From positions 1-46,693 of the IMG/VR virus record IMGVR_UViG_3300009285_002478: a stretch of 46,693 bases of DNA. One strand, given 5' to 3'. This DNA comes from a virus. The translations under genes and the position numbers were made by a program. The notes beneath the pieces were generated by a model that was not told the DNA's origin, ran no database searches, and was given only the letters and a program-made list of their open reading frames with translations. Shown piece after piece: positions 1 to 46,693 of this stretch; the first letter of the stretch is position 1, and the number at the start of each line of letters is the position of its first letter.

Positions 1-384
1 TGGCGCCTCGAAGATCGACCGCACAGATTTGTTTAGCGTCGCAGGTCTCCCGCTTGTCGCAATCAGGCAGGTCTCATGCTCAGCGCGGACGTGATGCCCC
101 ATGCCGAAGTGCCGTTTGCCGGTGCGCGTTAGTTTCTTCCAGACCAACTCTGCCTTTAGTTGGAAGTCCCACGCGTCGAGCACCTGCAGCGCCTCATGCT
201 GGAGCGCGGCGACACGCCAGAGAAACAGTGTGCTGTCGAAATACATAGGCGGAAGCGGGAACCTGCATATCTCGCTAGTCGTCATTGTTCCGTAGTGCTT
301 CACTGCGCCGCGTCCTGGACCAGGCAGCGCATCACGATATGACCACGGCGGGTCCGCGACGAGGACGCGATAACGCTGTATCAG
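1..384 (-). CDS. MT-A70 family DNA N6-adenine methyltransferase, truncated at window edge
   Basis: The 128 residues visible carry the MT-A70 catalytic motif DPPW near residues 11-14 (VADPPWSYRD), then LFLWRVAALQHEALQVL, the family's hydrophobic helix, followed by AELVWKK and GKRHFGMGHHVRAEHE, matching the usual RFGMGYWFRNAHE stretch, and ending in RSIFEAP just before the cut. These enzymes methylate adenine in DNA using S-adenosylmethionine; in phages they usually protect against host restriction. No ATG, GTG or TTG lies between the upstream in-frame stop and the DPPW motif. The best start is a CTG at 384 that overlaps the TGA of the upstream small gene as CTGA and has GAGGT six bases before it. 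The C-terminus runs off the left edge. Family assignment is firm; the CTG start is inference. Confidence 0.88.
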   Translation of the reverse strand, partial: MIQRYRVLVADPPWSYRDALPGPGRGAVKHYGTMTTSEICRFPLPPMYFDSTLFLWRVAALQHEALQVLDAWDFQLKAELVWKKLTRTGKRHFGMGHHVRAEHETCLIATSGRPATLNKSVRSIFEAP

Positions 385-533
385 GAGGTGACCTCAGACT
401 CGACCTTCTGCAAGAACAGACGTCGTTCACGACGGCGCTGTCCAGACGGGCTGGCGCGTTTCTTCAACGCACGCTGACGTGCGGTGAGACGCGTTCCGGC
501 AGATGGTTTGGGGCGGTGATTATGCTTCGACAT
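381..533 (-). CDS. small basic protein, 50 aa
   Basis: An ATG at 533 preceded by GAGGAG opens a 50-residue frame very rich in Arg and Lys (for example RQRALKKRASPSGQRRRERR in the middle). It ends in a TGA that overlaps the putative CTG start of the MT-A70 methyltransferase, so the two are probably translationally coupled. The charge suggests nucleic acid binding, but I do not recognise a family. It lies directly downstream of a terminator hairpin, so it may need its own promoter or read-through. Confidence 0.6.
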   Translation of the reverse strand: MSKHNHRPKPSAGTRLTARQRALKKRASPSGQRRRERRLFLQKVESEVTS

Positions 534-560
534 CGCTCCTCTTTCGGGAACAAAGAAAAT

Positions 561-588
561 GACCGACCAAGCAGGTGCCCGGTCGGTC
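561..588 (-). terminator. intrinsic terminator (leftward)
   Basis: Perfect 8-bp arms GACCGACC and GGTCGGTC separated by 12 bases. Read leftward, the hairpin is followed by ATTTTCTTTG, a U-rich tract. It sits just after the stop of the 606-920 gene and before the small basic gene at 533. Confidence 0.7.
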
Positions 589-605
589 TACTGGATGAGC
601 AGGTG

Positions 606-920
606 TTACATCGTGGCGTCGGCCGCAGCCTGCGCCTTGAGCTTCGCGAGCGCGGCTTCCCGCGCGGCGATCTTCTCGGCGAGGGTCGGCTTCGGCTTCG
701 CGGCGCGCGCTGCCTTCGCAGCGGCGACCTTCGCGGCCTTCTCTTCGGGGGTCAGGACCGGCTTCGCAGCCACCGCTTCCGCGAAGTCCCCTTCGACCTC
801 GATGCTCGACGGCGCCTTCTTGTTGAGGAACGCGTTGACAGGGAACCGAAGCACGTTCGCTGCGCCGGTGTAAAACGCGGTCTTTCCGTTCTTGCTGAGC
901 GCCTTGAAAGTCAGGGTCAC
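606..920 (-). CDS. hypothetical protein with Ala/Lys-rich helical tail
   Basis: 104 residues from a GTG at 920 with AGAGGT five bases upstream. The N-terminal half (about 1-50) is a mixed beta-like segment (TLTFKALSKNGKTAFYTG); the C-terminal half (about 55-104) is almost entirely Ala, Lys, Glu and Arg, with AAKVAAAKAARAAKPKPT and a following predicted helix. No family recognised. It is bounded by a promoter-like sequence upstream (977-1005) and a terminator downstream (561-588), so it may be a monocistronic, well-expressed gene. The basic tail could bind DNA or RNA. Confidence 0.7.
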   Translation of the reverse strand: MTLTFKALSKNGKTAFYTGAANVLRFPVNAFLNKKAPSSIEVEGDFAEAVAAKPVLTPEEKAAKVAAAKAARAAKPKPTLAEKIAAREAALAKLKAQAAADATM

Positions 921-976
921 GATATACCTCTTCTAAAGTGAGTAACGGTGTCGCGCACCATACGCGACTAGTTCGG

Positions 977-1005
977 AGTCTATACATCACCGTGTCGTCT
1001 GTCCA
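977..1005 (-). promoter_or_regulatory. sigma70-like promoter, leftward
   Basis: Reading leftward: TGGACA (1005-1000), 17 bases, TAGACT (982-977). The same TGGACA with 17-base spacing occurs at two other leftward sites (43667-43695 and 40169-40197). It would start RNA about 45 bases before the GTG of the 606-920 gene. The match to the -10 consensus is only 4 of 6. Confidence 0.4.
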
Positions 1006-1013
1006 GTCCACCG

Positions 1014-3071
1014 TCAAAACGGCGCCAACTCGCCGGGCCCACCAACGCCGTCAGGCTCGGAGAGTTCCAGCAAGTCAGGATACTCAGTGACATAGCCACG
1101 CTGGACCTCGCATCCGACGGGGCGCACAGATACTCTTCGGAACCCGAGCCTGCGCATGATCTCCGCGATCCGAAGTGAGCTGCTCCGGTCGCGGCGTTCC
1201 AGTGGGATGCTCAGCGCTCCGTAGAGCGCATCTGTTGTAATACGACGGCGGTTGTCTCCGTCGAGTGCTGCTGCGAGCGCGAACGCGCGCAGCTGGTCTT
1301 CCCACGAGTCGACCTCGCGTCGCTGCTCTTGTTCGACGGTCGCACTTGGCCAGAGACTCTCCGGCAAACGGATACTGTCCCCGCGCAGCTCTCGCACCAC
1401 AGCCTCTGCCCAGAGCTGGTCCCGGTGCGCGTGGATCCACGGCACGTCGAATGCTTGCACCGCGATTGGCCAGAACCGCCTCGCGCCTGTCGGGTCGACC
1501 AAGTAAGCATCTGAGTTCGTCGTGCCGATGATAATGAACTGTCGTGGCCGCTCGACTGGCAGTCTCGCATACGCGAGTCTGGTCGGCCCATCGACCTGTC
1601 GCGACAGCGTGGCTTTCAGCTGCTCGATTTCAGCTTTACGCTTTCCTGCGAGATCCGCAGACTCGACGAGCCACTTCCCGAGCGTCGCCTCGATGAGCAC
1701 TTTCGACGACGCGTTCAGCGGCAAGTCGTCTGAGAACCACTCACCGTTCGGGCAGAGCGCCCGAAGCGCACTCGACTTGTTTAGCCCTTGCGACGACTCT
1801 AGCACGAGCATCTCGTCATACTTGCAGCCAGGGTCTTTAATGCGCTTGACGGCTGCAACAAGCACGATAGCGCTGACCGCCCGCAGATACGCTGAGTCGA
1901 CCGCGCCCGCGCTCTCAATCAGCCACGTTTCGAGACGCGTCACGCCGTCCCAAGTCAGTGTCGCGAGATAGTCCTTGACTGGGTGGAACGGGTTCAGCCA
2001 CGCGAGTCGCTTGACGACCTTCTCGAAGAATACCGCTGTCGGTCTGAAGCGATACTCTTCGTCAATCTTGAGCCACATCTCGTTGATCTGTCTGTCTTCC
2101 AGTGGCTCACTATCTAGCAAGAGTTTATCTGCGAAGGCGTTATACGACAGCTCGTGTCCGAGCAGTCGCACTGCGCGCTTGATGTTCTCCTGACTGTCGG
2201 CGAGGATCCCCTTCTTGTTGCGGACGAAGTCACTGTCGCGACCGAGCCACTCATTAATTCTGTCGAGGATCTTTTTCCCGTTGATGCCGAGCACCATCGC
2301 GAGCGTCGGGCCACCTTTAATTTTTGCCTTCTCGGCCGCGAGATTATTTGCCGTCGACTGGACGACGCGCCGGACATCTGCGACTTCGTCGTTGTTACAG
2401 ATGGCGCTCATCGCCTCGCCCATGATGATCAAGTCTTCAGGCGGAATGCCCGCTCTCAAGAGGTAACCGCTCCAGGCGAGTCGCGCGTTGTGGCCGAACC
2501 CGTTCTGCCCGAGGTGCTTTGCGAGGAGCATCCCGATTGCGACGAGACAGACGCGCTGCTTTAACTGCGACGCCTGCGGCAGATGCGTCGGTAAACCAAG
2601 TGCGCCGATAAAGGTGAGCTGCTCCTGCGTGCCGTTCTTACTCCAGATACTTGGCGGCACCATCGTCTGCATCCCGACGTGGCCGTCTCGCGCTGTTCCG
2701 CGAATCTCGATAAACGTCGAGTCGTCGATGTCCGCATACCGATATGAGACGAGCGCCTCTGGCAGGGTATAGAACGCGTGCGAATAACGTTTACTCTTCC
2801 GACCGAAGGCGAAGTATGTCGCAGGGAGCAAGTTCCGCGTGAGCAGTTCGCCCGGCGCCCAGTCAATGTCGACATCATGGAGGAAGTGCCCCGGCGCGAT
2901 CTCTCCACCGACTTTCAAACCGACGCGGTCACCAGTCGTATAGTCTGCGAGTGTATACGGACGCTTCTGCCAGTTCTTCTCGGTCGGCCCCTTCTGGTCA
3001 GCGACAGCCGGCCAGAACAACACTGGATAGTGCTGCGCGACATACGCGGCGACGATCTCGTCAGGCGTCAT
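1014..3071 (-). CDS. primase-polymerase / VirE-type helicase replication protein
   Basis: 685 residues. The N-terminus resembles the bifunctional primase-polymerase fold: WQKRPYTLADY, then GLKVGG and the metal-binding DVDID near residues 66-70. The C-terminal half is a VirE/virulence-associated E family P-loop domain: LATLTWDGVTRLETWL, the nucleotide loop ESSQGLNKSS (a degenerate Walker A), then the family signature GTTNSDAYLVDPTGARRFWP. Such proteins prime and unwind DNA at phage and plasmid origins. The start is the ATG at 3071, which has no clear ribosome site; it follows three 12-bp direct repeats (3073-3108). No other replicative polymerase is visible in the window, so this is probably the main replication initiator. 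Confidence 0.88.
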   Translation of the reverse strand: MTPDEIVAAYVAQHYPVLFWPAVADQKGPTEKNWQKRPYTLADYTTGDRVGLKVGGEIAPGHFLHDVDIDWAPGELLTRNLLPATYFAFGRKSKRYSHAFYTLPEALVSYRYADIDDSTFIEIRGTARDGHVGMQTMVPPSIWSKNGTQEQLTFIGALGLPTHLPQASQLKQRVCLVAIGMLLAKHLGQNGFGHNARLAWSGYLLRAGIPPEDLIIMGEAMSAICNNDEVADVRRVVQSTANNLAAEKAKIKGGPTLAMVLGINGKKILDRINEWLGRDSDFVRNKKGILADSQENIKRAVRLLGHELSYNAFADKLLLDSEPLEDRQINEMWLKIDEEYRFRPTAVFFEKVVKRLAWLNPFHPVKDYLATLTWDGVTRLETWLIESAGAVDSAYLRAVSAIVLVAAVKRIKDPGCKYDEMLVLESSQGLNKSSALRALCPNGEWFSDDLPLNASSKVLIEATLGKWLVESADLAGKRKAEIEQLKATLSRQVDGPTRLAYARLPVERPRQFIIIGTTNSDAYLVDPTGARRFWPIAVQAFDVPWIHAHRDQLWAEAVVRELRGDSIRLPESLWPSATVEQEQRREVDSWEDQLRAFALAAALDGDNRRRITTDALYGALSIPLERRDRSSSLRIAEIMRRLGFRRVSVRPVGCEVQRGYVTEYPDLLELSEPDGVGGPGELAPF

Positions 3072-3072
3072 T

Positions 3073-3108
3073 AACTCAAGACGTAACTCAAGACGTTACT
3101 CAAGACGT
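3073..3108. repeat. three tandem 12-bp repeats upstream of replication gene
   Basis: Three adjacent copies of a 12-bp unit: AACTCAAGACGT, AACTCAAGACGT, TACTCAAGACGT. They lie directly against the start codon of the primase/VirE gene. The spacing, near one helical turn, and the position next to a replication gene resemble iterons or an autoregulatory operator; this role is inference. Confidence 0.75.
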
Positions 3109-3125
3109 CACTTAGCAGGTGACGG

Positions 3126-3311
3126 TTACGAACGGACCTCGTGGGCCACGCCCGCCACGTCAACGAGCCGCCGCAGCGCGTCGAAGATGGCCTGGTCGCG
3201 GGTGAACGGGTCTAGGTTCAGAATGTCGCGGACGGTGCGACGGAACTTACCTTCTGGTTCATTCGTGTCAGGATTAATCGGACGCGCGGCCATCGTGGTG
3301 TCAGTGCTCAT
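3126..3311 (-). CDS. hypothetical small protein, 61 aa
   Basis: ATG at 3311 with AAGGAG eight bases upstream. Polar N-terminus (STDTTMAARPINPDTNEPEG), then a likely helical pair (FRRTVRDILNLDPFTRDQA, IFDALRRLVDVAGVAHEV). No family recognised. It lies 12 bases downstream of the YozE-like gene and upstream of the iteron-like repeats and the replication gene, in what looks like one leftward operon. Confidence 0.65.
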   Translation of the reverse strand: MSTDTTMAARPINPDTNEPEGKFRRTVRDILNLDPFTRDQAIFDALRRLVDVAGVAHEVRS

Positions 3312-3323
3312 GCTCTATGCTCC

Positions 3324-3542
3324 TTATACCTCAGACTGCTTCCGCAGGCGGCGCCACTCGCGGTGTGCGAGCTTCACCTGGGCATACTGTTCTGGATAGC
3401 GTTCGTAACGAAGAAGGAAAATAAACAGACGCTTACCGCGACGCGGGAAGAGCTTGTCCTTGACGACGTGCTTCGCCAGCTGCCCGACACTATCTGTGCG
3501 AGCGGTCTGCGTCTGGAGCCAGTCGAAGAACAACAGGCTCAT
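3324..3542 (-). CDS. YozE-like SAM-fold small protein
   Basis: 72 residues from the ATG at 3542, which has GAGGT five bases upstream. The core SLLFFDWLQTQTARTDSVGQ, then LAKHVVKDKLFP, matches the YozE SAM-like pattern seen in short Firmicutes and phage proteins (F-x-x-W-L-x-x-Q, R-D-x-x-G-x-L-A, D-x-x-F-P). The family's function is unknown; a SAM-like fold suggests nucleic acid or protein binding. The same frame is open for another 109 codons upstream to 3869, but that stretch lacks a good ribosome site and looks non-coding. A similar TCGAGGTCAGT string occurs again about 60 bp upstream (3603-3614), as if the ribosome-binding region had been duplicated. Confidence 0.7.
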   Translation of the reverse strand: MSLLFFDWLQTQTARTDSVGQLAKHVVKDKLFPRRGKRLFIFLLRYERYPEQYAQVKLAHREWRRLRKQSEV

Positions 3543-3730
3543 AACTGACCTCGATCTGCAACCCCTATCAGGTAACGTCGTCGTCGCGAGTGGCGTGGGA
3601 TCGTGACTGACCTCGATACGAAAGTTACTCGGCCCCGACAGATACGCGGAGGCGTCGCGTATCGTGAGCTTGCGGGATGTTCGGAACGGACAGGGTGTCC
3701 GGTCGAGCGCCCACCAAGTAGTTCTTACGC

Positions 3731-3760
3731 AGTCTAGCTCATCCGTCGGACGAACGTCCA
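3731..3760 (-). promoter_or_regulatory. possible leftward promoter
   Basis: Leftward: TGGACG (3760-3755), 18 bases, TAGACT (3736-3731). It is close to the TGGACA-N17 promoters proposed elsewhere and shares the TAGACT box of the one at 977-1005. It would serve the YozE-like gene and the replication operon. Weak on its own. Confidence 0.3.
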
Positions 3761-3837
3761 GTGAAAAACTGTTCTCTGAAAAAATTATTTTGTCCAGAAC
3801 TATTTTTTCGGTCGACGGTAGCGCGTCGGTCGGAGCC

Positions 3838-3907
3838 GTAACTCTGTGACTCTTGTAACCGAGACTCACGCTAAAAGTTTTGTAACTCTGTGACTCTTGT
3901 AACCGAG
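3838..3907. repeat. 26-bp direct repeat, two exact copies 44 bp apart
   Basis: Identical 26-bp copies at 3838-3863 and 3882-3907, beginning GTAACTCTGTGACTC and ending GTAACCGAG. A shortened copy (GTAACTCTTTGTAGCCGAG) lies at 4070-4088, and a reverse-oriented partial copy (GAGTTACAGAGTCACAA) at 4158-4174. They could bind an initiator or repressor. Confidence 0.85.
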
Positions 3908-4309
3908 GCTCGCGGTTGATTTCCTCCGCGATAGAAGGGGCTATGGGCGAAAACTCAGCGTAACGTGAGCGAAGACGCGGGCGAAAACGCGGAGCGCGTA
4001 ACCGAAGCGTTACAGGGAGAATATTGAGAATGATTTAATGAATCAGCGAAGAACCGCCAGCCGTAACTCGTAACTCTTTGTAGCCGAGGATTTCTTGGAG
4101 CACTACGGAAAATATACTAACTACTATTCCTCTCTTAGAGATTTATAAAGAGTTAATAGAGTTACAGAGTCACAAAATAATTTCTCACCTGTCGTCATTA
4201 CTCGAAACCCGTAACTCGAAACTGTAACCGCGCGGAGCGACCGCGTTACAAGAAATTTCCTGAAAGTTTTTCTGGACCGCTCGCAAGCTCTAGCGTATTA
4301 ACTTCTTCC

Positions 4310-4693
4310 GTGGCTGCTCCGACTCTTCCGCAAGTCCTCGGCGTTCCTGATCCGTCGAATCCGTCCGCGCCTGTCGCGGATGCGCCGAAGCTCACCGCGA
4401 AGCTCCTGAGTCGCGCGATGCTCGCCACGCCGCAGTATCGCGAGAGTCTACTGCGTCGGATCTTGATGGACGAACTGCCGCCGGCTGTCGAGTGCAAGCT
4501 CTGGGACTACGCATATGGCAAGCCCGTCGAGCGCGTCGAGGTCCTGGATACGACGACACCTCTTACGAAGCTCTCAGCTCAGGCCCTTGAAGAACGCGCT
4601 GCAGCGCTCGTGACGCTCGCGCGTCAACTTCGACAGACTGCTGCGGCGTCATCCGAGACTGAGACAGAAGAGTCGGGCACTTCTATTCATTAA
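4310..4693 (+). CDS. putative terminase small subunit
   Basis: 127 residues from a GTG at 4310 with no obvious ribosome site, so the start is uncertain. The protein has a Pro/Ala-rich N-terminus, a helical core (KLTAKLLSRAMLATPQYRES, then LLRRILMDELPPAVE, LWDYAYGKPVERVEV) and a coiled-coil-like helix (LSAQALEERAAALVTLARQL). The core wording 'LWDYAYGKP' is common in small DNA-packaging proteins. It lies immediately upstream of the terminase large subunit (TAATG junction), the usual place for the DNA-recognising small subunit. The call rests mostly on position. Confidence 0.6.
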   Translation: MAAPTLPQVLGVPDPSNPSAPVADAPKLTAKLLSRAMLATPQYRESLLRRILMDELPPAVECKLWDYAYGKPVERVEVLDTTTPLTKLSAQALEERAAALVTLARQLRQTAAASSETETEESGTSIH

Positions 4694-6150
4694 TGTCACA
4701 GCCTACACTCGAAGACGTCGAGCGGGAGATTGAGCTTACCGCACAAGAGATTGGGCGGCGCACGCTGCTAACATTTACCTCGTTCACCTTTCCTGACTAC
4801 ATTATCTCCTGGCACCACCAGCTCGTCGCAACCGCCCTAGACCGCGTGCTTGCCGGCAAGTGTCGCAGGCTCATGATCTTCGAGCCCCCTCAGAACGGCA
4901 AGAGCGAGCAGGTGAGCCGTCGGTTCCCCGCCTACGCGTTCGGCAAGCGCCCTGACGTGCGCATCATCGCCTGCTCCTACAACATGTCCCTGGCGCAGGA
5001 CATGAGCCGCGACGTGCAGAAGATCATGAGCACCCCGGAATACGCCACGCTGTTTCCGGGCACGCGGCTCGGGGAACCCCGTGACGTGGAGAAGCGCACA
5101 CAAGGGCAGTTCGACATCGTTGGTCGCCGGGGCTCTTACGTGGCCGCCGGCATCGACGGTCCCATCACTGGCAAGACAGCAGACATCGGCATCCTCGACG
5201 ACCCCATCAAGAACAGAGCTGAGGCCGAGAGCCCGGTCTACCGAGACCGTGTCTGGGAGTGGTACAAGTCGGCATTCGCCACCCGGCAGTTCGGTAGCGA
5301 CGGGGCTATCATTTTGTGCTGCACGCGATGGAACGAAGACGACCTGGCGGGGCGGCTGCTGAAGCTCGCCTCGGAGAACACGGATGCCGATCAATGGGAG
5401 GTTCTCTCGCTGCCGGCCATCGCGGAAGTCGCCGACGCGTATCGTCAGGTCGGTAACGCCCTGTGGCCGTCGAAGTATCCGCTCCCTGAATTGAACCGGC
5501 GCCGCGCCGGCATGGGCGAGTATGACTGGGCGTCGCTCTACCAGCAGCGCCCGGCCCCGGAGGGCGGTGGCCTGTTCAAACGAGAATGGTTCCGGTTCAT
5601 CGACGCCGTGCCCACCATCGCGCGGCGTGTACGCGGGTGGGATACGGCCTCGACGGCCGGCGGCGGTGACTGGACGTGCGGCGTGAAGGTCGCCGAGGCG
5701 CGCGGGCTGTTCTTCATTGAGCAGGTGACGCGGGGACAGTGGGGGCCTGGCGTCGTAGACGCCATCATCAAGCAGACGGCGGACATGGACGGTCGCGGGT
5801 GCGCACAGCGCGAAGAGAAGGAAGGCGGCAGCGCAGGCGTTGCTGTCATCGCCGCGCGGACGAAGACCCTCGCGGGCGTGGACTACGCTGGCGTGCAGAT
5901 CAGTGGGAACAAGGAAACGCGCATCCGTCCGTTCCGCGCGCAGTGTGAGGCTGGCAACGTCTATCTCCTGCGTGGCGACTGGAACGAAGCATACATCAGC
6001 GAGCTGTGTGGGTTCCCGACGGGCAAGCACGACGATCAAGTAGACGCTACCGGCTGCGGGTTTAACGCTGTGCTGATGGAACCCGCGCCGGTGATGGCGA
6101 CGCCGACGGTCGTCGGGCAGGGGCGGTCGTATTGGCAGGGGCCGCAGTGA
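4693..6150 (+). CDS. terminase large subunit
   Basis: 485 residues, full length. The ATPase domain has the Walker A variant EPPQNGKSE (64-72), Walker B IGILDDP, and the coupling motif LCCTRWNEDD. The C-terminal RNase H-like nuclease shows RGWDTAS and HDDQVDATG. It powers DNA packaging through the portal and cuts the concatemer. The start ATG overlaps the stop of the preceding gene by one base. The next tiny gene starts within its TGA (TGATG). Confidence 0.95.
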   Translation: MSQPTLEDVEREIELTAQEIGRRTLLTFTSFTFPDYIISWHHQLVATALDRVLAGKCRRLMIFEPPQNGKSEQVSRRFPAYAFGKRPDVRIIACSYNMSLAQDMSRDVQKIMSTPEYATLFPGTRLGEPRDVEKRTQGQFDIVGRRGSYVAAGIDGPITGKTADIGILDDPIKNRAEAESPVYRDRVWEWYKSAFATRQFGSDGAIILCCTRWNEDDLAGRLLKLASENTDADQWEVLSLPAIAEVADAYRQVGNALWPSKYPLPELNRRRAGMGEYDWASLYQQRPAPEGGGLFKREWFRFIDAVPTIARRVRGWDTASTAGGGDWTCGVKVAEARGLFFIEQVTRGQWGPGVVDAIIKQTADMDGRGCAQREEKEGGSAGVAVIAARTKTLAGVDYAGVQISGNKETRIRPFRAQCEAGNVYLLRGDWNEAYISELCGFPTGKHDDQVDATGCGFNAVLMEPAPVMATPTVVGQGRSYWQGPQ

Positions 6151-6248
6151 TGCCAACCTACGGGTGTGATGAAGGCTATAAAGAACCGACAATGCAGGAA
6201 CGGCGTCGTGCGCGCAGACGCATGCGACATAAACGGAGGCGACGATGA
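6150..6248 (+). CDS. arginine-rich micro-protein, 32 aa
   Basis: Begins at an ATG overlapping the terminase stop (TGATG) and ends in a TGA overlapping the ATG of the cold-shock gene (ATGA). The last 16 residues are nearly all Arg, Lys and His (RRRARRRMRHKRRRR). Tight coupling on both sides suggests it is translated, perhaps as a nucleic acid-binding peptide, or only as a coupling device. No family recognised. Confidence 0.5.
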   Translation: MPTYGCDEGYKEPTMQERRRARRRMRHKRRRR

Positions 6249-6442
6249 CTGGAACGGTGGCACGCGTGATTCTGGACAAAGGCTTCGGGTTCATCAAGTG
6301 TGGCGAAGACGACTATTTCTTTCACCGCTCGGCGGTGCAGGGAAAGTTTGAGGAGCTGACTGTGGGAGCCACGGTCGAGTTCGAGGAAGATCAAGGGCCG
6401 AAGGGCCTACGCGCGAAGGATGTGCGGGGGGCGGTGCAGTGA
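6245..6442 (+). CDS. cold-shock domain protein
   Basis: 65 residues, a complete cold-shock domain. RNP1 is KGFGFIKC (12-19) and RNP2 is DDYFFHRSAV (22-31); the end has the family's VEFEEDQGPKGLRAKDV. These proteins bind single-stranded RNA or DNA and melt structure. ATG at 6245 overlaps the upstream stop and has GGAGG nearby. It is a host-like gene placed right after the terminase. A second cold-shock domain is encoded at 45474-45761. Confidence 0.92.
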   Translation: MTGTVARVILDKGFGFIKCGEDDYFFHRSAVQGKFEELTVGATVEFEEDQGPKGLRAKDVRGAVQ

Positions 6443-6537
6443 CTAACATAGGGTTTAAGGCATTGCTCCTGATGTCCCTGCTGGTCCTTGGGCTGGTAGG
6501 GGTTTGCGTGTTGGCGGCACTATCGTTGGCCCTATGA
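6439..6537 (+). CDS. single-pass membrane micro-protein, 32 aa
   Basis: A GTG at 6439 overlaps the cold-shock stop (GTGA). After VTNIGFK nearly all residues are hydrophobic (LLLMSLLVLGLVGVCVLAAL), one membrane span. Its TGA overlaps the ATG of the next gene. Function unknown. Confidence 0.5.
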   Translation: MTNIGFKALLLMSLLVLGLVGVCVLAALSLAL

Positions 6538-6803
6538 TTGCCTGTGGCCTGGACTGTATGTGGTGGAGTGTGGCATCCCACGCCGTTGTCCGCAGTCATT
6601 GGCTGCGCGCCGATACGCTGCACTGCCCGCACTGCGGCGGCGAGTGTGCTGTGGTAACGAACGAGCATGAGTTCTTCCGCATCGCACGGCGGTTCGAGCA
6701 GATTGGCTACCCCCGGCACGAGGCGATGGTCAGGTGGGTCAAGGGCCGATGCTTCAAGACGTGGCACGACGCAATGATGGCGTACGTGTCGAGGGCTGCG
6801 TAG
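6534..6803 (+). CDS. small zinc-binding protein, 89 aa
   Basis: I chose the ATG at 6534 because it overlaps the upstream TGA (ATGA); the frame extends to a TTG at 6504. A CPHCGGEC motif sits in HCPHCGGECAVVTNEHEFFR, followed by a helix-rich half (FEQIGYPRHEAMVRWVKGR). Likely binds one metal ion with partners His/Cys nearby. No family recognised. Confidence 0.65.
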   Translation: MIACGLDCMWWSVASHAVVRSHWLRADTLHCPHCGGECAVVTNEHEFFRIARRFEQIGYPRHEAMVRWVKGRCFKTWHDAMMAYVSRAA

Positions 6804-7010
6804 GTGGCAAACAGCGTTCCGTACGACACGATTACCGCTATCGTCAACCTTGTGAAGTCGGCCGAGGTGCTGGCGCAGGTGCTGAATTGTTCCGTGTCGC
6901 GGGCTGTAGAAGTGCAGCTATTGGTCGTGAAGGTTATGGCAGATCAGCAGATGGACGTGAATGACGCCATGATGCAGGCGCTGAAATCGGCGTCCGAGAA
7001 GGTGCAGTGA
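6804..7010 (+). CDS. hypothetical helical protein, 68 aa
   Basis: GTG at 6804 follows the previous stop without a gap. The protein is predicted to be almost all helix (ITAIVNLVKSAEVLAQVLN, then SVSRAVEVQLLVVKVMADQQ). No family recognised. It ends in a GTGA junction with the next gene. Confidence 0.55.
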   Translation: MANSVPYDTITAIVNLVKSAEVLAQVLNCSVSRAVEVQLLVVKVMADQQMDVNDAMMQALKSASEKVQ

Positions 7011-7240
7011 CGCTGCTGCCGTTCAACTCGGTCTGTCAGGCGTGTTGTTCGCGCGACGCGTCGTTCACGTTCTGCGTTGAGACATGCGTGCCGAACATGT
7101 CCGGCGGCTTCGAGCACGCGTCGCGCATCGGTGACGACCCACACCCACACCTGCATCGTAAGTGTGCAACGTGTGGCTACGAGTGGCTGGAGCGGTGCCT
7201 CGGCATCGCGGAGGGATCAGATGGGCAACTGGCGACTTGA
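7007..7240 (+). CDS. small double-CxxC zinc-binding protein
   Basis: 77 residues. Cysteine pairs CQACC (10-14) and CATCGYEW (about 53-60), with further Cys at 23 and 27, suggest a zinc-ribbon fold. GTG start overlaps the previous TGA. The last 20 bases overlap the next gene. Confidence 0.6.
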   Translation: MTLLPFNSVCQACCSRDASFTFCVETCVPNMSGGFEHASRIGDDPHPHLHRKCATCGYEWLERCLGIAEGSDGQLAT

Positions 7241-7451
7241 CATCACTGGCAAAGGCCCAGGCCTGAACGCGCGCAACCTCCGCGACGTGGACAAGCTGGC
7301 CTCGGAGTTCCTGCGCGTGCTGGTCGATGCTGGACACGTAGACGTGAAGGGCACCGTGTCGGTAGACAATGCGGGCGGGCAGCTAGGCATCGCGCCATCT
7401 GAGGCACAGCGCGCGGCGCTGGACGCGAGCAAGAAGGCTGGCGAGGTGTGA
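7221..7451 (+). CDS. hypothetical protein, 76 aa
   Basis: ATG at 7221 has an excellent ribosome site (GGAGG six bases upstream), which decides the start inside the end of the previous gene. The sequence has a helix (LRDVDKLASEFLRVLVDAG) followed by a beta-like VDVKGTVSVDNAGG and a polar tail. No family recognised. Confidence 0.6.
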   Translation: MGNWRLDITGKGPGLNARNLRDVDKLASEFLRVLVDAGHVDVKGTVSVDNAGGQLGIAPSEAQRAALDASKKAGEV

Positions 7452-7651
7452 TCTTCGTCGTGTTCATCAACGCGCAGATGCACCCGGTGCCCGAGCTGAT
7501 CGGGCTGATCTCAAATCAGGCGTCGCCGGAGGGCGCGGTGGTGGCCACGCTGAAGGGCGAGTGGGACATCGACGTGGAGGACGTGGCGGTAGAGTGTTTG
7601 AGCGAACGTGCTGATTGCTGGTATCAGCAGGGGCCAGAGCGGATGCAATGA
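7448..7651 (+). CDS. hypothetical protein, 67 aa
   Basis: GTG at 7448 overlaps the previous TGA. Starts with a beta-like IFVVFINAQ, then helix and acidic WDIDVEDVAVECLSERADC. No family recognised; coupled on both sides. Confidence 0.5.
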   Translation: MIFVVFINAQMHPVPELIGLISNQASPEGAVVATLKGEWDIDVEDVAVECLSERADCWYQQGPERMQ

Positions 7652-7926
7652 TTGACATCAGCAGGGTCCGCTCACTGAGCGTCACACGCAAGGTGTTGGT
7701 CGGGACCTCCGGTGGTGTATGGCAGATGGAGGACTTCGAGCAGGAGGTCTATCGGTGGGACGCCGGCAAGGAGACGTTCACGCCGTTGATCGTGCCGCCT
7801 GGCTACGTGCCTGGGCTGTTCGCATGCCAGGTGAACGGGATGAATGCGTCTCCGATCGTATTTGACCGCGTGCTGAGGAAGTTGGGATTATTGACCACAC
7901 GTCAGACAATCGAGGAGCAGACATGA
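7648..7926 (+). CDS. hypothetical protein, 92 aa
   Basis: ATG at 7648 overlaps the previous stop (ATGA), so I prefer it to the upstream in-frame TTG. The sequence is beta-rich with many aromatic residues (VLVGTSGGVWQMEDFEQEVY, then TFTPLIVPPGYVPGLF). No family recognised. Last of the small-gene block before the portal. Confidence 0.6.
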   Translation: MIDISRVRSLSVTRKVLVGTSGGVWQMEDFEQEVYRWDAGKETFTPLIVPPGYVPGLFACQVNGMNASPIVFDRVLRKLGLLTTRQTIEEQT

Positions 7927-7976
7927 GCGACGTGCTGCCGTTCACGAAAGCCGTGGCGGAGGTTGCTTATGTCTGA
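7923..7976 (+). CDS. micro-ORF resembling the portal N-terminus, 17 aa
   Basis: MSDVLPFTKAVAEVAYV, starting in an ATGA junction and ending eight bases inside the portal gene. Its first ten residues mirror the portal's own MSDVLAFAKAAI. It may be a leader peptide or the remnant of a small duplication of the portal 5' end. Confidence 0.4.
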   Translation: MSDVLPFTKAVAEVAYV

Positions 7977-9285
7977 CGTATTGGCGTTTGCAAAGGCGGC
8001 TATCCCTCAAGAGCGTTTCATTGAAGTTGGCAGAACTGGATTGAAACATTTTGGCGGGGTCCTTGACGATGAATTTTTACGAGAGTTGCGCGGCCCGCGC
8101 GGCGTCACCGTCTACCGTGAGATGTCGAAGAACGACGCCGTGGTGGGCGCCTCGCTGTTCGCCTATACGACCTTGGCGAAGGAGGTCAGCTTCCGCATCG
8201 ACAGCGCGAAGACCGGCGACCCACAGGCCGACGAGGTGGCGGAGTTCATCCGGGGTGCGCTGTTCGACGACATGAGCCTGTCGTGGCGGGACCTGTTGAG
8301 CGAGATCTTTTCATTCCTCACCTACGGATGGTCGTGGTTCGAGGTGGTCTACAAACGACGTGAAGGCGCGCAGCAGGACCCGAGCCGGAACAGCCGCTAC
8401 GACGACAAGAAGATTGGCTGGCGGAAGTGGGCCATCCGCGCGCAGGACACATTGTGGTCGTGGAAGTTGGACGAGTCCGGTGGCATTCAGGGCATGATGC
8501 AACGCGCGGCGCCACTCTACGAGACCGTGGAGATCCCGGTCGAGAAGTCGCTGCTGTTCCGCACCGCCTCGGAGCGTGGGTCGCCGGAGGGCGTGAGCAT
8601 CCTCCGCACTGCTTATCAGTCGTTCTACTACAAGCGGCGCATTCAGATCATCAGGGGCATCGGCATTGAGCGGGACCTCGCCGGGCTGCCGGTCATCACG
8701 CCCCCGGCGGGTGTCGACATCTGGAACACGAACGACGCGCAGGCGGCCGCCAGCAAGACGAACGCCGAGCAGATCGTGCGTAACATCCGGCGCGATGAGC
8801 ACGAGGGCATCGTGAAGCCGTTTGGGTGGACCATCGAGTTGCTCACGTCGGGTGGCGCGCGGCAGTTCAACATCACCGAGGTCATTGCGCAGCTGAACGC
8901 CGAGATCGCGATGTCGATGATGACGGACTTCCTCTTGGTGGGGCACGAGAAGGTGGGCGCGCGGTCGATGCGTGAGGATGCGCGGGACACGTTCAGCCAC
9001 TCAGCGTCGTCGTTCCTTGACAACATCTGCGACGTGGTGAACCGGTTCGCCATCCCAAAGCTTGTGGCGCTGAACGGGTGGCCTGGGGAGCTGAGTCCGA
9101 AGCTCGCGCACGGTCCGGTAGCGGAGATCGGATTGTCTGAGCTGACGAACTTCATCAAGGAGACGACGACGGCGGGACTGCTGTTCCCCGACGAAGGGCT
9201 GGAGTCGTATCTGCGGCAGCGGGCGCAGCTGCCCCCGGCGCCGGAGCGCGTGGCATCGACACGGGCGCCGTTGGAGCAAGAATGA
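7969..9285 (+). CDS. portal protein (DUF935 / Mu gp29-like)
   Basis: 438 residues from the ATG at 7969 with GGAGG six bases upstream. The N-terminal block (GVTVYREMSKNDAVVGASLF), then FLTYGWSWFEVVYKRR and the later EHEGIVKPFGWTIELL follow the pattern of DUF935 portal proteins. The portal is the dodecameric ring at one capsid vertex through which DNA enters. Position after the terminase and before the SPP1-gp7-type head protein agrees. Confidence 0.85.
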   Translation: MSDVLAFAKAAIPQERFIEVGRTGLKHFGGVLDDEFLRELRGPRGVTVYREMSKNDAVVGASLFAYTTLAKEVSFRIDSAKTGDPQADEVAEFIRGALFDDMSLSWRDLLSEIFSFLTYGWSWFEVVYKRREGAQQDPSRNSRYDDKKIGWRKWAIRAQDTLWSWKLDESGGIQGMMQRAAPLYETVEIPVEKSLLFRTASERGSPEGVSILRTAYQSFYYKRRIQIIRGIGIERDLAGLPVITPPAGVDIWNTNDAQAAASKTNAEQIVRNIRRDEHEGIVKPFGWTIELLTSGGARQFNITEVIAQLNAEIAMSMMTDFLLVGHEKVGARSMREDARDTFSHSASSFLDNICDVVNRFAIPKLVALNGWPGELSPKLAHGPVAEIGLSELTNFIKETTTAGLLFPDEGLESYLRQRAQLPPAPERVASTRAPLEQE

Positions 9286-9312
9286 CGGACATACAATGAC
9301 ACAGGAGAAACC

Positions 9313-9720
9313 ATGGCGATTCAACTCTCAGTAGCCGCGCGGAATGCGCGCCTTGATGCGATTGAAACAGCGGCTGGGGCCACGGCGATTCTGCGGATTC
9401 GCACCGGGGCACAGCCCGCAACCTGCGCGACGGCTGATTCCGGCACGATCCTCTCGGCCATGACCTTGCCGGCGGATTACATGGCGGCGGCGTCGGGCGG
9501 TGCTAAAGCCAAAAGTGGGACGTGGGAAGACGCGGCAGCGGATGCGGCGGGGACGGCGGCACACTTCCGCATCTACGACTCGGCCGGGACGACCTGCCAT
9601 CTACAGGGCAGCGTGAGTGCCACGGGCGGCGGGGGCGATCTGGAGTTGAATAACGTCGTGCTGGCCGTCGGGCAGACCGTGACAATCACCAGCTTCACAT
9701 TAACGGACGGCAACGCCTAA
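9313..9720 (+). CDS. putative virion structural protein, 135 aa
   Basis: ATG with CAGGAG upstream. The sequence is rich in Ala, Gly and Thr with predicted beta strands (TAILRIRTGAQPATCA, AAHFRIYDSAG, LELNNVVLAVGQTVTITSF). Proteins of this style recur in phage structural modules near fibre genes. Exact role unknown. Confidence 0.55.
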   Translation: MAIQLSVAARNARLDAIETAAGATAILRIRTGAQPATCATADSGTILSAMTLPADYMAAASGGAKAKSGTWEDAAADAAGTAAHFRIYDSAGTTCHLQGSVSATGGGGDLELNNVVLAVGQTVTITSFTLTDGNA

Positions 9721-9724
9721 GTAG

Positions 9725-12034
9725 ATGGGATCAGCCGTCCTCACCACCTCAGACGCGGCGTGGGCGTGGCCCGCGAACGTCACTGAGCTGACCGCCGAAG
9801 CGCTGGGCGGCGGAGGTGCGGGCGGCAACGCGACGAATAACCCGTCGAACTGCGGCGGCGGCAAGGGCGGCAGTTACGCCAAAGTCGTCATCACGAAAGG
9901 CGTGGAGTCTACTCTCAACATCACCGTGGGTGGCCCCGCCCTCGCCTCGACGATTGTGCAGAATGGGACCACCGTATTGTCTGCACCTGGCGGGGCCACG
10001 GTCGCCGCGAACAGTGCGACAGGCGCCACCGCGCTCGTTGGCTCGCATATCGGCACCGAGCAGCGTGTCGGTGGCAACGGCGGGGATGCCACCGGCACTA
10101 ATACGGTCTCTGGGGGTGGTGGCGGCGCCGCAGGACCGGGAGCGGATGGGGGTGCCGCGGCTGCGGGCACGGCAGGCACGCCGAACACGAGCAACTGGAA
10201 CGATGGTAACCCGTACGGCGGCACGAGCGGCGCCGGCGTCGCCGTGCGCAATGTCGGCGTAGCAGGCACTGTACGCGGCGGCGCGGGGTCAGGCGGCAAC
10301 TCGAACCAAGCCGCCGATAAGATTGGCGGTGCGGGCGCGGCTGGCGTCGTGGTCCTCACATGGACGGACGCGGTCACCGGCACCTTCGCGAAGACCCTCG
10401 CAGCCTGTATCCTGGCGGCGGTCTCCACCGTCAGTATCGCGGGCGCCGCGACCCCGACCCTCGGGAGTCTGACCTGCGCGGGATCGGGCACGGTTAGTAC
10501 CCCTGGCGCGATTACCTTCGTCCAACAGGCGGTCGGTGTCATTGATTCCGGCACCAGCCTCTCGGCCACGTTCGGGAGTGGTCCCACTACAGGCAATCTG
10601 TTGGTGGCATGCGTCATCTCGCGGGCGACCATCCTGACGAATCCGAGCGGCTGGACGACGGCCGTCGAGATTTTCAACGCGACTGAATCTGACTGGGTGC
10701 GGATCGCGTATAAGGTCGCCGGGGTCAGCGAGCCCTCGACCGTCACGTTTACGCAATCGGCTGATTCCGCTGTGCTGTCTATTGCGGAATGGTCGGGGCT
10801 GACAAACGCGATCCATGACGCGACGGCCTCCACTGGGCGCACGATCGACGCGACATCCCTCTCCTCCGGCACGACCGGCACCACGACGGCGGCGGATGAA
10901 CTGGCTGTGGCGATGGTGGGGATCCGATCAGCCATCAGCGTCGGCAGCTTCACGAATGGTTTTACGACGCGCGAAGAGGAAGCGCACGTCGGCAGCGTGT
11001 CCACGTCGATTCTTGTCGGCGACAAGGTGTTGTCGGCCACGGGCACACAGGAGACCACGGGATCGTGGACAACGGCGGGCGTGTCGATGGCCGCCATCGC
11101 GACCTTCCGCGCTGACACCGCCATCACCGGGGCGCTCGCGAAGACCCTCGGCGCGTGTCTGCTCGCGGCTGATGCCACCGTCAGTATTTCCGGATCCGCC
11201 ACCCTAACCCTCGGGAGCCTCACGACGTCAGGGAGTGGGGTGTTACCCGTCGTTGGCACCAGTGCCCCGACCCTCGGCGCGCTGACGAGTGCGGCCTCGG
11301 GCACGGTGGCCGATCCTGTCATCACTGGGGATCTCACCGTCACGCTGGAGGCGCTGTCTGGGGTGGCCGTAGGAAGTGTCCACGTCACGGGCAGCAGCGC
11401 GCAGACCCTCGCTCCGGTCGCCGCGAGCGCGTCAGGGGATGTTCCGCTTCAGGGCGCCGCCGCGATCACGCTCGATGGGGTGACGCTCGCGGCGACCGGG
11501 GAGGCAACATCGGCGTGTACTGGATCTCTAACACAGACGCTCGGCGGGCTCACAGGTGCAGGATCGGGCACCGTGGCCGTGGCTGGCTCTGGCACTGTGA
11601 CGTTGGGCGCGGTGACGACGTCCGGGGCTGGAGGGGTCCACGTCGCCGGGACCGCCAGCGTGTCCCTCGATGCCCTGACATCATCCGCCACAGGTGCCGT
11701 GGCCGTGGCGGGGGCCGCCACGCCGACGCTGGCTACGGTCACTGTGGCTGCCGCCGGGACGGCCGAGGATGTCACACCAATCACGGGCACGCTCGCGCAG
11801 ACCCTGACGGCACTCACCGGGAGCGGTGAAGGGGTTGTGCCGCTTACCGGTAGTCTGGCCATAACGCTCGCGCAGCTCACGAGCGCAGGCACAGGCACCA
11901 TAGGTGTATTTATTGCGACGCTTACTATAGAGGCAACGATTACCCGTGCTCTTAACATCACGTGCACGGCTACCCGAGCGTGGCCCGTCGGCGTAGAGAT
12001 CCAGCGGATCTTCGACGTGGAAGTGAGCGTATAA
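9725..12034 (+). CDS. adhesin-like protein with glycine-rich head and about 25-aa repeats
   Basis: 769 residues. The first 210 form a glycine-rich region (EALGGGGAGGNATNN, SGGGGGAAGPGADGGAAA), as in tail-fibre tips. A repeat of roughly 25 residues (pattern TLxxLTxxGxGTVxxxG) begins near 220, is interrupted by a beta-sandwich-like domain (about 260-465, with SWTTAG, SIAEWSGLTNA), then continues to about 730. The interrupting domain is flanked by 15 identical bases (TCGCGAAGACCCTCG at 10386-10400 and 11136-11150), in frame. Probably a surface-exposed fibre or capsid adhesin. It lies among head genes, not with the tail fibres. Confidence 0.65.
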   Translation: MGSAVLTTSDAAWAWPANVTELTAEALGGGGAGGNATNNPSNCGGGKGGSYAKVVITKGVESTLNITVGGPALASTIVQNGTTVLSAPGGATVAANSATGATALVGSHIGTEQRVGGNGGDATGTNTVSGGGGGAAGPGADGGAAAAGTAGTPNTSNWNDGNPYGGTSGAGVAVRNVGVAGTVRGGAGSGGNSNQAADKIGGAGAAGVVVLTWTDAVTGTFAKTLAACILAAVSTVSIAGAATPTLGSLTCAGSGTVSTPGAITFVQQAVGVIDSGTSLSATFGSGPTTGNLLVACVISRATILTNPSGWTTAVEIFNATESDWVRIAYKVAGVSEPSTVTFTQSADSAVLSIAEWSGLTNAIHDATASTGRTIDATSLSSGTTGTTTAADELAVAMVGIRSAISVGSFTNGFTTREEEAHVGSVSTSILVGDKVLSATGTQETTGSWTTAGVSMAAIATFRADTAITGALAKTLGACLLAADATVSISGSATLTLGSLTTSGSGVLPVVGTSAPTLGALTSAASGTVADPVITGDLTVTLEALSGVAVGSVHVTGSSAQTLAPVAASASGDVPLQGAAAITLDGVTLAATGEATSACTGSLTQTLGGLTGAGSGTVAVAGSGTVTLGAVTTSGAGGVHVAGTASVSLDALTSSATGAVAVAGAATPTLATVTVAAAGTAEDVTPITGTLAQTLTALTGSGEGVVPLTGSLAITLAQLTSAGTGTIGVFIATLTIEATITRALNITCTATRAWPVGVEIQRIFDVEVSV

Positions 12035-12037
12035 GCC

Positions 12038-12334
12038 ATGTTTGTGGGGGATATTGGCACGGCGATCATTCTTACCGTCAAGGATCAGGACAACGTCGCC
12101 GTTGACATCTCACCTGCCACGGTGATGACGATGAAGTTCAAGAAACCCGACGGGTCGGTCACTCCGCGTACGGCCGTGTTGAACACCAACGGCCTCGACG
12201 GAAAGATGAAATACGTGACGATCGCAGGTGACATAAACATGAGCGGCGGCTGGAGTTGCCAAGGGGTCGTCACGTTGCCCACCGGCACGTGGACTACGAG
12301 CAGCACTAACTTTAGCGTCATGAGCGTCCTATGA
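12038..12334 (+). CDS. putative virion protein, baseplate-upper-like (BppU-like)
   Basis: 98 residues with beta-rich layout: GDIGTAIILTVKDQDNVAVD, ATVMTMKFKKPDGS, then GGWSCQGVVTLPTGTWTTSS. The layout resembles the N-terminal domain of baseplate upper proteins (polymer-like D-x-x-x-x-x-I-x-L). Coupled by ATGA to the next gene. The family call is tentative. Confidence 0.45.
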   Translation: MFVGDIGTAIILTVKDQDNVAVDISPATVMTMKFKKPDGSVTPRTAVLNTNGLDGKMKYVTIAGDINMSGGWSCQGVVTLPTGTWTTSSTNFSVMSVL

Positions 12335-13980
12335 TGAAGGCCCGCTTCGCGCTGTTGTGTCTAGTGATAGTGCTCCCCGCTGCTGCTGCCGTCCGCGTGA
12401 CGGTCTCCCCTGCGAGTGTGACTCTTACGACCGGCACACTCACCGCTTTTACAGTACGGGTGACCGGCGCGGGCAACGACCGCCGCGTGACATGGTCCGT
12501 GACCTGCGGGGCCATCACCCCGATTGGCGTCTACACTGCTCCAGCGCAGGCCGGGACTTGCTTCATCCGTGCACAGCATGTTCGGTCAGGGGTGGCCGGG
12601 CAGGCGACCGCGCTCGTGACTGAGCCCCTACCACCGGGGGCTGAACCGCCAAGCCCTCCAGCGTCGACATGCACCGGCGTCGACCTAGGAACCGATCCCG
12701 CCGCGACTGTCGCCAGTCATCCGGCGGGGACTATCTATTGCTTGCGTCCGCTCACTCGTATCCGCGCTACGATCACCCCTAAAAATAGCGATCGTTTCGA
12801 GGGGCCTGGGACGCTCTCGGGCGCAGTGGTACTCACCGGCTTCCAGTTTGATGGGACGAACTACGGGCTGGGCGGGCAGTCTATTGAAGGGTCGGTGCAC
12901 GGGGAGTGTTTACCGACCTACCCACGGTGTAACCGATCCGAGGAGCTTTTCCTTGACCGTCAGCGCCTCCGGCACGTCGCGAGTCTTGGAGAGCTAGGAC
13001 CTGGACTGTGGTACTTCGACTACCCGGCTGATCGGGTGTATCTGCGTGACAACCCAGCCGGGAAGGTCGTGGAGCTGAGCGTGCAGCCTACCGCCTTCCA
13101 GGGGAGCGCCACAGGGGTCACCCTCCGCCATGTGACGCTTGAAATGTTCGCCAACCCCGCGCAGGTGGGGGCGCTGGCCGGCGAGCAGACGATCGCCTGG
13201 ACGGTAGAGGACAGCGTCGTGCGGCTGACCCACGGGGTCGGGATACGAATCGGAACACAGATGCACGTGCTGCGCAATATCATCAGCGGGCACGGCCAGC
13301 TCGGCATCGGTGGGATCGGGAACGACGTCCTGGTGGAGGGCAACGAGATTGCCACCAACAACCAGGCGGGATTCAACCCTGGCTGGGAGGCTGGTGGGAC
13401 CAAGTTCGTGCGGACCGACCGGTTGGTGGTGAGGAATAACTGGGTCCATCATAACCTTGGCCCCGGCCTCTGGACCGACATCGAGAACATCCGCACTCTT
13501 TATGAGGGGAACACGTCGGAGGATAACCTGCGGATGGGGATCTTTCACGAGATCAGCTACGACGCAGTCATCCGAGGGAACGTGGTGCGGAGGAATGGAT
13601 TTGGGTTCCTGCCTTGGCTCTGGGGCGCGGGGATTCTGGTTGCGGCCTCCCCTAACGTCGAGATCACCGGGAACACCGTGGAGGGGAACGCGGACGGCAT
13701 CGTGGGCGTCCAGCAGAACCGGGGGAGCGGGATGTACGGGCCGTTCTACATCAGCAACCTCTGGGTCCACGACAATGTAGTGCGGCAGACGGCGGGGCAG
13801 AGCGGGCTCGCGCAGGACATCGGCGACTCCTCTATCTTCACCAGCCGGAACAACCGGTTCGAGCGCAACACGTATCAGGAGGCGTGCGGCAACCGGCACT
13901 GGGCGTGGGCGAACGCGGAGCGGACGTGGATAGAGTGGCGTGCGGCCGGGCAGGACGCGGCTGGGAGCTGCACGCCGTGA
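12331..13980 (+). CDS. secreted Ig-like + right-handed beta-helix protein
   Basis: 549 residues. A signal peptide is clear (MMKARFALLCLVIVLPAAAA with AAA before the cut). Residues about 22-95 look like a BIG2-type Ig domain (VTVSPASVTLTTGTLTAFTV), then a Pro-rich linker and from about 150 on a right-handed beta-helix with repeated N-N/G-N turns (VLRNIISGHGQLGIGGIGND, VEGNEIATNN, VVRNNWVHHN, ITGNTVEGNADGI), the fold of pectate lyases and tailspikes. It could be a polysaccharide-degrading adhesin. A classical signal peptide is strange for a virion protein assembled in the cytoplasm. Confidence 0.75.
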   Translation: MMKARFALLCLVIVLPAAAAVRVTVSPASVTLTTGTLTAFTVRVTGAGNDRRVTWSVTCGAITPIGVYTAPAQAGTCFIRAQHVRSGVAGQATALVTEPLPPGAEPPSPPASTCTGVDLGTDPAATVASHPAGTIYCLRPLTRIRATITPKNSDRFEGPGTLSGAVVLTGFQFDGTNYGLGGQSIEGSVHGECLPTYPRCNRSEELFLDRQRLRHVASLGELGPGLWYFDYPADRVYLRDNPAGKVVELSVQPTAFQGSATGVTLRHVTLEMFANPAQVGALAGEQTIAWTVEDSVVRLTHGVGIRIGTQMHVLRNIISGHGQLGIGGIGNDVLVEGNEIATNNQAGFNPGWEAGGTKFVRTDRLVVRNNWVHHNLGPGLWTDIENIRTLYEGNTSEDNLRMGIFHEISYDAVIRGNVVRRNGFGFLPWLWGAGILVAASPNVEITGNTVEGNADGIVGVQQNRGSGMYGPFYISNLWVHDNVVRQTAGQSGLAQDIGDSSIFTSRNNRFERNTYQEACGNRHWAWANAERTWIEWRAAGQDAAGSCTP

Positions 13981-15578
13981 GCACGTCATTGAAGCAAGGT
14001 CTTATGAAGGCCCAATTCGTCGACCGCCTCGCGCCTCAGGCCGAGTGGCGCCTGGTGCATCGCGTGGCAGACGCCTCGACGCCTGCGGTCGTCCGCGCGT
14101 TGGGCCGCGCGCTGGTGCTGCCGGAGACGGATACGACGTGGACGCGCGTCATGGAGCACCTGCGGAACGGGGATGGCAACGCAGCGGTGCAGGCCGTGGA
14201 CTTGGAGCCACTGGCCCAGGCGCTGCAGGACAAGGTCTGGCCGCTCATCATGGCGGCGTACGAGCGGGCCGGACAGGTGGTAGCGCGGCAGGCGCGGCAA
14301 CGAGAGTTTCTGGCGAAGAACGTGACGATACGGCTGCGGCCGAAACCGACCGCGCGCATCGTGACGACGTTCAACGTGACGAACCCGCATGCGCGCGAGT
14401 GGGCCGAGCAGCATGCAGCGAAGCTCGTGACAGAGATTACCACCTCGACACGCAAGGCCCTCCGCGCAGTGGTGAGCGAGGCGTTCCGCAACCAGGTGAC
14501 GGTGCGCGAGACCGCGAAACGCATCCGATTAGCGGTGGGCCTGACCGAGCAGCAGGCGAAGGCGGTCGAGAAGCTGAGGGCACGGATGCAGGATGCGGGC
14601 GAGGCTGCCGCGACGGTTGAGCGTCGTGTGGAATTCGCGGCGGCGCGGGCGCTGCGTGAGCGGGCCGAGACCATCGCACGGACCGAGGTAATGGGCGCGT
14701 CGAACGCCGGGCAGCTGGAGGCGTGGCGGCAGGGGCAGAGCGACGGACTTATCGATCCGGTGCTGGTGAAGGAGTGGATCGTATCGCCTGACGACCGTCT
14801 GTGCCCCGAGTGCGAGCCGCTCGATGGCGTGCAGGTCGGCATCAACGAGATGTTTCCCGGCGGCGTGTTGAATCCGCCGCTGCATCCGAACTGCCGGTGT
14901 GCGTCAGGATTAGTGCCTTCAAGTAGCGAACGCGCTGGGGTAGGACCTGGTGGAACAATCGGCGGAGATCAGCCAGCCGTTGAAACTGTAGGGGCATTCG
15001 AAACAGCCCATAATTTTGTAACGGAATCCGAGTTTGAAAATGCTGCGACAGGACGACTACCAACAGCATTGAATCTAGGGATCAGAGGTGCTGCCAAGCC
15101 AAAGTATGTAGAGCTGCAGATTGAACAATCGTTAGAGTCAGGCACTAATGAGCTTGCTGATGCAATAGGCCGACAATCTGTAGATGAAATGCGTCGAATC
15201 GTACAAGATTCGCGCTTTCTTACTAACGAATCGCGTCAAGTATTCTTTGGCATTGATTCAAAGGCGATTGTTAACGGCGAGATTCGTTCACTCGGTGCCC
15301 GTTATACAGCACTCACAGAGGAGCGTGCATTACGATACGCTGCCGGCAACCAGAACGGCATAGTCGTTGAATTACGCATACCGAAAGGAACGCGCGCAGT
15401 CTTTGCACGCGTTGCTGAGTTGGATGAGATTGTGTTGATGCCTGGGTCGCGTTTCAAAATAGCACCTTCGTTGTCTGGGAGCGGAAAAGTTACAGCGAAA
15501 CTTATTGATGACGGGACATCTTTTGTCGAGTCTGTAATTGCAAACATCGATAAAATTGATAGGGCCATTGCGAAGTGA
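13977..15578 (+). CDS. SPP1 gp7-type head morphogenesis protein fused to ADP-ribosyltransferase-like domain
   Basis: 533 residues from the GTG at 13977 (GTGA overlap; ATG at 14004 is the alternative). Residues to about 310 are a phage head morphogenesis domain: helical region, IARTEVMGASNAGQLEAW, then CPECEPLDG and NPPLHPNCRC, the family's C-terminal motif. Residues about 320-533 resemble ADP-ribosyltransferases: SLGARYTALTEERALRYA, then VVELRIPKGTRAVFA and ELDEIVLMPGSRFKI, the strand pair that carries the catalytic Glu. The DNA drops to about 43% GC in sampled lines after 14915, against about 75% before, which suggests recent acquisition. Such a domain could be ejected with DNA to modify host proteins. 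Catalytic residues are atypical, so activity is unproven. Confidence 0.75.
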   Translation: MSTSLKQGLMKAQFVDRLAPQAEWRLVHRVADASTPAVVRALGRALVLPETDTTWTRVMEHLRNGDGNAAVQAVDLEPLAQALQDKVWPLIMAAYERAGQVVARQARQREFLAKNVTIRLRPKPTARIVTTFNVTNPHAREWAEQHAAKLVTEITTSTRKALRAVVSEAFRNQVTVRETAKRIRLAVGLTEQQAKAVEKLRARMQDAGEAAATVERRVEFAAARALRERAETIARTEVMGASNAGQLEAWRQGQSDGLIDPVLVKEWIVSPDDRLCPECEPLDGVQVGINEMFPGGVLNPPLHPNCRCASGLVPSSSERAGVGPGGTIGGDQPAVETVGAFETAHNFVTESEFENAATGRLPTALNLGIRGAAKPKYVELQIEQSLESGTNELADAIGRQSVDEMRRIVQDSRFLTNESRQVFFGIDSKAIVNGEIRSLGARYTALTEERALRYAAGNQNGIVVELRIPKGTRAVFARVAELDEIVLMPGSRFKIAPSLSGSGKVTAKLIDDGTSFVESVIANIDKIDRAIAK

Positions 15579-15582
15579 ATAA

Positions 15583-16179
15583 ATGCCCATAGGACCCTAT
15601 GAAAACTTTGCCACGTGCGTCGCAGCACAGCAGGAGAAGGGGCGCGATGAAGAGCAAGCCAAAAAGATATGTGGCACAATCGAGGCGAACATGACCAAGA
15701 TGCTAGTGCTGAGGAAGTCGGCCGAAGAGCAGTGCTACACCCTTGGCGTCGTCTACGAGCCGGACGTGGTGGACACAGAAGGCGACTTTGCCAAGGCCGA
15801 GACCATCGAGTCGGCGGCATGGGCCTTCATGGAGCGCCTGCAGACGATGGCAAAGGGCGCCTCCACGATCCTCAAGTCGTGTCTCGACGCGGAGGGGGAA
15901 GGCATCACGTTAGACGTGACGGAGCTGACGGAGATGGCGAAGGCCGATGGGCTGGACGATCAACATCTACAGGTGGACGAGCCACTCGGGACCATCGTTG
16001 AGTCCTACCTCGCGCCGACCGACCTGGACATCGGGGGTCAGCAGGTGAAGAAGGGCGCTTGGCTGCTCGGCGTGCGGTGGACGCCAGAGATGTTTACCAA
16101 GATTAAATCCGGGGAGCGCACCGGGCTGTCGATGTTCGGGCGGCTCGACCGCGTGAAGGGGGTGCCGGTTGGCGAATAA
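15583..16179 (+). CDS. XkdF-like putative prohead serine protease
   Basis: 198 residues. The stretch VVYEPDVVDTEGDFAKAETI, then ESYLAPTDLDIGGQQVKKGA and WLLGVRWT...GERTGLSMFG follows the XkdF/phage serine protease pattern. Such proteins process scaffold and capsid during head maturation. The N-terminal KICGTIEANM region resembles the short segment often found before XkdF. Overlaps the scaffold-like gene by 11 bases. Confidence 0.8.
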   Translation: MPIGPYENFATCVAAQQEKGRDEEQAKKICGTIEANMTKMLVLRKSAEEQCYTLGVVYEPDVVDTEGDFAKAETIESAAWAFMERLQTMAKGASTILKSCLDAEGEGITLDVTELTEMAKADGLDDQHLQVDEPLGTIVESYLAPTDLDIGGQQVKKGAWLLGVRWTPEMFTKIKSGERTGLSMFGRLDRVKGVPVGE

Positions 16180-17206
16180 AATCGTGCAGTTGTTTGTCAA
16201 GAACATCGCAGCGGTGGACAAGGCCGCCAACCGTCGGCAATTTCTCGTCATCAAGAGCGCGAAGGAGGGTGCAGTGAAGATGAGCAAGGAGGCCATGACC
16301 TTCGACGAGGCCATGATGGGGCGCAAGATGCACAAGGTCTACATGGCACTCAGCGAGCACTATGGTGCGCTGATGGAAACCTTGGACAGCATCCGCAACA
16401 GCGACGACGAGAACAAAGGCGCGGCGATCAAGGGCGCACTGACCGGCTACATCGGCGCGATGACGAAGGCCGTGCCCGGCATGATGACGGAGATGGAAGG
16501 CGACGAAGGGAAGAGCGCGCTGGACCCGGCGTCGCTCATCACGGTTCGGGATCAAATGGACACCATCATCAAGGAGATGACCATGGCAGACGTGAAGGAC
16601 AAGAAGGCGCCAGACGCCTCAGCGTTGACGAAGATGGCGCACGGGATCGCGGCGATGTTCGGGCGGGCGGCAGGCGCGACGGACGAGACGATCGCCGAAC
16701 TGGAGAAGGCGGCCAAGGGCGAGCCGGAGGTCGTGGTGCCCGCAGAGGTCACGGCGCGCATGGCGAAGTCCGAGACCGAGGCAGCGGAGCTGAAGAAGTC
16801 GAACGAGGAGCTGGCGAAGCAGGTGACGGCGCTGCGCGAGGATGCGGAACTACGGAAGTTCGCCGAAGAGGTCGCGGGCTACACGAGCATCGGGCTCGAT
16901 CCGACGAAGGACGCCGCGCTGCTGAAGTCGGTCAGCGAGAAGCTGACGCCGGAGCATGCGGGCCGCATCCGTGAACTGTTCAAGGCGGCGGTGGCGCAGG
17001 CGGCTGCGAGCAAGCTGCTCGGTGAGATTGGATCGTCGGCGATGGGCGCGGCGGCAGAATCCGCAGCCGGACAGGTGCAGCAGAAGGTTGCAGAGGTCAT
17101 GCAGAAGAACGACAAGCTGAGCATCGAACAGGCGCGCGGCGCAGTGTTCGCGGCGGACCCGGCGCTCTACGAACGGTGGCGCGTGGAGACGACGGTCAAG
17201 GTATAA
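16169..17206 (+). CDS. putative scaffold protein
   Basis: 345 residues from a TTG at 16169 with AAGGGGG six bases upstream. It begins VQLFVKNIAAVDKAANRR, as seen in proteins that follow XkdF, and is dominated by charged helices with a coiled coil (MAKSETEAAELKKSNEELAK). Acidic, helical, no cysteine, next to protease and capsid genes: the features of an internal scaffold cleaved during maturation. Confidence 0.65.
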   Translation: MANKIVQLFVKNIAAVDKAANRRQFLVIKSAKEGAVKMSKEAMTFDEAMMGRKMHKVYMALSEHYGALMETLDSIRNSDDENKGAAIKGALTGYIGAMTKAVPGMMTEMEGDEGKSALDPASLITVRDQMDTIIKEMTMADVKDKKAPDASALTKMAHGIAAMFGRAAGATDETIAELEKAAKGEPEVVVPAEVTARMAKSETEAAELKKSNEELAKQVTALREDAELRKFAEEVAGYTSIGLDPTKDAALLKSVSEKLTPEHAGRIRELFKAAVAQAAASKLLGEIGSSAMGAAAESAAGQVQQKVAEVMQKNDKLSIEQARGAVFAADPALYERWRVETTVKV

Positions 17207-17218
17207 CGATAACCCAGG

Positions 17219-17269
17219 CCGTGCGGGGGACGCCCCCTTCACGGCACCACAGCGCGGGACGCCCTGCGC
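17219..17269 (+). other. two hairpins before decoration gene
   Basis: Hairpin 1, 17219-17244: CCGTG-C-GGGGG, loop ACG, CCCCC-TT-CACGG. Hairpin 2, 17252-17269: GCGC-GGG, loop ACG, CCC-T-GCGC. Both share a GGGACGCCC core. No U-tract follows, so they are more likely RNA-processing or stability structures than terminators. Confidence 0.6.
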
Positions 17270-17281
17270 GGGAGAGTAGAG

Positions 17282-17674
17282 ATGGCAACGGATCAGAATG
17301 GTTGGAGCGTCAGCTACCAGGCGAACGCGGACCTCTCGGCGAAGCAGTATTTCCTCGTGAAGCGGCACACAACGGCGGATCAGTGTGCGCTCGTCGCGTC
17401 GACGACGGACATCCCCATCGGGCTCCTGCAGAACAAGCCTGCGGCGACGGGGCGCGCGGCCGAGGTGATGATCCTTGGACGTTCAAAGGCGAACGTGGCA
17501 GCGGCCACGGACATCGCGATCGGCGACAAGCTCGGACCGGACGCCAACGGGCGGCTCGTGCAGAAGACAACGAACAACGACATCGTGAACGCGATGGCGG
17601 AGGCAGCGGCTACCGCGGCGACGGACGACGTCATCACGGTGACGGTGTTCCCGCCCGTGTGGCTCGGCGCATAG
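17282..17674 (+). CDS. capsid decoration protein (DUF2190-like)
   Basis: 130 residues. SAKQYFLVKRHTTADQ, the IPIGLLQNKPAATGRAAEV core, then DIAIGDKLGPDANGRLVQK match small beta-rich head-decoration proteins (DUF2190 type), which sit on the capsid surface and stabilise it. Its place directly before the capsid gene agrees. Good start: ATG, with GGGAGAGTAGAG upstream. Confidence 0.8.
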   Translation: MATDQNGWSVSYQANADLSAKQYFLVKRHTTADQCALVASTTDIPIGLLQNKPAATGRAAEVMILGRSKANVAAATDIAIGDKLGPDANGRLVQKTTNNDIVNAMAEAAATAATDDVITVTVFPPVWLGA

Positions 17675-17707
17675 GATATTGACGAAGGCGGGATGAGATA
17701 ACTACGT

Positions 17708-17724
17708 GGCGGGCTCGTCCCGCC
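17708..17724 (+). terminator. hairpin between decoration and capsid genes
   Basis: GGCGGG, loop CTCGT, CCCGCC, followed by CGTCTTTC. A weak terminator or mRNA-stability hairpin 23 bases before the capsid start. Confidence 0.5.
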
Positions 17725-17746
17725 CGTCTTTCAAGGAGACACAACA

Positions 17747-18706
17747 GTGGCAGGACAACCGACACCGCAGGACTTGCATGTCAACGCTTTGCTGACGAAC
17801 CTCAGCATCGCGTACATGAACAAGTCGTACATCGCCGATCAGATCTTTCCGATCGTCCGCGTCAACAAGCAGTCGGATATCATACCGAAGTACAACCAGA
17901 GCTTCTGGTTCCGGGACGATGCCAAGGTCCGCGCTCCGGGCACCCGGTCCGAGGGCGGCGGCTACACGGTGGACACGTCGGCCACCTACTTCTGCAATCG
18001 CTGGTCGCGGAGGTTCGAGATCCCCGACGAGCTGCGGCGCAACGCAGACGCGCCGTGGGACCTCGACAACGACGCCACACGCTTCGTCACCGACAAGACG
18101 ATGATGCGGCGCGAGGTGAAGTTCGCAGCCGACGCATTCGCTCTGAGCAAGTGGACGACGGACAAGACCGGCGGCACGGACTTCACCCTCTGGTCGAACT
18201 ACGGCGCCTCAACGCCGGACGTAGACATCGACACCTACAAGGACACGGTGGAAGCCCTTGTCGGCGTTGAGCCGAACAAGTTGGTCGTGGGCAAGCAGGT
18301 CCATCTGCAGCTCAAGAACCATCCGTCGCTCGTAGATCGCATCAAGTACACGCAGCGCGCGCAGCTGACGCCTGACCTCATCGCATCGTTGCTGGAGCTG
18401 GAGCAGTACCTCGTGGGGCGCTCCATCTACACAACGACCGTGGAGGGCACGGCGGAGGCGTCGGTCAGCTACACCCGCATCTGGGGCAAGAACGGTCTGC
18501 TGGTCTACGTGCCCCCGGCGCCTTCGTTGCTGACTCCGGCGGCGGGCTACACGTTCGTGTGGCAGCTGGTGGCGAACGCCATCCAGTACATTAAGCGGAT
18601 GCGCGACGAGGAGAAGGAGATCGACATCATCGAGGCGAACAGCTTCTTTGACCAGAAGATCACGGCGGCGTCGGCGGGGCTGTTCCTGTCGAGTGCGGTG
18701 GCGTAA
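17747..18706 (+). CDS. major capsid protein
   Basis: 319 residues from GTG at 17747 with AAGGAG eight bases upstream. The pattern SIAYMNKSYIADQIFPIVRV, KQSDIIPKYNQSFWFRDDAK, then WSRRFEIPDELR, and the late VGRSIYTT...WGKNGLLVYV is typical of a group of HK97-fold major capsid proteins. Placement after scaffold and decoration genes, and hairpins on both sides, fit a highly expressed capsid gene. Confidence 0.9.
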   Translation: MAGQPTPQDLHVNALLTNLSIAYMNKSYIADQIFPIVRVNKQSDIIPKYNQSFWFRDDAKVRAPGTRSEGGGYTVDTSATYFCNRWSRRFEIPDELRRNADAPWDLDNDATRFVTDKTMMRREVKFAADAFALSKWTTDKTGGTDFTLWSNYGASTPDVDIDTYKDTVEALVGVEPNKLVVGKQVHLQLKNHPSLVDRIKYTQRAQLTPDLIASLLELEQYLVGRSIYTTTVEGTAEASVSYTRIWGKNGLLVYVPPAPSLLTPAAGYTFVWQLVANAIQYIKRMRDEEKEIDIIEANSFFDQKITAASAGLFLSSAVA

Positions 18707-18717
18707 GGGAGAGAGCA

Positions 18718-19191
18718 ATGGCAGACGAGAAAACATCGGTGGCGGAGCGCGAGGCTCCGCCCACCGCGTTGTTCTGGGCGAAGCGGACGTTCGGGTACGG
18801 CGAGCGTGGCACGACGGAGCGCATTTTGGACCGGGGCCAGGTCTTCAAGTTGGAGGGCCTGGCCAACGACAAGCTGCTATTCGACCTTGGATACATTGCA
18901 GTGGTGGATCCGGGGGTGAAGCCGTTTGCATGTCGCGTGTGTGGGGCGGAGTTTCTTGACACGGGCATGCGCGACGGGCACGGGAAGTTCCGGCACGAAG
19001 AGCGGACGTTTGTGCCGCCATCTCCTCCAGCGCGGCAGGATGGGGAAACGAAGGATGCCTACCAGAACCGCCTTGACGAGTGGGCGGCGATGGCGGGGAA
19101 GCTATCCGATGCGGCGATGGAGCGGCGTGACAAGTTGGAGGACGAGGTTGCACCTCTTGACTTGACGAAAACGGCGGCGAGTCGGGCCTAA
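18718..19191 (+). CDS. hypothetical protein with C2H2-like zinc motif
   Basis: 157 residues. The middle holds CRVCGAEFLDTGMRDGHG then KFRH, a C-x2-C...H...H arrangement like a C2H2 finger. The C-terminal third is helical and charged (KLSDAAMERRDKLEDE). The gene lies 12 bases after the capsid gene in the same transcript and before a terminator-like hairpin. Possibly a head-associated protein; function not known. Confidence 0.65.
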   Translation: MADEKTSVAEREAPPTALFWAKRTFGYGERGTTERILDRGQVFKLEGLANDKLLFDLGYIAVVDPGVKPFACRVCGAEFLDTGMRDGHGKFRHEERTFVPPSPPARQDGETKDAYQNRLDEWAAMAGKLSDAAMERRDKLEDEVAPLDLTKTAASRA

Positions 19192-19235
19192 GCTCCCCGG
19201 CTTCGCCTGTCCCTCGAACGGAAGTGTGTTCATGT

Positions 19236-19257
19236 GCCCGGCCTCGATAGGCCGGGC
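19236..19257 (+). terminator. terminator-like hairpin after capsid transcript
   Basis: Perfect 9-bp stem GCCCGGCCT / AGGCCGGGC with loop CGAT, followed by CTTATAT. The U-tract is poor, so it may only partly terminate or mainly protect the upstream RNA from 3' decay. Confidence 0.65.
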
Positions 19258-19277
19258 CTTATATAAGGAGCAGGGCA

Positions 19278-19931
19278 ATGGCCAACAGGATCACGTACGG
19301 TGAGGCGCTGGTCGGACGGCTTGGCGGTTTAGACAAGATTACCGCCAGAACCGACCAGCACCTCACGATCGATACGGCGACGGACTCGAAGAACGTCCGC
19401 ATCAACTCGCGAAACTTTCCAGCAACGACCGGCGACGCCATTGCGGTGCAGATCAAACCCGCCGTGTCGGTAACAAAGACAGCTGACGGGCTGAAAGGGC
19501 TTGAAGTGAGCCCACGCGTGAACAGTGGCATCGCGATGGCAGGTGCATCAGGGACGGTCATCGGCATTCACGCCGATGTCTACCTCAAAGGCACGGCGGC
19601 CGGTGCCATCGGCGGCGACGTGCGCGCGTTGAACCTGGAGCTGGTGACGGACGATGCCGGCGTTCGTGCCATCACCGGTGAGGCCAACGCCATCCGCGTG
19701 CGTGCAGCGTTCTCAGCGTCCATCACCGGTAAGATGATCCCGATTCGCATCGAGAAGGCCGAAACGCAGACGGGGAGCCTGCAGTGGGACGCGGTGCTGG
19801 ACTTGCCAAGCACGAACGGTAACATCTGGACCGACGCCGGAGTGACCTCAGCGACGACTGCCGGTGCGATCGCGGTGCGCGTAAACGGCAACCGCCGTTA
19901 CATCAACTTGTTCTCGGCGACGCCTGCGTAG
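19278..19931 (+). CDS. putative virion structural protein, 217 aa
   Basis: ATG with AAGGAG upstream. Mostly beta-type sequence with many short Gly/Ala turns (GASGTVIGIHADVYLKGT, GDVRALNLELVTDDAGV, AIRVRAAFSASITGKM). No family recognised. By place (after capsid, before connectors) a second decoration or head fibre is plausible. Confidence 0.55.
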   Translation: MANRITYGEALVGRLGGLDKITARTDQHLTIDTATDSKNVRINSRNFPATTGDAIAVQIKPAVSVTKTADGLKGLEVSPRVNSGIAMAGASGTVIGIHADVYLKGTAAGAIGGDVRALNLELVTDDAGVRAITGEANAIRVRAAFSASITGKMIPIRIEKAETQTGSLQWDAVLDLPSTNGNIWTDAGVTSATTAGAIAVRVNGNRRYINLFSATPA

Positions 19932-19940
19932 GAGGAGACG

Positions 19941-20276
19941 GTGAGAAAGATCGATCTGACGAACTACCAGACACCGTGGCGGACGGACGTGCCTGAGCAG
20001 GAGCGTTCGTTCGCCGTCAAAGAGTCGTTGGCGGCCGTGCTGTTCAACAATCCTGGAATGAATCCCAGGCAGCTGCTGAAGGTCAACAGGATCGCAGAGA
20101 AGATCGAGGCAGCTACGGGCTACGTGCTCTTGGAGAACGAGGAGTACGACCGCTTGATGGAGGGGCTGGAGGGCACGAGCCCCACTCAACTGACGCGGGA
20201 TACGGTAGAGCTGGTGCGTCGCGTGCTGGAAGCTCCGGTCATTGACGTGGTGCCAAAGGAGGCGCACAAAGCGTGA
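19941..20276 (+). CDS. hypothetical phage protein, 111 aa
   Basis: GTG with GGAGGAG upstream. KIDLTNYQTPWRTDVPEQ, then VKESLAAVLFNNPGMNPRQL and LLENEEYDRLMEGLEG follow a pattern found in many phage structural modules, of unknown role. Ends in a GTGA junction with the glycosyltransferase gene. Confidence 0.6.
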   Translation: MRKIDLTNYQTPWRTDVPEQERSFAVKESLAAVLFNNPGMNPRQLLKVNRIAEKIEAATGYVLLENEEYDRLMEGLEGTSPTQLTRDTVELVRRVLEAPVIDVVPKEAHKA

Positions 20277-21739
20277 CTAACGCCCTGGCAGAACGGTGCG
20301 TCGACGACGAGCTGGAGGTCGTGCAGCGGTTATGCATGGACAACCGCTGGGCAGAGGCGGAGGCAGCGATCAGGAGTCTGACCTCTGTCCCGTCCGCCTC
20401 TGCCGCCGCGCACCATCTGCTCGGGCGCATCCTCGTGCACCTCGGGCGGGCGAATGAGACGGAGGCGCACATGCGTCGGGCGCTTCAGATTGCACCGAAC
20501 TACCAAGAGGTGCACGACGATCTCATCATTTTCCTCGACGATCAGGTCGAGGCGACGCACGAGACGCGGACGGTCATACGGCGCCAATGGTGGGAGACGT
20601 TCGGTGCACATCACCTTCGCCAACAGACGTACCCCAACGGCCGCGATCCGGAGCGTCCGTTGCGCGTTGGGTATGTAAGTGGGGACTTCCGGTTCCACTC
20701 GGCGATGGTGGCCATACGGCACGTGCTGTTCAAGACGACGGACCATCATACGTCATATTTCTATTCGTCGCACCCGCCTGCGGTGGACGACGCGTTCACG
20801 CAATCCTACCGCCAGGAGCACGTGGACCGTTGGCGGGAGGCGTGGGGCTTGACGGATGACGAGTTGGATGCGCAGATCCGGAAGGATGAGATTGACATCC
20901 TCGTGGATTTGTCTAGCTATACGCCGTTCAACCGGTTACAGGCGTTTGCTAGGAAGCCGGCACCAATCACCGTGAGCGCATGGGGCTATCCGCTGGGGTT
21001 GGGATGGCCGCGCGGCGTGATGGATTATCTGTTTGCGGACAGGGTGACGATACGACCAGAGGAGCATGGCCTGTATAGCGAGAGGATTGCGGAGCTGCCC
21101 TGCTTCTTACCGTTCACGACGATCCTGAACGAGGCAGACGTCCCACCGCTCCCGGCAACGCCGGTGTTCGCTATCTTCCAGCGACCGGGAAAGATTCACC
21201 ATGGCGCGCTACTAGCGTGGAACCACATTATGCAGGCGGTCCCCGAGGCTATGCTCGTCTTCAAGGGCGAGCGATACACGGAGGACATGCGCCGGTGGAT
21301 CACGGGGTATTTCGACCCTGACGCGGTGCGGCGCATCGCGTTTTCGCCCGTCACCTCATGCGCTGCACATATCCGGGCGTATGGTGGGGTGAGTCTTTCG
21401 CTCGATACATGGCCGCAGACCGGGGGAGTGTCGACGGGCGAGAGCCTCTGGATGGGGGTGCCTGTGCTTACTCTATACGGGGAGCGGATCACGCAGCGCG
21501 TGAGCGCGAGCATCCTGTCGTCGGTTGGGTTGCCTCAGTTCATAACTCTTTCGGTGGGCGAATACGTGCACGAGGCCGTGACGTGGGCCACGGCGCGTTA
21601 CGGGGAACTTGGAAAGATACGCGAAGGGTTACGATCGCGCTTGCTTGCCTCTCCCGTGTGTGCGGGATACGAGGTGGCCGTCGCATCAACATACCGCCAG
21701 ATGTGGCGGCAGTATTGTCAGGAACAGGAGCAATCATGA
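20273..21739 (+). CDS. GT41-type (O-GlcNAc transferase-like) glycosyltransferase
   Basis: 488 residues. A short TPR-like helical repeat (HLLGRILVHLGRANETEAHM, RRALQIAPNYQEVHDDL, about 45-85) precedes a GT-B catalytic domain. Signature stretches are LRVGYVSGDFRFHSA, DILVDLSSYTPFNRLQAF then APITVSAWGYPLGLGW, the UDP-binding FQRPGKIHHGALLAW, and DTWPQTGGVSTGESLWMGVP with RVSASILSSVGLP. These are the hallmarks of the SPINDLY/OGT family, which transfers sugar from UDP- or GDP-sugar to Ser/Thr or Asn of proteins. In the middle of head genes, its target may be a virion protein such as the capsid or an adhesin. Confidence 0.9.
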   Translation: MTNALAERCVDDELEVVQRLCMDNRWAEAEAAIRSLTSVPSASAAAHHLLGRILVHLGRANETEAHMRRALQIAPNYQEVHDDLIIFLDDQVEATHETRTVIRRQWWETFGAHHLRQQTYPNGRDPERPLRVGYVSGDFRFHSAMVAIRHVLFKTTDHHTSYFYSSHPPAVDDAFTQSYRQEHVDRWREAWGLTDDELDAQIRKDEIDILVDLSSYTPFNRLQAFARKPAPITVSAWGYPLGLGWPRGVMDYLFADRVTIRPEEHGLYSERIAELPCFLPFTTILNEADVPPLPATPVFAIFQRPGKIHHGALLAWNHIMQAVPEAMLVFKGERYTEDMRRWITGYFDPDAVRRIAFSPVTSCAAHIRAYGGVSLSLDTWPQTGGVSTGESLWMGVPVLTLYGERITQRVSASILSSVGLPQFITLSVGEYVHEAVTWATARYGELGKIREGLRSRLLASPVCAGYEVAVASTYRQMWRQYCQEQEQS

Positions 21740-22152
21740 GAGGACCCGGAGGGCTCATCACACTTTTACCGGCGACGACCATCGCGGCGGCGGTGACGGC
21801 AGAGACCGGCATCGCGTGCCCGGTTGAAGGACTGCGCGATCTGCTCGTGGAGGCGATTTTCCTTTATGGGAGCAGTGGCACGACGCTCAAGGTTTGGGTG
21901 CAGACGCGGGTGAAGGGCGGCACGTGGCGCGACATCATGAACTTTGCGTTCACGACGTCGGCTGCGACGAAGTGGAGCAAGACGAGCATCTCCATTGCGT
22001 TAGCCGCTGCACGTGCGGCCTCAGATGCTGCATTAACTGACGATACGATCCTCGATGGGATGTTGGGAGACGAGGTCCGTGTGAAGTACACCTCAACAGG
22101 GACTTACGCTGGGGCGACGTCCATCCAGGTGTTGGCGAGCGCGAAGTACTGA
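21736..22152 (+). CDS. putative head-tail region protein, 138 aa
   Basis: ATG at 21736 overlaps the glycosyltransferase stop and has CAGGAG upstream. Beta-rich and Ala-rich (AIFLYGSSGTTLKVWVQTRV, then ISIALAAARAASDAALTDD). No family recognised; likely a small virion protein. Confidence 0.5.
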   Translation: MRGPGGLITLLPATTIAAAVTAETGIACPVEGLRDLLVEAIFLYGSSGTTLKVWVQTRVKGGTWRDIMNFAFTTSAATKWSKTSISIALAAARAASDAALTDDTILDGMLGDEVRVKYTSTGTYAGATSIQVLASAKY

Positions 22153-22154
22153 GC

Positions 22155-22553
22155 ATGTCAAGCATTAGCGCCACGGTGAACGGACACTCGGTGCAGCTGA
22201 CGGCATTGCCTGCATGGTCGCAGACTAACGCGTATCTGCTATGGCAGGTGTATCAGCAGGTGCTGGCGGTGAATGCGAGGTTCCCGTTGAACGGCATCTC
22301 TATCGTTCGCGTGCCGTCTTCCGTGCCATCACATTTTCACATGACGATTGATGGAGCGGCAAACGGGGACTGGGTTATGCACGCCGTGTTCAACGATCCT
22401 GTCAATCCGCTCTTCGGCGTGGAAGAATCTCATCACACGGCCTGGACATGGGGCCAGGTAGAAATGACACGCGAGTTGCGTAGCGCGATGATGCAACTGT
22501 TGATTGCGAATCCGGATCTCATCGATTCGTTCATCATTACCCTTACACCGTGA
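22155..22553 (+). CDS. hypothetical protein, 132 aa
   Basis: ATG two bases after the previous stop. Contains many aromatic and His residues (SHFHMTIDGAANGDWVMHAV, then EESHHTAWTWGQVEM). No family recognised. Confidence 0.5.
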   Translation: MSSISATVNGHSVQLTALPAWSQTNAYLLWQVYQQVLAVNARFPLNGISIVRVPSSVPSHFHMTIDGAANGDWVMHAVFNDPVNPLFGVEESHHTAWTWGQVEMTRELRSAMMQLLIANPDLIDSFIITLTP

Positions 22554-22560
22554 GGATCTG

Positions 22561-22995
22561 ATGGCCTTTACCTACGACGTATCGACCAACCGGGGCAAGG
22601 TGCGGTTTCTGTTGCAGGATACGACGAACACCACCGCGCGCCCGGCCTTGATGCAGGACGACGAGGTGGACTTCGCCCTCGGCGTCGAGATGAACATCTA
22701 CATGGCGGCTGCGCTGTGTGCCGATGCACTGTCGACCCGGTTCCGTGGCGCGTCGAGCAAGTCGGTCGGCGGGTTATCTATCTCCTATGATCCAAAGCTG
22801 TGGGAGGGCATTGCCGCTCGCTTGCGTGCACGCGGGGCGGGGCATATGCAGATGACGGCTGGCGGCATTCTCGTCGCCGACCGAGATGCAATCTGGGAGG
22901 ATACGGATCTGTTGCGCCCTTCGTTCTTCTCCAAGTTGCAGCAGGATACCGCCCCCACTGTCCCCTCGTCTAGCTCTGAGGAGTTTCTGCCATGA
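22561..22995 (+). CDS. putative head-tail adaptor (connector) protein
   Basis: 144 residues, ATG with GAGG upstream. The pattern FTYDVSTNRGKVRFLLQDT, then MQDDEVDFALGVEMNIYMAA and LSISYDPKLWEGIAARLR is that of small helical adaptor proteins at the capsid-tail interface (gp6/gp15 type). Confidence 0.7.
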   Translation: MAFTYDVSTNRGKVRFLLQDTTNTTARPALMQDDEVDFALGVEMNIYMAAALCADALSTRFRGASSKSVGGLSISYDPKLWEGIAARLRARGAGHMQMTAGGILVADRDAIWEDTDLLRPSFFSKLQQDTAPTVPSSSSEEFLP

Positions 22996-23189
22996 TCTCG
23001 ACTGGGGTGGTGGTCACGCTGGTATTGTTCATGGCCGGGTTGATTTATCAGGCAGGGCGCTTGTCGCAGCGCGTGGAATATCTGGAACGGTGGCGTGAGG
23101 AGTTTCGGGCCGAGTATCGTCAGAGCATGGCCACGGTCACGTCGCACTTAGAGCGCATGGAAAGCATGATCCAAGGGATAAGGGGATAG
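22992..23189 (+). CDS. membrane-anchored coiled-coil protein, 65 aa
   Basis: ATGA start. One hydrophobic span (VVVTLVLFMAGLIYQAG, about 6-22) followed by a charged coiled-coil (SQRVEYLERWREEFRAEYRQ). It resembles an inner-membrane spanin-like protein in layout, though it sits between connector genes rather than lysis genes. Confidence 0.6.
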   Translation: MISTGVVVTLVLFMAGLIYQAGRLSQRVEYLERWREEFRAEYRQSMATVTSHLERMESMIQGIRG

Positions 23190-23191
23190 CT

Positions 23192-23521
23192 GTGGAGCCT
23201 GAATTTTTTGAGTTCATGCCAGACACGATCACGATCGCGCCCTCCGACGGCACGTTTACGGACCGTGGGCAGCCGAACTTCGGTGCGGCGGTGAGCTATG
23301 CCTGCCGCATCGAGCCGGTGAAGGGGGAGCAGATCGTCCGTAGTGCCAGCGGGGAAGAACGGAAAGCGGCGTGGCGCATCTACGTAGGCACGACGTCGGC
23401 CTTGGATCCGACAGGGCAGTTGACGTTGCCAGCGGGGTTTGACCCACAGACGCCACCTTTCTTTTCCGTTGGCCGGCAGGCAGACGAAACGGCGAGTCAT
23501 CACGTGGAGATTTATGTCTGA
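23192..23521 (+). CDS. putative head closure (stopper) protein
   Basis: 109 residues, GTG with AAGGGGAT upstream. Features DTITIAPSDGTFTDRGQ, then YACRIEPVKGEQIV and AWRIYVGTTSALDPTGQLTL: the small beta-barrel pattern of head closure proteins that follow adaptors. Overlaps the next gene by eight bases. Confidence 0.7.
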   Translation: MEPEFFEFMPDTITIAPSDGTFTDRGQPNFGAAVSYACRIEPVKGEQIVRSASGEERKAAWRIYVGTTSALDPTGQLTLPAGFDPQTPPFFSVGRQADETASHHVEIYV

Positions 23522-23900
23522 GAACGCCGTGTCCCTAGAGCTGAAGAACTTCAACAAGCTCCACGCCACGATTGAGCGGAAGTTCGGGGCGCTGACAAAG
23601 GACAAGAGCGCGCGGGCACTGCGGACCATCGCCGAGGTCGAGATGACCGAGGCCAAGAAGCGCACGCCGGTCGATACAGGCGTGTTGCGCTCCAGCGGCC
23701 TTGTCATAGGGCCGGAGCAGGTCGGAGGCGTGTGGCAGGTACGTATGGTGTTTGGCGGGCCAGCGGCGCCGTATGCGGCGGCAGTGCACGAAAATCTCGA
23801 GGCGTTCCATAAGGTGGGACAGGCAAAGTATCTGGAGTCGGTAATGCTTGAACTGCGGCCATATTTCGCAGCGCGGCTTGCGGCCGCGATGAGATCCTAA
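23514..23900 (+). CDS. HK97 gp10-like tail-neck/tail completion protein
   Basis: 128 residues from ATG at 23514 (GGAG upstream). The hallmark TPVDTGVLRSSG is present, plus VRMVFGGPAAPYAAAVHE, found in gp10-like proteins of the head-tail neck. Overlaps the preceding stopper and joins the following gene by TAATG. Confidence 0.8.
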   Translation: MSENAVSLELKNFNKLHATIERKFGALTKDKSARALRTIAEVEMTEAKKRTPVDTGVLRSSGLVIGPEQVGGVWQVRMVFGGPAAPYAAAVHENLEAFHKVGQAKYLESVMLELRPYFAARLAAAMRS

Positions 23901-24295
23901 TGCCAGCAGATTCTGAACTTTGCGAATACCTCGAAGACGAGGGTGTTGGGACTGTCGGCACGGACCTATTCGCCGGTGAACTGCCGGCGGGGAAGGTCAA
24001 CGGTATGGTGCTGACGCAGTATCCCGGCGCCCCGCCCGAATTGACGTGTGGGTCGGCGGGGTTAACGCTAGAGGTATCGCGCCTTCAGTTCCGCGCACGG
24101 AACACGGACGAGGCAACGGCGTTGACGAAGGCGAAGCTCGCGGCCGTGGCGTTCAGCAAGGTGGCGAACCAGACCATCGAGACGGTCCGATACCGCAGCG
24201 TGACCGTGTTGCAGTCGCCGGGGCTCCTCTTCCGCGATGAGAACAACCGCCCGAACTACGGATTCAACCTCGAAGCTGAGAAGGTTGTGTCGTGA
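23900..24295 (+). CDS. putative tail terminator (minor capsid-like)
   Basis: 131 residues. DSELCEYLEDEGVGTVGTDL, then TLEVSRLQFRARNTDE and RDENNRPNYGFNLE follow small minor-capsid/tail-terminator proteins of siphoviruses, which cap the tail tube. Gene order (gp10-like, terminator, tube) supports it. Confidence 0.7.
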   Translation: MPADSELCEYLEDEGVGTVGTDLFAGELPAGKVNGMVLTQYPGAPPELTCGSAGLTLEVSRLQFRARNTDEATALTKAKLAAVAFSKVANQTIETVRYRSVTVLQSPGLLFRDENNRPNYGFNLEAEKVVS

Positions 24296-24636
24296 TCGTC
24301 ATCATTGTAACGCTCGTTATTGCGTGGATAGTGGCCGTAAGCCTCATACACCGATTTGATAACTGGATGTTTTTACAACACGTTCAGTGGCTGCGCGATT
24401 ACAACGGGTGTTTCATCCCGTCAGAAGACAGTAAACAGTGCCGATTCTGCGGATGGGACGCACCTGAGAGCTGGTTTTTGCCCAAACCGCACGATCAGGT
24501 ATGCGCCATTTGCCGAGGGGTGCAAGGTGTCGTCTGCACGACCTGTGGCCGGTCTATCTTTGTGACAGATGTGGACACGCAGGGCGTGTGCAGCTCGTGT
24601 CGCCGCGTAGCCAAGAGGAAGAGGAAAGCAGCATGA
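24292..24636 (+). CDS. membrane-anchored double zinc-ribbon protein
   Basis: 114 residues, GTG in a GTGA junction. A membrane span (IVIIVTLVIAWIVAVSLI, 2-19) is followed by two zinc ribbons: C50-x2-C53 with C71-x2-C74, and C82-x2-C85 with C100-x2-C103. The second ribbon (CTTCGRSIF then QGVCSSCRR) closely resembles the ribbon inside the next gene (CTQCQRTIF then DGVCVLCRT). The tail is basic. Function unknown, but the shared ribbon suggests a working link with the following glycosyltransferase. Confidence 0.7.
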   Translation: MIVIIVTLVIAWIVAVSLIHRFDNWMFLQHVQWLRDYNGCFIPSEDSKQCRFCGWDAPESWFLPKPHDQVCAICRGVQGVVCTTCGRSIFVTDVDTQGVCSSCRRVAKRKRKAA

Positions 24637-26405
24637 TAGGCCCCTCGCTCTCCGCCATCATCGCCACCATCGGGCGTCCCACGTTGGAGCAGACGTTGGA
24701 CTCGATTCTCGCACAAGCGTTGTTGCCTGGCGACGAGATCATCATCGTGCGGGACAGTTTGGGCGACCCGGATGATACACAGCGTGTCGCGGTGCGGGTG
24801 TTCCCTTACATCGAACAGAGCAACGGCATCATTCAATACCGTGAGCATGCCGGCACAGATCACTTCTACGGCGTGGCACAGCACAACGCGGTCTGGCGCG
24901 AGCTGACGGCCGACTACATCTTGTCGTTCGGCGACGATGACATTCTCTGTGACGGGGCCTGGGCGAGGCTGCGCGACGCTATTGGTGAAGAACGTGCTCG
25001 CGTGGTGCTGTTTCAGTGGATGGCACCGTGGCGCGAGGTGCTGTGGGATAAACGCGAGTTGATACGCAGCCGTGTCAGCGGCTCGTGCATGGCCGCTCCC
25101 CGACCATCCGCTCGCGACATTCCGGCGGAACGGTACATTGAGGCAGATTTCGATTGGATGGTGCAGACGGTCGAGGCCACGCGACAAGGACCTCTGTGGG
25201 TAGAGGACGTGATCGTCATCGCGCGGCCCGAGCTGCGAGAGGGACGGGTGGCATCTCTTGGCCCCACTCGGTGCACGCAATGTCAACGAACCATCTTTCG
25301 GGAGGATGCCGTTGACGGTGTGTGCGTGTTGTGCCGGACTCCAAAGGTAGCCGTATTTCCGGTTGCTGCATCGTCTGATCCGCAGCGCATCGTGTTGGTA
25401 TGGCCCGCTGCTGAGGTATCGGTGTCGGATGTGACGCGTGGCTACCGCAATGCGCTGGTGCGGGCAGGGCATACGGTTATCGACTTCAAGTTAAACAACA
25501 GGTTCAAGTATCATGCGGCGGCGTTACGGTCCGCGAAGCAGGATGCGGAACTGGACCTTTCACGGAACCTGGACCTGCTGTCGCGCGAGGCGACCGAGGG
25601 CATTGCGGCGTTCGTGCTTCGGCATAACCCACATCAGGTGATCATCATCGCGGGGCTGTCCTTTCACCCGGACGGGTTGTTCTATCTGCAGCGGCTGGGC
25701 GTGCCCACGACGGCAATCTTTACCGAAAGCCCCTACAACGACGAACAACAGCGTGCCTTTGCGGCCATCTATCCTGGGATGCAGTGCACGACGAACGATC
25801 GCGCCTCGGCAGAAGCTGATGGGTGGACGTATTTACCTCCGTCATACGACCAGAGCGTGCATCACCCAGTGCCTCCGTCCGAGGAGTTTGGGTGCGATGT
25901 ATTCATGTGTGGCACGGGGTGGCCCGAGCGGCAGGCGTTACTGGAGGGCGTCGATTGGGATGGGATCGACGTGCGCATTTATGGTCATTGGCCGACGGTG
26001 AAGCCCGGAAGCCCACTCTATCGACATGTTCGGTGGGCGCAGGACGAGGCCGTATTGATTCGGAACGAGGCTATCAGTCACGCATACGCCTCGGCCAAGG
26101 TTTGCCTTAACATCCATCGAACAGGGGAGGCGAGCAGCAGCGTGAACCCCAGGTGCCTCGAGGTTGCCGCGTGCCGAGGATTCTTGTTGACCGACGATCG
26201 GCCAGGACTACGTGAAATGTTTGGCAACGTTGATGTTCCTACGTTCGACGGTGTAGAAGATTTAGGACGGCAACTTCGTCGATGGCTGAAGGACGACGTG
26301 GGACGACGGCGCGTGGCGAAACAGTTGCAGGCGGCGGTCGAAAACGAAACATTTGATGCCCGTGTGCAAACGCTCATGCACGCGCGGCAGCCTCAACTCG
26401 TATAG
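24633..26405 (+). CDS. bi-domain glycosyltransferase: GT2-type + zinc ribbon + GT-B (CgeB-like)
   Basis: 590 residues from ATG at 24633 (ATGA). Residues 1-210 are a GT-A (family 2) domain: LSAIIATIGRPTLEQTLDSI, then ADYILSFGDDDILCDGAW with the DDD metal site at 101-103. Residues 211-236 are a zinc ribbon (C214, C217, C231, C234). Residues about 243-590 form a GT-B domain ending NPRCLEVAACRGFLLTDDRP, GLREMF, the nucleotide-sugar motif of CgeB-like (Glyco_trans_1_2) enzymes. It could add two sugars in turn. Placed between tail terminator and tail tube genes, so a tail or capsid protein is a reasonable acceptor; that is inference. Confidence 0.85.
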   Translation: MIGPSLSAIIATIGRPTLEQTLDSILAQALLPGDEIIIVRDSLGDPDDTQRVAVRVFPYIEQSNGIIQYREHAGTDHFYGVAQHNAVWRELTADYILSFGDDDILCDGAWARLRDAIGEERARVVLFQWMAPWREVLWDKRELIRSRVSGSCMAAPRPSARDIPAERYIEADFDWMVQTVEATRQGPLWVEDVIVIARPELREGRVASLGPTRCTQCQRTIFREDAVDGVCVLCRTPKVAVFPVAASSDPQRIVLVWPAAEVSVSDVTRGYRNALVRAGHTVIDFKLNNRFKYHAAALRSAKQDAELDLSRNLDLLSREATEGIAAFVLRHNPHQVIIIAGLSFHPDGLFYLQRLGVPTTAIFTESPYNDEQQRAFAAIYPGMQCTTNDRASAEADGWTYLPPSYDQSVHHPVPPSEEFGCDVFMCGTGWPERQALLEGVDWDGIDVRIYGHWPTVKPGSPLYRHVRWAQDEAVLIRNEAISHAYASAKVCLNIHRTGEASSSVNPRCLEVAACRGFLLTDDRPGLREMFGNVDVPTFDGVEDLGRQLRRWLKDDVGRRRVAKQLQAAVENETFDARVQTLMHARQPQLV

Positions 26406-26417
26406 GAGAAGCACACA

Positions 26418-26816
26418 ATGTCTACGCTACATGGAAAAGGATCGATGCTCTACATGGGCGACGGGACGAACCCGCCCATCCTCATCACGGAAGTGGCCGA
26501 GTGGTCCATCGACCTGGACTTCGACACGGAGCCTGATCCGGCGATTGGCGACACCTGGGAGACGCGCCTGAAAGGGCTGCAGCGGTTCTCCGGAGCGTTC
26601 AGTGGGAACTTCGATGACGCGCAGGACGTGCTGTGGGATGCGGCGAACGCGGCTGCAACGGTCGGATTCTACCTCTACCCCGACAAGACCGTGGGCACAC
26701 GCTACTACTACGGGAACATCTGGCCGAAGGTCAGTGTGGATGGTTCGGTGACGAGCAAGGAGAATTTCTCGGTGACGTTCGAGGGCAGCGGCGCGCTGTC
26801 GAAGAACCCCACCTAA
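26418..26816 (+). CDS. major tail tube protein
   Basis: 132 residues. STLHGKGSMLYMGDGTNP, ITEVAEWSIDLDFDTEPDPA, the RFSGAFSGNFDDAQDVLWDA core and GNIWPKVSVDGSVTSKENF then VTFEGSGAL match the beta-sandwich tail tube proteins of siphoviruses. Short for the family but complete. Followed by the chaperone pair, the usual order. Confidence 0.85.
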   Translation: MSTLHGKGSMLYMGDGTNPPILITEVAEWSIDLDFDTEPDPAIGDTWETRLKGLQRFSGAFSGNFDDAQDVLWDAANAAATVGFYLYPDKTVGTRYYYGNIWPKVSVDGSVTSKENFSVTFEGSGALSKNPT

Positions 26817-26846
26817 GCGTAGACGGCGGCGCATGAAGGAGCAGAC

Positions 26847-27293
26847 ATGGTGAGTATTTGGATGGTGCCGGCAGTGCCGGATATTGATCGGTACGATTTG
26901 GCGTGCGATGGGATCGGGTCTTTCTGGATCGAGCTGAAGCGAGAGCTGTCCACGGGCGAGCGCAACCGTATCAGGTCGGCGGGCGTGCGCTCGTGGTCGA
27001 AGCCACCGGAAGGGCGCGGAGGCGACGGAAAGGACGACTATGAGCTGAACGTGGACATGGACGGCGCCACGTTGGAGAAGACGCGTATCTGGATCTCCAA
27101 CTGGTCGCTCACGGACGACAAGAACCGGACGCTGCCACGCGATTACACGACGTTGCGCGGGCTACGGACGGACGTGTACGACGTGATTGAGAAGACGGTG
27201 GACGAGCATGCGAAGCGGGGGGCTGATCGGGCAAAAAAAGACGAGCCGACCACGACGGCTATGACTACCAAAGAGCCCGTGAAGACCTTGTGA
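26847..27293 (+). CDS. tail assembly chaperone, zero-frame product (G-like)
   Basis: 148 residues: GIGSFWIELKRELSTGERNR, then DYELNVDMDGATLEKTRIW and LTDDKNRTLPRDYTTLRG. This is the composition of first tail assembly chaperones, lying between tail tube and tape measure as usual. Near its end is a run of seven A bases (27233-27239) in the phase A AAA AAA G, where a -1 slip gives the longer product (see 27239-27439). Confidence 0.85.
   Translation: MVSIWMVPAVPDIDRYDLACDGIGSFWIELKRELSTGERNRIRSAGVRSWSKPPEGRGGDGKDDYELNVDMDGATLEKTRIWISNWSLTDDKNRTLPRDYTTLRGLRTDVYDVIEKTVDEHAKRGADRAKKDEPTTTAMTTKEPVKTL
27233..27239 (+). promoter_or_regulatory. -1 ribosomal slippery site
   Basis: Zero-frame codons here are GCA AAA AAA GAC. 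The heptamer A AAA AAA fits X XXY YYZ. The -1 frame is open from here to the TAG at 27437-27439 without a stop. Confidence 0.85.
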
Positions 27294-27439
27294 TCATGCG
27301 GTTCATGCACTGGTCGTGGCAGGATTACTGCGACCTGCCGGCGTTCTACCTCGACGTGCTGATTGACCTCGTGAAGGAAGAGCAGCAAGACGCTGAGCAT
27401 AAGCGGGCGATGGCCGAAGTGAGAGGGAGGAGACGATAG
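27239..27439 (+). CDS. tail assembly chaperone, -1 frameshift extension (GT-like)
   Basis: After a slip at 27239 the ribosome reads 66 further residues (RRADHDGYDYQRAREDL, MHWSWQDYCDLPAFYL, DVLIDLVKEEQQDAEHKRAM) to the TAG, giving a fusion of 197 residues in total counted from 26847. The downstream part could also start at an ATG (27296), but that one lacks a ribosome site and the -1 frame is continuous with the slippery run. The G/GT pair chaperones the tape measure during tail assembly. Confidence 0.82.
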   Translation, partial: RRADHDGYDYQRAREDLVIMRFMHWSWQDYCDLPAFYLDVLIDLVKEEQQDAEHKRAMAEVRGRRR

Positions 27440-30022
27440 GTGGCCCTGACCGTTGAGGAAGTCGAAGCCGTTCTCAAGCTCAAAGATGAGTTGTCAGGGA
27501 AACTTGACACCATCAAGGGCAATGTGGGCGGTTTCAGCGACACCCTGAAATCCATGGCAGGTGTGGCGGCCACAGCCTTTGCCTTCAAGGAGGTAGCCGC
27601 TGCAGCAGGGCAGGTGCTCACGCTTACGGGGCACATCGACGATCTCAGCAAGAAGTCTGGCATTTCAGCCGAGGCCGTGCAGGAGTTGGACTACGCGGCG
27701 CGGTTGAGCGGCTCGTCGTTCGACCAAGTCAGCGGGGCACTTGCCATCATGGGCAAGAACTTGGCAGATCCCCAGAAGGGGGCCGTGGGGTTATTCAAGG
27801 CGATGGGCTTGAGCCTCACGGAACTGCAGGGCATGCAGCCGGACAAAGCCTTCGAGGCCATCGGTGCGGCTGTTGCCAAGATCGAAGACCCGATGGTGCG
27901 CTCGAAGGTGGCTATGGAGTTGTTTGGTAAGTCTGGGACGCAGCTCCTGCCTGTGCTTACGGGGGACATCGAAGGACTACGCGCCAAGGCGCATGAGACG
28001 GGCAACGTGATCAGCAACGATCTCGTGGCACGGGGGGACGAACTCGGCGACAGCTGGGAAACGATGCAGGGCAAGATCAAGACAATGCAAGCGGAAGCGC
28101 TGCTCCCCGTGCTCGAAACGTTCATGAAGCTCCCGGCTCCGATGCAAGGTATCTTAGCTGCCGGGGTTCAATTTGCCCCAATGATCGCCGCGATGGGCAC
28201 GGCGTGGGTGACGCTCGGTAGTTCGTTGATGGGCGTGATCGTGCCGTTGTTCACCACAATACTACCGGCAGCCTTCTCTGCTATCCTCCCGTTCCTCGGC
28301 CCCATCGGGGCGATCGCCGTAGCGGTGGGGGCCGTTTACTTAGCCTGGAAGCATTGGGACAAGATCACCGAGATCGCGAAGGCGGTCTATGACGGGATCA
28401 AGACGTGGCTGGTGGATGCGTTCCAAGGGGTGGTGAACAACATCAAGGCCAAGATTGATGCGATCAAGGGTTTCTTCCAGGGCATGTATGACTTCGTCGT
28501 TGGGCATTCGGTCGTGCCCGACATGTCGAAGGCAGTGAAAGCCCACTTCGCCTCGATGGCCGACGAGTCTGGGAAGAGTACCGCGAAATTGGCTGCAACG
28601 GTGGAGGCAGAGGCAGCTAACATGAAGCGGGCGTGGATAGGCACGTTGGAAGAAATGCGGTTCGCAGAAATTGCGCTACAGCAACAGCAGTTGAGGGATT
28701 TGACAGCGTGGTTTGAAACGCGCCGGGCAGCAGGACGCGCGGACATATTGCGCTGGGCGCAGGAACAGTTGGAGGCGCGTGATCAGGCCGGGCAACGCTA
28801 TCGTGACGCTGAACTTGAGGACTATAAGTTTCGGCAAGACGCTGCGAAAGAACACTGGAGAACCATCAGCCAGATCAATAATGAGCTCGGGCTGAAGCAG
28901 ATGGAGAAGGACGCGCAGGCCATGATGGGGGTTTGGGGAACCTTGAAAGACTCCGTTGGGGGCTCCCTCAGCGCGTTGAACGGGATCTTTCAGTCAGCCT
29001 TTGAGGGCGGCGGAGGGATGGGAGGTGCGGTCAAATCGTTCACGACGAAAATCCTTGGCGACCTGTTGAAGATGATCCCGGTTGTTGGGCCGATGCTGAG
29101 TCAATTCGCTGGTGCGTTTGTCGCGATGGGTCAAAAAATTTGGGGTGTTCTAAGGGGGGCGTTTGGCGGCCCCAGCAATGAAGAAAAGCAAGGCCGTGAG
29201 GTCTTTGCTAACTTCGTGGATGGGCTTAAGGAGGGCCTTCAGGCTGGGCAGGTACAGGAGATCCAGCAGGCTGTGGCATCTGGGTGGGACGAGAGCTTGG
29301 CGACGGCATCCATCGCCATTCGTGACGCCTTCCTGGCGACGGGGCGCAGCGCCGAGGAGGCTGACGCGATGACGCGGCGGTTGTTCGATGCGACACGCAT
29401 CAGCGGCACGGCAGTCGAGGCCGTCATCCGTGACATCAACGTTGTCATGCAGGAAGCGCAAGAGCGGGCGACCGCCGCTACGACGACAGCCACCACTGGA
29501 TTTAACGACAACACGACGGCGATTACCGAGACCATCGATACCTTGAAAGGATTGACGGGGCCTGAATACGAGACGCTGAAGGCACGGTCTATCGAAATCC
29601 TGACGTTGCTGCATGGCCTATGGACCGAAGTGCACAATGCAACACTGGCCTCCCGCAACGCGGTGCTGGCGGTGATCGATGCGCTCGGCAACCTCCGGTC
29701 GGCCATCAATGATATCCCACGCGAGATCACCATCGATGTGCGGTTTAACGTAGGGGATCTGGACCTCCCCTCGGGCGCTGATACATCTATCCAGAGCTTT
29801 GCTACAGGGGGCCGCGTGCAGAAGACGGGCCTAGCGCTCGTGCACGCGGGTGAAATGGTCGTCCCAGCAGGTGAGAGCGCAGACACGACGTTCGGGGGCT
29901 CGCGCTCCAGTATGCATGACGACGAGGTCCATCAAGAGCTGGTCGGCCTTCGTCGTATCCTAGAGCGTCAGGGAGCACGACTACCGTTCCTGTTGCGAGA
30001 TGTTTCTCCGGCGAAGAGTTGA
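27440..30022 (+). CDS. tape measure protein
   Basis: 860 residues, GTG immediately after the chaperone stop. It has a long helical N-terminus (LTVEEVEAVLKLKDELSGKL), hydrophobic segments near residues 230-300 (GVIVPLFTTILPAAF, GAIAVAVGAVYLAW), central coiled coil and the tape-measure C-terminal motif GGRVQKTGLALVHAGEMVVP. It sets tail length; at about 0.15 nm per residue the tail would be near 130 nm. Confidence 0.93.
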   Translation: MALTVEEVEAVLKLKDELSGKLDTIKGNVGGFSDTLKSMAGVAATAFAFKEVAAAAGQVLTLTGHIDDLSKKSGISAEAVQELDYAARLSGSSFDQVSGALAIMGKNLADPQKGAVGLFKAMGLSLTELQGMQPDKAFEAIGAAVAKIEDPMVRSKVAMELFGKSGTQLLPVLTGDIEGLRAKAHETGNVISNDLVARGDELGDSWETMQGKIKTMQAEALLPVLETFMKLPAPMQGILAAGVQFAPMIAAMGTAWVTLGSSLMGVIVPLFTTILPAAFSAILPFLGPIGAIAVAVGAVYLAWKHWDKITEIAKAVYDGIKTWLVDAFQGVVNNIKAKIDAIKGFFQGMYDFVVGHSVVPDMSKAVKAHFASMADESGKSTAKLAATVEAEAANMKRAWIGTLEEMRFAEIALQQQQLRDLTAWFETRRAAGRADILRWAQEQLEARDQAGQRYRDAELEDYKFRQDAAKEHWRTISQINNELGLKQMEKDAQAMMGVWGTLKDSVGGSLSALNGIFQSAFEGGGGMGGAVKSFTTKILGDLLKMIPVVGPMLSQFAGAFVAMGQKIWGVLRGAFGGPSNEEKQGREVFANFVDGLKEGLQAGQVQEIQQAVASGWDESLATASIAIRDAFLATGRSAEEADAMTRRLFDATRISGTAVEAVIRDINVVMQEAQERATAATTTATTGFNDNTTAITETIDTLKGLTGPEYETLKARSIEILTLLHGLWTEVHNATLASRNAVLAVIDALGNLRSAINDIPREITIDVRFNVGDLDLPSGADTSIQSFATGGRVQKTGLALVHAGEMVVPAGESADTTFGGSRSSMHDDEVHQELVGLRRILERQGARLPFLLRDVSPAKS

Positions 30023-30026
30023 TTAG

Positions 30027-32312
30027 ATGAGCCACGCCACCATCACGACGGAGATGTGCTTCAGCGATCCGCTGCGGCAGCAGTTGGTCGATAGTGGTGC
30101 GGATGCTGTGTGGCCGTTGGATGACACGTTCGGGGGCACAGTGCGGGAGATTGTTCAGAATCTTACCGGCACCTCGGACGACGTCAGCCGCTCAGACGCG
30201 GGGTTCATTCCTGAGTATGGAAGCGTATCGGGCTTCAATGGCACGACGAGTACCTTCTACGTAGAGACAGACGCCGCGTTAGAGCCCTCCGCTACGGTAG
30301 CCGTCGCATTTTTGGTGAAGCTCCTTTCCGCGCCTGCAGGGAGTTGGTCCCTGGTCAGGAAAGAGAACGCGGGCGTGGGCGGCCGGATCTCTGTGCGCAT
30401 TGTCATCAGTGGCGCGGATACGATCCTTCGGTTCACGGCGAACATCGGGGCTACGTCTCGGGATCTTGACTATACGATTGCTGACGTGGCGGCATGGCAG
30501 GCGACGGCGCGCATGATCATATGTCGCTATGACGGCACGAACATGCAGATCATTCAGGTAACGCTGGCAGGGGTGAAGTCTACGCTAGCCACGGCGGCCT
30601 ACAGTGGCGTAGTGGCCAACGGCACACCATCTCGCCTCTACGTTGGTTCGAATGCGGCGACGGATGAATACGCCAACGTACAGTTGCAGTGGTTGACTTG
30701 GTGGTCGGACGATTACCCGACCGACGCCGAACTGACGGCGATGGGCGTGGCGCTTGGGTGGACCGACGTCAGCGACGATGTAAACCTCGGGCACGGCCTT
30801 GAACTGACGTATGGCATCCAGAGCGAGGGGCCGAAGGCGCGGCTCGGTGATGTTGGCACGTTTCAGTTTGCGCTAAAGAATGGTACGAACAACTCTGCTG
30901 GACTGCTGGGTTACTATTCCCTCGACCACGCCAACCGCCGCTCTGGGTTCGGGTTCAACATCCCGGTGCGGTTATCGATCACCGACCCAGATACGAGCAC
31001 GGTCTATCGGAAGTTTGTGGGGAAGCTGGTACACATCCAGCCCATCGCCGGTGCGCGTCGAGAGCGTGTCACGGAGTGCTTGGCCGTCGATTATTTTGAC
31101 GAACTTGCCCGAGCCACGCTGCCACAGATGCCCTTCGCGGAGGGAGATTTTCCAAACGGACTTACGACAGGTGAGGCGATTACAAAGACGCTGCAGAAGT
31201 CCGCCATCCATCCACACGACGTGGCCGACGCCTCCATCGGCGTCGAGATATTTCCGTATGGGTACGACAGGGCTGAGGACGAAAAAGACGTGGTGCTCGG
31301 CATGATCGGCCAGATCATCGACTCTGAGTTGGCCTGGTGCGTGATGCGGGGGAATACGGGCACCGGAGGGCAGTTCTATATGATCGGGCGGCAGGCGCGG
31401 CAGACGGACGTGACGCCGGATTGGACGCTGTCAAATACGATGCAGGAGTTGGAGGCGGATCAATCCCGTGATGAGATTGTGACGCGGGCGCTTGTCACCG
31501 TGCGCCCCCGTAGTATCGATGCAGCGGCGACAACCGTGCTGTTCTCCATGGATATTTCCAATCAGCAGCCCGCCATCGAGGCGGGGCAGTTCATCATCAT
31601 CCGAGCCCCGTATACTGATCCCGATGAGAGGAGTAACCGCATCGGTGGCACCACCATCGTGACGCCGGTAGCGACAACGGATTATCTGGGCAATTCGGCG
31701 GCTGATGGCTCTGGAACAAACCTTACAGCTAGCATGGCCGTGACGTTCGTCGATGAGCAAGGTAATGATATCCCGGCGGCAGATGCTGGCGCCAACAGCA
31801 CGTTGTTGAAGATCGCCAACAACCACGCGACGACGACGCTCTACGTGCGCCAGTGCCAGCTGCGCGGTAAAGGCGTGCGGACGTACGACGCCGTGATCTG
31901 CGAGGCGTCCGACGCGAACCTGCGCGGTAAGTATGGGGATAACGTGCTTGCCGTGAGTCAGCCGTTTCAGGATTCGGTCGAGAGTGGAAATCAAGCGGCC
32001 ACCTTCCTGCTTTCGGCGTATAGCGGAGAGCGCACCGTAGTGCGCCGCATACGCCTGCTAGTGGGGGATCAATCATCAGATGCCTTGATGACGGCAGCTA
32101 TCGCCAGCGAACCAGGAGACCTTGTGCAATTGACCGAGACGGTCACGGGGCTTTCGGCGCAAGATTATTTCATCAACGGCGTCTCGCTGCGCGTGAAGCC
32201 AAATAATGCCCTCGAAACCGAGTGGAACGTGGCGCGGCGCGAGATGCAATCGTGGATCGTCGGGGTTGCCGGATATTCAGAGGTCGGTGAAACGACCGTG
32301 TTGGGGTACTGA
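30027..32312 (+). CDS. tail-tip/hub protein with N-terminal lectin-like domain
   Basis: 761 residues. The first about 240 residues are a concanavalin/LamG-like beta sandwich (VWPLDDTFGGTVREIVQN, then SGFNGTTSTFYVETDAAL and NMQIIQVTLAG). The remainder resembles distal tail and hub proteins (RLSITDPDTSTVYRKFVGKL, YFDELARATLPQMPF). The lectin-like head placed on a tail protein could bind host glycans. Confidence 0.7.
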   Translation: MSHATITTEMCFSDPLRQQLVDSGADAVWPLDDTFGGTVREIVQNLTGTSDDVSRSDAGFIPEYGSVSGFNGTTSTFYVETDAALEPSATVAVAFLVKLLSAPAGSWSLVRKENAGVGGRISVRIVISGADTILRFTANIGATSRDLDYTIADVAAWQATARMIICRYDGTNMQIIQVTLAGVKSTLATAAYSGVVANGTPSRLYVGSNAATDEYANVQLQWLTWWSDDYPTDAELTAMGVALGWTDVSDDVNLGHGLELTYGIQSEGPKARLGDVGTFQFALKNGTNNSAGLLGYYSLDHANRRSGFGFNIPVRLSITDPDTSTVYRKFVGKLVHIQPIAGARRERVTECLAVDYFDELARATLPQMPFAEGDFPNGLTTGEAITKTLQKSAIHPHDVADASIGVEIFPYGYDRAEDEKDVVLGMIGQIIDSELAWCVMRGNTGTGGQFYMIGRQARQTDVTPDWTLSNTMQELEADQSRDEIVTRALVTVRPRSIDAAATTVLFSMDISNQQPAIEAGQFIIIRAPYTDPDERSNRIGGTTIVTPVATTDYLGNSAADGSGTNLTASMAVTFVDEQGNDIPAADAGANSTLLKIANNHATTTLYVRQCQLRGKGVRTYDAVICEASDANLRGKYGDNVLAVSQPFQDSVESGNQAATFLLSAYSGERTVVRRIRLLVGDQSSDALMTAAIASEPGDLVQLTETVTGLSAQDYFINGVSLRVKPNNALETEWNVARREMQSWIVGVAGYSEVGETTVLGY

Positions 32313-32695
32313 TGATCAGGCAGGGACGGCACAGCTTTCAGAACGAGACGCTGATGCGCTTCCAGTTCGCGGATTGGCTGCGAAAGCGGCGCATCACGCA
32401 GTGGACATGGCTTGGGGCTGCACCGCACGCGCGCATCGAGCACGGACGATGGCTCGTGGACTGCCCGAGCTGTAATGGCGCGGAGCTGGTGGATGAAGGA
32501 TGGGACGGCGTGATCTGCGGGAGCTGTGGGGCGGAGTTCCTGACCATCATCTGGCCAGCGCCCTCGGTGCGCGCCGCCATCGAGGCGGCGCTCGACGTGC
32601 GCCCGCAGCACCGCCAGCACTGGTTCCCGCACGAGCAGCTGAAGGATCTTGAAAAAGAAAACGAAGACCATGGCCTGAAACGGAAGGTGAGCTGA
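32312..32695 (+). CDS. small zinc-ribbon protein, 127 aa
   Basis: TGATG start. CPSCNGAELV (about 51-60) and CGSCGAEFL (about 70-78) form a zinc ribbon, framed by a helical N-terminus (FADWLRKRRITQWTWLG) and C-terminus. No family recognised. Part of the theme of zinc-binding small proteins in this phage. Confidence 0.65.
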   Translation: MIRQGRHSFQNETLMRFQFADWLRKRRITQWTWLGAAPHARIEHGRWLVDCPSCNGAELVDEGWDGVICGSCGAEFLTIIWPAPSVRAAIEAALDVRPQHRQHWFPHEQLKDLEKENEDHGLKRKVS

Positions 32696-33216
32696 TGGCG
32701 TGGACCACACCCCGCACGTGGACGACGGGCGAGCTGTTCACGGCCGCGATCGGGAACACGCATATCAGGGACAACCTCAATTATCTCTTTAGCAGTGCAT
32801 CGTTAATTGTCCAGGTAGTATCTGCGACCTATGCGACGCAAACCGCCTCCAGCTCAAGCACACACGCAGATACAGGACTGACCGTCGCCATTACTCCAGC
32901 AGATAACACGAACAAGGTGCTAGTGCTTGTAGCGCAGAACGGATGCAGTAAGGATACCGGCGATACGGGGCTGGCCCTGAAGCTGTTGCGCGGGGCGACG
33001 CTTTTGGCGGACCTTGGTGTTGAGGCAGGCCGGACGCAAGGCACGGTGCGCAATGACTTCGGAGCCATTGCGGGCATGTACCTCGATTCTCCGGCCTCGG
33101 CCTCAGCGCTGACCTATAAGACCACATTTGCGTCTAGCCAGAATATCGCGCAGGTGATGGTGCAACGTGACTCTAGCATGAGCACCATTGCCGCTCTTGA
33201 AGTGTCCGCGTCGTAA
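32695..33216 (+). CDS. tail fibre/tip protein
   Basis: 173 residues. It opens MAWTTPRTWTTGELFTAA then NTHIRDNLNYLF, an N-terminal signature common at the start of phage tail fibre proteins. The rest is beta-rich Ser/Thr/Ala sequence (ATQTASSSSTHADTGLTV). Overlaps the previous stop by one base. Confidence 0.7.
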   Translation: MAWTTPRTWTTGELFTAAIGNTHIRDNLNYLFSSASLIVQVVSATYATQTASSSSTHADTGLTVAITPADNTNKVLVLVAQNGCSKDTGDTGLALKLLRGATLLADLGVEAGRTQGTVRNDFGAIAGMYLDSPASASALTYKTTFASSQNIAQVMVQRDSSMSTIAALEVSAS

Positions 33217-33226
33217 AAGGAGGGGT

Positions 33227-33706
33227 ATGTCTGATCGCTCCCTTGACTCTCTCAGCTTCGCGTTCAAGCCGCTGGCCTTCGAGTGGATCGCCCGCGTCAC
33301 GGAGCGCGGCATCGCCGTGATGATCATCCAGACTTCTCGCACGCAGGCGGAGCACCAGCAGAATCTGTTGGCCGGCACGTCTGGCACCACGATGTCGTTG
33401 CACCTGCCGCGCAAGATGCGCTGGCGCCCCGAGCAACTCCCCCTCGATGCGGCCGACCGCGAAAAGTCTGACGCGATGGACCTGGCCCCGTACGAGCAGT
33501 ATCTGCTCTACGGCCCGGACAAGCTGCAGTGGAGTGGGAAGGCGAAGGCGTTCGGGATCATTGCGGAGGAGGCTGAGCGAGTGGGCCTGCGGTCCGGCGC
33601 GAGGTGGCGAAAGCCGTTCGACCCTGGCCACGGCGAGCTTGTGCTGCCGTGGAAGCAGGCCCTGTTGGCGGAGGAGTTGACGCGGCCGTGGCCGACGTTC
33701 ACCTAA
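33227..33706 (+). CDS. endolysin, VanY/M15-type L-Ala-D-Glu or D-Ala-D-Ala peptidase
   Basis: 159 residues from ATG at 33227, with an ideal ribosome site AAAAGGAGG. The zinc-peptidase motifs are present: TSRTQAEHQQNLL, TTMSLHLP (His), KSDAMDLAPY (Asp) and WRKPFDPGHGEL (His). Such enzymes cut the peptide stem of peptidoglycan at lysis. No signal peptide, so export through a holin is expected. First gene of the lysis block. Confidence 0.85.
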   Translation: MSDRSLDSLSFAFKPLAFEWIARVTERGIAVMIIQTSRTQAEHQQNLLAGTSGTTMSLHLPRKMRWRPEQLPLDAADREKSDAMDLAPYEQYLLYGPDKLQWSGKAKAFGIIAEEAERVGLRSGARWRKPFDPGHGELVLPWKQALLAEELTRPWPTFT

Positions 33707-33715
33707 GGAGGCAGA

Positions 33716-34027
33716 ATGGAAGAAGGTAATCTCGCACTGTCGGTGTTCTCGTCCGGCGTAGCGAGCGTCTACATCATTGAGCTGCTCAAGAAGTCGCCGT
33801 TGTTCCCGTTCATCACCAAGCACACCGTCGTGCTGAACCGCTACATCGGCATCCTGGCCAGCGGCGCGGCGACGCTCGGCATCAGCTTTTCGTTCGACTC
33901 ACAAGCCGGATCGCTGCTCATTACCGGGCTGACGTTCACGACGGTCGCGCATAGTGCGTGGCACTGGTTCACGCAGTGGGCCGTGCAGCAGTTCGTCTAT
34001 ACGACGGCCGTAGAAGGGAAGAAATGA
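33716..34027 (+). CDS. putative holin-like membrane protein, 103 aa
   Basis: Two or three hydrophobic segments (SVFSSGVASVYIIELL, YIGILASGAATLGISF, SLLITGLTFTTVAHSAW) in a protein directly after the endolysin with AGGAGG upstream. The layout fits a holin. A second, better recognised holin lies at 35490. Confidence 0.6.
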   Translation: MEEGNLALSVFSSGVASVYIIELLKKSPLFPFITKHTVVLNRYIGILASGAATLGISFSFDSQAGSLLITGLTFTTVAHSAWHWFTQWAVQQFVYTTAVEGKK

Positions 34028-34395
34028 CCTACATACTCCGACTCTGGATCTTGCTGCTTGTGCTTCCCGCAGCCGTTGGCTGCGCGCTCAAGACGGCGCC
34101 TGGAGACATAGCGCTCACCGTGGGAGAGATGGCCCTGGCCCTGGATACCGCTGAGCAGGCCGCGTTCGAGGGGAAACTCTATAACGAGGCCCGGCACGCG
34201 ATGCTGAGCAAGCACGTGCTTCGTGTGCTCCTTGGGGCACGCGCGTTTGAACGCGCCGTGCGGGCAGGTGGCGACGGACTCGTTGAGCAACGCGAATTGG
34301 TGACGGTGCTCGACGACGTGGCAAAGGCTACCATCGATGTGCCACCCTTGGCCACCGCCGTACTCGCGCTGCAACGATTCTTAGGAGGGACGTAG
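34024..34395 (+). CDS. lipoprotein, possible outer-membrane spanin
   Basis: 123 residues, ATGA start. Signal peptide with lipobox: LRLWILLLVLPAAVGC, Cys at about residue 20. The mature part is helical (LALDTAEQAAFEGKLYNEA). It sits among lysis genes, where an outer-membrane spanin would be; no matching family seen. Confidence 0.6.
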   Translation: MTYILRLWILLLVLPAAVGCALKTAPGDIALTVGEMALALDTAEQAAFEGKLYNEARHAMLSKHVLRVLLGARAFERAVRAGGDGLVEQRELVTVLDDVAKATIDVPPLATAVLALQRFLGGT

Positions 34396-34584
34396 ATGAA
34401 CACGGAACAGGCGCAGGCCATCCTCACTTTTGCAGGCATCTTCATGCGGCTGGTCGGAGACGGCATCGTGACCGTGAAGCGGTTGCGCGAGATTGCCGCC
34501 ACGGCCGGAGCCACGCCGGAAGAGCTGCTCGAACTGGACCAGCGGCTCTCGGAGGCCATCGCGCGACGCGAATCTGGACACTGA
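34396..34584 (+). CDS. hypothetical protein with possible read-through extension
   Basis: 62 residues, hydrophobic helix first (AQAILTFAGIFMRLVGDGIV) then a charged helix (PEELLELDQRLSEAIARRE). The stop is TGA followed by C; the same frame then continues open for 18 more codons to a TAG at 34639-34641 (LDGIIDVSGRWYDIGYDY). AGGAGG lies upstream. Confidence 0.6.
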   Translation: MNTEQAQAILTFAGIFMRLVGDGIVTVKRLREIAATAGATPEELLELDQRLSEAIARRESGH

Positions 34585-34650
34585 CTCGACGGCATCATCG
34601 ACGTCAGCGGGCGGTGGTATGACATTGGTTACGATTATTAGGGGATCATA

Positions 34651-35286
34651 ATGAGCCTACACACTATCCTGGACATGGGCCGTGCGTGGTTTCGGGGCGA
34701 TGTGAGTGCAGCTGGCAACGAGGTCTACCTCGATGCGAAGCCGGGCACCGAGGATCCGGTCGGGTATCGTGGTGGCAACTTTACGCCGGGCCTCTACTTC
34801 CGCAAGGACAGCGGAGACCTCCTCGCGCCAAAGAATCCCGACGATCCGCCTGACGCTGAGCCCCGGCGGCTCGAGAAGGTCATGGTAGGTTACGGACCGG
34901 AGGACGATTCAGACGTGGCCCACTGGATCGCGGAGGGGAAGCCGGGCGGCAGCTGGAACCTGAGCTGTCAGCGTCCGGGCACGGAGGACGATGGCAACAT
35001 GATCCGCGTCATCCGGGCGACGTCTCGTTACCTGGAGTTCTTTGGGCGGAAAATCTGCCGCCGCAACGCCGACGGGTCGTGGGAGTGGCTCATGGGCGGC
35101 GCGGCGTCAACGCCTGGCCGATTCTACCACGAGGGCGGCACGTTCTGCACCATCTACCAGAGGGATGGTCATGTGGTGCAGTACAAGATCGTAGACGCGG
35201 CGGGCAATCCACTGCCTGAAACAGAGTGGCCTAACAACGTCTGTTGGACGAATCAGCAGGGCGTTGTCAGGCCACTGCCGTGGTGA
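34651..35286 (+). CDS. hypothetical protein, 211 aa
   Basis: ATG with AGGGGAT upstream. Aromatic-rich, beta-like sequence (VGYRGGNFTPGLYFRKDSG, RFYHEGGTFCTIYQRDG, PLPETEWPNNVCW). No family recognised. In the lysis/host region, it could be a cell-wall or virion protein. Confidence 0.6.
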   Translation: MSLHTILDMGRAWFRGDVSAAGNEVYLDAKPGTEDPVGYRGGNFTPGLYFRKDSGDLLAPKNPDDPPDAEPRRLEKVMVGYGPEDDSDVAHWIAEGKPGGSWNLSCQRPGTEDDGNMIRVIRATSRYLEFFGRKICRRNADGSWEWLMGGAASTPGRFYHEGGTFCTIYQRDGHVVQYKIVDAAGNPLPETEWPNNVCWTNQQGVVRPLPW

Positions 35287-35316
35287 CGCACTCTCCTGTA
35301 TAGATTTAATACACCC

Positions 35317-35339
35317 GTAGGCGGCCCCCGTGGGCCTAC
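35317..35339 (+). terminator. weak hairpin after 34651 gene
   Basis: GTAGGC and GCCTAC arms around GGCCCCCGTGG. No good U-tract. The region 35287-35489 otherwise holds nothing I can call a gene. Confidence 0.35.
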
Positions 35340-35489
35340 CGCTTGTTGAGGACGTGGCTGAGGCCGGCGATCTTGGCCTCGATGCGCGCCCGCTCAAGCT
35401 GTCGATCTGGACGCCGTGCGCCAGGGCGAGGCAGTCGAGGAGCTTGTCCGTCACCGGTGAAGGCCATTCGTAAGGGAGCAGAGAAAACC

Positions 35490-35654
35490 ATGCAGGCAGC
35501 AATCGCAGGAGTCATCCGGCACGTCCTGACAGCACTTGGCGGCGGACTCGTAACGTCGGGGGTGTTGAGCGGGGACGACATGAATGCGGCCATCGGTGCC
35601 ATCACGACGCTCGTCGGCGTTGTGTGGTCGGTGGTTGCGAAGCGCAAGAATTAA
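35490..35654 (+). CDS. holin (Pam3-gp28-like)
   Basis: 54 residues from ATG at 35490. The sequence IAGVIRHVLTALGGGLVTSG, then DDMNAAIGAITTLVGVVWSV ending VAKRKN matches small phage holins with two spans and a basic tail. It forms the membrane lesion that releases endolysin. AAGGGAG lies about 12 bases upstream, rather far. Confidence 0.8.
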   Translation: MQAAIAGVIRHVLTALGGGLVTSGVLSGDDMNAAIGAITTLVGVVWSVVAKRKN

Positions 35655-35847
35655 CCCGCCTGGGGACGGGCCATCGCGAGCCTATTGAGGTGAAAATCTA
35701 GCGTAAGTGCCGCTAGAATGACCGTAGCGCGGGCAGTTTAGCAGGTTAATAGGAGAGCCAGGAGTCTTCCGAGATGACTGCGCTACGGTCAGCCTAGCGC
35801 GTAGTTTGTGCTGGTTCGGACCTGTAGATCCCTGGTTATACGCAGAA
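35655..35847. other. non-coding convergence zone
   Basis: Between the last rightward gene and the first leftward gene. No credible gene. It holds the inverted-repeat element described separately (35698-35799) and leads into the terminator at 35848. Confidence 0.6.
35698..35799. ncRNA. structured element with competing hairpins (candidate RNA)
   Basis: CGCTAG-AAT-GACCGTAGCGC (35711-35730) is mirrored by GCGCTACGGTC-AGC-CTAGCG (35780-35799), 11 plus 6 perfect pairs around a 49-base loop. A CTAGCG at 35698-35703 can pair instead with the same CGCTAG at 35711-35716, making a second, exclusive hairpin. Could be a small RNA, a processing structure, or a DNA element. Confidence 0.5.
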
Positions 35848-35887
35848 ATACCCGACGACACGGCCGCTCGCCGTTATCGTCGGGTAT
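35848..35887. terminator. strong, probably bidirectional terminator
   Basis: ATACCCGACGA (35848-35858) pairs perfectly with TCGTCGGGTAT (35877-35887); an inner stem ACGGC/GCCGT closes a CGCTC loop. Rightward and leftward gene blocks meet here. The stop codon of the leftward gene (35874-35876) lies within it. Confidence 0.75.
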
Positions 35888-36107
35888 GAGGGTCTCCGCG
35901 CGACTCCGCGAGTGTCCGCACGTCGACGACTTTGTCGAATTGCGTCACGGTGTCATGTAGTTCTTCGTAACGGCCCTCGATGTCCATCGGGTCGGTCATT
36001 TCGTAATACGGACCGATCTGCTCAGTGTCGATCACCTCGGTCCGCGCCTTACCGCGTCGCCGCCGCGTCGCTGCGCTCAGCGTCACTACCGTAATGAGAA
36101 ACTTCAT
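35874..36107 (-). CDS. hypothetical protein, MKFLIT paralogue 1
   Basis: 77 residues: MKFLITVVTLSAATRRRRGK, then acidic and polar sequence, ending FDKVVDVRTLAESR. It is a paralogue of the gene at 37193-37402 (MKFLITAVPVSPTTRRRAGK and AKVVDVREVR). ATG overlaps the TGA of the acidic-tail gene upstream. Function unknown; Arg-rich N-terminus may bind nucleic acid. Confidence 0.65.
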   Translation of the reverse strand: MKFLITVVTLSAATRRRRGKARTEVIDTEQIGPYYEMTDPMDIEGRYEELHDTVTQFDKVVDVRTLAESRGDPHTRR

Positions 36108-36289
36108 GCACCGTCCTCCGTGTCCTCTTCGTCGTCGTCCTCTGGCGGGTTATTGTCGTTGACCTCGTCTAGCAGCGTCTGTATCGCCTCGACGAGCGCA
36201 GTCTTGATTGCTTGCCCCGTCGTCGCGCCTTCTCCAGCGAAGGCTGCGACGGTGATGTCTGAGAGCGTTACCGTGAACTTGATAATCAT
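36104..36289 (-). CDS. hypothetical protein with acidic tail
   Basis: 61 residues from ATG at 36289 (ATGA with the upstream ligase frame; GGAGAGGGCGA before it). A beta/helix core (IIKFTVTLSDITVAAFAGEG, TALVEAIQTLLDEV) and a strongly acidic end (EDDDEEDTEDGA). The acidic end and 5' region reappear in miniature at 37399-37452. Confidence 0.6.
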   Translation of the reverse strand: MIIKFTVTLSDITVAAFAGEGATTGQAIKTALVEAIQTLLDEVNDNNPPEDDDEEDTEDGA

Positions 36290-37193
36290 TCGCCCTCTCC
36301 TACCCAACGATCCCAAAGCACCGGACCTTGATAGCCCCCAGTGCGCGTGCGCTTCGGAAACTCGATGCGGAGCTTGCGACCGATGGCAGGGTGTGTGTCA
36401 CCTGTCTTGTAAGGCAGTCCGCTCTTGGTTAAGATTGACCACTGCGACACGAACCGATTTAGCTCCGCGTCGTTGAGTGCTTCACCGTGGTCTTGTTGCC
36501 GTCGTCGTCGATAAGGACGACCGTCGCGAACGCGCCGCGATTCTGCTTCGTACCCTTGCTCGCCTCGAAGCCGGGCACAGTCAGCACAGCGGTTTGGAGT
36601 TTCTTCAGCTTGATAAAATCCTTCGACCGCTTGCCGACGTAATACACCGCTGCTCGGCGCTTCAGGATCAATCCTTCGCCGTCCTGCGCCCAGACCGCCT
36701 TGAGCAGCGTCTGTATCTGTTCGTTGCTCGTGACGACCGCTGACTGCGCGAGCACGACGGCAGGTGTCTCCGGTATGCACTCGAATAACTTACCGAGACA
36801 CTCGCGGCGCTGATCGTAGGTTTGCGCCGTCGCGAGCGTATCGCCAAGGACCAAGAGGTCAAAGATGACGTAGACGAGCGCGGCGCTGTTGACTAGCTCG
36901 GTGACGCCATACGACCGCTTGCCCGGCGCGATCAATTCCCCGTCATAGACGCCGCTCGGAAACGTCGCCAGCACGTCTGTGATGTGCGTCGGAAGCTCAC
37001 GGACGATACCATAGCGTCCCCACGCTGTGACTTTGCCGGACGGGTTGCCATGCGCTTGGCGATACGCGCCACCGCTTACTTCCACAATCAACCTGTGCCC
37101 GTCGAACTTCTCCTCTGCGGCCCACGCACCATCTGCTAAGTCGAGCGCGACTTTCGGCATTGGCGACGCGAGCATCGGACTCATGAATGGCAT
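36286..37193 (-). CDS. ATP-dependent DNA ligase, interrupted by a -1 frameshift
   Basis: The main frame (36459-37193, 244 residues, GGAGG seven bases before ATG) has the ligase motifs EEKFDGHRLIVEV (motif I, Lys adenylated), YDGELIAPGK, VIFDLLVLGD, EGLILKRR and DFIKLKK. It stops at 36459, cutting the OB domain after VLIDDDGNKTTV. The -1 frame resumes it: EALNDAELNRF, then GRKLRIEFPKRTRTGGY to the stop at 36286. Joined, it makes about 302 residues, a usual phage ligase length. No classical slippery heptamer is seen at the junction (about 36480), so this is a mutation, an assembly error or an unknown type of frameshift. Confidence 0.85.
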
Positions 37194-37402
37194 TACCGCA
37201 CCTCCCTTACGTCCACGACCTTCGCGTCCATGCGATGTTCTTTCGCGATCAACTCCACGAGCCGTTCGACTTCGGCCGGGTCCGTCACACCGGCCAACCG
37301 CTTATCGGTTGTGTGCGCCGTATCCAGCGTCACCGTATAGGCTTTGCCGGCCCTCCGGCGCGTCGTCGGACTCACTGGGACAGCCGTAATGAGAAACTTC
37401 AT
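37193..37402 (-). CDS. hypothetical protein, MKFLIT paralogue 2
   Basis: 69 residues, paralogous to 35874-36107 at both ends. ATG at 37402 overlaps the TGA of the micro-gene upstream. Its TAA overlaps the ligase ATG (TAATG). Function unknown. Confidence 0.65.
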   Translation of the reverse strand: MKFLITAVPVSPTTRRRAGKAYTVTLDTAHTTDKRLAGVTDPAEVERLVELIAKEHRMDAKVVDVREVR

Positions 37403-37452
37403 GCGTCGTCCTCGTCATCTTCGTCTGGCCGTTCGATAGTGCGGTTTTTCAT
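37399..37452 (-). CDS. acidic micro-gene, remnant of the acidic-tail gene
   Basis: 17 residues MKNRTIERPDEDDEDDA, preceded by GGAGAGGGCGA as at 36289 and followed by the same ATG-overlap into a MKFLIT gene. It looks like a shortened copy of the 36104-36289 gene with its middle deleted. Confidence 0.5.
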   Translation of the reverse strand: MKNRTIERPDEDDEDDA

Positions 37453-37946
37453 TCGCCCTCTCCCATTCTCTTTGCAAAGGACGCGGTGTCCATGTTGACT
37501 TTCATCTGGGTCCGCTTCTCAGCGGCAACGCGGTTCGCGTCGTGCTGCAGCGTCTGCGCGTAGCCAGTCTCGTATGTCGAGAGCGCCCATTGCTTGACCT
37601 GCTCCATTGCGGGCGTCCAGTCGCACGCGTAGTACTCGGCCCACTCCCATGCTGCGCGTTCCTCGATAAGCTTGACGCGTAACGTCGCCGACTCGCTTGA
37701 CGCGTCGCGACGTTCTACCGGGAGCCCACCGCACGCTGCGACGCAGTGGCCGATCTCGTGGAGCGCCACCGCGTATGTCGTATCGTCGACGATCTTGCCG
37801 CACTTGACGGCCCCGACATATCCGCCGATGTCCCCGACCTTCGCGCTCGCGTTCTCCGGTACGATATTCATTTCGACGAACACGACGTTAAACGCGGCAG
37901 CAAGTTCACGCGCGTGCTTCGCTTTGTCGGCTGGATACGCGGTCAC
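37449..37946 (-). CDS. HEXXH zinc metallopeptidase-like protein
   Basis: 165 residues. The motif TTYAVALHEIGHCVAACGG contains the zinc-binding HEIGH; a later Glu in EERAAWEWAEYYACDW may be the third ligand, as in gluzincin-type proteins. Cytosolic by sequence. Such peptidases in phages sometimes cleave host regulators, but no target can be named. Ends in GEGE, like the ligase frame. Confidence 0.75.
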   Translation of the reverse strand: MTAYPADKAKHARELAAAFNVVFVEMNIVPENASAKVGDIGGYVGAVKCGKIVDDTTYAVALHEIGHCVAACGGLPVERRDASSESATLRVKLIEERAAWEWAEYYACDWTPAMEQVKQWALSTYETGYAQTLQHDANRVAAEKRTQMKVNMDTASFAKRMGEGE

Positions 37947-38401
37947 TGGCTGCCTCCTTTGTGCTTATTAAGCGCCGCGCCAATCGCGGCGGTAAGGTCC
38001 GCGCCATCTGACGCGTTGTCGCCCCAGACGACCTGCCGTTTCGGTGTCGGCGGTTCGTGCGTGACGTTCTGTGACCACGGCTCTCTTGACTGCTCAAACG
38101 ACGCGGTCGGGCGCGCCGCGATAATCCGCGTCGACGGAGCTGGCAGCGGCGGGCGAGTCGACCGCGCCTGTCCGGTCTGCGCAGCGCGAACGTCGTGCAG
38201 CGTCTCGATGGCCGCCTTCTTCGTCTGCCGCTCGCCGAACGCGGTGCCGTCGGCTGAACGCCACTTCCAGGTCGAGCCTCCGCACCAGAGATACCCGACG
38301 ACCGCGCCGCTTGACTTGAGCACCCACCCTGCGACGATGCCTTCGTCGGTATCAATCGTATGGTCGGTGAGGCCGAGCGCCTTATCGTGTGCGACGCCCA
38401 T
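37943..38401 (-). CDS. hypothetical protein, 152 aa
   Basis: ATG overlaps the TAA of the micro-gene upstream. N-terminal half beta-like (IVAGWVLKSSGAVVGYLWCG, STWKWRSADGTAFGERQTKK), C-terminal half a polar, Pro-rich linker and a short helix (DLTAAIGAALNKH). No family recognised. Confidence 0.6.
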   Translation of the reverse strand: MGVAHDKALGLTDHTIDTDEGIVAGWVLKSSGAVVGYLWCGGSTWKWRSADGTAFGERQTKKAAIETLHDVRAAQTGQARSTRPPLPAPSTRIIAARPTASFEQSREPWSQNVTHEPPTPKRQVVWGDNASDGADLTAAIGAALNKHKGGSQ

Positions 38402-38505
38402 TACGCGCCAGCCTTCACGACCACACCCTCAAGCACCGGAAGGTCGGGCAAGTCTGCCCAGACCGTCTTCGCGAGCGCGAGCGCCTTAGCCAGTGTCATC
38501 TTCAT
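38401..38505 (-). CDS. micro-protein, 34 aa
   Basis: ATG at 38505 with GAGGT four bases upstream, the ribosome site carried by leader copy A. A helix (TLAKALALAKTVWADL) then PDLPVLEGVVVKAG. Its TAA overlaps the next ATG. No family recognised. Confidence 0.55.
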   Translation of the reverse strand: MKMTLAKALALAKTVWADLPDLPVLEGVVVKAGA

Positions 38506-38506
38506 T

Positions 38507-38566
38507 GGAACCTCGTTCAGGCCCGTCCATTCGGGCGACGCGGTCGCTGACCGCGTTTCTAGTTCC
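38507..38566 (-). promoter_or_regulatory. structured leader element, copy A
   Basis: Read leftward: CTAGAAA, hairpin CGCGGTC-AGC-GACCGCG, then a second hairpin GCCCG-AATGGA-CGGGC, then CCTGAACGAGGTT and the start codon at 38505. Copies B and C keep the second hairpin and the GAGGTT but have a different sequence in the first stem. Confidence 0.8.
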
Positions 38567-38631
38567 CCGTGCCGGGTGCTCCGGCTCGCCTGTGGCGGAC
38601 AGTCGTGCCGCCGCTCCGTTCTTCGCTGCGC

Positions 38632-39153
38632 TCAGAACGTGATCTTGATGATCTCGATGAGCGCCATCTTCATCGCGACATTCGCCTCGTTCTTGAGTGC
38701 GACGTTCGATGTCGCCGACTGCGCGAGTGCGACCGCTTTGAGCTTCGTGTATTTCGCGAAGCTGGCTTCTGTCGCAGCTGTGATGCCCTTCTCCTGGGCG
38801 GTCATGACCAGCGCATCTTCGAGTTTCGCGAGCGCCTGCACCTGAAGTGCAGCGGCTGACGGCAGCGGCGCGATAAACGCGGGGCCGCCACGCATCTTCG
38901 ACTTCCGGGGCGCACGCGGTGCGCCTGTCGCGGTGACCGGAGCAGTGCCGTTCTTCTGCGCCTGCCGCCGGAGCAGAATCCGCTCGCGCTTGGCGTCGAG
39001 GTAACCCTGCGCGTCCGCGAACATATGCTGCTTGAGAGTGGGGCCGTTATAGCCGGTCGGACTGTTCGCGACGTTTCCGAACCGATCAACGACTGTAGGG
39101 ACAATCGGCGCTCGCGGTGCGTGGTATGCGCGATACCGATTACGATAGGCCAT
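38632..39153 (-). CDS. hypothetical protein, 173 aa
   Basis: ATG at 39153 just after leader copy B (GAGGTTGCCA). N-terminus basic and aromatic (MAYRNRYRAYHAPRAP), a Pro-rich basic middle (APRAPRKSKMRGG), then a long helix (LQVQALAKLEDALVMTAQEK) to the C-terminus. No family recognised; a nucleic acid-binding structural role is possible. Confidence 0.65.
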   Translation of the reverse strand: MAYRNRYRAYHAPRAPIVPTVVDRFGNVANSPTGYNGPTLKQHMFADAQGYLDAKRERILLRRQAQKNGTAPVTATGAPRAPRKSKMRGGPAFIAPLPSAAALQVQALAKLEDALVMTAQEKGITAATEASFAKYTKLKAVALAQSATSNVALKNEANVAMKMALIEIIKITF

Positions 39154-39220
39154 TGGCAACCTCGTCAGGCCCGTCTATTCGGGCGACCCGGACTGGACAC
39201 GCTGTCCGAGTTTCTAGCTG
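39154..39220 (-). promoter_or_regulatory. structured leader element, copy B
   Basis: Leftward: CTAGAAACTC, hairpin around GGACA-GCG-TGTCC, then GTCGCCCGAATAGACGGGCC, CTGACGAGGTT, start at 39153. The 15-bp palindrome CTAGCTG-C-CAGCTAG (39214-39228) joins it to the stop of the VWA gene. Confidence 0.8.
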
Positions 39221-39224
39221 CCAG

Positions 39225-39827
39225 CTAGAGCGAAGCGCCGACGCTACCATCGCCGAGCAGTCCGGCAATCGCGGACTGCAGCTGCTTCGGAGCGCCGAGG
39301 TCGGTGACGTTCGCGGTGCCGCCCGTCGCAGCGGCCAACCGCTTCGCGAAGTCCGCGCCGCTGTCGTTACCGTCGCCGATGTAGAAGACGTCGATGGGCT
39401 TGCCGAACCGCGCTGCAGCCTGGAAGGTCCGCGACTCGCTGTCCGGCTGACCGTCGGTGACGATGATCAGGTGCGTCGCACCCTGACCGTTGCCGAAGTC
39501 AATCGCCTCGTGCATGTTCGTGCTGCCCTGCGGCTCGGGCACGGTGTCGACAACCTCGACGCCGTTCTTGACGCCGAACGCGGCGACAGGCACTGGATGC
39601 GACTCTCGGAGGTCCTTGACCACCTTTCGGAGAACGTCGATCTTGCGCTCGCTCTTCGAGGTCGTGCTCGACATCGACCCGCTGCAGTCGACCAAGAGCA
39701 GCGACCGCTTGACCCGCCCTCTGACTAGGCTCTGTAGGCTCGACGCGCCTGCGCTCGCCTTGAGCTGATCCACCGCAGTCGCGGTCGTGGCAAGCGTCGT
39801 GTCGTTCGTATCGTTCGTATCGGTCAT
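39225..39827 (-). CDS. von Willebrand factor A domain protein
   Basis: 200 residues from ATG at 39827, after leader copy C. MIDAS metal-site motifs: LLLVDCSGSMSS (DxSxS), GSTNMHEA (the Thr) and IIVTDGQPDSES (the Asp). VWA domains hold protein complexes together; in bacteria they often partner MoxR ATPases, but none is visible here. No signal peptide, so it acts in the cytoplasm or in the virion. Confidence 0.88.
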   Translation of the reverse strand: MTDTNDTNDTTLATTATAVDQLKASAGASSLQSLVRGRVKRSLLLVDCSGSMSSTTSKSERKIDVLRKVVKDLRESHPVPVAAFGVKNGVEVVDTVPEPQGSTNMHEAIDFGNGQGATHLIIVTDGQPDSESRTFQAAARFGKPIDVFYIGDGNDSGADFAKRLAAATGGTANVTDLGAPKQLQSAIAGLLGDGSVGASL

Positions 39828-39829
39828 GT

Positions 39830-39900
39830 TAAGGAACCTCATCAGGCCCGTCTATTCGGGCGACGGTCGCATCGTGCGACCGTTATCTAGTCCCCGTTAG
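39830..39900 (-). promoter_or_regulatory. structured leader element, copy C
   Basis: Leftward: GGGGACTAGATA, hairpin ACGGTCGCA-CGA-TGCGACCGT, then GTCGCCCGAATAGACGGGCC, TGATGAGGTTCC, start at 39827. Hairpin 1 here has nine base pairs with a sequence unlike copies A and B. Confidence 0.8.
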
Positions 39901-40239
39901 GGCGACTCGCGTCACCCTTTGTTTGTTCACCGAACGTCCGCTGCGTATCACGCGCATTGAACTAGCTGTTCTTCACGCCACGTCTACCGGCGCTCCGTTT
40001 ACACTCCAGCCGAGGCTGCTTTCGGGAGAGAGTCTGTCTCGGCCTCTGATGGTCGAGGAACCTCGCTCCAGTGTTTCTTCGGTGGGCGGTTCTGGTCGGT
40101 GGCTTCGTGTCGCGTGCCTTCCCGTCCCGTCCCCCGTCGGCCTACCCAACGGCCTAACTTACGAATACAGTATAATTCCTGCATCTCGACGTGTCCAGAC
40201 CTATTTTAGCTTGAGTGTTTGCAGGGGTTTAACTGGGGT
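39901..40239. other. non-coding region with leftward promoter
   Basis: No convincing gene on either strand. A 61-codon leftward frame (39999-40184) exists but has no ribosome site and spans the promoter. The stretch would form a leader of roughly 330 bases for the VWA gene. Confidence 0.5.
40169..40197 (-). promoter_or_regulatory. sigma70-like promoter, leftward
   Basis: TGGACA (40197-40192), 17 bases, TATACT (40174-40169): five of six matches in both boxes with ideal spacing. It would drive the VWA gene and those downstream. Confidence 0.6.
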
Positions 40240-40404
40240 TTAGTGGTCTCGTCCGAACCACCGCCGGGGAGTCGTGCGCGCTGCATGTGCTGCGCGCATC
40301 TTCGCGCGGGTCTCCGGTGACGCCTTCTTGCCACGCGACGCGGCCGCATTTTTCCGTTTACTCTCGGCGGAGCGTGCGACCCGCGGCGCGTGACGTTTTT
40401 CCAT
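40240..40404 (-). CDS. NUMOD3-like small basic protein, 54 aa
   Basis: Starts at ATG 40404, which overlaps the stop of the gene upstream (TAATG). The middle, RGKKASPETRAKMRAAHAAR, is like the NUMOD3 DNA-binding module of homing endonucleases (GKKxSPETRxKM). No nuclease domain accompanies it. Could be a stand-alone DNA-binding protein or a leftover of a homing endonuclease. Confidence 0.6.
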   Translation of the reverse strand: MEKRHAPRVARSAESKRKNAAASRGKKASPETRAKMRAAHAARTTPRRWFGRDH

Positions 40405-41177
40405 TACATATCCGACGTAGAACCGCGCTCGATGTCGGCCGGGTTGAAGTCGTCAGGGTCGTCAGTGCCGATGCCGCTGCGGTCGATACGCGCCGCGTCA
40501 ATCCCCTTCACGGCCTCGAAGGCTTCCTCGCCGAGCTTGAAGTCTTCTTCAGATACCCACTGGGCCTGTTCGACCTGGAAAATCTGATGCGGTTTTGGCG
40601 TCAGCTTGACGGCGGTGAAGATGCGAAGTCTCACAGCGAAACAGTCACGGTTGCCCATCGTCGCGAAGCCCCAGAGGTTCTTCGCTGCGGTGAGCCCTGA
40701 CGACTTGAAGCTGAGCGCGATCATCTCGCGCTGCGGCAAGATCACCGCGATGAAGTCGCGGAACAACGTTGCCTTCGGCTTGTCGGCCTTCTTGTCGCCG
40801 CTATTGCCCCACTTGAGGCGGGCGTCCCCTATCGGCACGTCGGGGTCCAACACGCCGCCGCCGTCATCGACGCTACGAAACTCCATAGCGCGCAGCGGCA
40901 TCTTGCGGAGTAGCTGCACGAAGACTTCCCTGCCGTAGACCTGCTTGGTCACAGTGTTGAAGAGGTCGCCAGGTTTCAACCCTTCGATGCGCGCTGGATC
41001 GCCGTCAGTGACTTGCGGATGCAGCGCCTGCGCGAGCGCGAGACGAGGGATGTTGACGTCGCTCTGCGTTGTGTCCTCGAAGCCGCGCCTGCTCTTCGGA
41101 ATGTAGCTTGGCGCTGGAGTGAGCGCCTGGTGTGTCGTTGCGATATCGGTCTGGGCTGCCTGTGTCTTCGTTGTCAT
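40404..41177 (-). CDS. hypothetical protein, possible ssDNA-binding/recombination factor
   Basis: 257 residues from ATG at 41177 (AGGA upstream; further in-frame sequence up to 41234 is less likely). DVNIPRLALAQALHPQVTDG, then GDLFNTVTKQVYGREVFV, RDFIAVILPQREMIALSF, and FTAVKLTPKPHQIFQVEQ. I recall similar proteins in siphovirus DNA modules, of unproven function. Acidic C-terminus (DDPDDFNPADIE), as in single-strand binding proteins. Confidence 0.55.
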   Translation of the reverse strand: MTTKTQAAQTDIATTHQALTPAPSYIPKSRRGFEDTTQSDVNIPRLALAQALHPQVTDGDPARIEGLKPGDLFNTVTKQVYGREVFVQLLRKMPLRAMEFRSVDDGGGVLDPDVPIGDARLKWGNSGDKKADKPKATLFRDFIAVILPQREMIALSFKSSGLTAAKNLWGFATMGNRDCFAVRLRIFTAVKLTPKPHQIFQVEQAQWVSEEDFKLGEEAFEAVKGIDAARIDRSGIGTDDPDDFNPADIERGSTSDM

Positions 41178-41278
41178 GATTCTCGCTTCCTGTTTTACGC
41201 GTTTAATGGTTATGCCGTCTCTCCGAGCTGTCACGCCTAGATTATGCTCTACTGGTTCCCGGCGTTCTCATACCGCGA

Positions 41279-41365
41279 TTACCGCGTCAGCACTCCCGCC
41301 GGCACAGGGTCAGGACTTCCCCGCCGGATGCTGTCGTAGCTGTCCTGTAGCAGAATGTCGATCAC
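41279..41365 (-). CDS. micro-protein, 28 aa
   Basis: GTG at 41365 overlaps the TGA of the gene upstream and has GAGGAC before it. Sequence IDILLQDSYDSIRRG then a Pro/Gly end. No family recognised. Confidence 0.4.
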   Translation of the reverse strand: MIDILLQDSYDSIRRGSPDPVPAGVLTR

Positions 41366-41859
41366 TTCGTCCTCAGCACGAACTTGTCGCGCACGTAACA
41401 CTTGATGCCGTCGGGCTCTGGCTCGCCATTTAACAGGCGCTCTTTCGTGACACCGTTCGTCGTCATCCACGGGAGCGTCATCGCCGATGCGTAGCCGTGC
41501 GCGAGGCACCACTCACGATACTTGTCCCGGTCTTCGACAATCGAATAAGGCTCAGGCTGGAGGCTGACGCTCTCACCTGTATCGAGTTTAATCGTCGATG
41601 CGCCTTCGACTTCATACTGTCTCGCGAGCAGCGCCTCTGTCGCCGCGATGCGCAGGTTAATCTCCGACAGCACCGCATTCGCAGCGTCCTTCTCGGCGCG
41701 AAGCGCGACGTAACTCCGCGCGAGTGCAGCGGCGTGCGGCTCGAAGTCTGGATCGTCTTGCATAGCTTCTGCTACCGCGTCGATTTTCTTCTGATACTCC
41801 GGCTCCTCGCCCATGTAGCGCGGGAGCTTGGTGAGCACGCTTGCATACTTACTGGCCAT
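41362..41859 (-). CDS. hypothetical protein with coiled-coil, 165 aa
   Basis: ATG with AGGAG seven bases upstream. A helical middle (ALARSYVALRAEKDAANAVL, SEINLRIAATEALLARQYEV) and a conserved-looking C-terminus (AMTLPWMTTNGVTKERLLNG, EPEPDGIKCYVRDKF). Similar proteins are found in phage DNA modules without assigned function. Confidence 0.6.
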   Translation of the reverse strand: MASKYASVLTKLPRYMGEEPEYQKKIDAVAEAMQDDPDFEPHAAALARSYVALRAEKDAANAVLSEINLRIAATEALLARQYEVEGASTIKLDTGESVSLQPEPYSIVEDRDKYREWCLAHGYASAMTLPWMTTNGVTKERLLNGEPEPDGIKCYVRDKFVLRTK

Positions 41860-41945
41860 TAGAGGACTCCTGACAGAACGAGGTTAAGGCCGATGAGCAC
41901 GCCCGACAGGGCGGCCCAGAGTAGGACGAGCAGGACCCTTAACAC
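41859..41945 (-). CDS. membrane micro-protein, 28 aa
   Basis: GTG at 41945 with GGAGG four bases upstream. Almost wholly hydrophobic: VLRVLLVLLWAALSGVLIGL then NLVLSGVL, one membrane span. Stop joins the next ATG as TAATG. Confidence 0.5.
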   Translation of the reverse strand: MLRVLLVLLWAALSGVLIGLNLVLSGVL

Positions 41946-42109
41946 AGGTCCTCCAACACGCGACCCTTACAGTCATCGCAGATGCCGTGGCTGATGTCTC
42001 CGGGCGGCCCGTCGTGCAGCACCTTCCCGCACCAGGCGCAGGTGACCTTGATAGTCTTGGCGTGCAGCTCGCGGGTCAGGTCGATGATGGCCTGGGTGAA
42101 GGGGGTCAC
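41939..42109 (-). CDS. zinc-ribbon protein, 56 aa
   Basis: GTG at 42109 with AAGGTG five bases upstream. After a helix (TQAIIDLTRELHAK), VTCAWCGKVLHDGPPGD then SHGICDDCKG is a zinc ribbon common in bacterial and phage small proteins. Overlaps the following membrane micro-gene by seven bases. Confidence 0.65.
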   Translation of the reverse strand: MTPFTQAIIDLTRELHAKTIKVTCAWCGKVLHDGPPGDISHGICDDCKGRVLEDLC

Positions 42110-42118
42110 GACTGCACC

Positions 42119-42187
42119 TTAATGTCGCCGTCCGGCCCACTTCCCGCGTCGGCCTTGCGACGTATCGAAGACCTGGACGCGGATCAT
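42119..42187 (-). CDS. micro-protein, 22 aa
   Basis: ATG overlaps the TGA of the gene upstream. MIRVQVFDTSQGRRGKWAGR then RH. It may matter only as a coupling peptide. Confidence 0.35.
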   Translation of the reverse strand: MIRVQVFDTSQGRRGKWAGRRH

Positions 42188-43050
42188 GCTGCCACCGCCT
42201 TCACGAATTGCAGGAGCATCGGCCGCTTGCCGAACGCGAATGACGGGTCATCGCGGCTGACCGTCCACGTCGCGCGAATCGTGACCGTATCTCCGCGCTC
42301 GATATCGAGGCCGCCGCTCGGACGCGTGCACCAGACCTTGCTGTTGTTCGCGAGCTTGATCAGGAGCTTCGTCACGGTCGCTTCGTTGTAGGCGCTCTCC
42401 TGCTCTTTGACGGAGAGGACGACGCCTGTGACCGCGACGCGTCCGCTCGGCGCTGCGCCCTTCGGCTCGACCGTTTCAGTTGCTCGGCGCGCCGCGTAGA
42501 CCTTGTCGCGCGTCATGCTCTCGACAATCGCCGCTGCCTGCCGTGGCGTCAGCTCACCGTATTTATCCAGCTTGCGGAGCACGTCCTGCGCGAAAAAGTT
42601 CTTGACGTGCTCCGGCTTGCCGATATCCGCGAGGGCCGTGACGATATCCGGGTTCGTCGCCAGGAACGCCTGCCGCTTGTTGTAGATTGTGAACCGCACC
42701 TTACGGGCTTCGGCGCGAGCCTGGAGCTGCGCGAGTTTGAACGCGTGTTTGTTCGCGAAGCCGAGCCTGTCGGTGCAGTCGGACCCGAACACGACGACTT
42801 CTCCGGTCGGCGCGTGACGGACTGCGGTGATCCAGCGGACGTTCGTGTTGCCGCAGTGGATACAGGCGTGCGACTTACGCTGCCAGTCGGTGCCGAGAAC
42901 GCGGACCATATACGCGGTCCAGTCTTCGACTTCACGCCGATACTCGTCAGCGGTCAGTCCGCCGAAGAACGCGGGACGACGGTTGTCAAGGTAGTCCTCG
43001 ACGGTGTAGTCTGACGGCTCGAAGTTCAGCGGGTTGTGGATGGTGCTCAT
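42184..43050 (-). CDS. phage protein with zinc-binding and OB-like regions, 288 aa
   Basis: KSHACIHCGNTNVRWITAVR (CxxC) then VVVFGSDCTDRLGFANKHAF in the N-terminal half; a helical middle (LTPRQAAAIVESMTRDK); a C-terminal OB-fold-like region (RVAVTGVVLSVKEQESAYNE, DTVTIRATWTVSRDD). Suggests a nucleic acid-binding protein. ATG overlaps the 43047-43118 micro-gene. Confidence 0.65.
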   Translation of the reverse strand: MSTIHNPLNFEPSDYTVEDYLDNRRPAFFGGLTADEYRREVEDWTAYMVRVLGTDWQRKSHACIHCGNTNVRWITAVRHAPTGEVVVFGSDCTDRLGFANKHAFKLAQLQARAEARKVRFTIYNKRQAFLATNPDIVTALADIGKPEHVKNFFAQDVLRKLDKYGELTPRQAAAIVESMTRDKVYAARRATETVEPKGAAPSGRVAVTGVVLSVKEQESAYNEATVTKLLIKLANNSKVWCTRPSGGLDIERGDTVTIRATWTVSRDDPSFAFGKRPMLLQFVKAVAA

Positions 43051-43118
43051 CGCGCGACCTCGGTCACGCGAACTGTTCCGAAGGTGGCCTTAAGCGTTGC
43101 GAGTAGTTCGTTGGTCAT
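43047..43118 (-). CDS. micro-protein or leader peptide, 23 aa
   Basis: ATG at 43118 with AGGAGGT five bases upstream, a near-perfect ribosome site. MTNELLATLKATFGTVRVTE then VAR, stop overlapping the next ATG. Probably helps translation of the 42184-43050 gene. Confidence 0.55.
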   Translation of the reverse strand: MTNELLATLKATFGTVRVTEVAR

Positions 43119-43168
43119 GGTAGACCTCCTAAGTCTCGGCGTCCTGATTGACGCGCGAGGCGCTGTGC

Positions 43169-43660
43169 TTACGTTCTGACGACGCGAACCGCGTCGGCGT
43201 AGCGACTGACGATCTCGAATGACGTTGCGATAGTCGCGTGACGGCTGCGGACGATGTTCTCATCGACGGTGCGCTCCCGCGCCGCGTTTCGCGCGATGGC
43301 GGTCTGGAGGTCGCAGGTGACGTAAACGACTTCGGTCGTGTATCCGGCGGAACGCGCGGTCTGGATAAACGTGACATACTTTTCAGCGGTGTTGCCAGTG
43401 CCGTCGAATACGACGGCGACGCCGGTTCCTAGCGCAGCGTAGAAGGCGCGGGTCGCTTCCTGCGAGGACCATTCGTGCACCAGCTGCGGGTTCTTCGGGT
43501 CGTAGTCGGGGTGCGTCGCCTTGATCGCGTCGCAATCGATTGCGGTGAGACCGGAGAAGAGCTGCTCCCGAACCGTCGATTTGCCGCTCGCGGGGCCGCC
43601 CATCATGAAGATAGCTTTCGGGCTCTTCGCGTCGCCGCCGGCGTCGTTTCGATTAACCAT
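43169..43660 (-). CDS. zeta-toxin-like / polynucleotide kinase-like P-loop kinase
   Basis: 163 residues. AIFMMGGPASGKSTVREQ holds the Walker A; IDCDAIKATHPDYDPKN follows, then HEWSSQEATR and VVFDGTGNTAEKY (Walker B type). This is the arrangement of zeta toxins and related small-molecule kinases. No antitoxin-like gene lies beside it. Promoter at 43667-43695 would start transcription almost at the ATG. Confidence 0.8.
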   Translation of the reverse strand: MVNRNDAGGDAKSPKAIFMMGGPASGKSTVREQLFSGLTAIDCDAIKATHPDYDPKNPQLVHEWSSQEATRAFYAALGTGVAVVFDGTGNTAEKYVTFIQTARSAGYTTEVVYVTCDLQTAIARNAARERTVDENIVRSRHATIATSFEIVSRYADAVRVVRT

Positions 43661-43666
43661 ATAAGA

Positions 43667-43695
43667 ATTGTAGTTCCTGGGAACCTCGCTGTCCA
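43667..43695 (-). promoter_or_regulatory. sigma70-like promoter for the kinase gene
   Basis: TGGACA (43695-43690), 17 bases, TACAAT (43672-43667), six bases before ATG 43660. The RNA would be leaderless or nearly so. The sequence around it (GGAACCTCG, CCAGGCC on the plus strand) also resembles a degenerate copy of the leader element. Confidence 0.6.
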
Positions 43696-43758
43696 GGCCT
43701 TTCTATCTCGTTTGTTTGCAACGACTTACTGAGGGCTAACCCACCTGTTTACACCTGT

Positions 43759-45309
43759 TTATTCCCGCTGCAGCGCCTGCCGCCACGCAGCGGTCGTGAA
43801 CGTCGCCACGTTCTCTTTCCCGAGTCGAGCGCGGAGTATCACGTGATCGATAGTCTGCTGTCCCTGTGGACCGACTGCGATGACGTTGCCATACCAGCAC
43901 GAGTGCGTCTGGCCAGGTCGGTCTGTCCGCGCGTCGGCCTGCAGACGCGTTTTCAGGCTCCAGTCGTCGCTCATGTAGATTACGTGATGCGCAGCCACAA
44001 GTGATAACCCCATGCTGCCTGTCTGTGTCGTGCCGCCAAGCACAGCGGGCCCAATAGGTGCGGTGCGCGGGTCGAGTAGGCGCAACGCAAGCTCACGCTC
44101 CTCGCGCTTCTGACTACCGTGGATCTGTCCGAGTGCGACGTGCGGAAACTTCTCAGCAAGCTCCGTCATCAACCGCGACAGCTCCGCCCGGAATCTCGTC
44201 CAGATGAGAAGTTTCAGGTTTGGTTCAAGTGCAAGCATGTCTGTCAGCCACTCAATGACGATATCAAGTTTCTCGCGGCCGACAGCGTGTGTAAGCTGTG
44301 GCGCAATACCTGTTGTAACGCCTGAGACGTTCGCATCTTCGACGCCACCCACGAAGCCAGACGTGATCTGCGCGAGCCGCATCACTTTGACTGCTGCCTG
44401 CTGCGCTGTGCTGACTGTGTTCTGGTCGAGCCAGATACAGAGGTCATCTCGCATCTCCTTGTAGATTTTCCATGTCTCCGGTGTCAGTGTTGCAGTGAGC
44501 ATCACAGCAGGTAGTGCAGGCGGAAGATCCAGACAGTCCTTCTTGAGTCTTCGTAATACATACGGCGCGAAGCGGCGCTGTAGGTCGTCAAGATTCTTCC
44601 AGCCTGTGACCTTCGGGAATCCGCCGCGCGTCGTAATAGTCGCATATCGCGCTCGTGCAACGAAGTAGCTCGCGCAGCCGAGAATGCTTGGATCCATGAT
44701 ACGACCCTGCGCATACATATCAAGCGGGTTGTGCGCAATCGGCGTTCCAGTCAAGAGCCAGACACGCCCGCAGCTATGGCGTAGCTGCAAGCACGCCTTA
44801 GTCTGCTTCGCCTTATAGTTCTTACAGGCGTGCGCCTCGTCGAGTATGAGGAGTGTTTTCGGCCCACTAATCGCGAGGAGCTGCGTAAGTCGCGCACTGC
44901 TCCGCACGAAGTCGTAGTTTGTAATGATCCACTGGAGACGCTGCGGAGTGGCCCTGTCCCCATAGAACCAAGTGCGAGACTTTGCGTGAAACTCTGTGAT
45001 GTCAGACGGTAACCAGAGATGCTTCGCGAGTTCGCCAAGCGTCTCATCGAACCAGACCGACCGCACAGTTGCCGGCGCGATACTGATAACTCTGTCGATA
45101 TCTCCGCGCTCGAAGAGGAGCTGCGCTGCGATAATCGCCTGCGCAGTCTTCATTCCGCCCATCTCGTCTGCAAGCATAAAGAATGGGTTTCTTATGAGAT
45201 GCTCGACGCCGATGCGGACGTGTGATGGCGGTGGAGACCAGAAGCCGCCAGCGTCTTTCGCAGTATCTTGCACCCAGACGTCGCGACAGCGAGAGAAGTC
45301 GAGGGTCAT
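43759..45309 (-). CDS. SNF2-family helicase
   Basis: 516 residues from ATG at 45309 (ATGA with the gene upstream; the frame extends farther upstream but that part overlaps other genes). Motifs: ADEMGGMKTAQ (motif I), LLILDEAHACKN (II), LLTGTPIAHNP (III), LKLLIWTRFRAE (IV), TQTGSMGLSL (V) and QADARTDRPGQ (VI). The enzyme moves along double-stranded DNA; in phages it may serve replication or recombination. A direct repeat ACCTGTTTA (43743, 43753) lies across its end. Confidence 0.92.
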   Translation of the reverse strand: MTLDFSRCRDVWVQDTAKDAGGFWSPPPSHVRIGVEHLIRNPFFMLADEMGGMKTAQAIIAAQLLFERGDIDRVISIAPATVRSVWFDETLGELAKHLWLPSDITEFHAKSRTWFYGDRATPQRLQWIITNYDFVRSSARLTQLLAISGPKTLLILDEAHACKNYKAKQTKACLQLRHSCGRVWLLTGTPIAHNPLDMYAQGRIMDPSILGCASYFVARARYATITTRGGFPKVTGWKNLDDLQRRFAPYVLRRLKKDCLDLPPALPAVMLTATLTPETWKIYKEMRDDLCIWLDQNTVSTAQQAAVKVMRLAQITSGFVGGVEDANVSGVTTGIAPQLTHAVGREKLDIVIEWLTDMLALEPNLKLLIWTRFRAELSRLMTELAEKFPHVALGQIHGSQKREERELALRLLDPRTAPIGPAVLGGTTQTGSMGLSLVAAHHVIYMSDDWSLKTRLQADARTDRPGQTHSCWYGNVIAVGPQGQQTIDHVILRARLGKENVATFTTAAWRQALQRE

Positions 45310-45473
45310 TTGGTGAACACGGGGCACATCGCGTGACGGTCCAACCATGCCGCTGCCACCACTTCGACAATGAACACGCGGCCCGCCCCGTCTGGCACCC
45401 GTCCCCCGTTGATGAAATGGTCTCCCTCCAATGTCACGGAGGAGCCGCAGCGGCACGTCAGCTCGATCTTCAT
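45306..45473 (-). CDS. small protein with CxC motif, 55 aa
   Basis: ATG at 45473 directly after the stop of the cold-shock gene; stop overlaps the SNF2 start. KIELTCRCGSSVTLEGDHF, then VPDGAGRVFIVEVVAAAWL and a late Cys. Probably binds zinc through CRC and the last Cys. No family recognised. Confidence 0.6.
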   Translation of the reverse strand: MKIELTCRCGSSVTLEGDHFINGGRVPDGAGRVFIVEVVAAAWLDRHAMCPVFTK

Positions 45474-45761
45474 CTAAACGAACACGTCCTCGGCGCGCGG
45501 CCCCTTCGTGCCCTCCGTCTCCTCGAATGTGACCTCGCGCCCGCGTTCCAGGTCGTCCATCTTGCAGTTCTTCAGAGTGCTGTGATGGAAGAAATACTCG
45601 TTGCCGTCCTCTCCGAGGATGAAGCCGAAGCCCTTTTCTTTCGTGAGGTTCTTGATCTTTCCGGTCATGGTTGCTCCTGTGGTTTGCACCCATCGGCAGT
45701 GCCGACAGACGCCGTCAATGAATACATGCTGCCGTCCGTGGTGGCAGAGGTCATCGGTCAT
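45474..45761 (-). CDS. zinc-finger + cold-shock domain protein, possible dual start
   Basis: 95 residues from ATG 45761, which overlaps the exonuclease TGA (ATGA). Residues 1-31 hold LCHHGRQHVFIDGVCRHCRW, a Cys/His finger. Residues 32-95 are a cold-shock domain (KEKGFGFILGED RNP1-type, NEYFFHHSTL RNP2-type). The internal ATG at 45668 has its own AGGAG six bases upstream, so a 64-residue pure cold-shock protein may also be made. Binds single-stranded nucleic acid. Confidence 0.85.
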   Translation of the reverse strand: MTDDLCHHGRQHVFIDGVCRHCRWVQTTGATMTGKIKNLTKEKGFGFILGEDGNEYFFHHSTLKNCKMDDLERGREVTFEETEGTKGPRAEDVFV

Positions 45762-46609
45762 GGTGTGGGGAACCGTCCTAGCTTCGCCGCGCTCGCCAGC
45801 GTCTTCACGTCGGGCGAGAAGTCCTTCGCGATGATAAAGTCCCAATACCCAGCGTCTGCCTCTCGCATCGGCCTGCCTGCATACTTGCCCCACTGCCCGA
45901 AGCACGGCACGCCGTCGACGAAGCGAAATTTTCCTTCGCCGTCGATCCACCCCGGCCACTGCGCGGCGTGCAGGTTGTCGAGGTCTCGCGGCAACGTTTG
46001 GTGCGTCTGGAGCTGATGCACGATGACGGTCGTCGATGCCCGGACGTCGGACAGGGCACCATGAGCGCCATCGTGTTTGTGGCCGACGTACTTCTCGTGG
46101 AGGTGGCTCAGGCTGCGCGGCACGGCCAGCTGCTCCAGCCGTTCGACGTCCACGATTCGGGCGCCGGCATAACTCCACTCTATACCGGCGCGCGCCATCT
46201 CGGCCTGTATGATGCGTAAATCATAACGAACATTTTTCCCCGCGTAGTCGCAGGCCGTGAGGCCCTTGACGAGGTTCGCGGAGAGGTCCTTGAAGCGGGG
46301 CCAAGGCTTTGGATCTTTGCATGCCGCATCGATTGTCTCGCTTGCCAGTCCGATTGGATGCGTTTCGAGTGCCACACCGCACGTTCGGCACGTCTTGAAT
46401 ATGGCATCCACGATACCGTGCACCCTCGTCGCCGCAGCCGGGATTGGCACGCCTGGGTTGACGAGAGAGCGCCACGCCTTGATCATCCCCTCTGGCCCCC
46501 ACTGTTCAAAGCCGATCTCGACGATACGGTCCTTCTGCACGTCGAGGCCCGTCGTCTCCGTGTCTAGCACGAACAAGGGGCGCGTGAGGTTGAGCAGGGT
46601 GTGGATCAC
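45758..46609 (-). CDS. DEDDh (DnaQ-like) 3'-5' exonuclease
   Basis: 283 residues from GTG at 46609, which overlaps the stop of the gene upstream; an in-frame ATG at 46672 is possible but has no ribosome site and overlaps that gene. Motifs: LFVLDTETTGLDV (Exo I), DYAGKNVRYDLRII (Exo II), and the HGALSDVRAS (Exo III, His and Asp). It digests or proofreads DNA or RNA from the 3' end. Confidence 0.9.
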   Translation of the reverse strand: MIHTLLNLTRPLFVLDTETTGLDVQKDRIVEIGFEQWGPEGMIKAWRSLVNPGVPIPAAATRVHGIVDAIFKTCRTCGVALETHPIGLASETIDAACKDPKPWPRFKDLSANLVKGLTACDYAGKNVRYDLRIIQAEMARAGIEWSYAGARIVDVERLEQLAVPRSLSHLHEKYVGHKHDGAHGALSDVRASTTVIVHQLQTHQTLPRDLDNLHAAQWPGWIDGEGKFRFVDGVPCFGQWGKYAGRPMREADAGYWDFIIAKDFSPDVKTLASAAKLGRFPTP

Positions 46610-46692
46610 GGCTTCGTCTCGGGTGGGGCGGGCACGCGAGCGGCCTGTATTTCGATTTCCGTCACGCGCCATTGGTGGCCGCAGTCAGCACA
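46606..46692 (-). CDS. zinc-ribbon protein, C-terminal fragment
   Basis: The window edge cuts this gene; 28 residues remain, starting CADCGHQWRVTEIEIQ and ending PAPPETKP. The CxxC followed by GHxW is like the last half of a zinc ribbon. Its TGA overlaps the GTG of the exonuclease. Confidence 0.55.
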   Translation of the reverse strand, partial: CADCGHQWRVTEIEIQAARVPAPPETKP

Positions 46693-46693
46693 C

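Follow-up and report, generated by a model that had tools for sequence, protein, structure and literature searches.

The presence of hammerhead ribozymes in phage genomes has been known since 2011, and their purpose there has been described as unclear. In the type II class (Rfam RF02276), stem II is open, stems I and III are closed, and the core is made of CUGANGA, GAA, the A15.1-U16.1 pair and C17; several copies may flank single genes in phage DNA, according to the 2011 survey by Perreault et al. (PMC3088659). Its authors already suggested that cleavage divides long phage transcripts into gene-length mRNAs, and reported that tandem phage and prophage hammerheads cleave in vitro, an Agrobacterium set also in E. 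coli. HHphage of haloviruses HF1 and HF2, as presented there, is a hammerhead variant that precedes a start codon by 13 nt; a 5′ end was mapped no more than 3 nt from its cleavage site. In artificial riboswitches designed for bacteria, a hammerhead or twister ribozyme masks the Shine-Dalgarno (SD) sequence and cleavage frees it; with twister in E. coli, expression was 5 to about 100 times higher when the ribozyme was active (PMC5052635, PMC10966536). Finally, the SAS and ESAS of cluster K mycobacteriophages are repeated at the ribosome-binding sites of many phage genes, sometimes with an upstream inverted repeat (PMC3203893).

We examined a 46,693-nt stretch of viral DNA (IMG/VR record IMGVR_UViG_3300009285_002478, positions 1 to 46,693, hereafter the window), whose minus strand carries three copies of a 62-68 nt element, each shortly before an ATG. 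Each copy is, we believe with fair assurance, a diverged type II hammerhead ribozyme occupying the junction between two genes, where it most likely self-cleaves polycistronic mRNA. The elements have the stem arrangement, core and serial placement of the type II class, and differ from its canonical members in several ways. Stem I has 5 bp and a conserved AAUNRA loop, there is a bulge beside positions 10.1/11.1, and 11.1 is often A; no pseudoknot enrichment is found, and the start codon follows A9 by 6-14 nt, which makes the core the SD. HHphage resembles them by its position before a start codon, but it is a single copy in an archaeal virus whose core insertion is near C3, not after A6 or A13, and the part of PMC3088659 devoted to it describes no SD role. 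Compared to the artificial riboswitches, the arrangement is natural and repeated, and the likeness in working holds only if gating of translation is shown. SAS and ESAS differ in being a sequence-conserved 13-bp repeat devoid of a hammerhead core.

All copies have the same order of parts, from 5′ to 3′: one strand of stem II, UAGAAA (copy 1 reads GAUAAC, with a U inserted after A13, U13a), a variable stem III hairpin, UC, the stem I hairpin GCCCG-AAURGA-CGGGC, the rest of the core (CUGAUGA, CUGACGA and CUGAACGA in copies 1, 2 and 3), the second strand of stem II and the start codon (Table 1). The 16-nt stem I hairpin occurs exactly three times in the window, with no further occurrence at up to 2 mismatches. 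Folded alone, each of the three copies gave the same three-way junction, closed by stem II, which includes part of the ribosome-binding site. The original prediction, of three copies ending at start codons and sharing CTAGA, GCCCG-AATRGA-CGGGC and GAGGTT, was accurate in both respects, and a model built from other phages alone recovers all three copies (see below). It also described a first hairpin with three unrelated but fully paired stems. This hairpin is stem III; in copy 2, the pairing proposed (GGACA/UGUCC) is a competing local hairpin, the true stem being the 8-bp ACUCGGAC/GUCCGGGU. With two hairpins listed, the third helix, stem II, had been overlooked.

Table 1. Location of the three elements, their parts and the neighbouring genes in the window (SD, Shine-Dalgarno sequence; R2, covariance model described in the text).
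Feature	Position	Strand	Remarks
Copy 1, whole element	39832-39895	-	Type II hammerhead anatomy; before VWA-domain gene, 3′ end 4 nt from ATG 39827-39825; R2 57.7 bits, E 1e-18; fold z-score -3.1; best Rfam match Hammerhead_II, 21.8 bits, sub-threshold
Copy 1, stem II 5′ strand GGGAC	39890-39894	-	Partner GUUCC 39833-39837
Copy 1, core G12-A13-[U insert]-A14-A15.1 (GAUAA)	39883-39887	-	Read from sequence
Copy 1, stem III hairpin ACGGUCGCA..UGCGACCGU	39863-39883	-	A15.1 to U16.1
Copy 1, predicted cleavage site	39861-39862	-	C17 (39862) / G1.1 (39861), from hammerhead anatomy
Copy 1, stem I hairpin GCCCG-AAUAGA-CGGGC	39846-39861	-	Predicted mRNA 5′ end once cleaved
Copy 1, core CUGAUGA and stem II 3′ strand	39833-39845	-	SD = GAGG 39837-39840
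Copy 2, whole element	39155-39222	-	Canonical core CUGACGA, GAA, A15.1-U16.1, C17; 3′ end 1 nt from ATG 39153-39151; R2 56.9 bits, E 2e-18
Copy 2, stem II 5′ strand GGCAGC	39217-39222	-	Partner GUUGCC 39155-39160; VWA-gene stop UAG (39225-39227) 2 nt upstream
Copy 2, stem III hairpin ACUCGGAC..GUCCGGGU	39186-39211	-	
Copy 2, predicted cleavage site	39184-39185	-	C17 (39185) / G1.1 (39184), from anatomy
Copy 2, stem I hairpin	39169-39184	-	
Copy 2, core CUGACGA and stem II 3′ strand	39155-39168	-	SD = GAGG 39160-39163
Copy 3, whole element	38506-38567	-	Core CUGA-A-CGA with extra A after A6; 3′ end 0 nt from ATG 38505-38503; R2 64.7 bits, E 2.4e-21; fold z-score -2.56
Copy 3, stem II 5′ strand GGAAC	38562-38566	-	Partner GUUCC 38507-38511
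Copy 3, stem III hairpin ACGCGGUC..GACCGCGU	38538-38556	-	
Copy 3, predicted cleavage site	38536-38537	-	C17 (38537) / G1.1 (38536), from anatomy
Copy 3, stem I hairpin GCCCG-AAUGGA-CGGGC	38521-38536	-	
Copy 3, core (A6a insert) and stem II 3′ strand	38507-38520	-	SD = GAGG 38511-38514
VWA-domain protein gene, 200 aa	39225-39827	-	Led by copy 1; Pfam VWA_3, E 3.9e-7
Gene, 173 aa	38632-39153	-	Led by copy 2; without family match
Short ORF, 34 aa	38401-38505	-	Led by copy 3; stop overlaps start of a 152-aa ORF at 38401
Promoter-like site TGGACA-17-TATACT (sigma-70-like)	40169-40197	-	~270 nt upstream of copy 1; 10/12 matches, 0.4 expected per shuffle; weak evidence

To find relatives, a pattern derived from the window was used, and it matched in two viral contigs; a looser hammerhead pattern matched 40 stretches, which split into a canonical type II set and a window-like set. 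A covariance model built on 23 window-like sequences (R1) gave 99 matches across the two sets and, run on whole contigs, 13 elements within 5.5 kb in G006, 9 in G003, 9 in G005, 7 in G002 and the 3 of the window. A second model (R2) was built without any sequence from the window or from contig L001, and copy 2 was in the training set of neither. R2 recovered the three copies of the window with scores of 57-65 bits (E 1e-18 to 2e-21), and its next match there scored 11 bits. The strict window-like set holds 50 elements in 11 contigs including the window, and one more in L097 brings the carriers to 12 uncultured phage contigs. These phages are distant from each other: identity between shared ORFs is mostly 30-55%, and in G008 hardly any ORF is shared. 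Covariance models, as proposed along with the original prediction, and pattern scans together find about 50 elements in 12 contigs and none in isolated phages, and the objection that related phages might hold no further copies falls, since they do hold them. Matches in contigs L044, L098, L100 and L101 were due to chance, as was the one match in bacterial genomes, inside a Bacteroidales contig. A DNA search of isolated phages with the region and two element sequences returned nothing convincing, the scattered 21-23 nt matches being attributed to chance.

That the structure is under selection, as had been argued from the three copies, is confirmed by the alignment of 23 sequences: 12 of the 17 pairs change on both sides, and the covariation score is 0.592, a value reached by none of 500 shuffles, compared to 0.165 after shuffling. 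Cells of the alignment are paired in 94.9% of cases versus 72.3% in shuffles, and this proportion drops to 44-47% when the partner is shifted by one column. The A15.1-U16.1 position is A-U in 23/23 sequences, amid adjacent stem III pairs that covary.

Because the first two patterns had required core bases, the search was repeated with all catalytic bases left free, requiring stem I, its loop and AGGUNCC alone. It yielded 23 unique elements, and CUGANG was present in every one of them, with N7 being U in 10, C in 9, G in 2 and A in 2. GAAA leading through A15.1 into stem III was likewise found in 23/23 (20 by strict pairing criteria, while the other 3 contain a small bulge), and UC stood before stem I throughout. 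In a scan where CUGANGA was left free, 17 of 18 elements have it, the exception being a chance match. The only free position of the hammerhead core, N7, is therefore the free position in these elements. A structure kept solely to hide or show a ribosome-binding site would not fix catalytic bases, which argues for a ribozyme rather than a mere leader. Since the fixed unpaired bases match the type II catalytic core, the original prediction of a new phage RNA leader needs amending: a leader at the translation start it is, and it may, as was suggested, control translation or RNA decay, but it belongs, as a divergent form, to a structural class already known and is not wholly new.

Going through the features of type II in order (stem II strand – GAA – stem III hairpin – UC↓ – stem I hairpin – CUGANGA – stem II strand), we found a three-way junction with stems I and III closed by loops and stem II open. 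The segment C3-U4-G5-A6-N7-G8-A9, where N7 alone is free, is exact in copies 1 and 2, and in copy 3 an A is inserted behind A6 (A6a); G12-A13-A14 with A15.1-U16.1 is exact in copies 2 and 3, so that the core of copy 2 is exact and two of the three copies have an insertion. Position 17 is H, not G, with UC before stem I in 39/39 as well as 23/23 elements. The 10.1/11.1 position is C-G in 10 of 23 sequences and otherwise non-standard, including A opposite G in the window: 11.1, usually C, is A in all three copies and C in 10 of 23 sequences of the wider set. The sections of PMC3088659 on natural variants list both insertions, A6a with low activity and U13a argued to be well tolerated, and report a natural U-U mismatch at 10.1/11.1 as active. 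At curated thresholds, an Rfam search of the window gave no match at the elements; with thresholds lifted, Hammerhead_II was listed for copy 1 and for copy 2 (17.1 bits), against a threshold of 37, and copy 3 was unlisted. The window-like set scores 17-33 bits with RF02276, at most 33, whereas canonical type II elements of the same scan (GCCGAAAC..CUGAUGAGGC) score 40-61; this set therefore escapes the standard Rfam model. A pseudoknot of at least 4 pairs between loop I and the 3′ tail was not enriched (18/50 versus 25 expected), by a simple test that is also weak for canonical elements (11 versus 7.8). We regard the hammerhead ancestry of the elements as almost certain, and it is very likely that most members of the family cleave. 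The anatomy of the window copies agrees well with membership; as to their activity, we predict that copy 2 is active, that copy 1, with its U13a insert, probably is, and that copy 3, with A6a, is slow.

The link to translation start made in the original prediction extends to the whole family. In 47 of 50 window-like elements, A9 is followed by a start codon at a distance of 6-14 nt, versus 8% at random positions (for one of the 47, L002 8809, orthologs suggest that the true start may be further downstream, at an ATG with its own SD). GAGG, made of G8, A9, G10.1 and the next base, is inside the core and stem II, and is the sole SD before the start codon; canonical type II elements of the same scan are mostly 17-52 nt before the start, with a separate GGAGG SD. 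The stop of the upstream ORF falls within -6 to +8 of the element in 34/50, versus 10% at random, and in 7 window-like elements this stop is a UAG containing G12. As the upstream stop is also within -6 to +8 in 29 of 39 canonical elements, stop-adjacent placement is common to phage type II hammerheads, and the SD overlap is the special feature of the window-like set. This placement is informative on the job of the element: its catalytic core is the ribosome-binding site, and it spans the stop-to-start gap, gene after gene.

The genes led by the elements are unrelated (VWA, UvrD-type helicases, DNA ligase, WGR, DUF7168, mostly unknown). Among 46 ortholog matches in other contigs, the element was present in 19. 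The helicase gene has it in G005 and G001 but lacks it in G006 (57% identical), and the ligase gene has it in G005 only; orthologs without it carry an ordinary GGAGG-type SD. The element is therefore not essential to any one gene, and a gene-specific role is ruled out. Elements gained and lost independently of the gene suit a general RNA-processing part.

In the mechanism that we propose, the nascent polycistronic phage RNA would cut itself between C17 and G1.1. This would give the downstream mRNA a 5′-OH and a 31-34 nt leader starting with the stem I hairpin, and would release its SD from cis pairing with the 5′ strand of stem II; the upstream mRNA would end with the stem III hairpin and a 2′,3′-cyclic phosphate. 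With elements in series, a single transcript would yield mRNAs of one gene each, their ends structured, and such processing at gene junctions is likely to be the main role. A less certain step is that the SD masked in stem II may keep the uncut RNA untranslated, cleavage turning translation on. The computed cost of opening the SD went from 4.4 to 3.6 kcal/mol on cleavage, opening being easier in 29 of 47 elements. Because this average gain is small, we propose only tentatively a natural ribozyme-gated translation, where self-cleavage exposes the SD, cutting the transcript into single-gene mRNAs and licensing each of them; in such a system the catalytic core is itself the ribosome-binding site and, in some copies, the stop of the preceding gene (the UAG containing G12). 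Our search of the open-access literature found no description of a natural hammerhead with an SD inside its core, and one may exist in subscription papers or preprints. The arrangement offers a sharp and cheap test of natural ribozymes controlling bacterial translation and mRNA processing. Circular mRNA made by a phage RtcB ligase, which could rejoin hammerhead ends, was unsupported: RtcB was absent from the 12 contigs, and control genomes were detected.

Cleavage could also be the sole function, the ribozymes processing polycistronic RNA and protecting its ends while the SD overlap is economical packing at tight junctions and translation is ungated. Canonical elements, which start at the upstream stop as well yet keep a separate downstream SD, agree with this, as do the SD-opening energies, little altered by cleavage, and the ordinary SD of orthologs devoid of the element. 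The very tight spacing between core and start is harder to explain in this way, as is a stem II that covaries while part of the SD stays paired, and we consider this explanation plausible without calling it probable. If instead the elements were non-cleaving translational operators of hammerhead descent, their leader structure masking or presenting the SD, the core insertions of copies 1 and 3, the A at 11.1 and the low Rfam scores would be accounted for. Such operators are unlikely, however, as the catalytic residues were retained in all 23 elements of a search that did not require them, N7 is as free to vary as it is in active hammerheads, and A15.1-U16.1 does not change amid covarying pairs.

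The conserved AAUNRA loop and the repetition at starts might mark a site where a phage or host protein binds, placed as are the Start Associated Sequences of cluster K mycobacteriophages. But those are a 13-bp GGGATAGGAGCCC repeat without any of this core (PMC3203893), the GGGATAGGAGCCC repeat before the start codon is absent from the elements, and a hammerhead tertiary contact would need the conserved loop too, which makes such a site very improbable. As for intrinsic terminators or chance hairpins, which the G+C-rich hairpins could evoke, they are refuted to near certainty by the covariation and by the presence in twelve contigs, and no terminator-like site was found at the three copies.

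Canonical type II hammerheads also occur in series before successive genes, each with its own downstream SD, in L006 (10802-13091), L027 (10703-12213) and L031 (3199-4243). L040 has seven elements (8249-8298, 8489-8544, 8726-8784, 9450-9510, 9677-9735, 10033-10090 and 10803-10870), each with an "anti-core" in the 30 nt that follow. Its sequence is CAUCAG or GUCAG, and it could base-pair with CUGAUG or CUGAC of the catalytic core. The anti-core varies in step with N7 (U with A, C with G), and may be an off-switch or serve a refolding step after cleavage. A further motif, CACUGACGAG, follows most of these elements and their anti-cores.

In the window, some 350 nt (39896-40250) separate the last upstream ORF from copy 1. 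They contain the sigma-70-like site and gave no Rfam match; a transcript starting at this site, if it is a promoter, would carry all three elements. The VWA-domain protein led by copy 1 has a weak match to PHROG 850, annotated as RNA-binding protein (E 9e-4). The window terminase is at most 45% identical to any phage record, which means that the window comes from a deeply novel phage, and the proteins encoded at 40404-41234 and 41362-41859 resemble gp34 and gp33 of cyanophage Pam3.
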